Shown here one piece after another: positions 1-64,000 of a stretch of 64,000 bases of DNA. Position 1 is the first letter of the stretch; each line of letters begins with the position of its first letter. The stretch comes from Gilliamella bombi (GTDB lineage Bacteria; Pseudomonadota; Gammaproteobacteria; Enterobacterales; Orbaceae), in NCBI RefSeq assembly GCF_900103255.1, contig NZ_FMWS01000017.1, forward strand, positions 1 through 64,000, written 5' to 3'. The notes under the pieces are model-generated. The model was given only the letters and a program-made list of their open reading frames with translations. It was not told where the DNA came from and ran no database searches. Position numbers and translations under genes: made by a program.

Positions 1-19
1 AAAGATCAACAGCCCCTAG

Positions 20-43
20 TATTGGCTGTTTTTACAGCCAATA
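20..43. terminator. Stem-loop at window edge
   Basis: A perfect 10-bp inverted repeat (TATTGGCTGT / ACAGCCAATA) with a TTTT loop lies just beyond the mrp stop codon. A short T run (ATTTTT) follows it on the + strand, so it may terminate a gene entering from outside the window. On the - strand it has no good T tract, so it is a weaker candidate terminator for mrp. Confidence 0.5.
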
Positions 44-57
44 GCTGGATTTTTAAG

Positions 58-1131
58 TTACAATGTCTTAAAAGCAATATCAGGCAAAATCGCTTCACCT
101 TGCCAATATAACTCACTAGCAATACTTCCTGCAATTTGATAATAAAGTTGGCTAAATTCGTTATCAGGGTGGTTAATGACCGTGGGCTTTCCTGTATCAA
201 GATCTTGGCGTAACATCTTTTGAAGTGGAATTTGCCCTAGCAATTTGGTTTGATATTGCTCAGCTAAATGTTTAGCACCACCTTCACCAAAGATGGCCTC
301 ATGATGTCCACAATGTTCGCAAATGTGGTAACTCATGTTTTCAATAATTCCTAGTGTTGGTATGTTTACTTTATTAAACATGGTAATACCTTTTTTTGCA
401 TCGATTAAAGCAATATCTTGAGGAGTTGTGATAATCACAGCAGCAGTAACTGGAATGTTTTGCGCTAGGGTTAATTGGATATCCCCTGTGCCTGGAGGCA
501 TATCAATGACAAGATAGTCGAGTTCTGGCCAAAGCGTATCTTGTAAAATCTGTAATAGTGCTTTACTTGCCATAGGTCCACGCCATACCATGGCACCATT
601 AGGATCAACTAAATAACCAATGGAATTACTAGCAAGCCCATATGCCATGATTGGTGTCATATGTTTATTATCGGGTGTTAAGGGTTGCTGGTTTTCTGTA
701 CCTAGCATGGTTGGGATCGAGGGACCATAAATATCTGCATCTAAGATCCCCACTTTAGCGCCTTGTTTTTGTAAAGCTAGCGCAAGATTGACCGCTGTTG
801 ATGATTTACCCACACCGCCTTTTCCTGAGCTTATTGCGATAATGTTTTTTATATTATTAATGGCATTTTGGTTATTAGCACGTTTTAAAGTAGCAATTTT
901 ATATTCAATATGCCAGTCAACTTCATTAACGCTGTTAAGTTTAAGCAATTTTGGAGTGGTTATTTTTTTCAATTCTTCAAAAGTAGATTGCCAAGCGAAA
1001 GGCATTGTTAAATTTATAGTTAAGTGGTGATTAACTATTTCGCATTTTTTTATTGCCCCGAGTTCAAGTAAATTTTTTTGTAGAGTTGAATGAATAAAAT
1101 TTTCAAGAATTTTTTTTACTTCAGTGTTCAT
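58..1131 (-). CDS. mrp: Iron-sulfur cluster carrier Mrp/ApbC
   Basis: This is a 357-residue P-loop ATPase of the Mrp/NBP35 family, thought to carry and deliver Fe-S clusters to cytosolic apoproteins. The N-terminal 80 or so residues look like the MIP18/DUF59-type domain. The deviant Walker A motif GKGGVGKS is at about residues 103-110. The cluster-binding CxxC pair (CEHC) is at about 271-274, followed by the typical IFGEGG. It diverges from metG, the same arrangement as in E. coli, with 250 bases between them. The length matches the usual 350-370 residues and the ATG start gives a full N-terminal domain. Identification is by conserved motifs and gene order. Confidence 0.95.
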   Translation of the reverse strand: MNTEVKKILENFIHSTLQKNLLELGAIKKCEIVNHHLTINLTMPFAWQSTFEELKKITTPKLLKLNSVNEVDWHIEYKIATLKRANNQNAINNIKNIIAISSGKGGVGKSSTAVNLALALQKQGAKVGILDADIYGPSIPTMLGTENQQPLTPDNKHMTPIMAYGLASNSIGYLVDPNGAMVWRGPMASKALLQILQDTLWPELDYLVIDMPPGTGDIQLTLAQNIPVTAAVIITTPQDIALIDAKKGITMFNKVNIPTLGIIENMSYHICEHCGHHEAIFGEGGAKHLAEQYQTKLLGQIPLQKMLRQDLDTGKPTVINHPDNEFSQLYYQIAGSIASELYWQGEAILPDIAFKTL

Positions 1132-1381
1132 TATGGTTATCTCTTTATGCCTCAGTATTTATACTCGTTTTATTTCCAATTACCTTGTATTAAAAGCGTA
1201 AAATACCTTAAATAATAAGGCGGTAAACAGTAAATTGGTTTACCCTCATAAAAATGATTATTTTCTGTTTGAAATATGAATTGAGTATATAAATTTTATC
1301 AAATTATGGCATAAATCTAGCGATAATCCCACGATTGATGTACTATTTCTGCCATTATGTAAAAAAGGGTAATAAATCAAC
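1132..1381. promoter_or_regulatory. Divergent promoter region of mrp and metG
   Basis: This 250-base AT-rich space between two divergent genes must hold both promoters. A 7-bp inverted repeat (GGTAAAC at 1222-1228, GTTTACC at 1238-1244) is the only clear symmetrical element and could be an operator or a leader hairpin. The metG ribosome binding site is weak (AAGGG about 10 bases before the ATG). I could not assign -35/-10 boxes with confidence. Confidence 0.4.
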
Positions 1382-3409
1382 ATGACAACTCAACGCAAAA
1401 TATTGGTGACTTGTGCACTTCCTTATGCCAATGGTGCAATTCACTTAGGTCATATGCTAGAACACATTCAAGCTGATGTATGGGTACGCTATCAACGTAT
1501 GCGTGGTAATGAGATCTATTTTATTTGTGCTGACGATGCCCATGGCACGCCAATTATGCTAAAGGCTCAGCAATTGGGAATTACTCCAGAGCAGATGATT
1601 AGTGAAGTCAAAACCGAACATCTACGTGATTTTTCTGGCTTTAATATTAGTTATGATAATTACCATTCAACCCATAGCCCAGAAAATCGTGAGATATCAG
1701 AGCAAATTTATAAGCGCTTGAAAGCGAATGGTTATATTAAAACTAAAGTTATTTCACAGCTATTCGATCCTGAAAAACAGATGTTTTTACCTGATCGCTT
1801 TGTAAAAGGCACTTGCCCACGTTGTAAAGCGCCTGATCAGTATGGTGATAACTGTGAAGTGTGTAGTGCTACTTATAATCCTATTGATTTAATTGACCCT
1901 AAGTCTGTGGTTTCGGGCGCTACGCCGATTTTAAAAGAGTCTGAACATTTCTTTTTTGATCTACCAGCTTTTTCAAATATGTTACAAGAGTGGATTCGCT
2001 CAGGAACATTACAAGATCAAGTTGCTAATAAAATGCAAGAATGGTTCGAATCAGGCTTACAACCGTGGGATATTAGCCGTGATGCACCTTATTTTGGATT
2101 TGAGATCCCCGATGCGCCAGGTAAATATTTTTATGTCTGGTTAGATGCGCCAATTGGTTATATGGGATCTTTCTTAAATTATTGTAATAAACAAAATAAA
2201 CCAATTTTTGATGAGTTTTGGGACAAAAATTCAAATACAGAACTGTATCACTTCATTGGTAAAGATATTGTTTATTTCCACAGCTTATTTTGGCCAGCAA
2301 TGCTTGAAGGTAGCGAATATCGCAAGCCTTCCAATATTTTTGTACATGGTTATGTGACTGTTGATGGTGCAAAAATGTCTAAATCACGCGGTACTTTTAT
2401 TCAAGCAAGTACCTATCTAAAACATTTAGATCCTGATTGTTTGCGTTATTATTATGCGGCTAAATTGTCGTCACACATTGATGATATTGACTTAAATTTA
2501 GAAGACTTTGTTCAACGTGTAAATAGTGATTTAGTTAATAAAGTTGTTAATATTGCTTCGCGTTCGGCTGGTTTTATTTATAAACGCTTTGACGGCAAAT
2601 TATCAGATAAAGTGGCAGAGCCTGAACTGTATTCCTTGTTTGTTAAAAAAGCAGAAGTGATTGCTGACTACTTTGAACAACGCGAATCAGGCAAGGCAAT
2701 TCGTGAAATTATGGCACTTGCTGACGAAGCTAACCGTTATATTGACGAAAAGGCACCTTGGGTGGTTGCTAAACAAGAAGGGCAAGATCAAACATTGCAA
2801 GATATTTGCTCAATGGGTATTCACTTATTCCGCATCTTAATGACCTATTTAAAACCCATTGTGCCTTCATTGGCTGAACGTACAGAAGCATTTTTAAATA
2901 GCAAATTAGAATGGAATGAAATTGATAATGCTTTAACAAGTCATAAAATTAATCAGTTTAAAGCTTTATTTAATCGTATTGATATGGATAAAATTACAAA
3001 CATGATTGAAGAAACAAAACAACAAGCTGCATTAGCCCAACCGGCAAAACCTAAAGTTGCAGAGCCTATTGCTGACACGATTAATTTTGATGATTTTGCT
3101 AAAGTCGATATGCGCGTTGCTTTAATTAAACATGCTTGCTTTGTTGAAGGATCCGATAAATTACTTCAATTAACGCTTGATATTGGTGACGAAACCCGTA
3201 ATGTGTTTTCAGGTATCAAGCAGTTTTATCCTGACCCAGAGGTGTTAATTGGGCGTTTAACTATTATGATTGCTAACTTAGCTCCTCGTAAAATGCGCTT
3301 TGGTGTTTCTGAAGGTATGGTGCTTTGTGCGAGTGGTAAAGGTGATGATGAAGGTGTGTACCTACTATCACCAGATAGTGGTGCTAAACCAGGAATGCGA
3401 ATTTCGTAA
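1382..3409 (+). CDS. metG: Methionyl-tRNA synthetase
   Basis: A class I aminoacyl-tRNA synthetase that charges tRNA-Met and initiator tRNA. The HIGH signature appears as HLGH at residues 21-24 and the KMSKS loop at about 331-335. Four zinc-knuckle cysteines lie at 145, 148, 158 and 161 (CPRC...CEVC), the same numbering as E. coli MetG. The last 110 or so residues form the EMAPII/Arc1p-like tRNA-binding domain (VDMRVALI, then GxSEGMVL), which dimerises the enzyme. The length of 675 residues is within two of the E. coli protein. It is followed by a strong stem-loop and the first copy of the dispersed 30-base element. Confidence 0.98.
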
Positions 3410-3433
3410 TTGATATCCTTATTATAAAAACTG

Positions 3434-3465
3434 CATCTTAACAAGTTAATATACTTGTTAAGATG
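3434..3465. terminator. metG stem-loop
   Basis: A perfect 12-bp inverted repeat (CATCTTAACAAG / CTTGTTAAGATG) with an 8-base loop sits 25 bases after the metG stop codon. Only TTT follows the right arm, so it is a weak intrinsic terminator or an mRNA-stabilising hairpin. The 30-base dispersed element begins at the next base. Confidence 0.6.
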
Positions 3466-3495
3466 TTTCAGGAAACTATGCGTTTCAGTATAAAA
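3466..3495 (+). repeat. Dispersed 30-base element, copy 1
   Basis: This is one of four copies of a 30-base element (others at 36159, 54131 and 63737). Its core is TTTCAG, eleven variable bases, then TTTCAGTATAAAA, so the TTTCAG hexamer recurs with a 17-base period. This copy differs at the fourth base after the first TTTCAG block (GGAAAC rather than GGTAAC) and has ATGCG in place of ATACG. It sits between the convergent metG and SDR genes. Confidence 0.7.
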
Positions 3496-3863
3496 TTTGC
3501 TTATTTGATAAATAATTGTAGCGTTAGTTTTTTTGGGGCTGTTTTTTTTATTATAAATGTGTTGCCATTCAAGTTTTGAATTTATGTCGTTGAGGGGACT
3601 GATGGTTGGTTGCTTAAACTTTTTAAAAAGCCTATAAAAACCTTTCCGTTTACACTTAGAAACCTATTTCATATCTGGCGCCCAATTTCATTTAAACGCC
3701 ATTTTTTGATCGAAGTAAATAAAGTTTCACTTTAAATCAATATGCTATATTTTTCTTTTTATCCTGAAATTTGGCAATCAAAATAACGACTGCCAAAGCT
3801 CAATTTTGTTAAAATTCATATTTTACTGTTTGGTTTAACATTACTTGTAAATTCATTATTTTC
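3496..3863. other. Intergenic region between metG and the SDR gene
   Basis: There is no credible gene in these 368 AT-rich bases. Two hairpins are visible. TGGCG/CGCCA at 3676-3701 is followed by six T residues on the + strand and looks like an intrinsic terminator with no gene directly before it. TTTGGCA/TGCCAAA at 3770-3797 has a 14-base loop and could end the SDR transcript on the - strand. The stretch may be a decayed gene or hold a short transcript. Confidence 0.4.
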
Positions 3864-4649
3864 TTACTTTTGATTTTCTGACGGATTTCCTGAATAATGA
3901 AATATGCTGTCTTTTAGTGAAAAAGAGAAATCTTTAGTATTAATCTCACCAATAATTTTGTTGCTATCGTATAAAGCCAGTAAAAATTCGGCCATTTGCT
4001 TTGCTGTATGGTACTTTGTAAAAGTTGCATCGTAGTTGTATTCACTAACATTATTGGCTTTTTCACCAAATTCCGTTTTTGTTGCAGCGGGAGCCAATAC
4101 CTTTGCGGTTAATTGTGCGTTAGCTTGCTTTAATTCCTGTGCTAGCCCTTCAGTAAAAGCATTGACATAGAATTTTGTTGCGCAATAAGTTACCGCATTA
4201 GGAACGAGAGTATACCCGCCTCGGGAGGAGATGTTTATTAGTTGTGTTTCGGGTTCATTTTGATATTTACGTACATACAGTGTTGAAAAAATCGTTAGGG
4301 TTTCAATATTTAAATGAAGCATTGATTCGATTTTTCCTAAATCTTGATCGCTAACACTGCCGTAATGACCAAAACCGGCATTATTAATCCATGTTTCAAT
4401 AAAATAGCTGTCTAAATCATTAAAAAGGGAATAAGCGTTGGTTGGTTGTGATAAATCACAAAGTTTTATAATTACTTCTAATGCTGGGGAAATTTTTGCA
4501 ATTTCTTGTTGTAAAAGTGCCAAATTTTCTTGTCTTCTTGCAATAACAATAAGGTTTTTATTTCGTTTTGCAAAAGCAATAGCTGTTGCATAACCTATGC
4601 CTGAACTTGCGCCGGTTATGACGGTATATTTTTTATGTGTATTGGTCAT
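3864..4649 (-). CDS. Short-chain dehydrogenase/reductase
   Basis: A 261-residue classical SDR with a Rossmann fold that uses NAD(P)H to oxidise or reduce a small carbonyl or alcohol substrate; the substrate cannot be read from the sequence. The cofactor motif TGASSGIG lies near residues 12-19, the NNAG motif (WINNAGFGHYG) near 90, the catalytic serine in NISSRGG, and the catalytic YxxxK as YCATK. It resembles the DltE/YqjQ-type SDRs. It lies 122 bases downstream of another - strand oxidoreductase and a divergent, broken LysR gene, so the three look like one small accessory cassette between metG and tolC. Confidence 0.85.
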   Translation of the reverse strand: MTNTHKKYTVITGASSGIGYATAIAFAKRNKNLIVIARRQENLALLQQEIAKISPALEVIIKLCDLSQPTNAYSLFNDLDSYFIETWINNAGFGHYGSVSDQDLGKIESMLHLNIETLTIFSTLYVRKYQNEPETQLINISSRGGYTLVPNAVTYCATKFYVNAFTEGLAQELKQANAQLTAKVLAPAATKTEFGEKANNVSEYNYDATFTKYHTAKQMAEFLLALYDSNKIIGEINTKDFSFSLKDSIFHYSGNPSENQK

Positions 4650-4771
4650 TTTTATTTCCTCTAATATTTCAAATATCTGTATTTAATTAAAACTATTCAA
4701 ATTATTAAATATATGATAAATATAACTTTATTCTACTGGGAGGTGGACTCATTTTGGTCTTTTATATTTTT

Positions 4772-5443
4772 TTATTGGTTATTTGTTTGCCATGAATTAT
4801 GTGGTACTTCAACTTCTTTAGAGGCTTGAGCTAAAGCATCATTCAATCGTTGACGGCTTAAAGGTATGCAATATGCAGGCTTTGCACGTTCAAACCGCCA
4901 ACTGTTTGATAAAGTGCCTACATCAACATAATCATAGCCTCTACTTTCTAGTAGAGTGAAAATAATTTGTTTGGCAGCTAAGTCATCTCCAGCTATAGGA
5001 ATTGCTCTCCTATCTGATTTATCATTGGGTTTTGCATCTTTAATAACATCTTTTGCGAGAATCGCATTAAAAACTTTAACTACTCTAGATTTATCAAGAT
5101 GTTTAGCGACTAACTCGCTGGTTGTTGTTTCATGATTATCTAATTGTCCTAAATGACCATCGCGGGCAGGATAATAGTTAGTGGCATCAAGTACTATTTT
5201 TCCGCTGAGTAGCTCTGCTGGTAATTGTGTATAATTGATAAAAGGAATAGCAACGAGAATTATATCACCAAATTTAATGGCTTCTTCTTGGCTCCCAATT
5301 TGGCAGTTTAAGCGTGTGGCTACGCTAAATAACGTCTTTTTATCTCTAGAATTACTTAACATAACTTGATAACCTGCGCGCATAAATAATGTTGTGTAGG
5401 CTTGACTTACAAATCCTGCCCCTATAATGCCGATTTTTTTCAT
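4772..5443 (-). CDS. NAD(P)-binding F420-reductase-like oxidoreductase
   Basis: This 223-residue protein starts with a dinucleotide-binding GxGxxS variant (IGIIGAGFVSQAY) and continues as the NADP-oxidoreductase, coenzyme F420-dependent family fold. Features include a D-A-T-N strand end (VLDATNYYPARDG), a K-V-F-N-A element and a C-terminal LESRGYDYVDVG segment, all typical of that family in bacteria that lack F420. The likely cofactor is NADP(H); the substrate is unknown. The start is an ATG. It diverges from the LysR-type pseudogene at 5553, the usual layout of a regulator and its target. Confidence 0.75.
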   Translation of the reverse strand: MKKIGIIGAGFVSQAYTTLFMRAGYQVMLSNSRDKKTLFSVATRLNCQIGSQEEAIKFGDIILVAIPFINYTQLPAELLSGKIVLDATNYYPARDGHLGQLDNHETTTSELVAKHLDKSRVVKVFNAILAKDVIKDAKPNDKSDRRAIPIAGDDLAAKQIIFTLLESRGYDYVDVGTLSNSWRFERAKPAYCIPLSRQRLNDALAQASKEVEVPHNSWQTNNQ

Positions 5444-5480
5444 ATATTTACTCTGTTTTTATTTGTTTACTTGATTTGCG

Positions 5481-5495
5481 TTATAATATTTATAA
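5481..5495. promoter_or_regulatory. Possible LysR operator/promoter
   Basis: TTATAATATTTATAA lies midway between the divergent oxidoreductase and LysR genes. It contains two TTATAA half-sites and fits the loose T-N11-A pattern of LysR binding sites; it also contains a plausible -10 hexamer. In such AT-rich DNA the match is only suggestive. Confidence 0.3.
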
Positions 5496-5552
5496 AATAA
5501 AAGATAGTAAATGGCTTTAAAATTGTTTTATTAACAACTGGAGATTGGTAAT

Positions 5553-6442
5553 ATGGATCTTTTTAGAAGTATGAAGGCTTTTGTATTGACTGTGAAGACA
5601 GGTTCATTTGCATCGGCATCTATCTCATTAAATACCTCTCCGCAAATGGTTGCGAAATATATTCTTTTTTTAGAAACTCAATTAGGGTTAAAGTTACTTA
5701 ATCGAACAACACGCTCCAAAATCTTACCGAATTTGGTAAGCAGTATTATGAGCGCTGTGTGAGTATTTTAGGTGAAGTTGAAGCCACTTCTATGCTTGCG
5801 CAACAGTTTTTAGATAAACCTAGTGGTACGCTTAGAATTAGTGCACCATTTACTTTTGGTAATTTTACTTTAGTGCCATTAATTAGTAGTTTTATGAAGT
5901 GTTATCCCCAAATTAGTGTCGATATACAGTTAAGTGATCGTTATGTCGATTTAATTAAGGACGGTTTTGATATTGCTTTTCGGATTGGTGATTTGAGTGA
6001 TTCAGGGCTTATTGCTCGTAAACTTAATCCTCATCAACTTATTTTTGCTGCCTCACCAGATTATTTAGCGCAATATGGTGTTCCATTAATACCTGATGAT
6101 TTGAAAAAGCATCAATGCTTGATTTACCAATATGTGAATCAGAATAAAAAAGATCATGTTTGGCCGTTTATGATTAATGGTGAAATAGTTAATATTCCTA
6201 TATCAGGGACATTTCAAAGTAATCAGACTTCAGCGTTAGTGATAGCTGCGATTGAAGGATTAGGTATCACAATGTTGCCAGAATCTATGTTACAAGAGCC
6301 AATTAAGCAGAAAAAATTATTTCCCATATTACAAAAATTTTTACCACCTGCCAAGCCGCTTAATATGCTTTATACTGCTGATCGTCAGCAACCACCAAAA
6401 TTAAAAGCATTTATTGAATTTGTGTTGAATGCAATATCGTAA
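5553..6442 (+). pseudogene. LysR-family regulator, frameshifted
   Basis: The 5' reading frame (from ATG 5553) encodes a LysR winged helix (FVLTVKTGSFASASISL, then LGLKLLNRTTRS) but runs into TGA at 5760-5762. The +1-shifted frame, open to TAA at 6442, continues the family pattern: an LTEFG-type segment, then YYERCVSILGEVEA and a full periplasmic-binding-type effector domain (GTLRISAPFTFGN, DGFDIAFRIGDL). The frames join near 5715-5718, where restoring one C in a CTCC-AAAA run gives RTTRSQNLTEFG. A single-base deletion is therefore the simplest explanation. The gene resembles the AaeR/DsdC-like LysR group and is divergent from the 4772 oxidoreductase, its likely target. A sequencing error is possible. 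Confidence 0.85.
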
Positions 6443-6465
6443 TAGGTGTGTTTTTTATACATAAT

Positions 6466-6492
6466 AAAAAAGGCGATTTGCTCGCCTTTTTT
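6466..6492. terminator. Bidirectional terminator
   Basis: The 11-bp stem AAAAAAGGCGA / TCGCCTTTTTT with loop TTTGC gives a T tract on both strands. It separates the convergent LysR pseudogene and tolC. Confidence 0.9.
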
Positions 6493-6518
6493 AACAGTTG
6501 TCATAAAAGAACCAATAG

Positions 6519-7865
6519 TTATTTTATCGTCACTAAAGTGCTCACTTCTTTACCTAACATATTGTTTAAATAAACTAAATCGTTGGCAGTTAAGGTTCCT
6601 ACTGCATATTTTAATTGTAGTAAACTGGTTAAATAGTTATATTTTGCATCTGATAAATTTCGTTTAGAACTGTATAGTTGAGTTGTTGCAGTTAATACGT
6701 CGACAATTGTTCTTGTTCCTACTTGATAACCAGAATTGGTTGCTTCTAATGAACTTTGTGCAGAAACTACCGCTTGTTGATAAGCTTTGATGGCACTTAT
6801 TGATGATGAAATATTATTGTATGATGAGCGAACTTGATTAATTACACCTCGATTGGTACTTTCTAATTTTTCGCTAAAACTCACGTAATTTTGTTGTGCT
6901 TGCTCAACTTTAGACATTGTTGCACCACCTGAAAAGATAGGTAGGTTTACACTGACGCCAACATAGTTATTCCCTGAATAAGATTTACCATGAGCGCCAG
7001 TCCCTACGCTATTACCGTATCTATCAGTTTTATTCAAATTAGTTGATGCATCTAAACTTGCTGTAGGTAAATGTCCGGCCTGTGAGAGTTTGATTTGTTC
7101 ACGCGCTATGTCTTGATTTAACCTCATTGTTAATAAATTAAGATTAGATTTTTCAGATTGTTTTAACAGTGCGCTGATTTGTGCTGGTGATTCTGTTTTA
7201 AATGTATTGGTATTGACACTTGCTAAACTTGAATAAAAACGACCACTTACTTGGCGCAGTGCTTCAATGGCATTATTTAGATCATTTAATGCATTAACTT
7301 GTTGTGCAACAGTTAAGTCATAATTGGCTTGAGCGTTTTGTACATCGGTAATTGCTACTAAACCAACTTGATGTTGTTGACGAGTTTGTTCTAACTGACG
7401 GCCAATTGCTTTTTTCTGTGCATCAATAAAGCTTAATGCATCAAGTGCTTTTAATACATTAAAATAAGCGACAGAAGTATTTAAGATTAATGTTTGACCT
7501 TGGTATTGATAGGCAATATCAGCAATACTTGCTTGTTTTTTAGTAATATCTAAGGCTTTCCAATTTGAGAAATTAAAAATGCTTTGAGATACTGCGACTT
7601 GGTATAAGTTGCCATTTTTAGATTTTACACCACTTGTATCACGTCGACCATGAGTAACACCGTAGGAAGCACTTAAACCAACTTGTGGTAGTAAACTTGC
7701 TCGAGAACCTGAAATTGCTGCGTATGCTTTATTTTTTTCAGCTAATGAACTACGTAGATCTGGGTTAGTTTCTTTTGCTTGTTCATAAACTTGTATCAAA
7801 TTTTCAGCAAAGACAGATTGGCTTAACGCTAAGCCAATTAAAAAGGTTAAGGTTTTTTTCATCAA
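6519..7865 (-). CDS. tolC: Outer membrane efflux channel TolC
   Basis: A 448-residue outer membrane factor that forms the trimeric exit duct for RND, ABC and MFS efflux pumps and type I secretion. A signal peptide covers about residues 1-20 (hydrophobic core LTFLIGLALSQ, cleavage after SVFA). The mature protein opens with the TolC-typical LIQVYEQAKETNPDLR. The two homologous OEP repeats are visible, with PQVGLSASYG and PTASLDASTN marking the start of each beta domain, and the late GTRTIVDVLTATTQLY helix. It is somewhat shorter than E. coli TolC because the C-terminal tail is missing. tolC/nudF divergence is the same as in E. coli. ATG at 7865 or 7862 can serve as start. Confidence 0.95.
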   Translation of the reverse strand: MMKKTLTFLIGLALSQSVFAENLIQVYEQAKETNPDLRSSLAEKNKAYAAISGSRASLLPQVGLSASYGVTHGRRDTSGVKSKNGNLYQVAVSQSIFNFSNWKALDITKKQASIADIAYQYQGQTLILNTSVAYFNVLKALDALSFIDAQKKAIGRQLEQTRQQHQVGLVAITDVQNAQANYDLTVAQQVNALNDLNNAIEALRQVSGRFYSSLASVNTNTFKTESPAQISALLKQSEKSNLNLLTMRLNQDIAREQIKLSQAGHLPTASLDASTNLNKTDRYGNSVGTGAHGKSYSGNNYVGVSVNLPIFSGGATMSKVEQAQQNYVSFSEKLESTNRGVINQVRSSYNNISSSISAIKAYQQAVVSAQSSLEATNSGYQVGTRTIVDVLTATTQLYSSKRNLSDAKYNYLTSLLQLKYAVGTLTANDLVYLNNMLGKEVSTLVTIK

Positions 7866-8001
7866 TCTTCTCTTTAAAAATCATTAAAATATAGTAGTAT
7901 TTTTAATAGCGTAATTTTAACAGATAATTAGTATATAGTAAGTATTGTTTGTGTGTCATTCGCACTTTTTATTCAAATTCAGTTTAAATTCGGGAGCTTT
8001 T

Positions 8002-8631
8002 ATGAAAATTAAAGACAGTTTGGTAAATTTTGACAAAAATGATGTGTTTAATTTAACAAAACGAATCTTGTATAAAGGTTTTTTTTCTTTGCTTGAATAT
8101 CGTTTTCAATATCGAAAATTTGATGGTTCAATTAGTGAGATTGTAACTCGTGAAATTTTAGAACGTGGGCATGCGGTTGTACTTTTAGCATATGATGTAA
8201 AACGTGATGAAGTTGTGCTAATTGAGCAAATCCGGATTGCTGCGATTGAAACCCAAGATAGTCCTTGGATACTAGAACTTATTGCAGGTATGATGGATCA
8301 TGAGAATGAATCATTTGAAGAAGTAGCAAGACGTGAAGCAATGGAAGAGGCGGGAGTTGTTATTGGTCGATGTAAACCCATCATCAGTTATTTAGCATCT
8401 CCTGGAGGTTTAACTGAACAATTGCACATTTTGGTGGGTGAAGTTGACTCATCAACCGCTGAAGGCATTCATGGTCTTGACGAAGAAAGTGAAGATATTA
8501 AAGTTCATGTAGTAAGTCGAACTCAAGCTTATCAATGGGTTAAAGATGGAGTGATTAACAATGCTGCATCAATTATTGCGCTTCAGTGGCTAGAACTTAA
8601 TCATGAGCTCTTAAGAAAAGAGTGGAAATAA
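8002..8631 (+). CDS. nudF: ADP-ribose pyrophosphatase NudF
   Basis: A Nudix hydrolase that cleaves ADP-ribose to AMP and ribose 5-phosphate. The Nudix box (G-x5-E-x7-REAMEEAG) starts near residue 96. The open frame extends upstream to 7945, but the ATG at 8002 has a proper GGGAG ribosome site about six bases away and gives 209 residues, the same length as E. coli NudF. It diverges from tolC and lies upstream of cpdA, as in E. coli, but yqiB, which normally sits between them, is absent. Confidence 0.93.
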   Translation: MKIKDSLVNFDKNDVFNLTKRILYKGFFSLLEYRFQYRKFDGSISEIVTREILERGHAVVLLAYDVKRDEVVLIEQIRIAAIETQDSPWILELIAGMMDHENESFEEVARREAMEEAGVVIGRCKPIISYLASPGGLTEQLHILVGEVDSSTAEGIHGLDEESEDIKVHVVSRTQAYQWVKDGVINNAASIIALQWLELNHELLRKEWK

Positions 8632-8797
8632 CTTTTTAGGCATCATTTTTAATTATTTCTTTCATAAATGTGAGAACTATTTTACACTTTAATAGAATGC
8701 TAGGATTTATAATAAATTGTTTTTTCAGTCACAATGTCTATTGTGTTGTTGACATTATTAACCATGATTATAGATTAATAGACAATTGGGGTGAATT

Positions 8798-9628
8798 TTG
8801 GAGTCATTTCTAAAACTTCCAATCTGTAATAAAAATTACGGTAAAATATTACATATAACTGATACTCATCTTTTCGCTGATGACAATGCTTCATTGCTTG
8901 GTGTTAATTCTAATGCAAGTTTTCTAGCGGTTATAAATGAAGTTGAACGTAGTAATAAGAAGTTTGATTTAATTGTAGCAACGGGTGATTTTGTACAAGA
9001 TGGCTCTAAAAAAGCTTATGCGCGTTTTGCAGAACAAATAATTAAGTTTGACACCCCTTGTGTGTGGTTGGCTGGCAATCATGATAATTATTCGTATATG
9101 CAAGATGTGTTTGCAAATTATCAACTTGTTGATAATAAGGTAGTTTTGTTGGGAGATAAATGGCTAATTATTTTATTGAATAGCCAAGTTGTTGGTCAGG
9201 CTTACGGTTTTTTGTCTGGATCTGAACTTAAGTTTTTACATAATGTTTTAACTGAACATCCTAATAGAAATGCATTAGTTTTTTTACACCACCATCCAGT
9301 TAATTCTGGTTGCTATTGGTTAGATCATCATATTTTAAAAAATAGTGACCAGTTAGAGAAAATTATTCAAAAACATCCCAATGTAAAAGGAATTGGGTGG
9401 GGACATATTCATCAAAAACAAGATTATGTTTGGCATAATTGTAAGGCATTTTCAACTCCTTCCACTTGTTTTCAATTTAAACCTGAATGTTACGATTTTC
9501 AATTATCAAGCGACGATGCACCAGGTTGGCGGGAAATCACACTTAAGATTGATGGTTCTATTGATAGTGATGTTTATCGATTAAAGGATAATCAGTTTTT
9601 GCCTGATGTTTCTCAAAATGGTTATTAG
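8798..9628 (+). CDS. cpdA: 3',5'-cyclic-AMP phosphodiesterase CpdA
   Basis: A calcineurin-like metallophosphoesterase that degrades cAMP and so tunes CRP-dependent regulation. Metal-binding motifs are all present in order: ITDTHLF (about 21-27), ATGDFVQDG, AGNHDNY, a LHHHPV element and WGHIH near 202. The start is TTG at 8798, four bases after GGGGTG. The resulting N-terminus, MESFLKLP, lines up with E. coli CpdA (MESLLTLP), which supports this non-ATG start. It follows nudF after a 166-base gap with no other gene. Confidence 0.93.
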   Translation: MESFLKLPICNKNYGKILHITDTHLFADDNASLLGVNSNASFLAVINEVERSNKKFDLIVATGDFVQDGSKKAYARFAEQIIKFDTPCVWLAGNHDNYSYMQDVFANYQLVDNKVVLLGDKWLIILLNSQVVGQAYGFLSGSELKFLHNVLTEHPNRNALVFLHHHPVNSGCYWLDHHILKNSDQLEKIIQKHPNVKGIGWGHIHQKQDYVWHNCKAFSTPSTCFQFKPECYDFQLSSDDAPGWREITLKIDGSIDSDVYRLKDNQFLPDVSQNGY

Positions 9629-9666
9629 TAGTTAGTAATCATAATAAGTTTAAAATAGGTTAATAA

Positions 9667-11130
9667 TTACAACAAAGGTGCGAAAAAGTAAAAAAGCCGC
9701 TCGACAATGCGTTGCCAAATAGGGCGTTGATTCCACTCTTTGGTGTTTATTTCATCTGAATTAGATAAATATTTTTGTAAAAGATTTGATAAAGATTTAG
9801 CGAACTCTGCATCATCAATCACAGTTGTAATTTCAAAATTAAGCCACAAACTGCGCATATCTAAATTGACAGTACCGACAAGACTTAATTGATTGTCAAT
9901 TAAAACACTTTTGGTATGTAGCAAATTATCATTGAATTGATAGAGTTTTACTCCGCCGTTTAATAATTCAGAAAAGAATGCTCGACTTGCCCATTTAACC
10001 ATTAGTGAGTCATTATTTTTGGGAATGATGATAATGACTTCAACACCTCGCTGTGCAGCTGTGCATACAGCATGTAAAATATCATCACTTGGTACTAAAT
10101 AAGGTGTAGTGAAAATAATTTGTTCTTGTGCCGAATAAATTGCTGTTAATAATACTTGGTGGATCATGTTTTCCATATAACCTGGACCCGATGCGATTAA
10201 TTGCATAATGTGTTTATTATCTTCAGGTGGTTCAGCGAAATCAGTAATTTTCGGTAGTGATAAATATTTGCCAGTTTCTAATTCCCAATCACTGGCATAT
10301 AAGGCACCCATAAGGGTTGTAACGGGACCATTCATTCTGACCATGATATCAACCCATTTGCCAACATGTTTATTTTGTTTAAAGAAAAGCGGATCGACAA
10401 TATTCATACTACCAGTATAAGATATATAGTTATCGATAATAGCTACTTTGCGGTGTTGACGTAAGTCTAATCGCCTAAACATAAATCGAAGTAAATTTAC
10501 TTGTAAGGCTTCGACAATGATGATGCCTGCAGCACGCATTCTTTTACTAGCATTACTTTTAATAAAATGTCTGCTACCAGCAGAATCAACCATTAATCGG
10601 CAAGTTACACCTCGTTTAGTTGCTTGAATAAGTGCTTGCTCGACATCATCAGCACGACCACCTTCATTCCATATATAAAATACCATTTCGATATTTGATG
10701 TCGCATGATTTATATCATCAATTAAACGGTTAAAAATTATGTTTGTTTCACTCAGTAACTCAATATGATTGCCATTAATTCCATCAAGACCAGTTTGATG
10801 TTTACAAAGTTGAAAAATCGGTTTGCTGACTTGGCTGACTTTGTTGGTGAATATGTCAGGAAAGTCACTTAGTTGGTTAATAAACTTGGAAATAGTCGGG
10901 CGCATTTTTTGTGCGCGTTTAACTCGTTGCTGACCTAAGTGAGCTTCGCCCAGTGAAAAATAAAGAATCACACCGACAAGCGGTAAAATATAAATAACCA
11001 GCATCCATGCAATAACATAAGTTGTCGGTCTTCGCTTAAAGACAATCCGTAAAGTTGTTGAAACAATGATCAACCAATAAATAAGGAAGATCAAAGTACT
11101 AATTAATGCATGAAATGAGGTAAATTGCAT
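9667..11130 (-). CDS. clsA: Cardiolipin synthase A
   Basis: A phospholipase-D-superfamily enzyme that condenses two phosphatidylglycerols into cardiolipin at the inner membrane. Two N-terminal transmembrane helices (about 9-30 and 41-59) precede two HKD motifs: HRKVAIIDNYISYTGSMN near 220-237 and HTKSVLIDNQLSLVGTVN near 400-417. The length (487) matches E. coli ClsA. It is the last gene of a - strand run yciB-yciA-clsA; the gap from yciA is only six bases, so the two are probably co-transcribed. The E. coli genes are also close together. Confidence 0.95.
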   Translation of the reverse strand: MQFTSFHALISTLIFLIYWLIIVSTTLRIVFKRRPTTYVIAWMLVIYILPLVGVILYFSLGEAHLGQQRVKRAQKMRPTISKFINQLSDFPDIFTNKVSQVSKPIFQLCKHQTGLDGINGNHIELLSETNIIFNRLIDDINHATSNIEMVFYIWNEGGRADDVEQALIQATKRGVTCRLMVDSAGSRHFIKSNASKRMRAAGIIIVEALQVNLLRFMFRRLDLRQHRKVAIIDNYISYTGSMNIVDPLFFKQNKHVGKWVDIMVRMNGPVTTLMGALYASDWELETGKYLSLPKITDFAEPPEDNKHIMQLIASGPGYMENMIHQVLLTAIYSAQEQIIFTTPYLVPSDDILHAVCTAAQRGVEVIIIIPKNNDSLMVKWASRAFFSELLNGGVKLYQFNDNLLHTKSVLIDNQLSLVGTVNLDMRSLWLNFEITTVIDDAEFAKSLSNLLQKYLSNSDEINTKEWNQRPIWQRIVERLFYFFAPLL

Positions 11131-11136
11131 ATTTAA

Positions 11137-11592
11137 TTAGCTATCAGTTAGGTTTAACTTGGTTATTGGATCTTTAGTACAATCATAATTTTGAAATACT
11201 TCAGGTAATGGTTTTGGATTATTATGTTTATCTACTGAAACATATGTGAATACGGCATCTGTTATGCAAAACCGTTGTGTTGAATCCGATGTATCTATGA
11301 CTTTTTTAACCCAAACTTCAATACCAATTGTGATAGAGGTTTTTCCAGTTTTGATGCAATGAGCATAACAACAAACAACATCTCCTACCATTGCGGGCTT
11401 GTAAAATGTAATACTACTAGCATTAACGGTTACAACTCGATTTCTGGCTATTTCTTTTGATAAAATACCTCCAGCGAGATCCATTTGAGACATTATCCAT
11501 CCACCAAAAATGTGACCATGCGGATTAGTGTCAGCAGGCATTGCTAGCGTTCTAAGTACTAATTGACCTTTAGGGGCTATATTTTGTGTCAT
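11137..11592 (-). CDS. yciA: Acyl-CoA thioesterase YciA
   Basis: A hotdog-fold thioesterase of 151 residues that hydrolyses short- and long-chain acyl-CoA, thought to adjust the acyl-CoA pool for membrane lipid supply. The signature N-P-H-G-H-I-F-G-G-W with the catalytic Asp (SQMDLAGG) is at about residues 23-42, and the second conserved strand TVNASSITFYKPAMVGD follows. It lies 24 bases after yciB and 6 before clsA, an operon of membrane-related genes. Confidence 0.93.
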   Translation of the reverse strand: MTQNIAPKGQLVLRTLAMPADTNPHGHIFGGWIMSQMDLAGGILSKEIARNRVVTVNASSITFYKPAMVGDVVCCYAHCIKTGKTSITIGIEVWVKKVIDTSDSTQRFCITDAVFTYVSVDKHNNPKPLPEVFQNYDCTKDPITKLNLTDS

Positions 11593-11616
11593 GCTAAATT
11601 ACTCCGTATGTACAAT

Positions 11617-12159
11617 TTATTTATTTTCGGTATCTTTATTCATATTTTTATAGATATAGATACCTGATATCAACGATAATAGTAAGGATGCACCAGGTAA
11701 AATAAATACTTTAAATATCCAAAAGAAATCATCTGTCATGTAATAGGTCGCACCTAAACTAATGGTGCCACATAATATAAAAAAGAAGATCCATAATAAA
11801 TTTAATTTATTCCATATGTTGGTCTCTAGTTGTATTTCTTTACCTAACATTGTTTGAAGTAGGTTTTTTTTGAAAAAAAATTGGCTAACTAATAGGGCTG
11901 AGGCAAATAAGAAATTAATAATAGTTACTTTCCATTTAATAATATTGGGATCACGCATATAGAGTGTGAATCCACCAAAAACCATAACCATCAGATAAGA
12001 AATTAGTTCTACTTTATCTAATTTTCTATATAAAACTAGAACAAGAAGAAAACACAAGGTAGCAGCAATCATTAATGCTTGAACGCCAACAAAAATATCA
12101 TACTTGGTTAGAAATACAAAAAAGAATACAAGAGGAATAAAATTTAAAAGTTGTTTCAT
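11617..12159 (-). CDS. yciB: Inner membrane protein YciB (IspZ/septation protein A)
   Basis: A 180-residue polytopic membrane protein with about five to six transmembrane segments. It begins with the family signature MKQLLNFIPLVFFFVFLTKYDIFVGVQALM and keeps the conserved FGGFTLYMRDPNIIKWKVTIIN loop. The family has been linked to envelope synthesis and septation, but the biochemical role is unsettled. It is followed by yciA as in E. coli and starts 66 bases after the fur stop, behind the fur terminator. Confidence 0.92.
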   Translation of the reverse strand: MKQLLNFIPLVFFFVFLTKYDIFVGVQALMIAATLCFLLVLVLYRKLDKVELISYLMVMVFGGFTLYMRDPNIIKWKVTIINFLFASALLVSQFFFKKNLLQTMLGKEIQLETNIWNKLNLLWIFFFILCGTISLGATYYMTDDFFWIFKVFILPGASLLLSLISGIYIYKNMNKDTENK

Positions 12160-12207
12160 TCAATTATTGTCCTAGCACTAAAGATGAATTGATATATTTT
12201 AAATAAA

Positions 12208-12227
12208 AAGCCTATTGGAATAGGCTT
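12208..12227 (-). terminator. fur terminator
   Basis: The 8-bp stem AAGCCTAT / ATAGGCTT with loop TGGA is followed on the - strand by TTTTTATTT. Its first arm overlaps the fur stop codon. It separates fur from yciB. Confidence 0.85.
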
Positions 12228-12684
12228 ATTTTTTGTGATGAAGTTCGGGATGGGCTTTGCAATCACCCGACTGGCAATGGCCATATAGATATAAACTGTG
12301 AAAAGTTAAATTAACACCATATTGTTCGGCAATCTCTTTTTGTCTAGCATTGATAATATCATCACGAAATTCAAACACTTCGCCACAATCTAAACAAATT
12401 AAATGATTATGATGTTGTTGTGTTGCTAGTTCAAATACTGCCTTACCACCCTCAAAGTTATGACGAGTAACAATTCCAGCATCATCAAATTGATTCAAAA
12501 CACGGTAAACTGTTGCAAGTCCAATTTCTTCCCCCATATTAAGTAGTTTTTTGTAAAGATCTTCTACAGTAATGTGTTGGCATGAAGGATCTCGTAATAA
12601 TTCTAAAATCTTTAATCGTGGTAACGTAACCTTTAAACCAGCGCTTTTGAGTGCTTCATTATTATCATTATCATGATTTGTCAT
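12226..12684 (-). CDS. fur: Ferric uptake regulator Fur
   Basis: The Fe2+-responsive repressor of iron acquisition. The N-terminal winged helix reads LKSAGLKVTLPRLKILELL, then the recognition helix GLATVYRVLNQFDDAG near 55-70. Metal ligands include the HHNHLICLDC stretch (cysteines 97 and 100) and the second pair HCQSGDC near the C-terminus. The frame stays open to a TTG at 12696, but that codon overlaps the GGAAAG ribosome site of ATG 12684. The ATG gives MTNHDNDNNEALK, matching E. coli Fur, and 152 residues. It is downstream of fldA in the same direction, as in E. coli. Confidence 0.96.
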   Translation of the reverse strand: MTNHDNDNNEALKSAGLKVTLPRLKILELLRDPSCQHITVEDLYKKLLNMGEEIGLATVYRVLNQFDDAGIVTRHNFEGGKAVFELATQQHHNHLICLDCGEVFEFRDDIINARQKEIAEQYGVNLTFHSLYLYGHCQSGDCKAHPELHHKK

Positions 12685-12763
12685 ATTACTTTCCAATTAA
12701 TTTATTAATCATAATTCATTATAGGAACTATGTAGGGTAAATAAAAGAAATCAATTCAATAGA

Positions 12764-13276
12764 CTAAATTTTCATTTCTGTTTTAACTTGATTTACCCAA
12801 TTATTAATACGTTCTTCGGTTAATTCAGGTTGACGATCTTCATCAATGGCTAAACCAATGAAATGAGTGTCATCAACTAAGCTTTTAGATGCTTCGAAAC
12901 TATAACCTTCGGTTGACCAGTGTCCAACAATTTTTGCTCCTTTAGGTTCAATAATATCGCGGAGTGTTCCCATAGCATCACAGAAATATTCTGCATAGTC
13001 TTCTTGATCGCCACAACCAAAGATAGCCACTGTTTTACCACTAAAATCAATTTTTTCTAAATTGGGAAAAAAGTCATCCCAGTCAGCTTGAGATTCACCA
13101 TAGTACCAAGTTGGAATACCGAAAAATAGGTAATCGTATTGTTCAATGTTTTCTTTAGTGGCTTTTGCAATGTCGAAAAGATCAGCTTTGTCACTACCTA
13201 AAATGAGTTGGATTTGCTTTGCTACATTTTCTGTATTACCTGTATCACTACCAAAAAAAATACCAACTTGTTTCAT
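12764..13276 (-). CDS. fldA: Flavodoxin FldA
   Basis: A long-chain flavodoxin carrying FMN as low-potential electron donor, for example to anaerobic radical enzymes and IspG/IspH. The phosphate-binding loop FFGSDTGNTENVAK is at residues 6-19. The aromatic FMN-stacking loops are PTWYYGES near 55-62 and GCGDQEDYAEYFCD near 87-100. The frame is open further upstream, but ATG 13276 with AAAGG eight bases before it gives MKQVGIFFGSDTG and 170 residues, the normal size. It lies just upstream of fur, which in E. coli is expressed partly from the fldA promoter. Confidence 0.95.
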   Translation of the reverse strand: MKQVGIFFGSDTGNTENVAKQIQLILGSDKADLFDIAKATKENIEQYDYLFFGIPTWYYGESQADWDDFFPNLEKIDFSGKTVAIFGCGDQEDYAEYFCDAMGTLRDIIEPKGAKIVGHWSTEGYSFEASKSLVDDTHFIGLAIDEDRQPELTEERINNWVNQVKTEMKI

Positions 13277-13454
13277 ATTTGTACCTTTACTATCTATGAT
13301 ATTAAAATATTTTAGGAGTATATCATTGTCACTTATTATCAGCAATAATTCTAAATTACACAGAACATAAGTTATTATGTGCTATACAATTTATTTATCT
13401 TGCATTAAAATTATTGCCTATTTTTTATATTAAATTAGGCTGTGGAATTTCATT

Positions 13455-14627
13455 ATGAATTTGCATGAGTATCAATCTAAATATCTTTTTAAACAATATA
13501 ATCTGCCTGTACCAGAAGGGTATGTTTGTAACTCAATTGGTGAAATACAAGATACATTAGCTGAATTATCTTCAGGGGCAAATTTAGGAGCTTGGGTTGC
13601 TAAATGTCAAGTTCATGCAGGGGGAAGGGGTAAAGCTGGTGGTGTTATTTGTACTCAAAACTATAGTGAAATAATGCAATTTGCTGAAAAATGGTTAGGG
13701 CAATATCTAGTTACTTATCAAACCACCGATAAAGGTCAACCAGTTAATAAGATTTTAATTGAAAAAGCGTCTAATATTCGGAAAGAACTTTATTTAGGAG
13801 CAGTGGTTGATCGTAGTTCCAAGCGTGTAGTAATTATGGCTTCGACAGAAGGTGGTGTTGATATTGAAAGCGTTGCTGAAAAAACACCATATTTAATTTA
13901 TAAAACTTCACTTGATCCGTTAACTGGTCCCTGTGCTTACCAAGGGCGTGAACTTGCGTTCAAATTGGGATTAACAGGTAAATTAATTAATCAATTTACA
14001 AAGTTATTTGTTAATTTTGCAAAACTATTTTTAGAAAATGATGTTTCATTAGCTGAAGTTAATCCATTAGTGATTACTGATTCCGATGAACTAATTTGTT
14101 TGGACGCAAAAGTTGTGTTAGATGATAATGCCATTTTTAGACATCCTAATTTAAATATTTTAAGGGACACAACTCAAGAAGATGAACGTGAGTCAATTGC
14201 CGCAAAACAAGGTATTAGCTATGTATCTTTAAATGGCAATATTGGTTGTATGGTTAATGGTGCAGGTCTTGCGATGGCAACTATGGATATTATTAAACTA
14301 CATGGTGGTTCGCCAGCTAACTTTTTGGACGTTGGTGGTGGCACAACGAAAGAGCGTGTTGCTGAAGCATTTAAGTTGATATTATCTGACAAAAACGTGA
14401 AAGCGATTTTAGTTAATATTTTTGGTGGTATTGTTCGTTGCGATTTAATTGCCGATGGAATTATTAGTGCAATTAAAGAAATAGGTCTTACTGTTCCTGT
14501 TGTTGTTCGCCTTGAAGGTAACAATGCACAGCTTGCTCGAGAAATTTTAGCTAAAAGTAAATTAAATGTTATTACTGCCGAAAGTTTACTAGATGCGGCC
14601 CAAAAAATTGTTGCTGTTGCCAAATAA
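13455..14627 (+). CDS. sucC: Succinyl-CoA synthetase beta subunit
   Basis: The ADP-forming succinate-CoA ligase beta subunit: an ATP-grasp N-terminal domain ([15 protein letters not shown]..., [15 protein letters not shown] near 53) and a C-terminal CoA-ligase domain with the [10 protein letters not shown] motif near 319-328. The length (390) is close to E. coli SucC (388). It is 24 bases upstream of sucD. Genes for 2-oxoglutarate dehydrogenase (sucAB) and succinate dehydrogenase, normally just upstream, are absent; fldA lies there instead, divergently. In this setting the enzyme more likely supplies succinyl-CoA for biosynthesis than runs a full TCA cycle (inference). Confidence 0.97.
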
Positions 14628-14651
14628 TAGGACGCATGGAGAATAGTTATT

Positions 14652-15524
14652 ATGTCAATTTTAGTTAATAAAGAAACAAAAGTTATCTGTCAAGGATTTA
14701 CTGGTAGTCAGGGAACTTTTCATTCTGAACAAGCGCTTGCCTATGGTACTAAGTTAGTTGGTGGTGTGACACCAGGTAAAGGAGGAACAACCCACTTAGG
14801 TTTACCTGTTTTTAATACTGTTAAAGAAGCGGTTGTTGCAACTGGTGCAACAGCTAGTGTTATTTATGTGCCAGCAGCATTTGGTAAGGATTCTATTTTG
14901 GAAGCGGTTGATGCAGGCATTAAACTAATAGTCTGTATTACCGAAGGTATTCCAACTCTAGATATGCTTGTTGTTAAGGCAAAATTACAACAAAATAATG
15001 TTGTAATGATTGGACCAAATTGCCCGGGTATTATTGTTCCTGATGAATGTAAAATTGGTATTATGCCTGGACATATTCATCGTGCAGGAAAGGTTGGCAT
15101 TGTTTCGCGTTCTGGAACGTTAACTTATGAAGCGGTTAAACAAACAACGGATATTGGTTTAGGGCAATCCGTATGTATAGGTATAGGAGGTGACCCTATA
15201 CCTGGTAGTGATTTTATTTCTATTTTAGCATTGCTTGAGCAAGATCCTAAAACTGAAGTTATTGTAATGATAGGTGAAATTGGTGGTAGTGCTGAAGAAG
15301 AAGCAGCTGAATATGTTAAAAAACATGTAATTAAACCTGTTATAGCTTATATTGCTGGTGTTTCAGCTCCATCAGGAAAACGTATGGGGCATGCAGGTGC
15401 AATTATTTCAGGAAAGAAAGGAACAGCGGTAGAAAAATCTAAAGCATTGCAATCTGCAGGTATTACAGTTGTAACAAGCCTTACCGATATAGGTGATGCA
15501 GTAAAAAAACAACTCAAAATATAA
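14652..15524 (+). CDS. sucD: Succinyl-CoA synthetase alpha subunit
   Basis: The CoA-binding alpha subunit of the same enzyme, 290 residues. The Rossmann-type CoA-binding start reads [26 protein letters not shown]. The active-site histidine that carries the phosphoryl group is H247 in GHAGAI, preceded by the conserved [16 protein letters not shown] near 38-46 binds CoA. It is cotranscribed with sucC, and the FNR-type promoter of cydA begins directly after its stop codon. Confidence 0.97.
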
Positions 15525-15529
15525 ATTTT

Positions 15530-15571
15530 TTGATGTATATCAATTTTATTCTGTGATTATCGGTGTATAAT
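15530..15571 (+). promoter_or_regulatory. FNR-dependent class II promoter of cydAB
   Basis: TTGATGTATATCAA (15530-15543) is a perfect match to the FNR consensus TTGAT-N4-ATCAA. A perfect -10 box, TATAAT, lies at 15566-15571. A start site seven bases further would put the centre of the FNR box at about -41.5, the exact position of class II activation. No good -35 box is present, as expected of an activator-dependent promoter. In E. coli FNR represses cydAB and ArcA activates it, so this geometry suggests a different logic. Confidence 0.75.
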
Positions 15572-15622
15572 GCTTGGCAATAACGTAGAAATTTGTGAGC
15601 ATTTAAGGATTAGGGAGCGTTT

Positions 15623-17200
15623 ATGCTAGATATAGTAGAACTTTCACGGCTCCAGTTTGCTCTTACTGCAATGTATCATTTTATTTTTGTTCCATTAACG
15701 CTAGGATTAGCGTTTATGCTAGCAATTATGGAAACGGTATACGTTGTTAGTGGTAAGCAAGTCTGGAAAGATATGACAAAATTCTGGGGTAAACTGTTTG
15801 GTATCAACTTTGCAGTAGGTGTCGCAACAGGTTTAACCATGGAATTTCAATTTGGTACTAACTGGTCTTATTATTCGCATTATGTGGGAGATATTTTTGG
15901 TGCACCGTTAGCTATTGAAGGTTTAATGGCATTCTTTTTAGAATCAACCATGGTAGGTTTATTTTTCTTTGGTTGGGATAGATTAAGCCGTGGTAAACAT
16001 TTAATGGTAACTTGGTGTGTCGCATTTGGCTCTAACCTTTCAGCTCTTTGGATTTTAGTCGCTAATGGTTGGATGCAATTCCCAATAGGTTCTGAATTTA
16101 ACCCTATTAATTCACGCATGGAAATGGCTAATTTCTATGAGTTAATTACTAATACAGTTGCTCAATATAAATTTGTTCATACTGTTGCAGCAGGTTATTT
16201 AACAGGTGCTATTTTTATTTTAAGTATTAGCTCTTACTATTTGTTAAAAAAACGTGATGTTGCCTTTGCCAAACGATCTTTCGCTGTTGCAGCCACATTT
16301 GGATTTATTATGTCAATCGTTGTGGCGATTATGGGTGATGAAGCAGGTCATGAGATGACAACTGTTCAGCCAGCTAAACTTGCAGCAATTGAAGCAGAAT
16401 GGGAAACTCAACCTGCCCCAGCATCATTTAATGTTATTGCTTTTCCATCACAAAGCAATAAAGAAAATTTGTTTGCAATAGAGATCCCATATGTTATGGG
16501 AATAATGACCACTCGTTCACTTGATACTCAAGTAACAGGATTAAAAGATATTTTAGCAAATAATGAAAAAAGAATTCGCAATGGGATATTAGCCTATAGC
16601 AATTTGGAGAAGATCCATCAGGGTAATCAAGACCCTAATGTACTGAAAGCTTTTGAAGATAATAAGTCTGATTTAGGTTATGGTTATTTAGTCAAGCGTT
16701 TTACTGATCGTGATAATTTGGCTATACCTCAGGCTACTGAAGAGCATATAAAGGCTGCGGCAGAAGACTCAATTCCTACAGTTTGGCCTCTATTCTGGGC
16801 TTTCAGAGTTATGGTTGGCCTTGGTGTATTAATGATTTTGGGGACTGGGTTTTCTTTATGGACCACTTATAAAAATAAAATTGGTGAAAAGCGTTGGTTA
16901 CACCGCATATTAATTCTTTTTTTACCGTTCCCTTGGCTGGCATGTGAGTCAGGTTGGTTTGTTGCCGAGTATGGACGTCAACCTTGGGCAATTCAAGACA
17001 TCTTACCGACTGGAGTAGCAAATTCATCATTAACAGCTGGTGAAGTGTTATTCACTATGGTTCTTATTTGTGGACTTTATACACTATTCTTAATTGCTGA
17101 ATTATTCTTAATGTTTAAATTTGCTCGCTTAGGGCCAAGTTCTTTAGGCACAGGCAATTATCATTATGAAAAAACACAACCGGTAACAGATAGGACATAG
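15623..17200 (+). CDS. cydA: Cytochrome bd ubiquinol oxidase subunit I
   Basis: The catalytic subunit of the high-affinity quinol oxidase, inner membrane, carrying hemes b558, b595 and d. Heme ligands are at the expected places: H19 (TAMYHF), H186 (KFVHTVAAG) and M397 (FRVMVG, equal to M393 of E. coli). The Q-loop after residue 250 is long, as in the bd-I type, and GRQPWAIQ closes the quinol site near 452. The length is 525 against 522 in E. coli. TTAGGGAG precedes the ATG. It is first in cydABX; the promoter carries an FNR box. Confidence 0.98.
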
Positions 17201-17212
17201 GGAGTATACACA

Positions 17213-18349
17213 ATGATTGATTACGAGATTGTACGCGTCATCTGGTGGGTGCTGATTAGTGTTGTTTTAATCGGTTTTGTTGTAACGGATGGTTTTGATA
17301 TGGGCGTTGGTATTTTATTACCGTTTATTGGTAAGACTGATACAGAACGTCGCATTATGATTAATGCAATTGCTCCTCATTGGGATGGTAACCAAGTATG
17401 GTTAATTACTGCTGGTGCAGGAATATTTGCTGCTTGGCCAATGGTATACGCTGCGTCGTTTTCTGGTTTTTATATTGCAATGATTTTAGTTCTTTGTGCG
17501 CTATTTTTTAGACCAATTGGTTTTGATTATCGCAGTAAACTAGAAAATTCAAAATGGCGTAATTTATGGGATGCTGGTATTTTTGCAGGTAGCTTTTTGC
17601 CAGCATTAGTTTTTGGTGTTGCTTTTGGTAACTTATTAGAAGGTGTTCCTTTCCGATTTGATAACTCTTATCGGGTATTTTATGATGGTAACTTCTTTGG
17701 TTTGCTTAATCCTTTTGCGTTGTTGACTGGCGTTGTTAGCTTAATGTTATTTGTTGCTCATGGTGGTGCTTGGTTACAAATGAAAACATCAGGGGAGCTT
17801 TATTTAAGGGCCAGAAAGGCTACACAAATTGCCAGCTTAGTAATGTTAATTGCATTTGTTTTGGCTGGAGTTTGGGTTGCATTTGGCATTCATGGTTATG
17901 AAGTTACCAGTGTGATTGATTATAATGCAGCATCTAATCCATTGACTAAAACAGTTTCTACTGATGCGTCATGGTTAGATAACTATCTGAATTATCCAGT
18001 TTTATGGATAGTCCCTGTTTTAGGTATGGTGTTACCACTGCTTACTATTCTTTTTTCTAGTCTAAACAAAAATGCATTAGTATTTATTTCATCAGTATTA
18101 ACAATTGCCTGTGTTTTATTTACCTATGGTATTGCAACTTTTCCATTTATTATGCCTTCAAGCATTATGCCAAATGCAAGTTTAACAATATGGGATGCAT
18201 CATCAAGCCAATTAACACTTAATATTATGTTTATTGTGGTTCTTATATTTTTACCTATTGTCCTTATATACACCATTTGGTCATATATCAAAATGTTTGG
18301 GAGACTAGATAAAAATCATATTGAAAATAATAAACATTCTCTTTATTAA
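17213..18349 (+). CDS. cydB: Cytochrome bd ubiquinol oxidase subunit II
   Basis: The second membrane subunit, 378 residues with eight to nine transmembrane helices. The N-terminal signature WWVLISVVLIGFVVTDGFDMG (split by the conserved FDMGVGILLPF near 29) and the HWDGNQVWLITAG motif near 62-74 are diagnostic. It starts 12 bases after cydA and is followed nine bases later by cydX. It stabilises CydA and shapes the proton and oxygen channels in the complex. Confidence 0.98.
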   Translation: MIDYEIVRVIWWVLISVVLIGFVVTDGFDMGVGILLPFIGKTDTERRIMINAIAPHWDGNQVWLITAGAGIFAAWPMVYAASFSGFYIAMILVLCALFFRPIGFDYRSKLENSKWRNLWDAGIFAGSFLPALVFGVAFGNLLEGVPFRFDNSYRVFYDGNFFGLLNPFALLTGVVSLMLFVAHGGAWLQMKTSGELYLRARKATQIASLVMLIAFVLAGVWVAFGIHGYEVTSVIDYNAASNPLTKTVSTDASWLDNYLNYPVLWIVPVLGMVLPLLTILFSSLNKNALVFISSVLTIACVLFTYGIATFPFIMPSSIMPNASLTIWDASSSQLTLNIMFIVVLIFLPIVLIYTIWSYIKMFGRLDKNHIENNKHSLY

Positions 18350-18358
18350 GGAACTATT

Positions 18359-18466
18359 ATGTATTACATTTTGTGGTTTATAGGAATTATTGCTGCATGT
18401 ATGCTATCGGCTGTTACAGGTTTGTTAGTCGAAAGAGGTAGCGAAAAAGAAACTAATAACAAATAA
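18359..18466 (+). CDS. cydX: Cytochrome bd small subunit CydX
   Basis: A 35-residue single-helix protein too short for routine gene calling. It starts MYYILWFIGIIAACMLSA, close to E. coli CydX (MWYFAWILGTLLACSFGV), keeps the essential glutamate after the helix (LLVERGSE) and has AAGGA eight bases before its ATG. CydX stabilises the heme b595/d site. It sits between cydB and a strong terminator, so the operon is cydABX; ybgE, the next gene in E. coli, is missing. Confidence 0.95.
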   Translation: MYYILWFIGIIAACMLSAVTGLLVERGSEKETNNK

Positions 18467-18484
18467 TATCAAGTATAAATTAAT

Positions 18485-18511
18485 AAAAAGGTGACAAATA
18501 GTCACCTTTTT
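18485..18511. terminator. cydABX terminator
   Basis: An 11-bp stem (AAAAAGGTGAC / GTCACCTTTTT) with loop AAATA, giving a clean T tract. It ends the cyd operon and isolates it from ybgC-tolQRA. Confidence 0.92.
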
Positions 18512-18640
18512 AATTAGTAAGTAAAATATTAGCAATAAAAGAAAATGATAATTGTTTTCATTTATCATTTTTTATATCATAGTGCAGGGAAGTTTATATT
18601 CAGATATAATAACACCAAATTTGATTAGTGTGATTTGGAT

Positions 18641-19036
18641 ATGAAACAATTCAGTTGGAATGCAAGAGTTTATTATGAAGACACAGATGCTGGCGGTGTA
18701 GTTTATCATGCTAGATATCTAGCATTTTTTGAAAGAGCAAGGACTGAAATTTTAAGACAACTAGGAATTAGCCAACAGACCTTATTACAAGAAAATATTG
18801 CGTTTGTTGTTAAAAAAATGGATATTAGCTACCATTTTCCTGCTCGTTTAGATGATATGCTTACTATTAGTACTAAGGTGGATCAAACTCGCAAAGCATC
18901 TATTATTTTCAAACAGACTATTGTTAATCAAAATGAACGAGTTATCAGCACAGCAGATGTGCTTATTGCCTGTGTAGATATCGCTAAGATGAAGCCATGC
19001 GGGCTTCCTAAGTTATTAGTTTTGGAGTTTATATAA
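18641..19036 (+). CDS. ybgC: Acyl-CoA thioesterase YbgC
   Basis: A 4-hydroxybenzoyl-CoA-type hotdog thioesterase that opens the tol-pal cluster in most gammaproteobacteria. The signature YYEDTDAGGVVYHARYLAFFERARTE, with the catalytic Asp, is at about residues 11-36 (counted from this ATG). The later segment VKKMDISYHFPARLDDML is conserved too. The frame also allows TTG at 18635, which gives the same N-terminal length as E. coli YbgC; neither start has a clear ribosome site. Its stop codon abuts the tolQ start. Confidence 0.93.
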   Translation: MKQFSWNARVYYEDTDAGGVVYHARYLAFFERARTEILRQLGISQQTLLQENIAFVVKKMDISYHFPARLDDMLTISTKVDQTRKASIIFKQTIVNQNERVISTADVLIACVDIAKMKPCGLPKLLVLEFI

Positions 19037-19717
19037 GTGGAAAATCTGAACATTATTAATCTATTTTTGCAAGCGGGTTTGTTAGTACAATGTGTTATGT
19101 TATTGCTACTTACTTTTTCTGTTATATCATGGGCTATTATATTTCAACGGAGTAAGATTTTAGGAAAAGCTAAAAAACAAGTTGAGGAATTTGATAATAG
19201 TTTTTGGGCTGCTGATGATTTAAATATTTTATTTGATAAAGCGAAATTTTATAAAGAAGAAATTAGTGGTACAGAGCATATTTTTTATTCAGGTTTTAAG
19301 GAGTTTTCACGGCTTTATCAAATTAATCCAAATATGGCAGAATCTGCTTTAGATGGAGCATTGCGTTCTATGCGTTTAGCTATGAATCGTGAACTTGATA
19401 TCCTTGAATTACACATTCCTTTTCTAGGTACAGTAGGTTCTATTAGTCCATATATTGGTTTGTTTGGTACTGTTTGGGGAATTATGCATGCATTTATTTC
19501 TTTAGGTGCAGTTAAACAGGCAACGTTACAGATGGTTGCGCCAGGGATTGCTGAAGCATTAATTGCAACCGCAATTGGTCTATTTGCTGCTATTCCTGCC
19601 GTACTTGCTTATAATCGTTTATCATTGAGTGTGAGTCGAATTGAACAAAGCTATCTTAACTTTATTGATGAATTTTCTGCAATTTTACAACGCCAAGCAG
19701 TTGCTGTTAGGAAATAA
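19037..19717 (+). CDS. tolQ: Tol-Pal system protein TolQ
   Basis: An ExbB-like inner-membrane proton channel subunit, 226 residues with three helices, which with TolR energises TolA for outer-membrane constriction at division. The conserved block [23 protein letters not shown] (read in two halves) and the [16 protein letters not shown] helix carry the channel-lining residues. The start is GTG, with TTTGGAG nine bases upstream inside ybgC and no gap between the genes. Confidence 0.97.
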
Positions 19718-19719
19718 TT

Positions 19720-20145
19720 ATGAGTAGAAGTAGACGTTCTCGTTATTCGACTAAAGCTGAGATCAATATAGTACCTTTACTTGATGTACTATTAGTATTA
19801 GTGCTTATTTTTATGGCAACGGCACCAATTATTAGTCAAAGTGTTGAAGTTGATCTACCTGAAGCATCGGAATCTAAGACGATTTCACCATCAGAAACTA
19901 AACCAATCATTATTGAAGTGTCAGGCGTTGGAGTTTATGCTCTAATTATTGAACAGGACCGTCAAGCTAATTTACCACAAGAAAAAATTGTTGCAGAAGT
20001 TAAGCAACAGATGTTGCTTAATGAAAAGGCTGTGTTTTTAGTTGGTGGAGCTAAAGATGTTCCCTATGAAGAAATTATAAAAGCGTTGAATTTATTACAA
20101 TCAGCAGGTGTTAAGTCTGTAGGATTAATGACTCAACCAATTTAA
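19720..20145 (+). CDS. tolR: Tol-Pal system protein TolR
   Basis: An ExbD-like partner of TolQ: 141 residues, one transmembrane helix at about 17-37 that carries the essential aspartate (INIVPLLDVLLVLVLIFM), then a periplasmic domain that binds peptidoglycan. It starts two bases after tolQ with AGGAAA before the ATG. The periplasmic end SVGLMTQP matches the family. Confidence 0.96.
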   Translation: MSRSRRSRYSTKAEINIVPLLDVLLVLVLIFMATAPIISQSVEVDLPEASESKTISPSETKPIIIEVSGVGVYALIIEQDRQANLPQEKIVAEVKQQMLLNEKAVFLVGGAKDVPYEEIIKALNLLQSAGVKSVGLMTQPI

Positions 20146-20157
20146 ATATTATAAAAG

Positions 20158-21297
20158 ATGTCAGCAATGTCTCATAAGTCAAATTCAAAATTAAGTATAG
20201 CTATTGTAATATCTATTATACTACATATGATTTTAATTATTATTTTAGGTTACCGAGTTATGTATAGTAATGATGTTAATTATGGTAGCTTTAACGGCAA
20301 TTCTATTGATGCTATTATGGTTGATCCTTCTGTAATGGATGAACAATACCAAAGACAACTAAAAACACAGATTAGCCAAAAACGGGCTGAGCAACAAAGG
20401 CAGCAACAAATAGAAGAGCAGGCTCAAGCTTTACAAGAACAGCAACTGGCTCAACAGCAACGACTTAAAGAGTTAGAAAGAGAGCGCTTAAAAGTAGAAG
20501 AACTACAAAAGAAAGAGGCAGAAGCTGCACAGGCGGCACGGATAGCAAGGCAAAAAGAAGAAGATGAACGTAAAGCTAAAGAACAGCTAGAAGAGCAGCA
20601 AAGACAAGCTGAAAAGCATCGTTTAGAACAACAGCAAGCGGAATTGGCTAAACAAAAAGCTGAGCAAGAAGCTAAATTAAAAGCTGAGCGAGAGCTATTA
20701 GAAAAGCAACGTGAGGAAAATCAACGTAAACAAGAAGAGTTAATTAAACAAAAAGCTGAACAAGAAGCTAAAGCTAAAGCCGAACAGGAAATTATAGAAA
20801 AGCAGAGAATTGAAAATGAACAAAAACAAGCTGAGTTAGCTAAAGAGAAAGAAGAGCAAGCAAAAAAGCAAGCCGCTGAAAAAGCTGCTGCAGATAAGGC
20901 AGCTGCCGATAAAGCAAAGCGAGCTGCACAAGCCAAAAAAGATAAAGAACTTGATAATTTATTAAGCGGGCTAACATCTGGCACATCTAATCCATCAGGT
21001 GGTGCTGCTAGTCGTAAAGGTGTTTCTGATGGTGAGCTAAATAAATACAAATCCTTAGTTCAAAATGCCATCAGTAATAAATTCATTAATCCTAATAAAT
21101 TATATAGTGGTCGGAATTGCGTATTAGAAATTCAAATTGCACCAGATGGTCTATTACTTGATGTTAGCGCAACAGGTGGTGATGATGCTTTATGTCGAGA
21201 AGCCCTTTCTGCGACTAAACTTGCTATCATTCCAAAACCTGCAAGCACATTTTATAATCAAGTAAAAACAATGACAATTGACTTTCAACCAAAATAG
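20158..21297 (+). CDS. tolA: Tol-Pal system protein TolA
   Basis: A 379-residue inner-membrane protein that spans the periplasm. A helix at about 14-34 is followed by a long charged coiled coil (about 60-275, rich in Q, E, K and A with imperfect repeats such as QKAEQEAKLKAE and QKAEQEAKAKAE). The C-terminal domain III begins near 285 and contains the paired cysteines NCVLEIQIAPDG and DALCREA, then a typical FxPK end. A second ATG three codons in is possible. TolB, Pal and CpoB do not follow; hslV does. Confidence 0.96.
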   Translation: MSAMSHKSNSKLSIAIVISIILHMILIIILGYRVMYSNDVNYGSFNGNSIDAIMVDPSVMDEQYQRQLKTQISQKRAEQQRQQQIEEQAQALQEQQLAQQQRLKELERERLKVEELQKKEAEAAQAARIARQKEEDERKAKEQLEEQQRQAEKHRLEQQQAELAKQKAEQEAKLKAERELLEKQREENQRKQEELIKQKAEQEAKAKAEQEIIEKQRIENEQKQAELAKEKEEQAKKQAAEKAAADKAAADKAKRAAQAKKDKELDNLLSGLTSGTSNPSGGAASRKGVSDGELNKYKSLVQNAISNKFINPNKLYSGRNCVLEIQIAPDGLLLDVSATGGDDALCREALSATKLAIIPKPASTFYNQVKTMTIDFQPK

Positions 21298-21365
21298 TTT
21301 TGTTTGTGAACGTTATATTCTTTGATAATTTTTAAAATAAATTATCATTACCTCCAAATTGAAAT

Positions 21366-21393
21366 GTTGAAATTAAATTAATCATCCCAATAT
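21366..21393 (+). promoter_or_regulatory. Candidate sigma-32 promoter of hslVU
   Basis: GTTGAAA, 13 bases, then CCCAATAT resembles the heat-shock consensus CTTGAAA-N(11-16)-CCCCATnT. It lies about 50 bases before hslV, a classical heat-shock gene. The match is imperfect in both boxes. Confidence 0.45.
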
Positions 21394-21444
21394 ATAGTCT
21401 ATTCATTCCAAATCAAGTTACTTAAGTGAAAGAAGGAGCAGAAT

Positions 21445-21972
21445 ATGACAACAATTGTCAGTGTCCGTCGTGAAGGGCAAGTAGTTATCGGGGGCGATGG
21501 ACAAGTTACGTTAGGCGAACGTATTATTATGAAGGGAAATGCTCGTAAAGTTCGTCGTTTATATAATAACAAAGTTATTGCAGGTTTTGCTGGTGGTACA
21601 GCAGATGCTTTTACACTGTTTGAACTGTTTGAGCGAAAATTAGAGATGCACCAAGGTCATTTAACCAAAGCCGCTGTTGAACTTGCTAAAGATTGGCGAA
21701 CAGATAGAATGCTACGTAAACTAGAAGCACTACTTGCTGTTGCTGATGAAAGTGCGTCATTGATTATTACAGGTACTGGCGATGTTATCCAACCAGAAGA
21801 TGATTTAATTGCTATTGGTTCTGGGGGCCCTTATGCGCAAGCAGCGGCACGAGCACTACTAGATAATACCTCACTTTCTGCACATGATATTGTGCAAAAA
21901 TCATTATCGATTGCTGGAGATATTTGTGTTTATACCAATAATTTCCAAACAATTGAAGAACTTAATTATTAA
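21445..21972 (+). CDS. hslV: ATP-dependent protease subunit HslV
   Basis: The proteolytic half of the HslUV (ClpQY) protease, a proteasome-like dodecamer. The catalytic threonine is residue 2 (M-TTIVSVRR), exposed by removal of the initiator methionine, and the [14 protein letters not shown] helix near 125-138 is invariant. The length of 175 matches E. coli (176). AAGGAG precedes the ATG. hslU follows after 23 bases. In E. coli the pair lies elsewhere in the chromosome (near ftsN), not after tolA. Confidence 0.98.
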
Positions 21973-21995
21973 TCTGATTTAAGAGAAATTTAACT

Positions 21996-23321
21996 ATGTC
22001 TGAAATGACTCCTCGTGAAATTGTAAGCGAACTAAATCAACATATTATTGGGCAAGAAAAAGCAAAACGTTCTGTTGCAATTGCGTTACGTAATCGTTGG
22101 CGCCGTATGCAACTAGATGAAACATTACGTCATGAAGTTACACCAAAAAATATACTTATGATTGGGCCAACAGGTGTTGGTAAAACTGAAATTGCAAGAC
22201 GTCTAGCCAAATTAGCACATGCACCGTTTATTAAAGTAGAAGCAACTAAGTTTACCGAAGTTGGTTATGTGGGGAAAGAAGTTGATTCAATTATTCGGGA
22301 TTTAACTGATTCTGCAGTAAAAATGATCCGTCAAGAGGCGATTGAACGCAATCGTAATCGAGCGGAAGAATTAGCTGAAGAGCGCATTTTGGATGTACTT
22401 GTACCACCAGCTAAAGATGGGTGGGGACAAGTTGAAGATAATAATACAACAGCAAGACAAGCTTTCCGCAAAAAATTACGTGAAGGTTCACTTGATGACA
22501 AAGAGATAGAAATCGAATTAGCTGGTGTTAATATTGGTGTTGAAATTATGGCTCCTCCAGGTATGGAAGAGATGACCAATCAATTACAGTCAATGTTTCA
22601 AAATTTAGGTGGACAAAAAACAAAACCACGTAAAATGAAGATTAAAGATGCGCTCAAACAAATAATTGAAGAAGAAGCTGCTAAATTGGTTAATCCTGAT
22701 GATCTTAAACATGAGGCGATTGAAGCAGTAGAACAAAATGGAATTGTTTTTATTGATGAAATAGATAAAGTTTGTAAACGTGGTAATTCTTCAGGCCCAG
22801 ATGTTTCACGTGAGGGAGTACAACGAGATCTTTTACCATTGGTTGAAGGTTGTACAGTGTCGACTAAACATGGATCTGTTAAAACGGATCATATTTTGTT
22901 CATTGCATCAGGTGCTTTCCAAACAGCAAATCCATCTGATTTAATTCCTGAATTACAAGGCAGATTACCAATTAGGGTTGAATTACAAGCTCTAACAAGT
23001 GAAGATTTTGAACGTATTTTAACCGAACCAAATGCTTCACTTACTGTTCAGTATAAAGCTCTAATGGCAACTGAAGGAGTTAACATCGATTTTACCTCGG
23101 ATGGTATTCGTAAAATTGCGGAATCAGCATGGCAAGTAAATGAGCAAAATGAAAATATTGGTGCCCGCAGGTTGCATACTGTTTTGGAACGCTTGATGGA
23201 AGATGTTTCATTCGAAGCTAGTGAACTCGGTGGAGAAACTGTAACTATTGATGCTAAATATGTAAGCGATCATTTAGATAAGCTTGTTGCAGATGAAGAT
23301 CTAAGTAAGTTTATTTTATAA
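21996..23321 (+). CDS. hslU: HslU unfoldase ATPase
   Basis: A AAA+ ATPase of 441 residues that unfolds substrates and feeds them to HslV. Walker A is GPTGVGKTE at about 56-64. The pore-loop GYVG motif is in [12 protein letters not shown] near 89-94. Walker B is VFIDEIDK near 250-257. The intermediate domain (about 110-245) and the C-terminal sensor segment [15 protein letters not shown], with a FIL tail that docks on HslV, are complete. Confidence 0.98.
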
Positions 23322-23341
23322 AAAGTTTAACTTCTAAACAT

Positions 23342-23379
23342 AAAAAGGTGAAGATGAATTTGCTCAACTTCACCTTTTT
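23342..23379. terminator. Bidirectional terminator hslU/asmA
   Basis: A 12-bp stem (AAAAAGGTGAAG / CTTCACCTTTTT) with a 14-base loop and T tracts on both strands lies between convergent hslU and asmA. Confidence 0.9.
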
Positions 23380-23384
23380 TCTTG

Positions 23385-25265
23385 TTACTTTCTTATTAGC
23401 TCGCCTAAGATATCTGCAGCTTTTGATTTAGATTTTGAATTATCTTTAGAGTCATGAGTTTTTAATTTTTCGCGGAGTTTGTCTAAACGGTCTTGTAATT
23501 TATCGCTTAGTGCATCGGTAATTAATTTACTCATATCTATTTGATAATGAAGATTAGCAAATTGCCCATAAATACGTAGTGGTATTGTTAACTTTTGCAG
23601 TTTACTAATTGTTTCACTTTTACCGTTCCAGCCACCTAATATTTTTAAATTCAAATTAACATCCAAATCTTGTTTTAAAAAACCAACTCGCCCTGATCCA
23701 TCAATGACATCAAGAGTTTCAGAATTGGCATTTAATGTCGACAATTGCAAATTACCTTGCCTCAAATTACCAATAGCTGAAATTTTATGGAATTCAGTAT
23801 ATTTTTTTTGATTTTCAGGAGTCATGATGTCCTTTGAATATTGAGTTGCCGTATTTTGGATGATTCTTTGAATATTTAAATTATTTAGCCTTGCATTAGT
23901 TACTACTATATTCAAATTTCCTTGCAAGTTGGCTAAGATTTTTGAACCAGATAAGCTGTTGCTTTCTAAATCTCCAGTAGCGTTAAATAAACCCTCTAGC
24001 TCATGTGCTATATTTAATTGATTAAAAAATGTATTTAAATCAACATTGGATATTTTGGTATTAAGCTTCATTAGTGTACTTTTTTGTTTACCATTTGCTA
24101 AACCAGTTGCAGCTATATGGCCATTAGCAATATCAAAGTTAATCTTTTTAAATATTGCAATACCTTCCTCATTGGTCATATCAATGTCAATATTATTTAA
24201 TGTTACTTTGTTAGCATTAATCTGTTTAATATTTAATTTAGCTTTAGCATTAAAATTATTCAGAAAGTTTAATTCATTATTGATTTTTGTGACATTCGAC
24301 ACCACTGGTGAAGTTTGTTGAGGATTTGCTTCTTTATTTGAATTTTGACTTGTTTTCAAGAACGAAGTGAGATCGATTTTATCTGAATTTAACTGCAAAT
24401 TTATATATGGTTTATTTGCTAAATCAGCATTTATTGTGGCAGTAAAATGATTTTCATTAATTGAAAAAGTTAAATTTTGGCTTTTAAGTAACATTTGTGG
24501 ATGTTGGTAGTTAAATACACCGCTAATGTTACCTTTTAGCTCTTTTGTTGAATTGTCTACACCTTTATAAATGAAATCTAATTTCTTTAAATCGATTAAC
24601 GCTTGTTCTGGAAATTGATTTAAATCGACATATGCATGTATCAAATAAGATAAATCTTGTTGATTTTTATCTATATTACCTTTTAAATCGATAGAAATAT
24701 TTTTTTCACTATTTTGTTCTAACACTAGATTAATATTTCTAAAGTTAATTAAATCATTATTATGTTGTAATGTCACAGTACTATCACTAACTTCAAATTT
24801 ATTTAAGCTAAATTTCCAATTAGATGAAATTTCTTGATCTTTAGAATCAGTTGGTTTATTCGTAGTCGTATTAGATGATGTTTTTGTACCATTTTTTGCA
24901 ATATTGCCTTTACTTTCATTGGTGATACTGATAACTGCTGATTTTATAAAAACATTTTTGACTGATAATTTTTTGGAGAATAGAGGTAGTAACTCAACGT
25001 CTAATCTCATATTATCTGCAGCTAAAAGGGGTTTTGAAGCTCCTGCATCAGTTAGCTTAATTGAATCAGTTAAAATACTCACTTGCGGCCATATATGCCA
25101 ACGTAAATTTCCATCGATGGATAATTCATATCCTGTTTTATCTTTAACTGTATCAGAAATAAACCCACGAAAGTTGTTGGGATCAACAAAAACAATCAAT
25201 GAAACAATACTAATTGTTATGACTAGAATTAAGGCAAATAGAATAACCAATATTTTTTTGATCAT
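23385..25265 (-). CDS. asmA: AsmA family protein
   Basis: A 626-residue protein with a single N-terminal transmembrane helix (about 4-26) followed by a large periplasmic domain, the plan of AsmA/TamB-type bridge proteins that move lipids or help outer-membrane assembly. The start (KILVILFALILVITISIVSL, then FVDPNNFRGFI) is the typical AsmA N-terminus. The C-terminal AsmA core contains GNLRQGNLQL and GxGxVGFLKQDLDVNLNLKI. The gene is downstream of dcd by 32 bases, exactly as in E. coli, and ends at a shared terminator with hslU. Confidence 0.9.
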   Translation of the reverse strand: MIKKILVILFALILVITISIVSLIVFVDPNNFRGFISDTVKDKTGYELSIDGNLRWHIWPQVSILTDSIKLTDAGASKPLLAADNMRLDVELLPLFSKKLSVKNVFIKSAVISITNESKGNIAKNGTKTSSNTTTNKPTDSKDQEISSNWKFSLNKFEVSDSTVTLQHNNDLINFRNINLVLEQNSEKNISIDLKGNIDKNQQDLSYLIHAYVDLNQFPEQALIDLKKLDFIYKGVDNSTKELKGNISGVFNYQHPQMLLKSQNLTFSINENHFTATINADLANKPYINLQLNSDKIDLTSFLKTSQNSNKEANPQQTSPVVSNVTKINNELNFLNNFNAKAKLNIKQINANKVTLNNIDIDMTNEEGIAIFKKINFDIANGHIAATGLANGKQKSTLMKLNTKISNVDLNTFFNQLNIAHELEGLFNATGDLESNSLSGSKILANLQGNLNIVVTNARLNNLNIQRIIQNTATQYSKDIMTPENQKKYTEFHKISAIGNLRQGNLQLSTLNANSETLDVIDGSGRVGFLKQDLDVNLNLKILGGWNGKSETISKLQKLTIPLRIYGQFANLHYQIDMSKLITDALSDKLQDRLDKLREKLKTHDSKDNSKSKSKAADILGELIRK

Positions 25266-25297
25266 ATTAATGTTCCTTCGTTATGGTTATCAATTAT

Positions 25298-25879
25298 TCA
25301 GTCTTTATCAATACGACTGGCAACAGCACCATACTGGTCTTTATATTTTGCATCTAACCTCCGATTGTATGGTCTTGCCGCAGGACCACTTAGCGTTTCA
25401 AAACTGAGCGCACCAATTGTCATTCCAGGCCTAAGTGCTAATGGAATTTTTCCTGAATTATAAAATTCTAATACAATTTGTCCTTGCCAGCCAGGGTCGA
25501 TACGATGAGCTGTAACGTGAACCATTAGACCTAATCTAGCAAGTGATGAACGGCCATCTAACCAGCCAACTAAATCGTCAGGAATAGTGACTGATTCTAA
25601 AGTTACAGCTAATGCTAGCTCACCAGGATGTAAGTAAAAGGCGTCACCTTCAGGTAATACTATTTCTTCACTCATCACTCGTTCCAAGACTGCAGATACT
25701 TCTTCTTTTGGACCACTTAAATCTATATAAGGTGTAGTATGTTCTCGAAAAGTACGAAATTGATTACCTAATCTAACATCAACAGTCGCACCATTAATAC
25801 AGCTTGCTGCAGGCTGCGGTGTTATTTTTAATTTACCATTTTTTAAATATGCTTCGATATCTCTGTCACATAATCTCAT
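25298..25879 (-). CDS. dcd: dCTP deaminase
   Basis: A homotrimeric enzyme that deaminates dCTP to dUTP, the main route to dTMP in enterobacteria. The 193-residue length equals E. coli Dcd. Conserved blocks are [12 protein letters not shown], the substrate loop [14 protein letters not shown] near 110-123 (with active-site Ser and Arg) and [18 protein letters not shown] with the catalytic Glu near 138. The 3' end is co-linear with asmA. Confidence 0.97.
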
Positions 25880-25949
25880 GAGTTATCCTTAATTCAGCTT
25901 GTATTACTTTATTCTAACAGGTTCTTTTGATGGCGTCGACGTTAGTAGT

Positions 25950-27041
25950 TTAAGGCTGTAGTACCCATGCGCGTCCATAATGGTTATAGTATCCGGCTAA
26001 TTTTCCTGCTTTATCTCCTATTCCTAGATAAAGGTCAAAATGTTGACCTTTTATAGCACCACCAACATCAAGTGCAACCATAAGTCGAGTTTCTCGTCTG
26101 CCTCGATATTGCCCATCGTCTTCAAGAAGCGGCACATCAACTAATACTACAGATCCTAAAGGAATGACTGATTTATCCGATGCGACTGATGCATTTGCAA
26201 CCAAAGGTATTTCAGCAGCACCCGTAACTTCAGCATTATATTGTGGATTAAAAAAAACAAATGAACGGTTTTGAATTAGTAAAGCTTTAATTTTATTTTC
26301 TGGTTTGTTTTTTGCCCAATCTTTAATTGATTGTATAGAAATTTTTTCTTTTTCTATTTCGCCTTGTTCTACTAATAATCTTCCTATACTAGAATAGCCA
26401 TAATTATTTTTACCTCCATAGCTGAAGAAGACTAAAGGTGAACCATCTTCAAAATCAATATAGGCACTACCTTGTACTTCCATAATAAAGTTATCCATTA
26501 AGGAATTACTGTATGCAATTTCAAGATCTCTATCAGAAAGAGCTCCATTATAAATTTGTTCACGATTTGGTAGTTGTTCTTCATCACTAACAACCGGCAT
26601 CTTATAAATAGGGTATTTAAATTCTGCTGTTGGTTGATGCCTTGCTTTGATTATCGGAGTGTAGTAGCCTGTTAAATGTACATTGCCATACCCATCTTGT
26701 CCAACCATTTCGTAACTGTTAAGTCCCACCTTGTAAAATTCATCAACCATTAAAGAACGGCTAATCCACTCATTTATTGCTTTATAAATATGTTCATTTT
26801 TTTTATATAAAGAAGGCGATGACGATTTAATTTTAGCTATTTGAATAATGTAGTCTGATATGTTGACAGGAATATTTAATTGAGGCTGATTAATGTTAAG
26901 TGGTAAAGATAATTTCCCATCTTTATATTGTTGGCCTTGATTAGTTGGTTTATTTGAATAGTATTGGCTACCAATAAAAATAGATAAAACAAGTAAAATA
27001 CTTAAAAAATAAAAATAATAATAACGATCTTTTTCTTTCAT
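25950..27041 (-). CDS. mltA: Membrane-bound lytic transglycosylase A
   Basis: A murein hydrolase that cuts the MurNAc-GlcNAc bond with formation of 1,6-anhydroMurNAc. The MltA barrel motif GNVHLTGYYTPIIKARH near 125-140 and the NSLMDNFIMEVQGSAYIDF block are conserved. The 3D domain carries the aspartates in MVALDVGGAIKGQHFDLYLG near 325. Unlike E. coli MltA, the N-terminal hydrophobic segment (about 9-26, FYFLSILLVLSIFIGS) has no lipobox cysteine: the SKPT context that follows C in E. coli is SNKPT here without any cysteine. The protein would be helix-anchored or secreted rather than lipidated. Confidence 0.95.
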   Translation of the reverse strand: MKEKDRYYYFYFLSILLVLSIFIGSQYYSNKPTNQGQQYKDGKLSLPLNINQPQLNIPVNISDYIIQIAKIKSSSPSLYKKNEHIYKAINEWISRSLMVDEFYKVGLNSYEMVGQDGYGNVHLTGYYTPIIKARHQPTAEFKYPIYKMPVVSDEEQLPNREQIYNGALSDRDLEIAYSNSLMDNFIMEVQGSAYIDFEDGSPLVFFSYGGKNNYGYSSIGRLLVEQGEIEKEKISIQSIKDWAKNKPENKIKALLIQNRSFVFFNPQYNAEVTGAAEIPLVANASVASDKSVIPLGSVVLVDVPLLEDDGQYRGRRETRLMVALDVGGAIKGQHFDLYLGIGDKAGKLAGYYNHYGRAWVLQP

Positions 27042-27238
27042 CTTGAAAAATAATTATAATAAGTTAAGCAATATGGCTAGTTATGCTACACAATTCTATT
27101 ATAAGAAACTACAGATAATTATTATGAATCCATAAAAAGTTTTCATAACAATTCAACTTGCGATTTTATTCTATAGACTTTATAGTCCTAGACTCTTAGT
27201 AAGTCGAGAAATATAGAAAATAAAAGGAAATAATAGCG

Positions 27239-28612
27239 ATGAGCATTACATCCTCAAAAAATGATCTGAAGCGAAATCTTTCTAACCGTCATATTCAATT
27301 AATTGCAATTAGTGGTGCAATCGGAACAGGTTTATTTATGGGCTCGGGTAAGACAATTAGTCTTGCAGGGCCTTCTATTATTTTTGTTTATATGATTATT
27401 GGTTTTATCCTTTTTTTTGTTATGCGTGCGATGGGGGAAATCCTTCTTTCTAATTTAAAGTACAAATCTTTTAGTGATTTTGCCAATGACCTTTTGGGGC
27501 CTTGGGCTGGATTTTTTACTGGTTGGACATATTGGTTTTGTTGGGTAATTACAGGGATTGCCGACGTTATTGCAATTGCTGGATATGCGCAACATTGGTT
27601 TCCTGAACTGCAGTCATGGATACCAATGTTATTAACAGTTGCCTTACTTTTAACACTAAACTTATTAACGGTAAAAATGTTTGGTGAAACAGAATTTTGG
27701 TTTTCAATGATTAAGATTATTGCAATTTTAGCATTGATAGGAATTGGACTCGTACTCATTTTGACTGCTTTTCATTCCGAACAAACGGGTACCACAGCTG
27801 CATTTTCGAATTTGTGGGAATACGGGGGCTTTTTCCCTCATGGTAGTATGGGTTTTTTTGCTGGATTTCAAATTGCTATTTTTGCTTTTGTTGGGATTGA
27901 GTTAGTTGGCACAACTGCAGCAGAAACCGTTGATCCGTGCAAAAATTTGCCTCGTGCAATTAATTCAGTGCCTGCGCGTATCATCTTTTTCTATGTTTTT
28001 GCTTTAATCATTATTATGAGTGTAACGCCATGGATGTTTATTTCTCCAAACAAAAGTCCTTTTGTAGAATTATTCACTCTAATTGGCTTGCCCGCTGCTG
28101 CAAGTATTATTAATTTTGTAGTATTAACTTCAGCAGCATCATCTGCTAATAGTGGTATTTACTCAACAAGCAGAATGCTGTTTGGGCTTGCTAAAAAACA
28201 AGATGCTCCAGAACCGTTTGGTAAATTATCAAGTCGCTCTGTACCGGCTAATGGGCTATTATTCTCGTGCACATGTTTGTTTGGTGGAGTTGTTTTGATT
28301 TATTTAGTGCCTAATGTCATGGAAGCTTTTACTATAGTAACTACAATTTCGGCTATTTTATTTATGTTTATTTGGTCGATGATTCTTATTTCTTATATTG
28401 CTTATCGTCGCAAAAAAATAAACTTACATGAACAATCTCAATTTAAAATGCCAGGTGGTATTTTTATGTGCTGCGTCTGTTTGGCTTTTTTTGCCTTCGT
28501 GATTGTATTACTTACTTTTGAGATCGATACTCGCCAGGCATTAGTGGCAACACCTATTTGGTTTGTTATTTTAGGTGTAAGTTATTTTATTCGATCTTTA
28601 AAACGTCAATAA
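27239..28612 (+). CDS. cycA: D-serine/D-alanine/glycine permease CycA
   Basis: A 457-residue amino acid:proton symporter of the APC superfamily with 12 predicted helices. The N-terminus RNLSNRHIQLIAISGAIGTG followed by LFMGSGKTISLAGPS is nearly identical to E. coli CycA, as are WAGFFTGWTYWFCWV and FVGIELVGTTAAETVDP. It imports glycine, alanine, D-serine and related amino acids. AAAGGAAA precedes the ATG. The upstream 197 bases contain no other gene; a terminator follows. Confidence 0.95.
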   Translation: MSITSSKNDLKRNLSNRHIQLIAISGAIGTGLFMGSGKTISLAGPSIIFVYMIIGFILFFVMRAMGEILLSNLKYKSFSDFANDLLGPWAGFFTGWTYWFCWVITGIADVIAIAGYAQHWFPELQSWIPMLLTVALLLTLNLLTVKMFGETEFWFSMIKIIAILALIGIGLVLILTAFHSEQTGTTAAFSNLWEYGGFFPHGSMGFFAGFQIAIFAFVGIELVGTTAAETVDPCKNLPRAINSVPARIIFFYVFALIIIMSVTPWMFISPNKSPFVELFTLIGLPAAASIINFVVLTSAASSANSGIYSTSRMLFGLAKKQDAPEPFGKLSSRSVPANGLLFSCTCLFGGVVLIYLVPNVMEAFTIVTTISAILFMFIWSMILISYIAYRRKKINLHEQSQFKMPGGIFMCCVCLAFFAFVIVLLTFEIDTRQALVATPIWFVILGVSYFIRSLKRQ

Positions 28613-28626
28613 ATTTATACTAAAAA

Positions 28627-28644
28627 TGGCAGGAAAACCTGCCA
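28627..28644. terminator. cycA/terC terminator
   Basis: TGGCAGG / CCTGCCA with an AAAA loop, followed by ATATTTTT on the + strand and preceded by TAAAAA, which gives a T tract on the - strand. It separates two convergent genes. Confidence 0.85.
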
Positions 28645-28669
28645 ATATTTTTACTCTAATTATCGCACT

Positions 28670-29683
28670 TTATTTTTTCGGACAGATGATGCTAGCAATA
28701 ATTCCTAAAGCTAGTGTGCCTAAAACGATATAAAGACTGGTAATTGGATCTATATCAATACCGTATCCAAATAGATGGTTACTTGCATTTAAAGCCAATT
28801 TTCCGGCAATAAAAAAGAGTAAACAGATAATTGCCTTATCAAGATGAGCTAAATACTGTTTCATGGCTTGTAAAATAAAATACATAGTTCTAAGACCCAA
28901 AATAGCAAAAATCATCGAGCTATAGACAATTAACGGTTCTTGGCTTACAGCAATCACGGCAGGAACAGAATCAAACGCAAAGATAACGTCACTTAACTCA
29001 ATTACAACAATACATGAAAACAGCGGTGTAGCATAAAAAATACTTTTAGGTATTTTACCAACTAAATTGCTATTCTCAGGTTTTGCAAGTTCTCTATCAA
29101 GTTGTTTTTTGGTTAATAAAATGTGATGGCCGACAATTTTGGGGTAAGATGGAAAAATACGTTTGGCGATGCGAAAAGTTAAGTGATTTGAATAATCCTT
29201 TATGTCTTGATCATTATCTTGATTTTTTAGCATTATTATTCCAGTGCAAGCTACTAATATTGAAAAAGCTAATTCCATCCAAGGACCTAAATATAACAAA
29301 CCTGTTCCAATTACAACAAATATGGCGCGGAATATAATAGCGCCAATAACTCCCCAATAAAGTAAGCGATGTCGATAATTATTAGGTACTGAAAACCAAG
29401 AAAAAATAGCCATAATGACAAACAAATTATCGACAGATAGTGCTTTTTCAAGGACGTAACCAGCAACAAATAAGCTAGCAGTAGTACTCCCATGATGAAT
29501 GTATAAAAATAGTGCAAACCCCAGTGCAACAATTATCCAAAAAAGTGACCATATAATGGCATTTTTTAAACTGATAGGTTTATCGTTATGGTGAGCATAT
29601 AAATCAACAATAATTGCAGCCAAGGCTAGCACAACAAATACCAACATGGTCTCTATTGGAAATCCTAATGAACTTTGCATCAT
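28670..29683 (-). CDS. TerC family integral membrane protein
   Basis: A 337-residue membrane protein with eight to nine helices. The TerC signatures are present: the acidic, intramembrane GYVLEKALSVDNLFV near 82-96 and VVIELSDVIFAFDSVPAV near 212-229, with the ILGLRTMYF element after it. The family includes Alx of E. coli, which has been linked to manganese export and alkaline pH; several members bind metals or insert exoenzymes. The exact role here cannot be read. I looked for a pH/Mn-responsive leader like that of alx in the 178 bases upstream and saw no convincing structure. Confidence 0.88.
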   Translation of the reverse strand: MMQSSLGFPIETMLVFVVLALAAIIVDLYAHHNDKPISLKNAIIWSLFWIIVALGFALFLYIHHGSTTASLFVAGYVLEKALSVDNLFVIMAIFSWFSVPNNYRHRLLYWGVIGAIIFRAIFVVIGTGLLYLGPWMELAFSILVACTGIIMLKNQDNDQDIKDYSNHLTFRIAKRIFPSYPKIVGHHILLTKKQLDRELAKPENSNLVGKIPKSIFYATPLFSCIVVIELSDVIFAFDSVPAVIAVSQEPLIVYSSMIFAILGLRTMYFILQAMKQYLAHLDKAIICLLFFIAGKLALNASNHLFGYGIDIDPITSLYIVLGTLALGIIASIICPKK

Positions 29684-29861
29684 ATTTATATTACCTAGTT
29701 TTAATTGATTTTAGATAATTTGAATAGTTGGTTTATCTAATTTAACCGTAATATATAATTATAAAAGTGATAGAGTATATATTGCTAGCTAAATCAAAAA
29801 AAGTTATATTTGCAAGTCTTATTTAACTGTTTTAATTTAATAATATTTTGAGCCAGTATTT

Positions 29862-31298
29862 ATGACAAAATTTAGGATAATTATTCTTACTCTTCTTCCT
29901 TTTATTTCGGGATTATTATATGCACAACCAGTAGAGCCTTATATATCTTCTTTACCTAAAGGAAGTGATTTATCCATTTTGGTTCAATCTGTTGGGCGTA
30001 ATCCTAAAACATTAGCAAAATATAAAAGTAATCAATTCAAACAACCAGCAAGCACTCAAAAAGTGATAACTGCGTTAGCTGCTCAGCTTGAACTGGGTAA
30101 TGATTTCCGTTTTATAACTCGTATACAAACCAATGGCTCAATAAGTAATAAACAGTTAAATGGTGATCTTATTATTCAATTAAGTGGAGATCCAACTTTT
30201 ACTCGTGATCGATTAAAAAGCATGATTGCAACACTGAGCCAAAAAGGTATTGAGAAAATTTCAGGAAATGTGATTTTGGATACTTCAATTTTTACAAGTC
30301 ATGATAAAGCATCGGGCTGGTCCTGGAATAACTTAACTGCATGTTATAGTGCTCCGCCATCTGCAGCTATTATTGATAATAACTGTTTTAATGCAACCAT
30401 TATTCCGGGTAAGGTCGGTTCCAAAGCCTCTGTTACGGTATCTTCCAATACTCCTATTATTCTTACTGGTGATGTCAGAACTATTGCTGCTAATAGTAAG
30501 GATTTAAATGATAAATATTGTGAATTAGATGTAAACTACTCAGATAAAAACCATTACTATTTATCAGGATGCATTGCTGTAAGTTCAGATAAAATACCGT
30601 TAAAATTTGCAGTAATTGATAGTATTGAATATTTTTCGAAAATTTTAAAAAATGAGCTTAAACAAAAAAAAATAACGTATACAGGAACTATTATTGAACG
30701 TAATCAAAGGACTAATGCTCAGTTGTCATTATTAGCCTCTAGCCAATCAGCTCAACTTTCTGAACTGTTGACAGTTATGCTTAAAAAATCAAATAATTTG
30801 TATGCAGATGCTATATTTAGGACTTTAGGGGCCCATTATTATAATGTTCAAGGTACATGGCGTAATGGCGGTGATGCTGTTAAGCAAATTTTACGTAAAA
30901 AAGCGGGTATAAATTTAGAAAATTTAGTTATTGCTGATGGTTCTGGATTATCTAGATTAAACTTGGTTAGCGCCGATAAGTTAATGGAAATTCTACAATA
31001 TATTGCAGCTAATAATACAAAATTAAGAATTATTGAAATGTTACCAATTGCTGGAGTTGATGGTACTTTGCAGAATCGAAAAAGTCTTAATCAAGCACCT
31101 TTTAAAGAAACAATACGAGCCAAAACAGGTTATATTCAAGGTTGCTATAACTTAGCTGGATTTATCCAAAAGTCTGAAGGGGAATATGTTGCATTTGTGC
31201 AGCTATTATCAGGATACCAAGCTGATAATAAAGGAGAGCCCAAAAATAGTGCAGTTATGCGATTTGAATCGGAATTCTATAAAAATTTTATTAATTAA
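29862..31298 (+). CDS. dacB: D-Ala-D-Ala carboxypeptidase/endopeptidase PBP4
   Basis: A class C low-molecular-weight penicillin-binding protein that trims and cleaves peptidoglycan cross-links in the periplasm. A signal peptide covers about 1-21 (IIILTLLPFISGLLYA). Active-site motifs: SxxK as S64-TQ-K67 (PASTQKVITALAA), SxN as SNN in KKSNNLYAD near 302, and KTG in RAKTGYIQG near 417. The large inserted domain between motifs one and two is intact. The length of 478 matches E. coli DacB (477). Confidence 0.96.
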   Translation: MTKFRIIILTLLPFISGLLYAQPVEPYISSLPKGSDLSILVQSVGRNPKTLAKYKSNQFKQPASTQKVITALAAQLELGNDFRFITRIQTNGSISNKQLNGDLIIQLSGDPTFTRDRLKSMIATLSQKGIEKISGNVILDTSIFTSHDKASGWSWNNLTACYSAPPSAAIIDNNCFNATIIPGKVGSKASVTVSSNTPIILTGDVRTIAANSKDLNDKYCELDVNYSDKNHYYLSGCIAVSSDKIPLKFAVIDSIEYFSKILKNELKQKKITYTGTIIERNQRTNAQLSLLASSQSAQLSELLTVMLKKSNNLYADAIFRTLGAHYYNVQGTWRNGGDAVKQILRKKAGINLENLVIADGSGLSRLNLVSADKLMEILQYIAANNTKLRIIEMLPIAGVDGTLQNRKSLNQAPFKETIRAKTGYIQGCYNLAGFIQKSEGEYVAFVQLLSGYQADNKGEPKNSAVMRFESEFYKNFIN

Positions 31299-31306
31299 TA
31301 AAGTGT

Positions 31307-31348
31307 GGTCAGGATATATATATTTTATATTTAGTATAAGTCCTGACC
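31307..31348. terminator. Candidate dacB stem-loop
   Basis: GGTCAGGA (31307-31314) and TCCTGACC (31341-31348) form an 8-bp stem with a 26-base AT-rich loop, followed by TTCTTT. It lies between convergent dacB and the ABC gene. The large loop and interrupted T tract make it a weak terminator. Confidence 0.5.
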
Positions 31349-31359
31349 TTCTTTGTAAA

Positions 31360-33195
31360 TTAAAAGTTATCGGCTAAAAAACCACAGCTCTGATGTTTCC
31401 AAAGCTGTGCGTATAAACCATTCTTGTTTAATAATTCTTGATGGGTTCCTTGTTCGATTATTTTACCTTGATCAAGTACGATTAGTCTATCCATTGCCGC
31501 AATTGTAGATAATCGATGGGCAATAGCAATAACGGTTTTTCCTTCCATTAAAGTATATAGACTTTCTTGAATTGCTTGCTCAATTTCAGAGTCTAATGCA
31601 CTTGTTGCTTCATCTAATAATAAAATAGGGGCATTTTTTAAAATGACGCGAGCAATGGCAATACGTTGCCTTTGCCCTCCGGATAATTTTATACCTCGTT
31701 CACCAACAAAAGCGTCGTATCCTGTTTTACCTCTTGTATCAACGAGTGTTTGAATAAATTTATCTGCATGAGCCTTTTTGGCTGCTTCTCTCATCTCCTT
31801 TTCAGAAGCATTTTTGTTACCGTAAAGTAAGTTTTCTCGTACTGAGCGATGCAATAACGAAGTATCTTGTGTCACCATACCGATTTTAGAACGTAAGCTT
31901 TCTTGACTAACGGCAGTAATATCTTGACCATCAATAAAAATATTACCACTTTGTAAATCGTAAAAACGAAGTAATAAATTAATAAGCGTTGATTTTCCAG
32001 CTCCAGAACGACCGACCAAACCAATCTTTTCACCAGGTTTGATTGTTAAATTTAAATCTTCAATAATTGAATTGTGTTGTTTTTTATCATAAGCAAAATG
32101 GATGTGCTTAAATTCGATTTTCCCTTGGGTAACATGAAGTGATGTTGCATTAGGTTGATCAATAACTGTTTTAGTGGCTGAAAAAGTATTAATCCCATCT
32201 TTAACTATGCCAATATTCTCAAATAAAGCTGCCAATTCCCACATAATCCAATGTGAAAAACCGTTTAATCGAAGCGCTACAGCGGTTGTTGTTGCAATTG
32301 CACCAACACCAATTAATTGATTACTCCATAGCCATAAGGCAATACCTGTAGTGCTTAGTATCAACAAAATAGACATTAAATGATTAACAATTTCAAAGCT
32401 ACTGACTAAGCGCATTTGTTTATTGACAGTGACTAAAAAATCATCCATTGATTCTTTAGCGTATTTTGCCTCATTGCCAGCATGAGAAAAAAGTTTTACT
32501 GTCATGATGTTGGTATAGGCATCGGTTACTCGTCCTGTCATCGTAGAACGAGCATCAGCCTGCAAACTAGCAATTTTACTTAAACGAGGAATAAAATAAT
32601 ACATAGCAATACCATAAATTAGACACCAGCCTATAAATGGAATTAATAGCCAAAGATCTAATTGCCCGATGATTGTTGCCATAGTAATAAACGAAATAAA
32701 GACATAGATAAAAATCTCCGTCACTAAAAAGCAAGTATCACGAACTGCAAGCGCTGTTTGCATGACTTTGGCTGATATTCTACCGGCAAATTCATCTTGG
32801 AAAAAACGCATACTTTGATTGAGTACCAACCGATGAAGGTTCCAACGCATTCTCATTGGAAAATTACCAGCCAGGCATTGATGTTTTATAATAGTTTGTA
32901 ATCCAATAATAATTGTACTTGCTATGATGATTAAGGCTAATATTACTAATGTTGTTTTTTCTTGTTGCCAAAATTTGCTAGGTTCAACAGCTGCAAGCCA
33001 ATCAATAACCCTACCAAGAGCTGCATATAAAAAGGCTTCAAAAGCGCCAGCGAATGCACTAAGAATAATTAATAATAGTAGAAATAAGCGAGTTCCTTTA
33101 GTTGATTGCCATATGAAATTAAAAAAATTTTTAGGCATACATTGATATTCAACTTTTGGATAAGGTGATACTAATTTTTCAAAAAATCGATACAT
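31360..33195 (-). CDS. ABC exporter, fused permease-ATPase
   Basis: A 611-residue half transporter (about six helices in residues 30-320, then a nucleotide-binding domain), likely a homodimeric exporter of lipids or drugs. Walker A GRSGAGKST near 396-404, the signature LSGGQRQR near 503, Walker B ILLLDEATSALD near 527 and the H-loop AIAHRLSTI near 560 are complete, so it should hydrolyse ATP. It resembles the MsbA/BmrA-like group in Pasteurellaceae and Orbaceae rather than E. coli MsbA itself. It stands alone, with its own promoter region, so the substrate is unknown. Confidence 0.88.
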   Translation of the reverse strand: MYRFFEKLVSPYPKVEYQCMPKNFFNFIWQSTKGTRLFLLLLIILSAFAGAFEAFLYAALGRVIDWLAAVEPSKFWQQEKTTLVILALIIIASTIIIGLQTIIKHQCLAGNFPMRMRWNLHRLVLNQSMRFFQDEFAGRISAKVMQTALAVRDTCFLVTEIFIYVFISFITMATIIGQLDLWLLIPFIGWCLIYGIAMYYFIPRLSKIASLQADARSTMTGRVTDAYTNIMTVKLFSHAGNEAKYAKESMDDFLVTVNKQMRLVSSFEIVNHLMSILLILSTTGIALWLWSNQLIGVGAIATTTAVALRLNGFSHWIMWELAALFENIGIVKDGINTFSATKTVIDQPNATSLHVTQGKIEFKHIHFAYDKKQHNSIIEDLNLTIKPGEKIGLVGRSGAGKSTLINLLLRFYDLQSGNIFIDGQDITAVSQESLRSKIGMVTQDTSLLHRSVRENLLYGNKNASEKEMREAAKKAHADKFIQTLVDTRGKTGYDAFVGERGIKLSGGQRQRIAIARVILKNAPILLLDEATSALDSEIEQAIQESLYTLMEGKTVIAIAHRLSTIAAMDRLIVLDQGKIIEQGTHQELLNKNGLYAQLWKHQSCGFLADNF

Positions 33196-33354
33196 ATTCG
33201 GCCTGACAAATAATAGAGTTTTTCATTGATAATACAATCAATGATATAAAAAACGAGGATAGCGCAAATATATGTAAATTATCTATGCATTAAATTGTTA
33301 CATGAAATTTTAGATATATCTGCGATTTATAATATTATAAATATTAAAAAGCTG

Positions 33355-33386
33355 ATGAGGAAATATGATGTTTTATATTTCCTCAT
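33355..33386 (-). terminator. Terminator of the S24-type repressor gene
   Basis: A perfect 12-bp stem (ATGAGGAAATAT / ATATTTCCTCAT) with an 8-base loop. On the - strand it is followed, after CAGC, by TTTTT. It is 45 bases past the repressor stop codon. Confidence 0.7.
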
Positions 33387-33430
33387 ATTATGATTATATC
33401 TTGAACGTCAATATATAGCCACTAATGGTC

Positions 33431-34120
33431 TTAAAATATATCTTTTATAATAAGTACAACGCGTCCAACAATATGATATTTATGAAAGTCTACTTTAGGT
33501 ACTTCAATAGTCGGATATTGGCTATTATTGCAGATTAACAACCATCCATTGAGAGTTAAACGAATCTTTCTCAAAAAGGTAATATCTTCATATTCAATTA
33601 AATAGATTGCACCATCAATAATCTCATTTATTTCTGTATTAAGAATTAATCCGTTATTATTTTTGATTTCTGGCGACATTAAATCGCCTTTAGCCCAGTA
33701 TATAATTAATTTTTTAGCATCCAAACCTCGATGCTTAACCCAACCTTCAACAATAGGATAATTCATTACTGGAGGCGTTTCTCTAACAAAACGCTCTTTT
33801 TGTGCTTCTTCTTTTGTTGGTAACTGTTTTTTATATACAGGGATACGATAAATATTTTCGTTATAGACTTCTTCACTGTCTTTAGGATCTAATACTTCTA
33901 ATTTATGTCCAGTAGCAAGCCAATTAAAGGAAACATTACATTTTTCAGCAATAACTTCTAAACGTGTAAGTGATGGATATGTTTTACCAGATAAATAATC
34001 TCGGATTACTGTTTCTGACATATCACATTTTTTAGCGAAGGCCGATACAGATAAACCTTGCATTGAGCTATATAGTCTATCTTTAAAAGTTTTAATATTA
34101 TTATTTTTAATTGTATTCAT
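33431..34120 (-). CDS. CI/LexA-like repressor, HTH plus S24 domain
   Basis: A 229-residue regulator with an N-terminal XRE helix-turn-helix (LSVSAFAKKCDMSETVIRDYL, residues about 23-44) and a C-terminal S24 peptidase-like domain. In active members the cleavage serine sits in a GDSM motif; here it reads AKGDLMSPEI, with Leu147 (codon TTA, one base from the serine codon TCA). The catalytic lysine, normally in a VKR context, falls at LRKI, so it may also be shifted or lost. The predicted protein could bind DNA but not cleave itself. There are no other phage genes around it. It lies next to an AT-rich region with an FNR box. Confidence 0.8.
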   Translation of the reverse strand: MNTIKNNNIKTFKDRLYSSMQGLSVSAFAKKCDMSETVIRDYLSGKTYPSLTRLEVIAEKCNVSFNWLATGHKLEVLDPKDSEEVYNENIYRIPVYKKQLPTKEEAQKERFVRETPPVMNYPIVEGWVKHRGLDAKKLIIYWAKGDLMSPEIKNNNGLILNTEINEIIDGAIYLIEYEDITFLRKIRLTLNGWLLICNNSQYPTIEVPKVDFHKYHIVGRVVLIIKDIF

Positions 34121-34400
34121 CTTTGAACCATTATTTCTTGCATAAGTTTATTAATTATAATGTATTTTTTTTGTTTTTGTATACGTTAATAACATTGAAA
34201 ATCTATTAGTTTGGTTTTATTCCTATGCTAATTTGTTTTTTTATTTTATATCTTGTTTTTTTATCTTGTTTTTTCATTTTTTTATAGTTGTTGATTTTTT
34301 TTTGGAAAAAAACTATTCATTATTTTTTTCTGCTTGAGAATGCGTATTTTTGTGCTAAAAAATTTATTACTGTGTTAATTAAAAGTTTTTTATTGTTTAT

Positions 34401-34414
34401 TTGATATTTATCAA
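34401..34414. promoter_or_regulatory. FNR box
   Basis: TTGATATTTATCAA is a perfect TTGAT-N4-ATCAA palindrome. If it acts as a class II activator site, transcription would start near 34449, and AT-rich -10 candidates (TATATC or TATGAT at 34437-34450) are present. The nearest annotated gene on the + strand is tatA, over 300 bases away and behind a terminator. Confidence 0.65.
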
Positions 34415-34448
34415 AGGTATCTTAATGGTGGTTTTTTATATCATTATG

Positions 34449-34625
34449 ATTTTATTTGATTTATATTTTTATGTGGAAATAATTTAAATTGAAAAAATAA
34501 ATAAAAACGTTGACGAAAGCGAAAAAAAATGGATAATAAGCAGGGTAAGGATTTTTCATTGTTTTCTTTCCTTATATTCCTTATATTTCATGTTGGCCTG
34601 TATAGTTTTATACAGGTCTTTTTTT
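34449..34625 (+). ncRNA. Candidate FNR-regulated small RNA
   Basis: This is the predicted transcript between the FNR-controlled start and a strong terminator. The terminator is CCTGTATA / TATACAGG with loop GTTT at 34597-34616, followed by TCTTTTTTTATTTTT. No + strand gene ends within 3 kb upstream, so the terminator needs a local transcript. The interior has a C/U-rich single-stranded stretch (34562-34588), as in Hfq-dependent RNAs. It is not recognisably homologous to E. coli FnrS, but the layout (FNR site, about 170 bases, terminator) is the same. A short membrane-peptide mRNA is the alternative. Confidence 0.5.
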
Positions 34626-34738
34626 ATTTTTGAACTATTCATGAAATCCCTTCACAAAAAGAGTATAATCAGTTTCCTATAGAATCTGTTTTAAAGCTTA
34701 TCCTAACAGAGCGTTGTATTTATTGAGAGGATTTGATT

Positions 34739-34918
34739 ATGTCTTTTAGCATTCCACATCTTTTAGTGTTTCTTGCCGTAGTGATTTTATTATTTGGCAC
34801 TAAGAAGTTACGTAATTTAGGTTCGGATCTTGGTTTAGCGTTGAAGGGCTTTAAAAAAGCGATGAATGATGACGAAGTTGAATCAAAAAGTGATAATAAG
34901 TTAGATGATAATAAATAG
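34739..34918 (+). CDS. tatA: Twin-arginine translocase subunit TatA/TatE
   Basis: A 59-residue protein with one N-terminal helix ([16 protein letters not shown], about 5-20), then the conserved hinge [14 protein letters not shown] and amphipathic helix [10 protein letters not shown], followed by a short acidic tail. This is the TatA/TatE pattern; the length is closer to TatE. TatA oligomers form the transient pore for folded proteins. The ATG at 34739, eight bases after GAGAGG, fits better than the TTG at 34733. tatB and tatC do not follow; ubiI does. Confidence 0.9.
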
Positions 34919-34933
34919 TTGCATTTATTTAGT

Positions 34934-36118
34934 ATGAATTTACAATTTGACGTAGTAATTGTTGGTGGTGGATTAGTTGGTTTAGCCACTGCTTGTGCAC
35001 TTAGCCAATGTGATTTAAACATTGCGATTATAGATACTAAACTTTGTCAGCATGAATTCTTGCCTCATGCTGAAATAAGTATTAGAGCTTCTGCTATTAA
35101 TGGTGCTAGCCAGCGCTACTTTTCAAAAATTGGTATATGGGATGATTTATGCAATAGCAACCGTGTACAGGAATTTACTGAGATAGGTGTATGGGAAAAA
35201 AATGGTCAAGCCCATTTGTCTGCCCAAGCCAAAGATTACGGTTATTCTAATCTTGGATACATAATTGAAAATAATGTCATTTCTCATTACCTTTACCAGT
35301 TTGCCTTAAACTGTTCGAATATTAAGATTTATAGGCATGAAGCAGTTGATTGCACATTTAATGATGATTTTGCCTTTTTAACACTTGCAAATAAAACTGT
35401 TTTACAAGCTAAATTAATGATAGGGGCTGATGGTGCTCATTCTTGGGTGCGTAGGAGTGAAAATATTTCTGTTCTTGAGCGTGATTATCTTCATCATGCT
35501 GTGATTACAACTGTTCAAACTGAATATCCTCATCAATCCTGTGCTAGGCAAGTGTTTTATCCCAATGGAATTATTGCTTTTCTTCCTCTTTGGAATGTAA
35601 ATAAAAGTTGTTTAGTTTGGTCGACAAAACCAGATAATGCGTCTACTTTAACTTCACTTTCTGAATCAGAATTTTCGAACGAATTATTTCGGTTTACTGG
35701 TGATAAAGTTGGTAAATGCCAGTTAATTAACCCTAGAATGGTATTCCCATTAAAAGCGCGATTTGCTAAACAATTTATTAAGCATCGGTTAGTACTTATT
35801 GGCGATGCTGCTCATACTATTCACCCTTTAGCAGGACAAGGGGTAAATTTAGGTTTTCAAGATTCTGCTTTATTAGTTTCAACCATTAAACAATTAATCG
35901 AAACTAATAAAGATATTGGGCTTGTAAAAAATTTAAAATCATTTGAGTTTAATCGTCGCAAAGATGCGTTAGTTATGCTCACGGCCATGCAAACTATTCA
36001 AGATATGTTTAATGGAGATAATTTGTTGAAAAAGACGTTAAGAACAATTGGTATGAATGTTATTGATAATAGTCAGCTATTAAAAAAGCAACTGATTAAA
36101 TATGCTATGCATATTTAA
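34934..36118 (+). CDS. ubiI: 2-octaprenylphenol hydroxylase UbiI (VisC)
   Basis: A flavin monooxygenase of about 394 residues that introduces the C5 hydroxyl group in ubiquinone synthesis. The FAD dinucleotide motif VIVGGGLVGLA is near 8-18, the DG motif MIGADGAHSWVRR near 162 and the second FAD motif IGDAAHTIHPLAGQGVNLGF near 287-306. Segments such as YGYSNLGYIIENNVI, ARQVF and GIIAFLPLW agree better with UbiI than with UbiF or UbiH. The frame extends to a TTG directly after the tatA stop; ATG 34934 is preferred. Presence of this O2-dependent step implies at least some aerobic quinone synthesis. Confidence 0.88.
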   Translation: MNLQFDVVIVGGGLVGLATACALSQCDLNIAIIDTKLCQHEFLPHAEISIRASAINGASQRYFSKIGIWDDLCNSNRVQEFTEIGVWEKNGQAHLSAQAKDYGYSNLGYIIENNVISHYLYQFALNCSNIKIYRHEAVDCTFNDDFAFLTLANKTVLQAKLMIGADGAHSWVRRSENISVLERDYLHHAVITTVQTEYPHQSCARQVFYPNGIIAFLPLWNVNKSCLVWSTKPDNASTLTSLSESEFSNELFRFTGDKVGKCQLINPRMVFPLKARFAKQFIKHRLVLIGDAAHTIHPLAGQGVNLGFQDSALLVSTIKQLIETNKDIGLVKNLKSFEFNRRKDALVMLTAMQTIQDMFNGDNLLKKTLRTIGMNVIDNSQLLKKQLIKYAMHI

Positions 36119-36158
36119 TTTAAACTTATATCTAGTTATTATTGTGTCTGTCAAAAAC

Positions 36159-36188
36159 TTTCAGGTAAGTATGTGTTTCAGTATAAAA
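36159..36188 (+). repeat. Dispersed 30-base element, copy 2
   Basis: It carries TTTCAGGTAAG at its start and TTTCAGTATAAAA at its end. It shares nine further bases upstream (GTCAAAAAC) with copy 4. It lies between the convergent ubiI and mutY genes, 40 bases after the ubiI stop. Confidence 0.75.
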
Positions 36189-36218
36189 ATCAATTATGAT
36201 ACTTAATAGATTAAGAAT

Positions 36219-36359
36219 CTATTCCAGAAATAACAATCCAACCATAAAATAAGTAAACTGAACTAAAGCCGCATGATCTAATGTGCTTAGCAAATTATAG
36301 TTAAACAAGAATAATAATGATGCACTAAAAAGTGCACCAATATTGATAATAAATCGTGA
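36219..36359 (-). other. In-frame open stretch after the mutY stop codon
   Basis: Directly after the mutY TAA, the same frame stays open for 46 codons to a TAG at 36219-36221. It reads as a hydrophobic, membrane-like peptide (for example FIINIGALFSASLLFLFNYN and FTYFMVGLLFLE). No ATG or ribosome site is present, so it is not a convincing gene. It could be a fragment of a lost membrane protein, a readthrough tail or chance. Confidence 0.3.
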
Positions 36360-37406
36360 TTAAATTGTTTGTTTTAATAAGTTATAAACAGGGGTAGCAA
36401 GACCTATTTTTGCGTTGTTAGATTTTAGTTTATACCAATAGCCACTATGTTCATTAAAACATTTTGTATACTTGGTAATGACACAATAAATAGGAAAGAT
36501 ATCTAAGTGAAAATGACTAAATGTGTGGCGAAATGCAACAAGTTGCTTTGGTGCTGTTGTTTCGATACCTTGTTTTTTTAACCAGTCAGTTATTGCTTGT
36601 TTACTTGAAAATTGAGGAAAACAATACAATCCTCCCCAAATACCAGACGGAGGCCTTTTTTCAAGCCAAATTGTATGATCGTATTCTAGCATTAAAAAAT
36701 AGGCTGTCTTTTGGGGAATGGCATTTTTAGTTTTTTTTGTAGGATAGAGTTGCCAGCTTTCGGTTTTATATGCTAGACAATGGGTTTGCAATGGGCATAA
36801 GGAGCATTTAGGTTTAGTGCGTGTGCAAACCATAGCCCCAATATCCATCATAGCTTGATTAAATTTTGCTACCTTATGTTTTGGTGTGACTTGTTCACTT
36901 AATTGCCAAAGTTTATTTTCGACAGTTTTAATACCAGGCCAACCTTCAACAGCAAAATATCGGGTTAAAACACGTTTTACGTTGCCATCTAAAATTGGAT
37001 AATGTTGATTTTGTGCAAGAGATAAAATTGCACCAGCTGTTGAGCGTCCTATGCCTGGAAGTGCGACGACATCATCGAACTTTGTAGGGAACATGCCATT
37101 AAATTTATCCACAATTAATTGTGCTGCTTTATGTAAATTACGTGCTCTTGCATAATAACCAAGTCCTGTCCAAAGATGCAATACATCATCAATTGGCGCT
37201 TTTGCTAAATCTGTTATTTGTGGGAAGTGCTCAATAAAACGATTAAAGTAAGGAATAACCGTTGCAACTTGGGTTTGCTGTAGCATCACTTCAGACAACC
37301 AAACATGATAAGAGCTTTTTTCGACCTGCCATGGTAGCGATTTTCTGCCATATTGTTCATACCACGTCAGGACAGCTTGCGAAAAGTATTGTATTGTCAT
37401 AGCCAT
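36360..37406 (-). CDS. mutY: Adenine DNA glycosylase MutY
   Basis: A base-excision repair enzyme that removes adenine mispaired with 8-oxoguanine. The HhH-GPD core is complete: [15 protein letters not shown] near 31-45, the hairpin [14 protein letters not shown] near 114-127 and the catalytic Asp in [11 protein letters not shown] near 139. The [4Fe-4S] ligands are C-x6-C-x2-C-x5-C ([17 protein letters not shown]). The C-terminal Nudix-like domain that recognises 8-oxoG is present ([12 protein letters not shown]). The ATG overlaps the pheA stop codon (TAATG), which suggests translational coupling with pheA, an arrangement not found in E. coli. ATG 37400 is an alternative start. Confidence 0.96.
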
Positions 37407-38557
37407 TACATTGCAGCAACAATAGAATCACTAGGATAGCACCCTAGTACCTTAGTATATAAAGTCATTGATGCCAATTCTTTGAGAGCTGTTTGCATTT
37501 CATAAGAATGAATGTTACCTTGCAAATCGATATAAAACATCTCTTCCCAAGGCGTACCATGAATTGGGCGTGATTCAAGTTTAGTCATAACAATGTTATG
37601 GTTACGTAATACCGATAGCGCATCAACTAAAGCACCTGCTTGCTGACCTGTTTTCATGAGAATTGTGGTTTTAGCAGGGATTTGATCAGATACTTCTATT
37701 GGCTGACGAGCTAACACAATAAAACGAGTAATGTTTTCTTTTTGATTAGCAAAATTATGTTCAAGGACTTGTAGCCCATATAATTCACCACCATCTTTAT
37801 TACCCATAGCTGCAACATTAGGTTGATTCAATTTAGCTACAGTTTCCATTGCTGATGAAGTACTATCGCAGTATATGATTTTCCAATGAGGATAGTTCTC
37901 TAAGAAGTTACTACATTGCTGGAATGGTTGTGGATGGCTATAAATAGTATCGATTTGCTCTAGCTGTGAATTTTGTATAGCAAGAACACAATGATCAATA
38001 GGTAAAGAGAGCTCACCAATAATATGTAGATTAGTTTTTTGCAATAAATCATAAACTTCATTAATTGAGCCAGAACTTGAATTTTCTATTGGTAAAATTC
38101 CATAATCTACGGCATTATTTTCGACTTGTTCAAAAATCTCTTTAAAGGTTGAACAGCTTAATTCAATCATTTCATCTAAGTGAGTGCTAGCATAGCGGCG
38201 AGCAGCAGAATGCGAATAAGATCCTTTGGGGCCTAAAAAGGCAACTTTGGCTGTGGTGATTGTGCTGAGATTAAGCTTTTCTTGCAAGATTTTTTGTTGT
38301 AATAGTACAGAATCTTCAATAATTAATTGATATAAGCGTTTAATGAAAATATCATCAAGATGATAGTCTTTGCCTTCATTGATTAAGGCTCTGATAAGTG
38401 AACGCTCACGATCAATGTCGCGCACAGGAATGTTTGCTTCAATTTTCGTATGAATTACTTGCGTTGAAAGTTGGCGCCTCTGGGCAATAAGCTCTAACAA
38501 TGTTTTATCTAATTTATTAATTTTATCTCGCAAAGATAATAAAGGATTTGTAGCCAT
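37406..38557 (-). CDS. pheA: Chorismate mutase/prephenate dehydratase (P-protein)
   Basis: A bifunctional enzyme at the start of phenylalanine synthesis, 383 residues. Residues 1-90 are the AroQ-type chorismate mutase ([23 protein letters not shown]). The dehydratase domain follows ([19 protein letters not shown] near 105; the active-site stretch [21 protein letters not shown] near 168). The C-terminal ACT domain contains the feedback motif [20 protein letters not shown] near 330. Upstream there is a raiA terminator but no pheL-like leader peptide or attenuator, so control must differ from E. coli. Confidence 0.97.
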
Positions 38558-38602
38558 TTTTTATTAGTTATTTAAAAAAGATAGTTTGTATTATAACAAG
38601 CA

Positions 38603-38632
38603 AAAAAATAAAGGCACCATCAAAGTGCCTTT
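38603..38632 (-). terminator. raiA terminator
   Basis: The stem AAAGGCAC / GTGCCTTT with loop CATCAAA is followed on the - strand by TATTTTTTT. It lies between raiA and pheA, which are in the same direction, so pheA needs its own promoter in the 45 bases that remain. Confidence 0.85.
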
Positions 38633-38657
38633 TTATTCAATCAAGAAAATTAACAAA

Positions 38658-38990
38658 TTAAATTTCTTCTTCTAATACTGCGTCTTTTATGCTGTTAACC
38701 GCACACCGAGATTCATTTTTGTGTTGTAGTTTATTAAGTTGTTTTTCAAGCTTATCAATAAGGTCATTTATTGCAGCATACATATCAATATGTTTGGCAG
38801 AGGCAACTAATGAAGTTCCTTTGGTGGCAATTGTTGCATCAACAATAAATCCATCTGGTTCTTTCGATAAAATAAAATGAGGGTTGATTAACAGTGCTCT
38901 CCATTTATCTAACTTCGAAAATTTATCTTCTAGATAGCTACGAATAGCAGGGGTAACTTCCATTTGTTTACTGGTAATACTTAAAGTCAT
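38658..38990 (-). CDS. raiA: Ribosome-associated inhibitor RaiA (YfiA)
   Basis: A 110-residue HPF/YfiA-family protein that occupies the 30S A and P sites and keeps ribosomes as inactive 70S during stress. It opens [21 protein letters not shown], close to E. coli RaiA, and keeps [13 protein letters not shown] and [22 protein letters not shown]. The ATG at 38990 follows a strong AGGAGGT site; the longer frame starting at 39005 would cover that site. It is upstream of pheA, as in E. coli. Confidence 0.95.
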
Positions 38991-39248
38991 AATTGACCTC
39001 CTCATTTTTTATCAACAAAGTTAATTTTAATGTTGTTATTACATTGGCAAATTATTTTAGTCTCGTTAATAAGATTTTTGTTTTTGCCTGATTTTTATTA
39101 GTTTAATTTTAAAATAGATTTCATTGACTAAATATTGCATAACATGTGGACGGGATGAAACTGATTTTACCATGGTTTTAATATATACTGTATTAATAAT
39201 TATTTAGTTTATCCTGTGTTATAGTAATTATTTAATAATGGGGACAAT

Positions 39249-39995
39249 GTGAGTTATTTAGATAATGTGAAGATTGTTTTGGTTGAAACATCTCATACAG
39301 GCAATATGGGCTCTGCTGCGAGAGCAATGAAAACCATGGGATTAACTAACCTTTGTTTAGTTAATCCGATCATCAAGCCTGATTCTCAATCGATTTCGTT
39401 AGCTGCAGGTGCCAGTGATATTATAAAAAATGCACAAATCTTTTCTTCACTTGAACAAGCCATTGCTGATTGTACTTTAGTGATTGGTACTAGTGCGCGT
39501 TCTCGTAGTTTACAGTGGCCATATTTAACTCCCAAAAAGTGTGGTGATAAGATTATTCAAGAAGCCTCAAATCTCCATACTCAAGTCGCTTTGGTATTTG
39601 GGCGTGAGCGTGTTGGTTTAACTAATGAAGAATTGCAAAAGTGCCATTATCATGTTGGAATTCCAGCTAACCCTAGTTATAGTTCTTTAAATCTTGCCAT
39701 GTCGGTACAGGTTTTGTGTTATGAAATTCGCATGTCAATGCTCAATCTTGAAGATCAGCAATCTGAAAAGGAAAATGAGAATATGGCTGAAACTGAGTTT
39801 CCTATAGATGCTGATATAGAGCGATTTTACCAGCATTTAGAACAAACTTTGTTACAGACAGGCTTTATTAATGCCAATCATCCAGGACAAATTATGGGGC
39901 GTTTGCGTCGATTATTTACACGTGCACGTATTGAACAACAGGAACTAAATATTTTGCGTGGCATTTTAACTTCGATTAATAAAATTTTACATTGA
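39249..39995 (+). CDS. trmJ: tRNA (Cm32/Um32) methyltransferase TrmJ
   Basis: A SPOUT-family 2'-O-methyltransferase acting on position 32 of several tRNAs. The family motifs are clear: [23 protein letters not shown]-type start at residues 8-29 ([12 protein letters not shown]), [14 protein letters not shown] near 114-127 and [16 protein letters not shown] near 139-154. The C-terminal extension ends with [20 protein letters not shown]. The start is GTG with GGGGAC five bases before it; no ATG is suitable. Unlike E. coli, no isc genes follow. Confidence 0.93.
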
Positions 39996-40008
39996 TGTCA
40001 AATAGAAA

Positions 40009-40028
40009 CACCCACAGATTTGTGGGTG
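40009..40028. terminator. trmJ/cysS terminator
   Basis: CACCCACA / TGTGGGTG with loop GATT, followed by CTATTTT. It lies between convergent trmJ and cysS. The T tract is short on the + strand. Confidence 0.7.
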
Positions 40029-40096
40029 CTATTTTAAGGTTGATACTGTTTAATGTAGTATCTTATCTATTAATCAAAATATCAATTCTAAGTATG

Positions 40097-41494
40097 TTAG
40101 CTTTTAGCTTTTTTGCGCCATGTTGTGCCGTTTGCACTATCTTCAAGAACAATATTCATTGCATTTAGTTTGTCACGAGCTTCATCGGCCTGAGACCAAT
40201 TTTTGCTTGCTCTTGCTTCGTTACGTTGTTTTATTAATGCTTCTACTAATGCTACATCAACATCATCTTGCTTATCACCTTGTAAAAATTTAACAGGATC
40301 TTGCTCTAATAATCCAAGTACTGCTGATAAATAACGTAACTCAGCTGCTAATTCATTAGCAAGTTGCATATTATTATCGGCTTTGGCTTTGTTTATTTCA
40401 CGAGCCAAGTCAAAAAGCGTTGAATAAGCTTCTGGTGTATTAAAGTCATCATCCATGGCGTTACAAAACTGGCGATAATAATTACTGTCAGGTGTCGTAT
40501 ATGGATGATTCGCATCAGTATCACGCAAGGCTGTATATAGTCGCTCAAGTGCCATTCTTGCTTGTTTTAAATTATCTTCACTATAATTTAACTGACTACG
40601 ATAATGACCAGATAGTAAGAAATAACGTACTGTTTCAGCATCATAATGCTTTAATACATCGCGAATAGTGAAAAAATTATTGAGTGATTTTGACATTTTT
40701 TCTTGGTCGATCATTACCATACCAGAGTGCATCCAGTAATTTACATATTGACCGTTATGCGCACAGGTTGATTGGGCAATTTCGTTTTCATGATGCGGAA
40801 ACATTAAATCTGAACCACCACCGTGAATATCAAAGTGATTGCCTAATTGATAGCTGTTCATTGCTGAACATTCAATGTGCCAACCAGGGCGACCTTTACC
40901 CCATGGTGAATCCCAACTTGGTTCGTTAGGTTTTGACATTTTCCATAATACAAAATCCATTGGATTTTGTTTAACATCAACAACTTCAACTCGAGCACCA
41001 GCTTGTAATTGTTCTAAATTTTGGCGAGATAAAATACCGTAATTCGGATCGCTGTCTACCGAAAACATGACATCACCATTATTGGCAATATATGCATGTT
41101 TTTTTTCGAGAAGCTCTTCAACTAATTTGATGATTTGTGACATATGATGAGTTGCACGAGGCTCTATATCAGGCCGACGAATATTTAGTGCATCAAAATC
41201 GGTATACATTTCTTGTAGCATTCTATCTGTAAGTTGATCACAGGTTTCACCATTTTCGAACGCACGTCTAATTATTTTGTCATCAACATCAGTAATATTA
41301 CGAACATAAGTTAAATCGTAACCTAAAAAACGTAAATAACGTGCGACAACATCGAAAGCAACGAAAGTACGTCCGTGACCAATATGACAAAGATCGTAAA
41401 TTGTCACTCCACAAACATAGAGTCCAACTTTATTAGGGGTAATTGGTTGAAATATTTCTTTTTCTCGTGTTAATGTATTGAATATTTTTAACAT
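40097..41494 (-). CDS. cysS: Cysteinyl-tRNA synthetase
   Basis: A class I synthetase of 465 residues (E. coli 461) that charges tRNA-Cys. The zinc/active-site start [18 protein letters not shown] near 27-44 includes the HIGH motif as HIGH. Further zinc ligands are in [10 protein letters not shown] near 206-215 and HHENE near 235. KMSKS is complete ([11 protein letters not shown] near 268). The anticodon-binding helical domain ends [20 protein letters not shown]. It stands alone; a perfect 9-bp hairpin lies just upstream. Confidence 0.97.
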
Positions 41495-41520
41495 TATAAT
41501 CTACAGGGTAAAATTGATGG

Positions 41521-41545
41521 ATTTTGTTAGATAATATAACAAAAT
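41521..41545. promoter_or_regulatory. Inverted repeat upstream of cysS
   Basis: ATTTTGTTA / TAACAAAAT, a perfect 9-bp inverted repeat with a 7-base spacer, lies 27-51 bases before the cysS start. It could be an operator or a hairpin in the 5' leader. No regulator is obvious. Confidence 0.35.
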
Positions 41546-41702
41546 TCTGGATATGACGAAATTACTTATTAAGAACTTTGTAAGCAAAATTGAGAAAATG
41601 CGTATAACAATATAACTGAATTAAATTTGTTGAGTTTGTATAGATGTTTTTAAGGTTGATGATAAGAAATATGATGTACTATAAATACAAACCTTAATCT
41701 TA

Positions 41703-41733
41703 TTTAAATTGGCGGTTTACCCGCCAATTTAAA
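41703..41733. terminator. Stem-loop after the GlsB-like gene
   Basis: A 13-bp perfect stem (TTTAAATTGGCGG / CCGCCAATTTAAA) with loop TTTAC, located 11 bases after the stop codon on the - strand. The T tract is poor, so it may act as an mRNA 3' stabiliser as much as a terminator. Confidence 0.6.
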
Positions 41734-41743
41734 TTAAAATAAC

Positions 41744-41989
41744 TTATTGTTTTAAATGGCGATAGATATAAATGAGTATAATCGACCCAAGTACTGAAAT
41801 TAACAAACTAGGGAAATTAAATCCAGTTACACTACCCCAACCAAAGAAGGTGCTAATATACCCACCCACTAAGGCTCCTGCTATGCCTAATAAAATAGTT
41901 TTAAAAACCCCTACACGTCCTAGTGGCATAAAAAACTTTGCAATCCAGCCGGCAATTAATCCTAGAATAACCCAACTTATAATACCCAT
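41744..41989 (-). CDS. GlsB/YeaQ/YmgE family membrane protein
   Basis: An 81-residue protein with three hydrophobic segments (about 4-21, 30-48 and 59-77). The first helix reads IISWVILGLIAGWIAKFFMP and is followed by the glycine-rich motif typical of transglycosylase-associated family members (LLGIAGALVGGYI). Homologues respond to stress, but the function is not established. It is monocistronic, with a long upstream region that contains a 20-bp palindrome. Confidence 0.85.
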   Translation of the reverse strand: MGIISWVILGLIAGWIAKFFMPLGRVGVFKTILLGIAGALVGGYISTFFGWGSVTGFNFPSLLISVLGSIILIYIYRHLKQ

Positions 41990-42294
41990 GATAATTTCCT
42001 TCTTTTATTGAAATTAATTTTAGTTTACTCAAATAAATAAAAAAATCTAACAGATGTTGATGCTCAATGTAATAGTTTTAATCAATTGATTAAAAATAAT
42101 AAATGACGGTAAATTTTTTAATAATCAATGAATAAGGATTTGGTAGGTAAATGCTGTTGGTAATTTGTTATCTTATGATTTTTTTAATTAAAATTAAAGT
42201 ATTTGACCATGTTTCCAACTCTGGACATATACTTGATGAATATAGGAAGATAACTAAACGTAATTAAAAGGGAGGTTTAATCTCCCTTTATATA
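41990..42294. other. Intergenic region with 20-bp palindrome
   Basis: These 305 bases upstream of the GlsB-like gene and downstream of lysC contain no gene. The perfect palindrome TTTTAATCAATTGATTAAAA is at 42076-42095, 87-106 bases before the GlsB start, and could be a regulator site. The lysC terminator is at the right end. Confidence 0.5.
42267..42289 (-). terminator. lysC terminator
   Basis: AAAGGGAG / CTCCCTTT with a 7-base loop, six bases after the lysC stop on the - strand, followed by TAATTA. The stem is good but the T tract is short. Confidence 0.65.
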
Positions 42295-43659
42295 TTATTG
42301 TTCGAAAATTGTTTTATGTAGAATTTTAATAATTGACTCGGCATCATTGCTTTTTGCTAATAAACAAAGATTGTGAGTACTTGCCCCATAACAGCAAAGC
42401 CTAATAATAAATTCATCTAATACACCAAACACTTCTTTTGCAATGCCTCTGGTTGAGGTTAGGTTATTACCAATAATAGCAATGAGAGCTAAATCTTCCT
42501 CAATATCGACATGACAAACGGTTGATAATTCATCAAATAATTCTTTTGTTAATAAACTGTTTCCGTTGGTATTGGTACCTGTAGTGTCGATTGTTAGTGC
42601 AATACTTACTTCTGATGTAGTTACTAAATCAACCGAAATGTTATGCTTAGCTAATATCGTAAACACATTTGCAAGAAAGCCTTGTGCATGTAGCATATTT
42701 AAACTGGTTAGTGTTAGTAAGGTTTGTTTACGACGTAACGCCAATGCTCTGAAAACAGGTAATTTAGATGTGATGCTATTAGTGCTATAAACAATAGTTC
42801 CTCCATCTTGTGGCGCTTTACTTGAACCAACAAAGACTGGTATATTGCTACGTACAGCTGGGACTAGCGTTGCTGGGTGTAGTACTTTTGCTCCAAACGT
42901 TGCCATTTCGGTCGCCTCCGCAAAAGATATTTCATCAATGCGTTTAGCTGCTGGAGTAATGCGAGGGTCGTTAGTATAAATTCCAGCAACATCAGTCCAA
43001 ATATCAATTTGAGTTGCACCCAATGCTTCACCTAGTAAAGCTGCTGTATAGTCACTTCCACCTCGTCCTAAAGTAGTGGTTTTTCCAGAACTTTCACTGC
43101 CAATAAACCCTTGTGTTACAATGACACAACTATTGTCTAGTGACTTTAAATGGGCACAACAAAGCTGTTTAATATCTTCAATTTTAGGTGTTGCTTTACC
43201 AAAGTTATTATTGGTGCGCATAACTTTTCGTACGTCAAACCACATGGCTTTTTTCTGTTTTTCTTTTAATATTTCGACAAACAGTTTTGAAGACATAATT
43301 TCACCGTGGCTAACAAGCTCATCGGTTAACGCAGGTGATGTTGCTAAGCTTGCCGCTTCTGACAATGAGGCTATATTGGCAATGATTTGGTCAATTTCAG
43401 CACGTAGTTTTGGATTTTCAGGTAATTGTTCTAGAATGTTGTATTGGATAGATTGAATTTTCGCAATATGTTGAGATCTTACTTCAGCGTCACGTCCTTC
43501 TGCTAATGCAACTAACAAATTTGTTACGCCAGCGGAGGCTGATAATACAACAACCTTTACGTTAGGGTTAGCTATTACAATATTGGCACTATTAACCATT
43601 GCTGGATAATCGGCAACACTAGTACCACCAAATTTAGCTATTATAAATGATGTTTCCAT
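42295..43659 (-). CDS. lysC: Lysine-sensitive aspartokinase III
   Basis: A 454-residue aspartate kinase (E. coli LysC 449) that starts lysine, methionine and threonine synthesis from aspartate. The kinase domain begins IIAKFGGTSVADYPAM near 6-21; TTLGRGGSDYTAALLGEAL near 199-217 binds ATP and IWTDVAGIYTNDPRITPAAKR near 224. Two ACT domains for lysine feedback cover about 310-454 (HNISVDLVTTSEVSIALTID). The ATG is preceded by GAGGA. The upstream lysine riboswitch adds control at the mRNA level. Confidence 0.96.
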   Translation of the reverse strand: METSFIIAKFGGTSVADYPAMVNSANIVIANPNVKVVVLSASAGVTNLLVALAEGRDAEVRSQHIAKIQSIQYNILEQLPENPKLRAEIDQIIANIASLSEAASLATSPALTDELVSHGEIMSSKLFVEILKEKQKKAMWFDVRKVMRTNNNFGKATPKIEDIKQLCCAHLKSLDNSCVIVTQGFIGSESSGKTTTLGRGGSDYTAALLGEALGATQIDIWTDVAGIYTNDPRITPAAKRIDEISFAEATEMATFGAKVLHPATLVPAVRSNIPVFVGSSKAPQDGGTIVYSTNSITSKLPVFRALALRRKQTLLTLTSLNMLHAQGFLANVFTILAKHNISVDLVTTSEVSIALTIDTTGTNTNGNSLLTKELFDELSTVCHVDIEEDLALIAIIGNNLTSTRGIAKEVFGVLDEFIIRLCCYGASTHNLCLLAKSNDAESIIKILHKTIFEQ

Positions 43660-43732
43660 GGATTCCTCATATTAAAAATTTTTATTTTTAACAGAGTTAG
43701 AGCGGGCATGTTCTATTTACAATTAAAAAGTA

Positions 43733-43907
43733 CAAACCATGAAGCGCTCCACCTGTTAAGGTGACAACCCAAGGGATTCAGCCCTTGCAGTCGATTTAAT
43801 TACTTCTGGATGAGTAATCAAACCTCGGCATTACGTCCCCTCGATCATTTATTAGTGGTTCCAGTCCCTAAAATGACTTACCTGAGTAATGCGCCTCTTC
43901 GTTTTGC
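43733..43907 (-). promoter_or_regulatory. Lysine riboswitch (L box)
   Basis: The leader of lysC matches the L-box aptamer in order: GAAGAGGCGC at the 5' side, GGGACTGGA, GAGGGGACGTAATGCCGAGG, CGACTGCAAGGGCTGAATCC, then TTGGGTTGTCACC and the closing GGTGGAGCGCTTCATGG. P1 is formed by GAAG at the 5' edge and CUUC at the 3' edge. No intrinsic terminator lies in the 74 bases before lysC, so control is probably translational, with the GAGGA site being masked, as known for E. coli lysC. Confidence 0.95.
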
Positions 43908-44015
43908 AACTTCTGTTACGAAATCAGCACTATATAGGATTAACGATTTTATTAATTGTGTCAATAGGTTAAAAGTTAAAAATTATTTAGTTGTAATATG
44001 GCAAAATGGAAAGAT

Positions 44016-44474
44016 CTATAGCTCTCGTTCAAACAATTCAATAATAGTTTGATATAATTTTTTTACAGTACATTCTTTAGTTGGTGTACTAAAGATTGTA
44101 TCATCACCAGCAATTGAACCTAAAATACCTTCCGATTTACCAATTGAGTCTAGTAATCGAGCAATGAGTTGAGCTGCGCCTGGGCTAGTACGTATCACCA
44201 CCATTGAGCTATTGAAATCAATATCAATCACTAAGTTTTTTAATGGGCTACTAGTTGTTGGTACGCTTATTTCTGCAGGTAAACAATAGACCATTTCGGA
44301 TTTTGCATTTCTGGTTCTTACCGCACCAAATTTGGTTAGCATACGTGAAACTTTTGATTGATTAATGTTATCAAATCCTTGTTCTTGTAACGCTTGTACG
44401 ATTTCTACTTGTGAACTAAACTTCTCTTGACGAAGCATCTCTTTAAATGTTTTTGTGAGATTAGCTTGTTTCAT
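44016..44474 (-). CDS. argR: Arginine repressor ArgR
   Basis: A 152-residue hexameric repressor and arginine sensor. The N-terminal winged helix (about 1-70) contains [20 protein letters not shown] and [17 protein letters not shown]. The C-terminal domain has the arginine-binding and trimerisation motif [13 protein letters not shown] near 120-132. It lies alone on the - strand between mog and lysC and upstream of the lysine riboswitch. In E. coli the neighbour is mdh; here it is not. Confidence 0.96.
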
Positions 44475-44637
44475 AATGTTCCTTGGCTTCTAATTTGTTA
44501 CTCTTTACTACTAATAAATGTCGTTATAAGACTGATAATAAAGTCTAATTGATAATTAAATCAAAATAACTACGACCAATTTTAATGTATCAGTAGCAAT
44601 TATTATATACATAATTATGCGTTAAATATGCATAAAA

Positions 44638-45216
44638 TTAAAGTGTTGATTTAATAGCATCCTTCGGTCTATAAGATTTCACTATTTGGTCATAGGTTTC
44701 AATATAAGGTCCTTCTAGTAGTTGTATACAATAAGGGATACTAGCAAATATGCCACTCACAATAACATTACCTTGATCATCTTTAACACCCTCAAGTGTT
44801 TCTTTAATTGATTTTGGCCTACCAGGTAGGTTGATGATTAGACATTTTTTGCGAATAACACCAACTTGCCTAGATAAAATAGCAGTTGGTACAAAATGTA
44901 AACTGATCTGACGCATCTGTTCGCCATAACCTGGCATTACACGATCAGCGATTGCTAATGTTGCATCAGGCGTTACGTCTCTAGTCGCAGGGCCTGTGCC
45001 ACCAGTAGTTAAAATTAAATGGCAATGTTGACTATCAACAAGTTCACATAATGTTTGTTCAATAACAACTTGTTCATCTGGAATAATATGGTTTTCGGTT
45101 GTAAATGGTGTTTTCAGTGCTGTTTGCAACCATGATATTAATGATGGTATGCCTTCATCTTGATAAATGCCACTTGATGCTCTATCTGACACTGAAACTA
45201 ATCCAATCTTAAACAT
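44638..45216 (-). CDS. mog: Molybdopterin adenylyltransferase Mog
   Basis: A 192-residue MoaB/Mog-fold enzyme that adenylates molybdopterin before metal insertion. Motifs: IGLVSVSDRASSGIYQDEGIP near 3-23, the substrate loop LILTTGGTGPATRDVTPDAT near 67-86 and LIINLPGRPKSIKETLEGV near 146-164. It suggests the cell makes molybdenum enzymes, usually used in anaerobic respiration. It is monocistronic; the rest of the moa/moe genes are not in the window. Confidence 0.95.
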   Translation of the reverse strand: MFKIGLVSVSDRASSGIYQDEGIPSLISWLQTALKTPFTTENHIIPDEQVVIEQTLCELVDSQHCHLILTTGGTGPATRDVTPDATLAIADRVMPGYGEQMRQISLHFVPTAILSRQVGVIRKKCLIINLPGRPKSIKETLEGVKDDQGNVIVSGIFASIPYCIQLLEGPYIETYDQIVKSYRPKDAIKSTL

Positions 45217-45436
45217 GATACTTATTCCTTAAGCAATAACTTAGACGCAGAATGATAATTAAAGATACGTTATTAGTATTTAATTAATAATATGTGTTTT
45301 ATTTTAGAAATTATAATTTATTTATATTGATATAAATAAAACTAAAAAGCTCTTTACAATGATTGATTATATTGTCGATTCATTAAACATGATATCATAT
45401 TATTAAAATAATAATTGATTCACTTAGGATATATTC

Positions 45437-46381
45437 ATGCTATCAATTCCTGCACTTGAGTTAATCTCACTCAAGAAAATCTATAAAAACGGTGTAGAAG
45501 CATTAAAAGGTATCGATTTAACTGTACAAGCAGGCGATTTTTATGCTTTGCTGGGACCAAATGGCGCTGGTAAATCAACAACAATAGGTATTATTAGTTC
45601 ATTAGTGACTAAAACTTGCGGGCAAGTAAAAATCTTTGGTTACGACTTAGATACCGATATTGTAAATGCTAAAAGACAATTAGGGATTGTACCGCAAGAA
45701 TTCAATTTTAACCAATTTGAAGAAGTGTTACAAATAGTCACTAATCAAGGTGGTTATTATGGATTGCCCCGAAAAATCGCATTAGAGCGAGCCGAAAAAT
45801 ATTTGCGAGTTTTAGATTTGTGGGATAAACGTCATAGTCGAGCTAACATGCTATCAGGTGGAATGAAAAGGCGATTAATGATAGCCAGAGCTCTCGTGCA
45901 TGAACCTAAATTATTAATTCTTGATGAGCCGACTGCAGGCGTTGATATTGAATTACGCCGTTCTATGTGGGATTTTTTACGTGAAATCAATCGTCAAGGT
46001 ATCACAATTATTTTAACTACACATTATTTAGAAGAGGCAGAAATGCTCTGTAGAAATATTGGTATTATTCAGAGCGGCAAATTGATAGCAAACTCATCAA
46101 TGCGTGAGCTATTGGCGGAAAGCCAATCTGAAACAATTGTTATTGATTATGTGGCAACGCCTAAGCCGATTGAGTTAAATGGCTATAATTATTTCGATGT
46201 TGAGCCTGGGATGTTGGAAGTGAAAGTAGATAAACAAAATGGATTAAATCAATTATTTGAACAATTAAATAAACAAAATATTAAAGTTATCAGCGTACGA
46301 AATAAAGCGAATCGATTAGAAGAGTTATTTGTTGAGCTGTTGCATAGTGATACTAAACAAAAAGGTGGCATTAATGAATAA
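45437..46381 (+). CDS. yadG: ABC transporter ATP-binding protein YadG
   Basis: A 314-residue ABC-2-type ATPase. Walker A is GPNGAGKST near 39-47, the signature LSGGMKRRL near 139 and Walker B LLILDEPTAGVD near 158. It pairs with the permease YadH; the two genes overlap by eight bases (ATGAATAA). The complex is an exporter of unknown substrate, related to polyketide/drug and polysaccharide systems. The gene pair matches E. coli yadGH closely. Confidence 0.94.
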   Translation: MLSIPALELISLKKIYKNGVEALKGIDLTVQAGDFYALLGPNGAGKSTTIGIISSLVTKTCGQVKIFGYDLDTDIVNAKRQLGIVPQEFNFNQFEEVLQIVTNQGGYYGLPRKIALERAEKYLRVLDLWDKRHSRANMLSGGMKRRLMIARALVHEPKLLILDEPTAGVDIELRRSMWDFLREINRQGITIILTTHYLEEAEMLCRNIGIIQSGKLIANSSMRELLAESQSETIVIDYVATPKPIELNGYNYFDVEPGMLEVKVDKQNGLNQLFEQLNKQNIKVISVRNKANRLEELFVELLHSDTKQKGGINE

Positions 46382-47144
46382 TTTATATTGGATTGCCTTA
46401 AAAAGTATTTGGCGTAAAGAAGTGACCCGATTTTTAAGAATTTGGATTCAAACCTTAATTCCACCTGTTATTACCATGTCTCTTTATTTTATTATCTTTG
46501 GTAATTTAATTGGCTCTCGTGTTGGCGACATGGGCGGTTTTAGCTATATGGAATTTATTGTTCCAGGCTTAATAATGATGTCAGTAATTACTAATTCCTA
46601 TACCAATGTTTGTTCATCCTTTTTTAGTGCTAAATTTCAACGTAACATTGAAGAAATATTGGTGGCACCAGTACCAACAAATATTCTTATTCTAGGATAT
46701 GTCGGTGGTGGTGTGATGCGCGGTATTTTAACGGGTATTTTGGTTACTGTTGTATCGCTATTCTTTGTTCGCTTCGATGTACATTCTTGGTTGTTTGTTA
46801 TTTTTACATTGCTATTGACCTCAATTTTATTTTCATTAGCTGGTCTACTCAATGCAGTATTTGCCAAGACGTTTGATGATATAAGCATTATTCCAACATT
46901 TGTGTTAACACCATTAACTTATCTAGGCGGTGTTTTTTATTCAATTACAATGCTACCAACATTTTGGCAATGGGTATCGAAAATTAATCCCATTGTTTAT
47001 ATGATTAATGGTTTTCGTTATGGATTTTTGGGAGTGTCAGATGTGCCATTATGGATCACATTTTCAATGCTTATTTTATTTGTAACTGTACTTTATGTAA
47101 TTGCATGGCGACTGATTGATAGTGGACTAGGATTGAGAAGTTAA
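46374..47144 (+). CDS. yadH: ABC transporter permease YadH
   Basis: An ABC-2-type permease of 256 residues with six predicted helices. The start MNNLYWIALKSIWRKEVTRF aligns with E. coli YadH; the internal ATG overlapping the yadG stop is chosen over an upstream in-frame ATG at 46329, because AGGTGG precedes it. Conserved stretches are FSYMEFIVPGLIMMSVITN, FFSAKFQRNIEEILVAPVP, LTYLGGVFYS and MINGFRYGFLG. Confidence 0.94.
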   Translation: MNNLYWIALKSIWRKEVTRFLRIWIQTLIPPVITMSLYFIIFGNLIGSRVGDMGGFSYMEFIVPGLIMMSVITNSYTNVCSSFFSAKFQRNIEEILVAPVPTNILILGYVGGGVMRGILTGILVTVVSLFFVRFDVHSWLFVIFTLLLTSILFSLAGLLNAVFAKTFDDISIIPTFVLTPLTYLGGVFYSITMLPTFWQWVSKINPIVYMINGFRYGFLGVSDVPLWITFSMLILFVTVLYVIAWRLIDSGLGLRS

Positions 47145-47161
47145 TTAAAGCTAGGAAATAG

Positions 47162-47203
47162 TAATTATTATTCCGCCGTATTGTATCGGCGGAATAATAA
47201 TTA
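47162..47203. terminator. Bidirectional stem-loop yadH/eda
   Basis: A perfect 17-bp inverted repeat (47162-47178 with 47187-47203; GC-rich core TTCCGCCG / CGGCGGAA, flanks TAATTATTA) and an 8-base loop. It separates convergent yadH and eda. The right arm ends one base before the eda stop codon at 47205. Confidence 0.75.
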
Positions 47204-47204
47204 G

Positions 47205-47843
47205 CTACTGTGCACCAGCAACAGCTTCCTTAGCCATCTCAGTGATTTTAGTAAAATCACCTTTTGCTATGGCATCCGTTGGAATAAACCAAGTTCCACC
47301 AACACATAGTACATTATTAAGTGCCAAATAATCACGGTAGTTTTTAGGATTCACACCGCCTGTAGGGCAAAACTTCATGTATCCGCAAGGACCAGAAAAT
47401 GCCTTTAATGCAGCAACTCCGCCATTGATTTCAGCTGGGAAGAATTTTAATGCCGTTAAACCATATTCTTGGGCTTTTAATAATTCAGAAATAGTTGCAA
47501 TACCAGGAATAACAGGAATAGGGCCTGCAACTGCAGCTTCTAAAATAGCATCGGTAATTCCTGGTGTAATAACAAACTCTACACCAGCTTCAGTAACTTG
47601 TTTTAGTTGTTCAACACTAGTTACTGTTCCTGCTCCTACAATTGCTTCAGGAACTTCTTTGCTGATTTTCTTAATTGCTTCAATCGCACAAGCTGTTCTT
47701 AACGTTACTTCTAGTACCTTCACTCCACCAGCAATAAGAGCTTTAGCTAGTGGTACAGCATCCTCAATTCGTTCAATAACGATAACCGGAACCACTGGTC
47801 CCATAGTTAAAATTTCTTCAGCACTTCGTTTCCATTTTTTCAT
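47205..47843 (-). CDS. eda: KDPG/KHG aldolase
   Basis: A class I aldolase, 212 residues, that cleaves 2-keto-3-deoxy-6-phosphogluconate to pyruvate and glyceraldehyde 3-phosphate in the Entner-Doudoroff and hexuronate routes. The active-site Glu is in LEVTLRT near 44, the Schiff-base lysine in LKFFPAE near 132, and the phosphate loop [11 protein letters not shown] near 156. edd is not next to it, so the role may be in hexuronate use. Confidence 0.96.
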
Positions 47844-47880
47844 TTGTTTCTACCCATACCTTATTGATACTATAAAGCAA

Positions 47881-47903
47881 TAATCCCTAATAAATAGGGA
47901 TTA
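47881..47903. terminator. accC stem-loop
   Basis: TAATCCCTA / TAGGGATTA with loop ATAAA, between eda (start 47843) and accC (stop 47909) on the - strand. On the + strand the tail is TTTTG; on the - strand there is no T run. It is a weak terminator candidate. Confidence 0.5.
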
Positions 47904-47908
47904 TTTTG

Positions 47909-49255
47909 TTATTCATAAATACCTAATTTCTTTTCTAAATAATGGATATTTGTGCCACCTTTTTGGAAGCCCTTATCGTTCATAATATCAATATGAAGAT
48001 CAATATTGGTTTTGATCCCATCAATAACCAGTTCGGCTAACGCATTTTTCATACGTGCTATAGCAACCTCACGTGTTTCACCATAAGCAATTAATTTACC
48101 AATCATTGAGTCATAGTAAGGTGGGACACTATAACCAGCATAAATATGTGATTCCCAACGAATGCCAAAGCCACCTGGTGCATGGAAGCGAGTGATTTTC
48201 CCTGGTGATGGCATAAACGATTTGGGATCTTCAGCATTAATTCTACATTCAATCGCATGACCTTTAATTTCAATATCACTTTGTTTAATTGAAAGTGGTT
48301 TGCCGGCTGCAATTAAAATTTGTTCCCTAATTAGATCAACACCGGTTATCATTTCAGTAACAGGATGTTCTACTTGAATACGGGTATTCATTTCAATGAA
48401 ATAAAACTCGCCATTTTCAAATAAAAATTCGAATGTGCCAGCTCCTCGGTAGCCAATCTCGATACATGCATTAACGCAACGTTCACCGATGAATTTGCGC
48501 ATTTTTGGCGTAATACCAATAGCTGGTGCCTCTTCAACAACTTTCTGATGTCGTCTTTGCATTGAGCAGTCTCGTTCACCCAAATACACAGCATTTCCTT
48601 GACCATCAGAAAGTACCTGAATTTCAATATGACGTGGATTTTCAAGGAATTTTTCCATGTAAACCATATCATTATCGAAAGCAGTTTTGGCCTCTAACTT
48701 GGTCATTTTGATAGATTGTTCAAGATCATTTTCTTCTCGAACAATACGCATGCCTCGTCCGCCACCGCCACCAGAAGCTTTAATAATAACAGGATAGCCA
48801 ATTTGCTTGGCAATTTGTTTATTAATTTCAATATCACTACTTAGAGGGCCATCTGAACCAGGTACACAAGGAACACCTGCTTTTTTCATGGCGTGAATTG
48901 CTGATACTTTATCACCCATAAGGCGAATAGTATCCGGTTTAGGACCAACAAAAATAAATCCAGATCGCTCAACTTGTTCAGCAAAATCTGCATTTTCAGA
49001 TAAGAAACCATAACCTGGATGAATAGCAGCTGCTCCAGTTACTTCCGCAGCTGAAATTAATGCAGGAACGTTAAGGTAACTTTTTACCGAAGCTGCTGAG
49101 CCAATACAGACGGTTTCGTCTGCAAGTAATACATGTTTTAAATCTTTATCTGCCGTAGAATGAACGGCGACAGTTTTTATTCCAAGTTCTTTACATGCTC
49201 GTAAGATACGTAGAGCTATTTCTCCACGATTCGCAATAAGAATTTTATCAAGCAT
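47909..49255 (-). CDS. accC: Acetyl-CoA carboxylase biotin carboxylase
   Basis: The ATP-grasp subunit that carboxylates biotin on AccB, 448 residues. It starts [21 protein letters not shown], identical in pattern to E. coli AccC. The glycine-rich ATP loop [13 protein letters not shown] is near 159-171, and [16 protein letters not shown] near 287-302 is the catalytic stretch. ATG 49255 is chosen over the TTG at 49261. It follows accB by 39 bases; both are transcribed from the accB leader. Confidence 0.98.
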
Positions 49256-49294
49256 ATTCAATCTCTTAATCGTATTGTCAATAATAAATTCAGA

Positions 49295-49750
49295 TTATTC
49301 AATAATGAATAGTGGCTGATCAAATTCAACTGGTTGACCATTTTCAACCAATATGGCTTTTATTGTACCAGCTTTTTCTGACTCAATTTGGTTCATCATT
49401 TTCATCGCTTCAACGATGCAAAGCACATCGCCAACATTTACTGTTTGGCCAATTTCAACAAAAGCTTTTGATTCTGGGCTCGGTGTACGATAAAAAGTTC
49501 CAACCATTGGGGATTTAATTGTTGTACCATCAGTTACCACATTATCAGTTACAACTTCTGTTTGAACGGTTGGAGCAACTACAACAGGAGCTGGTTGAGG
49601 AATTTGAATATTTTGTACTGGCGCCGAATAGTTTGTAGTAGGAGCTGCTCGACTAATTCGAACTGATTCCTCACCTTCAGAAATTTCAAGCTCTGAAATA
49701 CCTGACTCTTCAACTAATTCAATTAACTTTTTAATTTTGCGTATATCCAT
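49295..49750 (-). CDS. accB: Biotin carboxyl carrier protein AccB
   Basis: A 151-residue protein with a helical N-terminal segment ([23 protein letters not shown]), a Pro/Ala/Val-rich linker (about 36-75) and the C-terminal biotinyl domain. Biotin is attached to K117 in EAMKMMN. The thumb region seen in E. coli is present ([15 protein letters not shown]). E. coli AccB represses its own operon; the leader here has a short uORF and a long hairpin that could take part in control. Confidence 0.97.
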
Positions 49751-49800
49751 GAATTACACCGTGTTTATTTGATATAAGTAACAATTATTTAAATGCATCC

Positions 49801-49837
49801 TTATTATCGACTAAAGCTGTTTTTTAGTCGGTAATAA
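49801..49837 (-). promoter_or_regulatory. Long hairpin in accBC leader
   Basis: TTATTATCGACTAAA pairs with TTTAGTCGGTAATAA over 15 positions (one G-T) around the loop GCTGTTT. It sits 51-87 bases before the accB start and 15 bases after a short uORF on the same strand. No T tract follows on the - strand, so it is not a simple terminator. Confidence 0.5.
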
Positions 49838-49852
49838 AGTTGTAACTCAACA

Positions 49853-49891
49853 TTAACGCGGAAGAATACACTGTAAAACAGATTTTGTCAT
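49853..49891 (-). CDS. Possible leader peptide upstream of accB
   Basis: A 12-codon frame encoding MTKSVLQCILPR, with AAGGAG seven to eight bases before its ATG, which is a better ribosome site than that of accB itself. It lies 103 bases before the accB start. The good site and the hairpin that follows resemble translation-coupled attenuators, but there is no run of one amino acid. It may be chance. Confidence 0.35.
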   Translation of the reverse strand: MTKSVLQCILPR

Positions 49892-50088
49892 TATATATCT
49901 CCTTTACAATCACTTGTTATACTATTTTCTAGGTATTATTTTATAATTGCGATACAATATCGACCGTTAATTACTATTGAGATTTGCTATGGTTTGAAAG
50001 GATTAAATAATACTCCATTTAGCCTTGATAAATTTGAAATATTTATTTTTTGATTCCATGGTGGTTTTTAATACTGAAATATACTTAA

Positions 50089-51165
<1,077 letters not shown>

Positions 51166-51234
51166 TTAATAAGTTATTGTTAATTATTTTTATGTTGATA
51201 AAACAATAACTAAGCATGAATCTCACATTTTCCC

Positions 51235-51256
51235 CGCCGACAATCGTGTCGGCGGA
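51235..51256. terminator. Stem-loop between mreB and mreC
   Basis: CCGCCGACA / TGTCGGCGG with loop ATCG, 70 bases after the mreB stop and about 50 before mreC. It is followed by AGTCATATTTTG, so the T tract is weak. It may attenuate transcription and keep MreC and MreD below MreB levels. Confidence 0.55.
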
Positions 51257-51308
51257 GTCATATTTTGAAATAATTAGATCTTGAGCTTTAAACAGGTAAG
51301 TGCCGGCA

Positions 51309-52151
51309 ATGAAATTACTTTTTTCTAAACGCTCCCCTCTTAGTGTACAATTATTTACTTCTCTGGCGTTAGCCTTGGTTCTAATTGTATTAGATATCAA
51401 TTATCGTCCATTTAAAGAAATTCGTTATTATTTAGATACCCTTATTTCTCCTCTATATTATGTTTCAAATGCACCAAAGTCGTCGTTTGATTCTCTCTAC
51501 GAGATGTCCAAAACACGAGAAACATTAATAAATGAAAATGCAAATTTGCATGCAGCTTTATTACAACAAAAAAACGATCTATTGTTACTTGAGCATTTAA
51601 AACATGAAAATGATAGACTTCGCGAATTGTTAGGTTCACCTTTAAGGCATGATGAACAAAAGATGGCTGCACAAGTATTGCTTATAGACACTGATCCTTA
51701 TGTTTATCAATTTGTTGTAAATAAAGGTAAACAAGATGGTGTTTATGTTGGGCAACCTGTTGTTGATGAAAAAGGGATTGTAGGGCAAATTTATGAAACA
51801 GCCCAATCTACTAGTCGTGCAATTTTATTGTGCGATTATCAACATGCGATACCCGTACAAGTATTAAGAAACGACATTGGTATGGTTGCTGTGGGAAACG
51901 GGTGTAGTAATGACTTAACATTAGAATTTATGCCTAATAACGTTGATGTAAAAGTCGGCGATGTTTTAGTTACTTCAGGGCTTGATGGCCGTTTTCCTGA
52001 AGGATATCCGGTAGCCGTAGTTAGTTCAGTAAAACTTGATATTACAGATTCAACCCCAATTATTTCAGCAACACCAACAGCGGATTTGAAGCGTTTACGT
52101 TATTTATTGTTATTGTGGGGAAATCAAGGAGTAAAACATGAGGGGTCGTAA
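51309..52151 (+). CDS. mreC: Rod-shape-determining protein MreC
   Basis: A bitopic inner-membrane protein with one helix (about 13-31), a periplasmic coiled coil (about 65-105) and the double beta-barrel that binds MreD, RodZ and PBP2. Conserved motifs are ENDRLRELLGSPLRHDEQKM, QPVVDEKGIVGQIYE, NGCSNDLTLEFMP, TSGLDGRFPEGYPVAVVSSV and RLRYLLLLWG. It has about 280 residues and lacks the long Pro/Gln-rich C-terminal tail of E. coli MreC (367). The start is ATG 51309; GTG 51300 is also possible. It overlaps mreD by 14 bases. Confidence 0.95.
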   Translation: MKLLFSKRSPLSVQLFTSLALALVLIVLDINYRPFKEIRYYLDTLISPLYYVSNAPKSSFDSLYEMSKTRETLINENANLHAALLQQKNDLLLLEHLKHENDRLRELLGSPLRHDEQKMAAQVLLIDTDPYVYQFVVNKGKQDGVYVGQPVVDEKGIVGQIYETAQSTSRAILLCDYQHAIPVQVLRNDIGMVAVGNGCSNDLTLEFMPNNVDVKVGDVLVTSGLDGRFPEGYPVAVVSSVKLDITDSTPIISATPTADLKRLRYLLLLWGNQGVKHEGS

Positions 52152-52623
52152 TCGAATAATAATTATTTGGATAACGCTATTAATAGGCTTATGTTTACAA
52201 ATCATTCCGTGGTCTCCATCATATAGTATATTTAAACCACATATACTGATCTTAATTTTTGCTTATTGGTTGATAGCGCTTCCTCATCGAGTTGGGATTG
52301 GTACTGCATTTGTTTTTGGAACTATAATGGATCTATGTACTGGTTCTATTTTAGGAATCCATGCTTTTATTTATTCATTTATTGCTTATTTATTTGTTTT
52401 TAAATTCCAATTGATACGTAATTTAGCGTTATGGCAACAGTCGTTTATCATCTTTGGGATATCGATATGTTATAATTTACTGGTATTTTTATTTCAAGTC
52501 TGTATTTATCATACTATAACAATATCGCCATTGATTTTTATATCAAGCTGTGTTGATGGTCTATTATGGGTTGTCATTTATCTATTTTTGCGGCTAATAA
52601 GACGAAGCTTTGCTATCAATTAA
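52138..52623 (+). CDS. mreD: Rod-shape-determining protein MreD
   Basis: A small polytopic membrane protein (161 residues, five helices) that works with MreC and RodA/PBP2. The MreD hallmark PSYSIFKPHILILIFAYWLIALPHRVG with the later FGTIMDLCTGSILGIHAFIYSFIAY is clear. AAGGAG precedes its ATG inside mreC. In E. coli maf (yhdE) follows; here rng follows after ten bases. Confidence 0.95.
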   Translation: MRGRNRIIIIWITLLIGLCLQIIPWSPSYSIFKPHILILIFAYWLIALPHRVGIGTAFVFGTIMDLCTGSILGIHAFIYSFIAYLFVFKFQLIRNLALWQQSFIIFGISICYNLLVFLFQVCIYHTITISPLIFISSCVDGLLWVVIYLFLRLIRRSFAIN

Positions 52624-52633
52624 AAGGAAATCT

Positions 52634-54109
52634 ATGTCTGTTGAATTATTAATGAATGTAACGCCATCTGAAACTCGAGTTGCTTATATCGAAGATGGTG
52701 TATTGCAAGAAATCCATGTTGATCGTGAGTCTAGACGCGGTATTGTTGGAAATATTTATAAAGGTAAGATAATTCGTATTTTGCCTGGTATGCAAGCCGC
52801 TTTTGTAGATATTGGTCTTGATAAAGCTGCCTTTTTGCATGCATCAGATATTATGCCTCATACTGAGTGCGTATCAGATACAGAGCAAGAACAATTTCAA
52901 GTAAAAGATATCTCTGAACTTGTTCGCCAAGGACAGGACTTAATGGTACAAGTGGTTAAAGATCCATTGGGAACTAAAGGAGCTAGGCTTACAACCGATA
53001 TTACTTTGCCATCACGTTATTTGGTATTAATGCCTGGATCAAATTCTGCGCATGTAGCCACATCACAACGCATAGAAAGTGAACAAGAACGTGAAAGGTT
53101 AAAAAATATTGTTGAGCAATATGTGACAACAGAAGCTGGCTTTATTGTTAGAACAGCCGCAGAAGGGGCAAGTGCGCATGAGTTAGAACAAGATGCCAAT
53201 TTTTTAAAACGACTTTGGACTAAAATTCAAGAACGCATGGCTCGCCCAGTAAGTAAGAATCTAGTTTATGGGGAATTGGCATTATCCCAACGAGTATTGC
53301 GCGATTTTGTTGGTGATCCAATTGAACGAATTTTAGTAGATTCAAAATTAACTTATGATTTATTGGTTGAATTTACAAAAGAATTTATGCCTGAAGTAAC
53401 CAATAAACTATCTCTTTATCGTGGTAATATTCCTATTTTCGATCTTTATGATACCGAAAATGAGATTCAAAGAGCATTAGATCGTAAAGTGAAATTAAAG
53501 TCTGGTGGGTATTTAATTATTGATCAAACCGAAGCCATGACTACTATTGATATCAATACTGGTGCATTTGTAGGTCATCGAAATTTAGAAGAAACGATTT
53601 TTAATACTAATATTGAGGCAACAATAGCAATTGCCCGTCAATTACGTTTGCGTAATTTGGGGGGCATTATTATTATTGATTTTATTGATATGCAAGAAGA
53701 TTTGCATCGTGAACGGGTGTTACAATCGCTGCATGATTCTTTATCTAAAGATAGAGCTAGAACAACTGTTAATTTATTTTCGAGTTTAGGATTAGTCGAA
53801 ATGACTCGCAAGCGAACACGTGAAAGTATAGGGCATATTCTGTGTGAAGAATGTCCAGCATGTAAAGGTCGTGGTATGGTCAAATCGGTAGAAACAGTTT
53901 GCAACGAAATATTACGTGATATAGTTCGTGTTTATAAAGCGCATCATTCAGAATACTTTTTGGTTTATGCCTCGGCTGCTGTGGCTAATGCTTTAACTAA
54001 TGATGAGTCCCATGCTTTAGCTGAAGTTGAGGTGTTTGTGGGTAAACGTGTTGAAGTAAAAGTTGAACCACTTTATATTCAAGAACAATATGATGTTGTA
54101 TTAATGTAG
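52634..54109 (+). CDS. rng: Ribonuclease G
   Basis: An RNase E/G-family endoribonuclease, 491 residues, which matures the 16S rRNA 5' end and degrades mRNA. The S1-like domain contains GNIYKGKIIRILPGMQAAFVDIG near 37-59. The catalytic metal aspartates lie in MTTIDINTGAFVGHRN near 303 and IIIIDFIDM near 347. The zinc-link cysteines are in CEECPACKGRG near 407. The ATG at 52634 follows AAAAGGAAA; the frame is open further up but would overlap mreD. The yhdP gene that usually follows is missing. Confidence 0.96.
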   Translation: MSVELLMNVTPSETRVAYIEDGVLQEIHVDRESRRGIVGNIYKGKIIRILPGMQAAFVDIGLDKAAFLHASDIMPHTECVSDTEQEQFQVKDISELVRQGQDLMVQVVKDPLGTKGARLTTDITLPSRYLVLMPGSNSAHVATSQRIESEQERERLKNIVEQYVTTEAGFIVRTAAEGASAHELEQDANFLKRLWTKIQERMARPVSKNLVYGELALSQRVLRDFVGDPIERILVDSKLTYDLLVEFTKEFMPEVTNKLSLYRGNIPIFDLYDTENEIQRALDRKVKLKSGGYLIIDQTEAMTTIDINTGAFVGHRNLEETIFNTNIEATIAIARQLRLRNLGGIIIIDFIDMQEDLHRERVLQSLHDSLSKDRARTTVNLFSSLGLVEMTRKRTRESIGHILCEECPACKGRGMVKSVETVCNEILRDIVRVYKAHHSEYFLVYASAAVANALTNDESHALAEVEVFVGKRVEVKVEPLYIQEQYDVVLM

Positions 54110-54130
54110 AAGCAATATCTTGTAAAAAAG

Positions 54131-54160
54131 TTTCAGGTAACTATACGTTTCAGTATAAAA
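54131..54160 (+). repeat. Dispersed 30-base element, copy 3
   Basis: This copy has TTTCAGGTAACTATACG then TTTCAGTATAAAA, the best candidate for the consensus. TATAC and GTATA flank the central GTTTCA as a short inverted repeat. It lies 21 bases after the rng stop and 88 before tldD; the genes on both sides are on the + strand. Confidence 0.75.
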
Positions 54161-54247
54161 ATGATGAAAGTTAAATAATTATTATGATCAACTAGTTATA
54201 ATCGATTATCAAAAAACTTCTGTTAACAATTAGAATTTAAGGAATTT

Positions 54248-55705
54248 ATGATAGTAACTCAAGTGAGTGAACGACTGCTCAACCCAAATAATCTAAACCA
54301 ACAAGATCTTTCGCATTTGCTTGATATGTTGAGCTCAAGGAAAATTGATTTTGGTGATTTGTATTTTCTATCTGGTTATTATGAAAACTGGTTACTTGAA
54401 GATGGTATTATAAAAAATGCCTCATTTCATCGTGACCAAGGAGTTGGTGTTAGAGCCGTTGTTGGCGAAAAAACAGGGTTTGCTTATACTGATCAGCTTT
54501 CATTAGCGCGGTTAGAACAAAGTATATTCGCAGCAAATTCAATCACTAAAATACAAACACCTATCAAAGTGACGCCATTTAAATCTGCTCAAACAGTATC
54601 TATATACTCGTCAATCAACCCGATCAATTCTTTTTCTAAAGAACAGAAAATTGAATTGTTGCAACAAATTGACCACTTAGCACGCTCAATCGATCCTAGA
54701 GTTATTGAAGTTTCAGCCAGTTTGACTGGAAGTTATGAAGATATTTTAATAGCAGCAACTGATGGTACATTAAAAGCTGACATTCGTCCTTTGGTGCGTT
54801 TATCCGTTTCAGTTTTGGTTGAAAAAGAGGGTAGACGTGAGCGAGGAAGTAGTGGTGGCGGTGGTCGATTTGGGTATGAATATTTTTTAACAATCAACCC
54901 AAAAACATCAGAAAGTTATGCTGACAGCTATGCCCGAGAAGCCGTGCGTCAAGCACTTGTTTCTCTTTCTGCTAAAGCCGCACCAGCAGGAACAATGCCT
55001 GTTGTTTTAGGTGCTGGTTGGCCTGGCGTTTTGTTACATGAGGCTGTAGGTCATGGCTTAGAAGGCGATTTTAATCGTAAAAACAGTTCAGTTTTTTCTG
55101 GAAAAATTGGTGAACAAGTTACTTCAGAAGTTTGTACTATTGTTGATGATGGCACGATTGAAAATCGCCGTGGCTCACTATCTATTGATGACGAAGGTAC
55201 TCCAAGTCAAAAAACAGTGCTTATTGAAAATGGTATTTTAAAAGGCTATATGTTTGATAAGATTAACGCAAAATTGATGAATACATGTTCAACTGGTAAT
55301 GGTCGTCGTGAAGGATATGCATACTTACCTATGCCAAGAATGACCAATACCTATATGTTGGCAGGAAATTCTTCTTTTGACGATATCATTAGTAGCGTCG
55401 ATTATGGTCTTTATGCCCCTAATTTTGCTGGTGGACAAGTAGATATCACCTCTGGTAAGTTTGTGTTTTCAACTTCAGAAGCTTACTTAATTGAAAAGGG
55501 AAAAATAACAACTCCAGTTAAAGGTGCCACATTAATCGGTTCAGGTATAGAAACTATGCAGCAAATATCTATGGTAGGTAATGATTTAGCATTAGATTCT
55601 GGTGTAGGTGTTTGTGGTAAAGCAGGGCAGAGCGTACCTGTTGGGGTTGGGCAACCCACTTTAAAAGTGGATAATTTAACCGTTGGTGGTACCATTAACC
55701 ACTAA
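54248..55705 (+). CDS. tldD: Metalloprotease TldD
   Basis: One half of the TldD/TldE (PmbA) protease that matures microcin B17 and degrades CcdA. It is 485 residues (E. coli 481). The zinc motif [12 protein letters not shown] near 263-274 is complete, with the third ligand in the C-terminal [16 protein letters not shown] region (near 459). The N-terminal extension [21 protein letters not shown] matches the family. tldE is not in the window. Confidence 0.96.
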
Positions 55706-55735
55706 TAATAATACATCAATGGGATTTAAAAATAG

Positions 55736-56431
55736 ATGGAAACAATAATTACACTTTATCATGCGTTTGTTAATTTGGACATTGCAACGCTTTCAAACCC
55801 TAATGTGCTATGGACACTATATGGGATGTTGTTTGTCATTATTCTTTTAGAAAATGGCGTTTTACCAGCGGCTTTTTTACCTGGAGACAGTCTATTATTC
55901 TTAACTGGTGTGTTAATTAGCCAAAATGTATTTCATTTTGGTTTAATTAATTTTATTTTAATTGCTGGCGCTGCTTTAGGTACTTGGTTAGGTTATGCTC
56001 AAGGACTTTGGCTTGGTAATACTAAGCTTGTCCAAGGTTGGATGGCACATATACCTGAAAAATATCATCATAAATCTGAAGTATTATTCCATAAGTACGG
56101 ATTACAAGCGCTATTTATTGGGAGATTTATTGCTTTTGTACGTACATTATTACCGATGATGGCTGGATTATCAGGACTACACAGTCGAAAATTCCATATT
56201 TATAATATAATCAGTGCTACATTATGGATTTTCTTGATTGTGACATTAGGTTACCTATTTGGATTATCACCAGTTTTCAAAGAGTATGAAAAGCAGATCA
56301 TGTCTTTATTAATGCTAATACCTGTTTTGTTGTTGGTGTTAGGGTTAATTTTTTCAATTTTTCTCGCTGTTAAGCGCTCTTTAAGCAATAAAAAGCAATC
56401 TAAAATTGGATTAAACGATAACAAGAAGTAG
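55736..56431 (+). CDS. yqjA: DedA family membrane protein YqjA
   Basis: A DedA-family protein (231 residues, about five helices) linked to proton-dependent membrane homeostasis and undecaprenyl phosphate recycling. The signature ENGVLPAAFLPGDSLLFLTG near 40-59 and the F-x-GRFIAFVRTLLPMMAGLSG near 128-149 (essential arginines) are intact. LWLGNTKLVQGWM agrees better with YqjA than with other paralogues. It ends two bases from the RNase P RNA gene on the other strand. Confidence 0.9.
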   Translation: METIITLYHAFVNLDIATLSNPNVLWTLYGMLFVIILLENGVLPAAFLPGDSLLFLTGVLISQNVFHFGLINFILIAGAALGTWLGYAQGLWLGNTKLVQGWMAHIPEKYHHKSEVLFHKYGLQALFIGRFIAFVRTLLPMMAGLSGLHSRKFHIYNIISATLWIFLIVTLGYLFGLSPVFKEYEKQIMSLLMLIPVLLLVLGLIFSIFLAVKRSLSNKKQSKIGLNDNKK

Positions 56432-56432
56432 A

Positions 56433-56815
56433 AAGTGAAATTAACCGATAAGCCGGGTTCTGTCGTGGACAATCATTCCTCTAGGCTAATACTCACGCAT
56501 TAGCTCAAGCAGTCTACCCGGATTCAACGCGGGCCACGCCAATGAATCCCTATTTGACCTTGCTCCGAGTGGAGTTTACCGTGCCACAACTGTTACCAGT
56601 TGCGCGGTGTGCTCTTACCACACCCTTTCACCCTTACCTGATCTTATAAAATAAGCCATCGGCGGTTTTCTCTCTGTTGCACTTGTCGTGAATTTTCACT
56701 CTCGCAAAAATCCCCCAGGCGTTACCTGGCACTCTGCCCTATGGAGCCCGGACTTTCCTCCCCTTTGTTTATTTCTTTATAAAAACAACAAAGCAGCGAT
56801 TGTCTGGTTAATTTC
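56433..56815 (-). ncRNA. rnpB: RNase P RNA (M1 RNA, class A)
   Basis: The catalytic RNA that trims tRNA 5' leaders, about 383 bases. Starting with GAAATTAACCAGACAATCGC, it has the universal GAGGAAAGTCCGGGCTCC and AGGGCAG (P4 and J3/4), GCAACAGAGAG, AGGTAAGGGTGAAAGGGTG, GGTAACAGT and GTGGCACGGTAAACTCC blocks. It also has GAATGATTGTCCACGACAGA and the closing ACCCGGCTTATCGGTTAA, which pairs with the 5' end. The ends were placed by comparison with E. coli M1. It is convergent with yqjA. Confidence 0.97.
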
Positions 56816-56977
56816 GTTAATGAGTATAACCTAAAGCGCAATATTGTCCAGAGATGTCTTTTCTTTAGGAAATAGATGACTGAAATTTAAACATGAGTAA
56901 AGTAATGTAATTCCATAGGATTGAAATAACAAATTCTTAGCACATCTTGTTGATGTGCTATAAAACAAGATAATTTA

Positions 56978-57340
56978 TTACCATTTTTTCTGTCGTTGGT
57001 TTTCATCATAATTGAACCATGTTACTACCCCTTTAGACATAATAATATCAAGCTTTCCTTCAATAATATTGTATTGCGTTTCGCCAATTAACATATGACT
57101 TGTTGAGCTCTTTTTAGTGTATTGATATGTCCACTGTGTTTCGTTGCTATTGATAGCGGTTTTTGTTGTTGGCTCACCAAATAGGGACAGAATCTGAGCT
57201 TCAGTTGATGACCCTTCAACAATTTTGCTTACTTTTGCGTTATTAAGCGGTGTGCCTTGCTCAACAAAATTTTTTTGTGAACATGCTGATAAAGCAAGTA
57301 TAGAACAAAGGATGAGCAGAAATTTTTTAATATTTTTCAT
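56978..57340 (-). CDS. SmpA/OmlA-domain lipoprotein
   Basis: A 120-residue lipoprotein. The signal peptide (MKNIKKFLLILCSILALSAC) has the lipobox LSAC with the cysteine at residue 20. The mature part shows the SmpA/OmlA/OsmE pattern: an EGSSTEAQILSLFGEPTTK segment, then TQWTYQY and a hydrophobic strand. Such domains occur in BamE and OsmE. BamE itself lacks the middle spacing seen here, so a stress lipoprotein is as likely. The frame runs further up, but the ATG at 57340 gives a proper signal peptide. Confidence 0.8.
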   Translation of the reverse strand: MKNIKKFLLILCSILALSACSQKNFVEQGTPLNNAKVSKIVEGSSTEAQILSLFGEPTTKTAINSNETQWTYQYTKKSSTSHMLIGETQYNIIEGKLDIIMSKGVVTWFNYDENQRQKKW

Positions 57341-57819
57341 GATATAGTTGCCTATTGTGTTAATTTGTAGTTGATATGAAATTTGAATTGATAATAGCAT
57401 ATGTTTTATAACGTTCAAGATAGAGCAACTGAAGGTATAATTAAAAAATTTAATTCTTTAGTGCTGCACTTTTTTAATGTAATTAGATTTTCTTCTCTAT
57501 ATCATTCACTAAATTTTATTTCCATTTTTTAATTTATCTTAGTTTATAACCATAAGTATCTATGTTATTCTTTTCTACCCAATACAAGAGAAAATTTGAT
57601 AGTTTAATTTGTTTTAGTATTTATTTTAATCGATTTTGAGTGGTAGCATTTAATTAGCTATCAACTCATGAATAAGCTGTTTGGCTTTTATGCCAAATAC
57701 ATACAGATATTAAAGATTTTATAACAATTTATTAATAAACCGAAAAAGATAGTTAGTGTTATTATATAAGCTGCGATATACTTTAACGCTAGTAAAATTT
57801 AGTTGCTATGGAATAACCA
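57341..57819. other. Intergenic region before proQ
   Basis: These 479 very AT-rich bases separate the divergent lipoprotein and proQ genes and must hold both promoters. A 6-bp hairpin (TTTGGC / GCCAAA near 57680-57697) is the only symmetric element noticed. I saw no gene, box or terminator that I could support. Confidence 0.45.
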
Positions 57820-58368
57820 ATGGAAAAACAGTTTCAATTAACAAATAGTAAAGAGATTATTGCTTATTTAGCTCAACAATTCCCAAATTGTTTTACCCTT
57901 GAAGGTGAGGCAAAGCCATTAAAGATTGGAATTTTTCAAGATATTATTTCTCGTTTAGATGGTAATGACGAACTTAGTAAAACTAAACTCCGTGCCGCAC
58001 TGCGCTCATACACAATGAGTTGGCGTTACTTATATAGTATAAAAGAAGGAGCCAATCGTGTTGATTTAGATGGTAATCCTACTGAGGTTATTAGCCAAGA
58101 ACAGATAGATCATGCGCTACAACAGTTGAAAGAGAGCAAAGAAAAAGCTAAAGAGCGTTTTAAAGAACGTGAAAAAGAAAAACGTAAAGCTACTCGGATG
58201 CTTCCTAAAAAAGCTAAAGCTTTAAAAATTGGTGATTTTGTTAAAGTTATAGTAGGTAATAAACCTATAAAAGTACAAGTCATTAATATTGAAAAAGAGC
58301 ATATTAAGGTAAAGGTTGGTGCAGGTATGGAGTTAACGGTCAAACCTGAACATATTATCAATAAGTAG
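57820..58368 (+). CDS. proQ: RNA chaperone ProQ
   Basis: A FinO-domain RNA chaperone that binds structured small RNAs and mRNA 3' ends. The N-terminal FinO domain covers about 1-120 (FTLEGEAKPLKIGIFQDI, LRAALRSYTMSWRYL). A charged lysine-rich linker (about 105-130) leads to the C-terminal Tudor-like domain (KIGDFVKVIVGNKPIKVQV...). It has 182 residues against 232 in E. coli, the difference being a much shorter linker. It is followed nine bases later by prc, as in E. coli. Confidence 0.94.
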   Translation: MEKQFQLTNSKEIIAYLAQQFPNCFTLEGEAKPLKIGIFQDIISRLDGNDELSKTKLRAALRSYTMSWRYLYSIKEGANRVDLDGNPTEVISQEQIDHALQQLKESKEKAKERFKEREKEKRKATRMLPKKAKALKIGDFVKVIVGNKPIKVQVINIEKEHIKVKVGAGMELTVKPEHIINK

Positions 58369-58377
58369 AGAGTTTGA

Positions 58378-60462
58378 ATGAATAAATTACTCAATGGTAT
58401 TATTACACTTAGCCTTATTTTGGGTATTTTTAGCCAAAATGTTCAGGCAAAACCGCAAGCTAATGAACAAATACCAGTTCTAAAGCAAGATGATATCCAC
58501 CAAGTTGTTGCTAAGCGTGTAACGAATTTTTTTACTCAATCACATTATCGTAATTTTTCCTTGGATGGTGCTTTTTCAGCTCAGATTTTTGATCGCTATT
58601 TCAAATTATTGGATGGTAGTAAATCCATTTTTATTCAAAGTGATGTTGATGGTTTTCGAAATAGACAAGAGTCTTTAGGTCAAGAATTAATCGATGGTAA
58701 TTTAAAGACGGCTTATGATATTTACAATCTTTTTTTGAAAAAACGTTATGACCGTTATCAATATGCTCTTGAAGTTTTACAACGGCCTATGGATTTTTCT
58801 GCCAATGATGAAATTGATTTTAATCGTGAAGAAATTGCTTGGCCGACATCAGAAAACGAACTTAATGTTTATTGGGATAAGCGTGTTAAATATGATGAAT
58901 TGAGTTTATCCTTATCGGGAAAAAATGAAAAAGAGATCCGTAAAGTTTTAAGTAAACGTTACAATCGCGTTTTAAAAACGATAATGCAATCAAATAATGA
59001 AGATGCCTTTCAAGTATTTATGAATGCATTTGCCAGAGAAATTGATCCTCACACTAGTTATTTGGCACCACGTAAAAAACGAGATTTTGATTCCGAAATG
59101 AGTTTATCATTTGAAGGTATCGGTGCAACATTAAGCCAGCAAGATGACTATACGGTGATTATGTCTTTTGTAACAGGCGGACCTGCTGAAAAGAGTAAGT
59201 TACTTACCATCGGGGATAGGATTATTGGAGTAGGTCAAAGTAATTCAGCGATTGAAGATGTTATTGGGTGGCGCTTGGATGATATTGTCGATAAAATTCG
59301 TGGACCTAAAGGTACTGTTGTAAGATTGGAAATTTTACCTGCTGGTAATAATAGTAAGGCAAAAGTAATTGAGCTCACTCGTGATAAGATTCATTTTGAA
59401 GATAGAGAAGCGAAATTAAATATTATCGATAATCCACGTGGTAAAGTTGGCGTTATTGAAATACCAAGTTTCTATATGGGATTAACGGAAAAAGTTGAAG
59501 GACTCTTATCAAAAGCAAATAAAGAAAATTTGCAAGGTTTAGTTATTGATTTACGTGATAATGGCGGTGGTTCGTTAACCGAAGTTATCAATTTAACTGG
59601 CTTATTCATTGATACTGGACCAGTTGTTCAAGTACGTGATAATTTACAAAAAGTCATCACTTACAATGATAAGAATAAAGGTATCGAATACACCGGGCCA
59701 CTTGTTGTTATGATTAATCGTTATAGTGCATCAGCATCAGAAATATTTTCTGCGGCTATGCAAGATTATGGGCGAGCATTAATAGTTGGTGAAACCACTT
59801 ATGGTAAGGGAACCGTCCAAACTTCTCGTAACATCTCTTATCCAGTTGATGCAAGACTACATCCAAGTTGGCCTGAACTTGGAGGGGCTCAATATACTAT
59901 TCAGAAGTTTTATCGTATCAATGGTGGTAGCACACAATTAAAAGGCGTTGAGCCAGATATTGAAATGAATAAAGTTAAGTATGTTGATGAAACGGGAGAA
60001 CGTTTTTTAGATAACGCACTACCGTGGGATAAAATACCATCAGCTGATTATTTGACTCTTGCCAATATTAAGCCATTGTTGCCTGATTTAGAATCACAAC
60101 ATTTAGCCAGAATTTCACATAATCCTGAATTTATGTATATTGATGAAGATATCAAACGATTTAATGATAAAAAAGATCGTCAATATATTGTTTCACTTAA
60201 TAAGAAAAAACGAGAAGTAGAACAAAAAAATAATGAGGAACGTGATTTAAAAAGAACTAATGCACGTTTAAATAAGGTAGGTTTACCATCAATTACTAAA
60301 TTAGATGATTTACCAAAAAATTATAAAAAACCTGATCCTTACTTAGATGAATCTATCGAGATACTTCTTGATTTTGCACCTAAGTATCCCAAAATCAAAG
60401 GCAATAACCCTATTAAAGAGGTTATTACGTTTGATTTACCAATCGAGAAAGCTAATAAATAA
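58378..60462 (+). CDS. prc: Tail-specific protease Prc (Tsp)
   Basis: A periplasmic protease of 694 residues that degrades SsrA-tagged and other proteins and controls MepS and FtsI. A signal peptide covers about 1-24. A PDZ domain (about 233-330) is followed by the catalytic S41-like core: the nucleophile Ser452 in RYSASASE and Lys477 in TYGKGTVQ, the same residue numbers as E. coli (S452, K477). Segment IDLRDNGGGSLTEV near 390 is conserved. The C-terminal domain (DUF3340) is complete. htpX, which follows in E. coli, is missing; cydH follows. Confidence 0.97.
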   Translation: MNKLLNGIITLSLILGIFSQNVQAKPQANEQIPVLKQDDIHQVVAKRVTNFFTQSHYRNFSLDGAFSAQIFDRYFKLLDGSKSIFIQSDVDGFRNRQESLGQELIDGNLKTAYDIYNLFLKKRYDRYQYALEVLQRPMDFSANDEIDFNREEIAWPTSENELNVYWDKRVKYDELSLSLSGKNEKEIRKVLSKRYNRVLKTIMQSNNEDAFQVFMNAFAREIDPHTSYLAPRKKRDFDSEMSLSFEGIGATLSQQDDYTVIMSFVTGGPAEKSKLLTIGDRIIGVGQSNSAIEDVIGWRLDDIVDKIRGPKGTVVRLEILPAGNNSKAKVIELTRDKIHFEDREAKLNIIDNPRGKVGVIEIPSFYMGLTEKVEGLLSKANKENLQGLVIDLRDNGGGSLTEVINLTGLFIDTGPVVQVRDNLQKVITYNDKNKGIEYTGPLVVMINRYSASASEIFSAAMQDYGRALIVGETTYGKGTVQTSRNISYPVDARLHPSWPELGGAQYTIQKFYRINGGSTQLKGVEPDIEMNKVKYVDETGERFLDNALPWDKIPSADYLTLANIKPLLPDLESQHLARISHNPEFMYIDEDIKRFNDKKDRQYIVSLNKKKREVEQKNNEERDLKRTNARLNKVGLPSITKLDDLPKNYKKPDPYLDESIEILLDFAPKYPKIKGNNPIKEVITFDLPIEKANK

Positions 60463-60476
60463 TTGGAGATAACATA

Positions 60477-60566
60477 ATGGATTCAAATTTAAAATATGCT
60501 TTAATCACAACTATTGCTGTGTTAGCTGTTTTGGCAACATTTGGTTTTATTGTTTGTATGAATTAA
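60477..60566 (+). CDS. cydH: Cytochrome bd subunit CydH (YnhF)
   Basis: A 29-residue protein MDSNLKYALITTIAVLAVL... with one helix at about 7-26. It aligns without gaps to E. coli CydH (YnhF, 29 residues, starting MSTDLKFSLVTTIIVLG), including the N-terminal D-L-K and TTI. TTGGAGA lies eight bases before the ATG. CydH is an accessory subunit of bd-I, shown in E. coli structures to close an oxygen entry site. It is 14 bases after prc, so it is likely transcribed from proQ-prc rather than with cydABX. It is too short for ordinary gene calling. Confidence 0.85.
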   Translation: MDSNLKYALITTIAVLAVLATFGFIVCMN

Positions 60567-60604
60567 AAAGCTTGATTAATTAGTTGGTGATCATTATAGT
60601 ATGC

Positions 60605-60627
60605 AACCTGCTTTTGAAAAGCGGGTT
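60605..60627. other. Hairpin before tRNA-Ser
   Basis: AACCTGCTTTT pairs with AAAAGCGGGTT (one T-G) around a single G, so in practice a tight hairpin. It lies seven bases before the tRNA. It could be the end of the prc-cydH transcript or a 5' leader structure; no T tract follows. Confidence 0.45.
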
Positions 60628-60634
60628 CTAATGA

Positions 60635-60722
60635 GGTGAGGTGTCCGAGTGGTTGAAGGAGCACGCCTGGAAAGTGTGTATACGGCAACGTATCAAGGGT
60701 TCGAATCCCTTCCTCACCGCCA
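60635..60722 (+). tRNA. tRNA-Ser (GGA)
   Basis: An 88-base class II tRNA including an encoded CCA. The acceptor stem GGTGAGG / CCTCACC closes, the anticodon loop CTGGAAA places GGA at 60669-60671, a long variable arm (GTATACGGCAACGTATC) is present, and the T loop reads GTTCGAATC. It decodes UCC and UCU serine codons. Confidence 0.97.
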
Positions 60723-60863
60723 TATTGAGTCATTAAAAGATGGAATCATTAGTTCATAACGCTATAAAACTAGCTAGCTAGATTATTTTAATAGTTCGTA
60801 GTTTATAGTTGTTATTTAAAATGACAAACAATACCTTCCTCTCCTTAATCATTTGGAGCCATT

Positions 60864-61757
60864 ATGGAAAACTTACGCACAGTTCAAGACTTTATACGTT
60901 GGACAGCATCACAACTTAGTCTATCAGATGTCTTTTTAGGTCATGGTACAGATAATCCTATTGATGAGTCTAAACAATTAATTTTAGCAACGTTAGGATT
61001 ATCGTTGTTTATTCCTGAAGAATTTTATTCCGCTAATCTAACTAATGATGAAAAAAATCAAATTATTGATATTATTCAAAAGCGAATAAAAGATCGTGTA
61101 CCAACCCCTTATTTAACTAACCAAGCTTGGTTTTGTGGACATGCTTTTTATGTGGATGAGCGTGTATTAATTCCTCGTTCTCCTATTGGTGAACTAATTG
61201 ATAACCATTTTGAGCAAATAATATTAACTGAACCTAAAAATATTTTAGATCTATGTACTGGTAGTGGCTGTATAGGGATTGCTTGCGCTTATGAGTTTGC
61301 TGATGCTCAAGTTGATATAACTGATATTTCATTAGAAGCATTAGATATCGCCCAAACAAATATTGAGATGCACGAAATGGATTTTCAAGTTACTCCTATT
61401 TTGTCAGATCTATTTGATGATGTGCCTGAAAAACAATACGATCTGATTGTCACTAATCCGCCTTATGTTGATAGTGAAGATATGAGTGATTTGCCAGATG
61501 AGTTTTTATATGAACCTAAATTAGCATTAGAAGCGGGCTTTGATGGTTTAGATCTGGTAAAAAAAATTTTACGAGATGCGATAAATTATTTAACACCAGC
61601 AGGTGTATTAGTTTGTGAAGTCGGCAATAGTTGGGTTAGCTTACAACAACAATATCCCGATGTCCCTTTTAATTGGATAGAATTTGAACGTGGTGGGTTG
61701 GGTGTATTTTCTATCACACGTGAAGAATTGATTCAATATCATTACTGTTTTAAATAA
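60864..61757 (+). CDS. prmB: 50S ribosomal protein L3 glutamine methyltransferase PrmB
   Basis: A SAM-dependent N5-glutamine methyltransferase, 297 residues, acting on L3. The SAM motif LDLCTGSGCIGIACAYEFAD is near 127-146 and the catalytic NPPY in VTNPPYVDSEDM near 197. The helical N-terminal domain MENLRTVQDFIRWTASQL matches E. coli PrmB. It lies 30 bases upstream of aroC in the same direction, as in E. coli. Confidence 0.95.
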   Translation: MENLRTVQDFIRWTASQLSLSDVFLGHGTDNPIDESKQLILATLGLSLFIPEEFYSANLTNDEKNQIIDIIQKRIKDRVPTPYLTNQAWFCGHAFYVDERVLIPRSPIGELIDNHFEQIILTEPKNILDLCTGSGCIGIACAYEFADAQVDITDISLEALDIAQTNIEMHEMDFQVTPILSDLFDDVPEKQYDLIVTNPPYVDSEDMSDLPDEFLYEPKLALEAGFDGLDLVKKILRDAINYLTPAGVLVCEVGNSWVSLQQQYPDVPFNWIEFERGGLGVFSITREELIQYHYCFK

Positions 61758-61787
61758 GCTGTTTTTAATCATCGGAATAAATTTATT

Positions 61788-62861
61788 ATGGCTGGAAACT
61801 CAATCGGAAAATTATTCAAAGTAACCACATTTGGTGAATCGCACGGTGTAGCATTAGGGTGTGTTGTCGATGGTGTTCCTCCTGGACTTGCGTTAACAGA
61901 ATCAGACATGCAAAATGATCTTGATCGTCGTAGACCTGGCTCATCTCGTTATACAACTCAACGCCGAGAAGCAGATCAAGTCAAAATTTTGTCAGGCGTA
62001 TTTGAAGGTGTTACAACTGGAACGAGTATTGGTTTACTTATTGAAAATACCGATCAACGTTCTCAAGATTATAGTAAAATTAAAGATATCTTCAGACCAA
62101 GCCATGCAGATTACACTTATCAAAATAAATATGGCATACGAGATTATCGCGGTGGCGGTCGCTCCTCTGCTCGTGAAACGGCTATGAGAGTTGCTGCCGG
62201 CGCTATTGCAAAAAAATATCTACAAGAAAAGCTTGGCATTACTATTCGTGGTTATTTGGCTCAGATGGGTGATGTAAAATGTGAATTGAAAGACTGGCAA
62301 CAAGTTGAACACAATCCATTTTTTTGCGCAGATGAGAGTAAATTAGATGCACTTGAACAGCTGCTTCGGTCATTAAAAAAAGAGGGTGACTCAATAGGTG
62401 CGAAAGTTTGCATTGTTGCTGAAAATATTCCAGTAGGACTTGGCGAACCTGTATTTGATAAACTAGATGCTGATCTTGCGCATGCACTAATGAGTATTAA
62501 TGCCGTGAAAGGTGTAGAAATTGGCGATGGTTTTGCTGTTGTGAATAAACGTGGTAGCGAAAATCGTGATGAAATAACACCTAAAGGCTTTTTATCTAAT
62601 CATGCCGGTGGGATTTTAGGTGGTATTAGTTCAGGACAAACCATATCAGCCAGCATAGCACTTAAACCCACGCCTAGTATAGAAATTCCAGGTAAATCAG
62701 TTAATATTTTGGGTGAAAGCGTTGAAGTATCTACTCATGGTCGACATGATCCATGTGTTGGCATTCGAGCTGTACCAATTGCTGAAGCAATGGTTGCTAT
62801 TGTGCTGATGGATCACTACCTTCGTTATCGGGCTCAATGTGGTGATGTAAATAAATTATGA
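61788..62861 (+). CDS. aroC: Chorismate synthase
   Basis: The last shared step of aromatic synthesis: EPSP to chorismate with reduced FMN. It is 357 residues. Signatures: [18 protein letters not shown] near 17-34, [18 protein letters not shown] near 48-65, [20 protein letters not shown] near 124-143 and GxHDPCVG-type [19 protein letters not shown] near 316. It supplies chorismate to pheA elsewhere in the window. Its stop overlaps the next start (ATGA). Confidence 0.98.
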
Positions 62862-63610
62862 GTTATGATCTGCTTATTTTACTTTTTCTGATTGCTGCTT
62901 TGGCCGGTTTTATTGATTCTATTGCTGGCGGAGGTGGTTTATTAACTGTCCCTGCATTACTTGCTGTTGGACTGCCACCAGCTAGTGCATTGGCAACCAA
63001 TAAATTGCAAAGTTGCGGTGGTTCGTTTTCTGCTAGCCTATATTTTATCCGGCAGCATATGGTGGATTTGAAACAACAAAAATGGGCAATCGTTTTTGCT
63101 TTTGTTGGTTCAGCAATTGGAACATTATCTGTGATGCGTATCCAAGCTGATTTTTTAAAATTATTATTACCAATTTTAACTATTAGCGTTGGGCTCTATT
63201 TTCTACTTTCTCCAACTATTGGAGAAAACGACCGTAACAGTCGCCTTTCACTTATTCAATTCGCATTAATTCCTGCCTTTGGTATAGGTTTTTATGATGG
63301 ATTTTTTGGCCCTGGTGCTGGTTCATTTTATGCGTTAGCTTATATCACGTTAGCTGGTTTTAATTTAACCAAAGCGACTGCACATACCAAAGTACTAAAC
63401 TTCACCTCAAATTTGGCCGGCTTGCTGTTTTTTATTATAGGGGGAGAAGTAATCTGGTCAATTGGATTGGTTATGTTAGTTGGTCAATTTATAGGAGCGA
63501 GGCTTGGTGCTAAAATGGTCATCGCCAAAGGTCGTAAATTAATTCGACCAATGTTAATTACAGTTTCGACCCTTATGAGTATAAAATTAATTTACGAAAA
63601 CTTTTTTTAA
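62858..63610 (+). CDS. yfcA: TauE/SafE family transporter YfcA
   Basis: A 250-residue membrane protein with about eight helices of the TauE/SafE/YfcA family, thought to move sulfur-containing or other organic anions. The hallmark [25 protein letters not shown] lies at 17-41 (the two halves flank the GGGG). The second repeat begins [17 protein letters not shown] near 143. It overlaps aroC by four bases, so they are translationally coupled. In E. coli mepA lies between aroC and yfcA; here it is absent. Confidence 0.88.
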
Positions 63611-63736
63611 TTACTTATAAGTTAAGTAATTTACATTTTCTCTACCTAAAATATCTAAAGTAATTTTATTATCAATTTTACTGCTTCTCATTTTTACCTT
63701 TCATAATTCATTTATATTAAAATTTTTGTCAAAAAC

Positions 63737-63766
63737 TTTCAGGTAACTATATGTTTGAGTATAAAA
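63737..63766 (+). repeat. Dispersed 30-base element, copy 4
   Basis: TTTCAGGTAACTATATG then TTTGAGTATAAAA (one change in the second hexamer). It shares GTCAAAAAC directly upstream with copy 2. It lies 127 bases after yfcA and 87 before a LysR gene, both on the + strand. Confidence 0.7.
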
Positions 63767-63831
63767 TAGCAACAAGTATTTATTTCACTTAAATATTATT
63801 TAGTATATATTTGTGTTATATAAGATAGTTT

Positions 63832-63841
63832 GTGTTAACAC
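63832..63841. promoter_or_regulatory. Palindrome at LysR start
   Basis: GTGTTAACAC is a perfect 10-bp palindrome 11 bases before the LysR start codon, close enough to act in autoregulation. No partner site was identified. Confidence 0.3.
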
Positions 63842-63852
63842 GTCCCAATATT

Positions 63853-64000
63853 ATGAAACTTCAACAATTACGCTATATTATAGAAATAGCACGTTCTGGC
63901 TCAATAAATGAAGCCGCTAAGAATTTATATATTACTCAGCCAAGCTTATCAACAGCGGTGAAAGATCTAGAAGCTGAATTTGGTATTGAGATTTTTGTTC
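63853..64000 (+). CDS. LysR-family transcriptional regulator (partial, cut by window end)
   Basis: The first 49 codons encode the LysR winged helix: MKLQQLRYIIEIARSGSINE, then AAKNLYITQPSLSTAVKDLE and the start of the linker helix (FGIEIFV). MKLQQLRYI also opens CysB, but the body (SINEAAKNLYITQPSLS) resembles generic LysR regulators. The effector domain is beyond the window. Confidence 0.85.
   Translation, partial: MKLQQLRYIIEIARSGSINEAAKNLYITQPSLSTAVKDLEAEFGIEIFV

Follow-up and report, generated by a model that had tools for sequence, protein, structure and literature searches.

A predicted small-RNA gene upstream of tatA in Gilliamella, with siblings complementary to translation start sites

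FnrS is a small RNA of Escherichia coli that is activated by FNR/ArcA. Small RNAs that occur as siblings are also known, among them NmsRA/B of Neisseria, OmrA/B and Qrr (PMC4211561, PMC5362039), and for the NmsRs an antisense mode of action and anti-Shine-Dalgarno motifs have been described (PMC5362039). In the open-access literature, no report of the RNA described below was found, nor any study of small RNAs in Gilliamella or elsewhere in the Orbaceae. The locus lies within a stretch of 64,000 nt from Gilliamella bombi (the window), for which a preliminary description had proposed an anaerobic RNA of about 175 nt, built on the plan of FnrS and started by class II FNR activation near position 34449.

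To compare the locus across the genus, the sequence between positions 34381 and 34920 was used as the query against the 34 other Gilliamella genomes, and the locus was found in each of them. The RNA and its terminator were present in all 35 genomes (the source genome and the 34 others), which strongly supports the proposal of a small RNA with an intrinsic terminator; a lone box and a lone terminator in AT-rich DNA are weak evidence, whereas the cross-genome comparison makes it strong. The conserved block extended from 34499 to 34631 and contained a promoter-to-terminator unit (34510-34626), which consisted in the 35 genomes of a sigma70-type promoter, an invariant stretch of 48 nt and a terminator hairpin. 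The -35 element TTGACG (34510-34515, + strand) and the -10 element GATAAT (34532-34537, + strand; spacer of 16 bases) together matched the sigma70 consensus at 10 of 12 positions. TTGAC was kept in every species compared. All 34 complete loci shared GATAAT and the spacer length, whereas the bases of the spacer drifted, indicating that the region has been conserved as a promoter and not as a coding frame. From the position of the -10 element, the 5' end of the RNA was inferred to lie at 34543-34546. The 48-nt stretch (UAAGGAUUUUUCAUUGUUUUCUUUCCUUAUAUUCCUUAUAUUUCAUGUU, from 34546 on) was identical across 34 species, whereas the flanks fell to 75-90% and in some of the species scarcely aligned. 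The predicted RNA is therefore about 82 nt long instead of 175 nt, and covariance model R1 matched it at 34545-34626 (+ strand) in the window.

Folding of the predicted RNA was far better than that of shuffled sequences (z -5.1). The RNAalifold consensus showed a 5' hairpin (34545-34575, + strand; stem GUAAGGA/UCCUUAU) with a 17-nt loop that presents the anti-start-codon sequence UUUUCAUUGUUUUCU; the stem barely varies, so covariation cannot test it. The single-stranded linker that follows (34576-34594, + strand) is predicted to be unpaired, is invariant and carries a second anti-Shine-Dalgarno motif, AUUCCUUAUAUUUCAUGUU. The strong terminator noticed in the preliminary description was recovered as the hairpin GGCCTGTATAGTTTTATACAGGTC followed by a T (U) run at 34595-34625 (+ strand). 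In the RNAalifold alignment, three of its pairs were changed on both sides (for example, U-A to C-G), and 10 double-changed cells were counted versus 3.1 in shuffles.

The next gene downstream is a second copy of tatA (34739-34918, + strand; Pfam TatA_B_E), which is preceded by a conserved promoter-like site (34641-34669) including the -10 element TATAAT at 34664-34669. Because tatA has its own conserved -10 element past the terminator, read-through from the RNA into tatA appears unlikely. This tatA copy is genus-specific and distinct from the tatA-like copies that other genera have at the usual site. Upstream, no long + strand gene was found between 31298 and tatA, in agreement with the earlier observation that none lies within 3 kb. 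Elsewhere in the window, the - strand carries a lysine riboswitch at 43734-43907 (RF00168 in Rfam; score of 84 bits). Taken together, the conserved promoter, the invariant core, the paired changes in the terminator, the folding and the separate tatA promoter point to an undescribed small-RNA gene at this Gilliamella locus, with a predicted product of about 82 nt.

When reverse-complemented, the invariant 5' part of the RNA reads UAAGGAAAGAAAACAAUGAAAAA, a complete translation start region. A U run at the 3' end and a U-rich single-stranded part were present, as in Hfq-dependent antisense RNAs, and the genome contains an hfq gene. This start-site mimicry, together with the terminal U run and the presence of hfq, suggests that the RNA most likely acts as an Hfq-type antisense repressor of translation. 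Transcription from its own sigma70 promoter would give an RNA composed of the 5' hairpin, the U/C-rich single-stranded linker and the intrinsic terminator; it would bind Hfq and base-pair with the Shine-Dalgarno sequence and AUG of several mRNAs, by which ribosome binding would be blocked. The production of certain proteins would probably be switched off in this way.

Target scoring covered 409 gene starts, from the window and from one 400-kb stretch of one relative, and the background duplex energy was about -14 kcal/mol (means of -13.6 and -14.5). The start regions of the OprD-type porin (Pfam PF03573) reached a mean of -20.1 kcal/mol over 26 orthologs, and this porin is the best conserved target candidate; no target with strictly conserved pairing was found in the scoring. 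Genes with signal peptides paired slightly better than the others, a weak effect (p 0.07; difference of -1.0 versus +0.45, sd 0.5, for shuffled RNAs). Since any RNA with anti-Shine-Dalgarno and anti-AUG parts pairs above average with start regions, the target signal is weak. The strongest single match, uxaC (-30, in one species), was rejected as its pairing was lost in orthologs.

Two further RNAs were traced in the same genomes through weak second matches with 73-74% identity to the RNA at the tatA locus (RNA 1), and the source genome carries copies of this sibling group at C105, C42 and C22. All the siblings have in common UUUCAUUGUUUU, which in one genus reads UUCAUUGUUUU or UUCAUUGUUUC, and after it a UUCCUU motif that occurs once or twice. 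Together these form the complement of a Shine-Dalgarno sequence plus AUG start site. The siblings have different promoters and terminators. RNA 2, located between trmA and a response regulator gene of the heavy-metal (copper/silver) family, was present in at least 32 of the 35 Gilliamella genomes as well as in other Orbaceae genera, and was nearly invariant among 25 aligned copies. It is divergent to the response regulator gene (L112:2850-3110; G000:C42, ~65.85-66.1 kb), and the region between the two contains conserved AATGAC...TGTAAT and GTCATTAA motifs, which may be boxes of this regulator. RNA 3 adjoins two genes, one for a PfkB-family kinase and one that is hemW-like (named from reading the translations); a scan with model R2 of nine Gilliamella genomes and three from other Orbaceae genera found it in eight and two of them, respectively. 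Its terminator varies between genera, yet the pairing is always kept. The Orbaceae genome G315 has three RNA 3 copies with three different terminators (L173, L174), and in G082 a CRISPR array (Rfam CRISPR-DR4, L176:903-1470) directly follows an RNA 3 copy.

Folding placed the anti-AUG part of RNA 1 in the loop of the 5' hairpin; in RNAs 2 and 3 this part was locked in a stem and the anti-Shine-Dalgarno part was free. When the 35 genomes were searched for a 23-mer perfect start-site complement, only RNA 1 and sibling 2 recurred. The ubiB-tatA site of other Orbaceae genera lacked the RNA, so the copy at the tatA locus is specific to Gilliamella, and no convincing sibling was found outside the Orbaceae in about 190 genomes from the order. 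We consider it probable that the locus encodes an independent small RNA of about 82 nt with its own sigma70 promoter, which serves as an antisense blocker of translation starts and is one of at least three siblings. With at least three such RNAs per genome, different promoters combined with a common pairing motif could allow different signals to act on overlapping targets. More tentatively, the three or more start-site-complement siblings in Orbaceae might each respond to an input of its own, namely oxygen sensed by FNR, a two-component system of the metal type, or a further signal, and converge on shared mRNAs for envelope or sugar-uptake functions.

The perfect TTGAT-N4-ATCAA palindrome noticed at 34401 was confirmed as TTGATATTTATCAA (34401-34414). 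The window contained two perfect sites of this type, at 34401 and 15530, and 11 sites with at most one mismatch versus 8.2 expected. Upstream of the RNA, a box with at most one mismatch was detected in 26 of 34 loci, against 3.4% in shuffles, and a perfect box in 10 of 34, against 0.03%. An FNR-like protein is encoded in the genome; it has CxxC...C plus one more cysteine, making four, and the recognition motif ETVSR (ETxSR), and its best NCBIfam match was the Fnr model at 204 bits, below the cut-off of 228 bits. cydA is a classical FNR target, and a cydA-like gene, itself preceded by a sucD-like gene, starts 80 bases after the second perfect box, TTGATGTATATCAA (15530-15543). The conservation beyond chance, the encoded FNR and the other box before the cydA-like gene indicate that the box is probably real. 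Given the conservation of the box and an encoded FNR that has the four cysteines and ETxSR, anaerobic control of RNA 1 is plausible; the box may couple the RNA to oxygen, and for FNR control, whether direct or indirect, we estimate a little less than an even chance.

The conserved box, the encoded FNR and the box before the cydA-like gene would also favor the originally proposed class II FNR promoter near 34449, giving a transcript of about 175 nt, either as the sole product or as a longer, anaerobically made version of the same RNA that shares the terminator. However, the region 34415-34498 was poorly conserved across the genus, the distance from box to RNA varied among loci (132.5-196.5 nt), no -10 element at a fixed class II distance from the box was conserved across loci, and the box was weak or missing in several genomes with an intact RNA (G015, G016, G020, G014, G026 and others). 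A transcript of this kind is consequently unlikely. Nor is FNR likely to activate the conserved promoter directly, in class I or class II fashion, since the box is distant and variable in position, has no fixed -10 element and is missing in several species. Alternatives for the box are a further anaerobic transcript of greater length, action by looping or repression, or the control of something else.

On the other side of the RNA, an XRE/S24 regulator gene (33431-34120, - strand; Pfam HTH_3 and Peptidase_S24) is divergently oriented with its own promoter. It had been described as an inactive-looking repressor and, consistent with this, its catalytic Ser is replaced by Leu, with GDLM instead of GDSM in 32 of 33 orthologs. 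The palindrome might be the operator of this regulator and not an FNR box, the regulator then controlling the small RNA, as the regulator gene adjoins the RNA in 33 of 34 loci and the one genome without it also lacks the box. Nevertheless, the box was lost in three species with an identical helix-turn-helix, the promoter of the regulator itself is more than 200 bases away, and the site fits the consensus for FNR, including the flanking T/A that many species have, which makes this explanation improbable. A small-protein gene in the conserved block, on the + strand (MDNKQGK...) or the - strand (MKNPYPAYYPFFF...), was rejected as very improbable: in the window neither frame is interrupted and the - frame follows a good Shine-Dalgarno sequence, but third codon positions were no less invariant than the others, some species had ACG, GTG or AGG as the + start codon, the - frame stopped after 5, 12 or 14 codons in several species, and the terminator falls within the + frame.

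The predicted ~82-nt RNA and its siblings form a group that extends across the family, is not represented in Rfam and shows 48 invariant nt within a genus, and they present a natural case in which sibling RNAs diverge in promoter and structure while the pairing motif is kept. Gilliamella and other Orbaceae are core bee-gut symbionts, and these RNAs offer an immediate, testable entry to post-transcriptional control there.

In comparison with the described systems, RNA 1 resembles FnrS in its short length, intrinsic terminator, pyrimidine-rich pairing region and upstream FNR box. In contrast to FnrS, the spacing between its box and the conserved RNA does not fit class II, its sequence and neighbors differ, and no covariance match was obtained at the gathering score or even at E 10; the Rfam search of RNA 1 matched no family, and none of the siblings reached an Rfam cut-off. 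The preliminary description was right in seeing no clear homology to FnrS, whereas FnrS as the closest analogue was not borne out. The presence of several related RNAs per genome is shared with NmsRA/B, OmrA/B and Qrr. The NmsRs, however, are in tandem and controlled by RelA, whereas the Gilliamella siblings have unrelated promoters at separate loci; the NmsR model RF02877 gave no match on RNA 1, and on one sibling the NmsRb model reached 24.9 bits (cut-off 52). In size, U/C-rich anti-start-site part and terminator, the RNA is similar to CyaR and ChiX, which are enterobacterial and porin-targeting, although the CyaR model scored 16.7 bits (cut-off 47) and ChiX gave no covariance match. The OprD-type porin as a candidate target recalls ChiX-chiP. 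By the tests made, the RNA does not belong to FnrS, NmsR or CyaR; it appears to represent a new family within the known kind of antisense sibling RNAs and would work like them.
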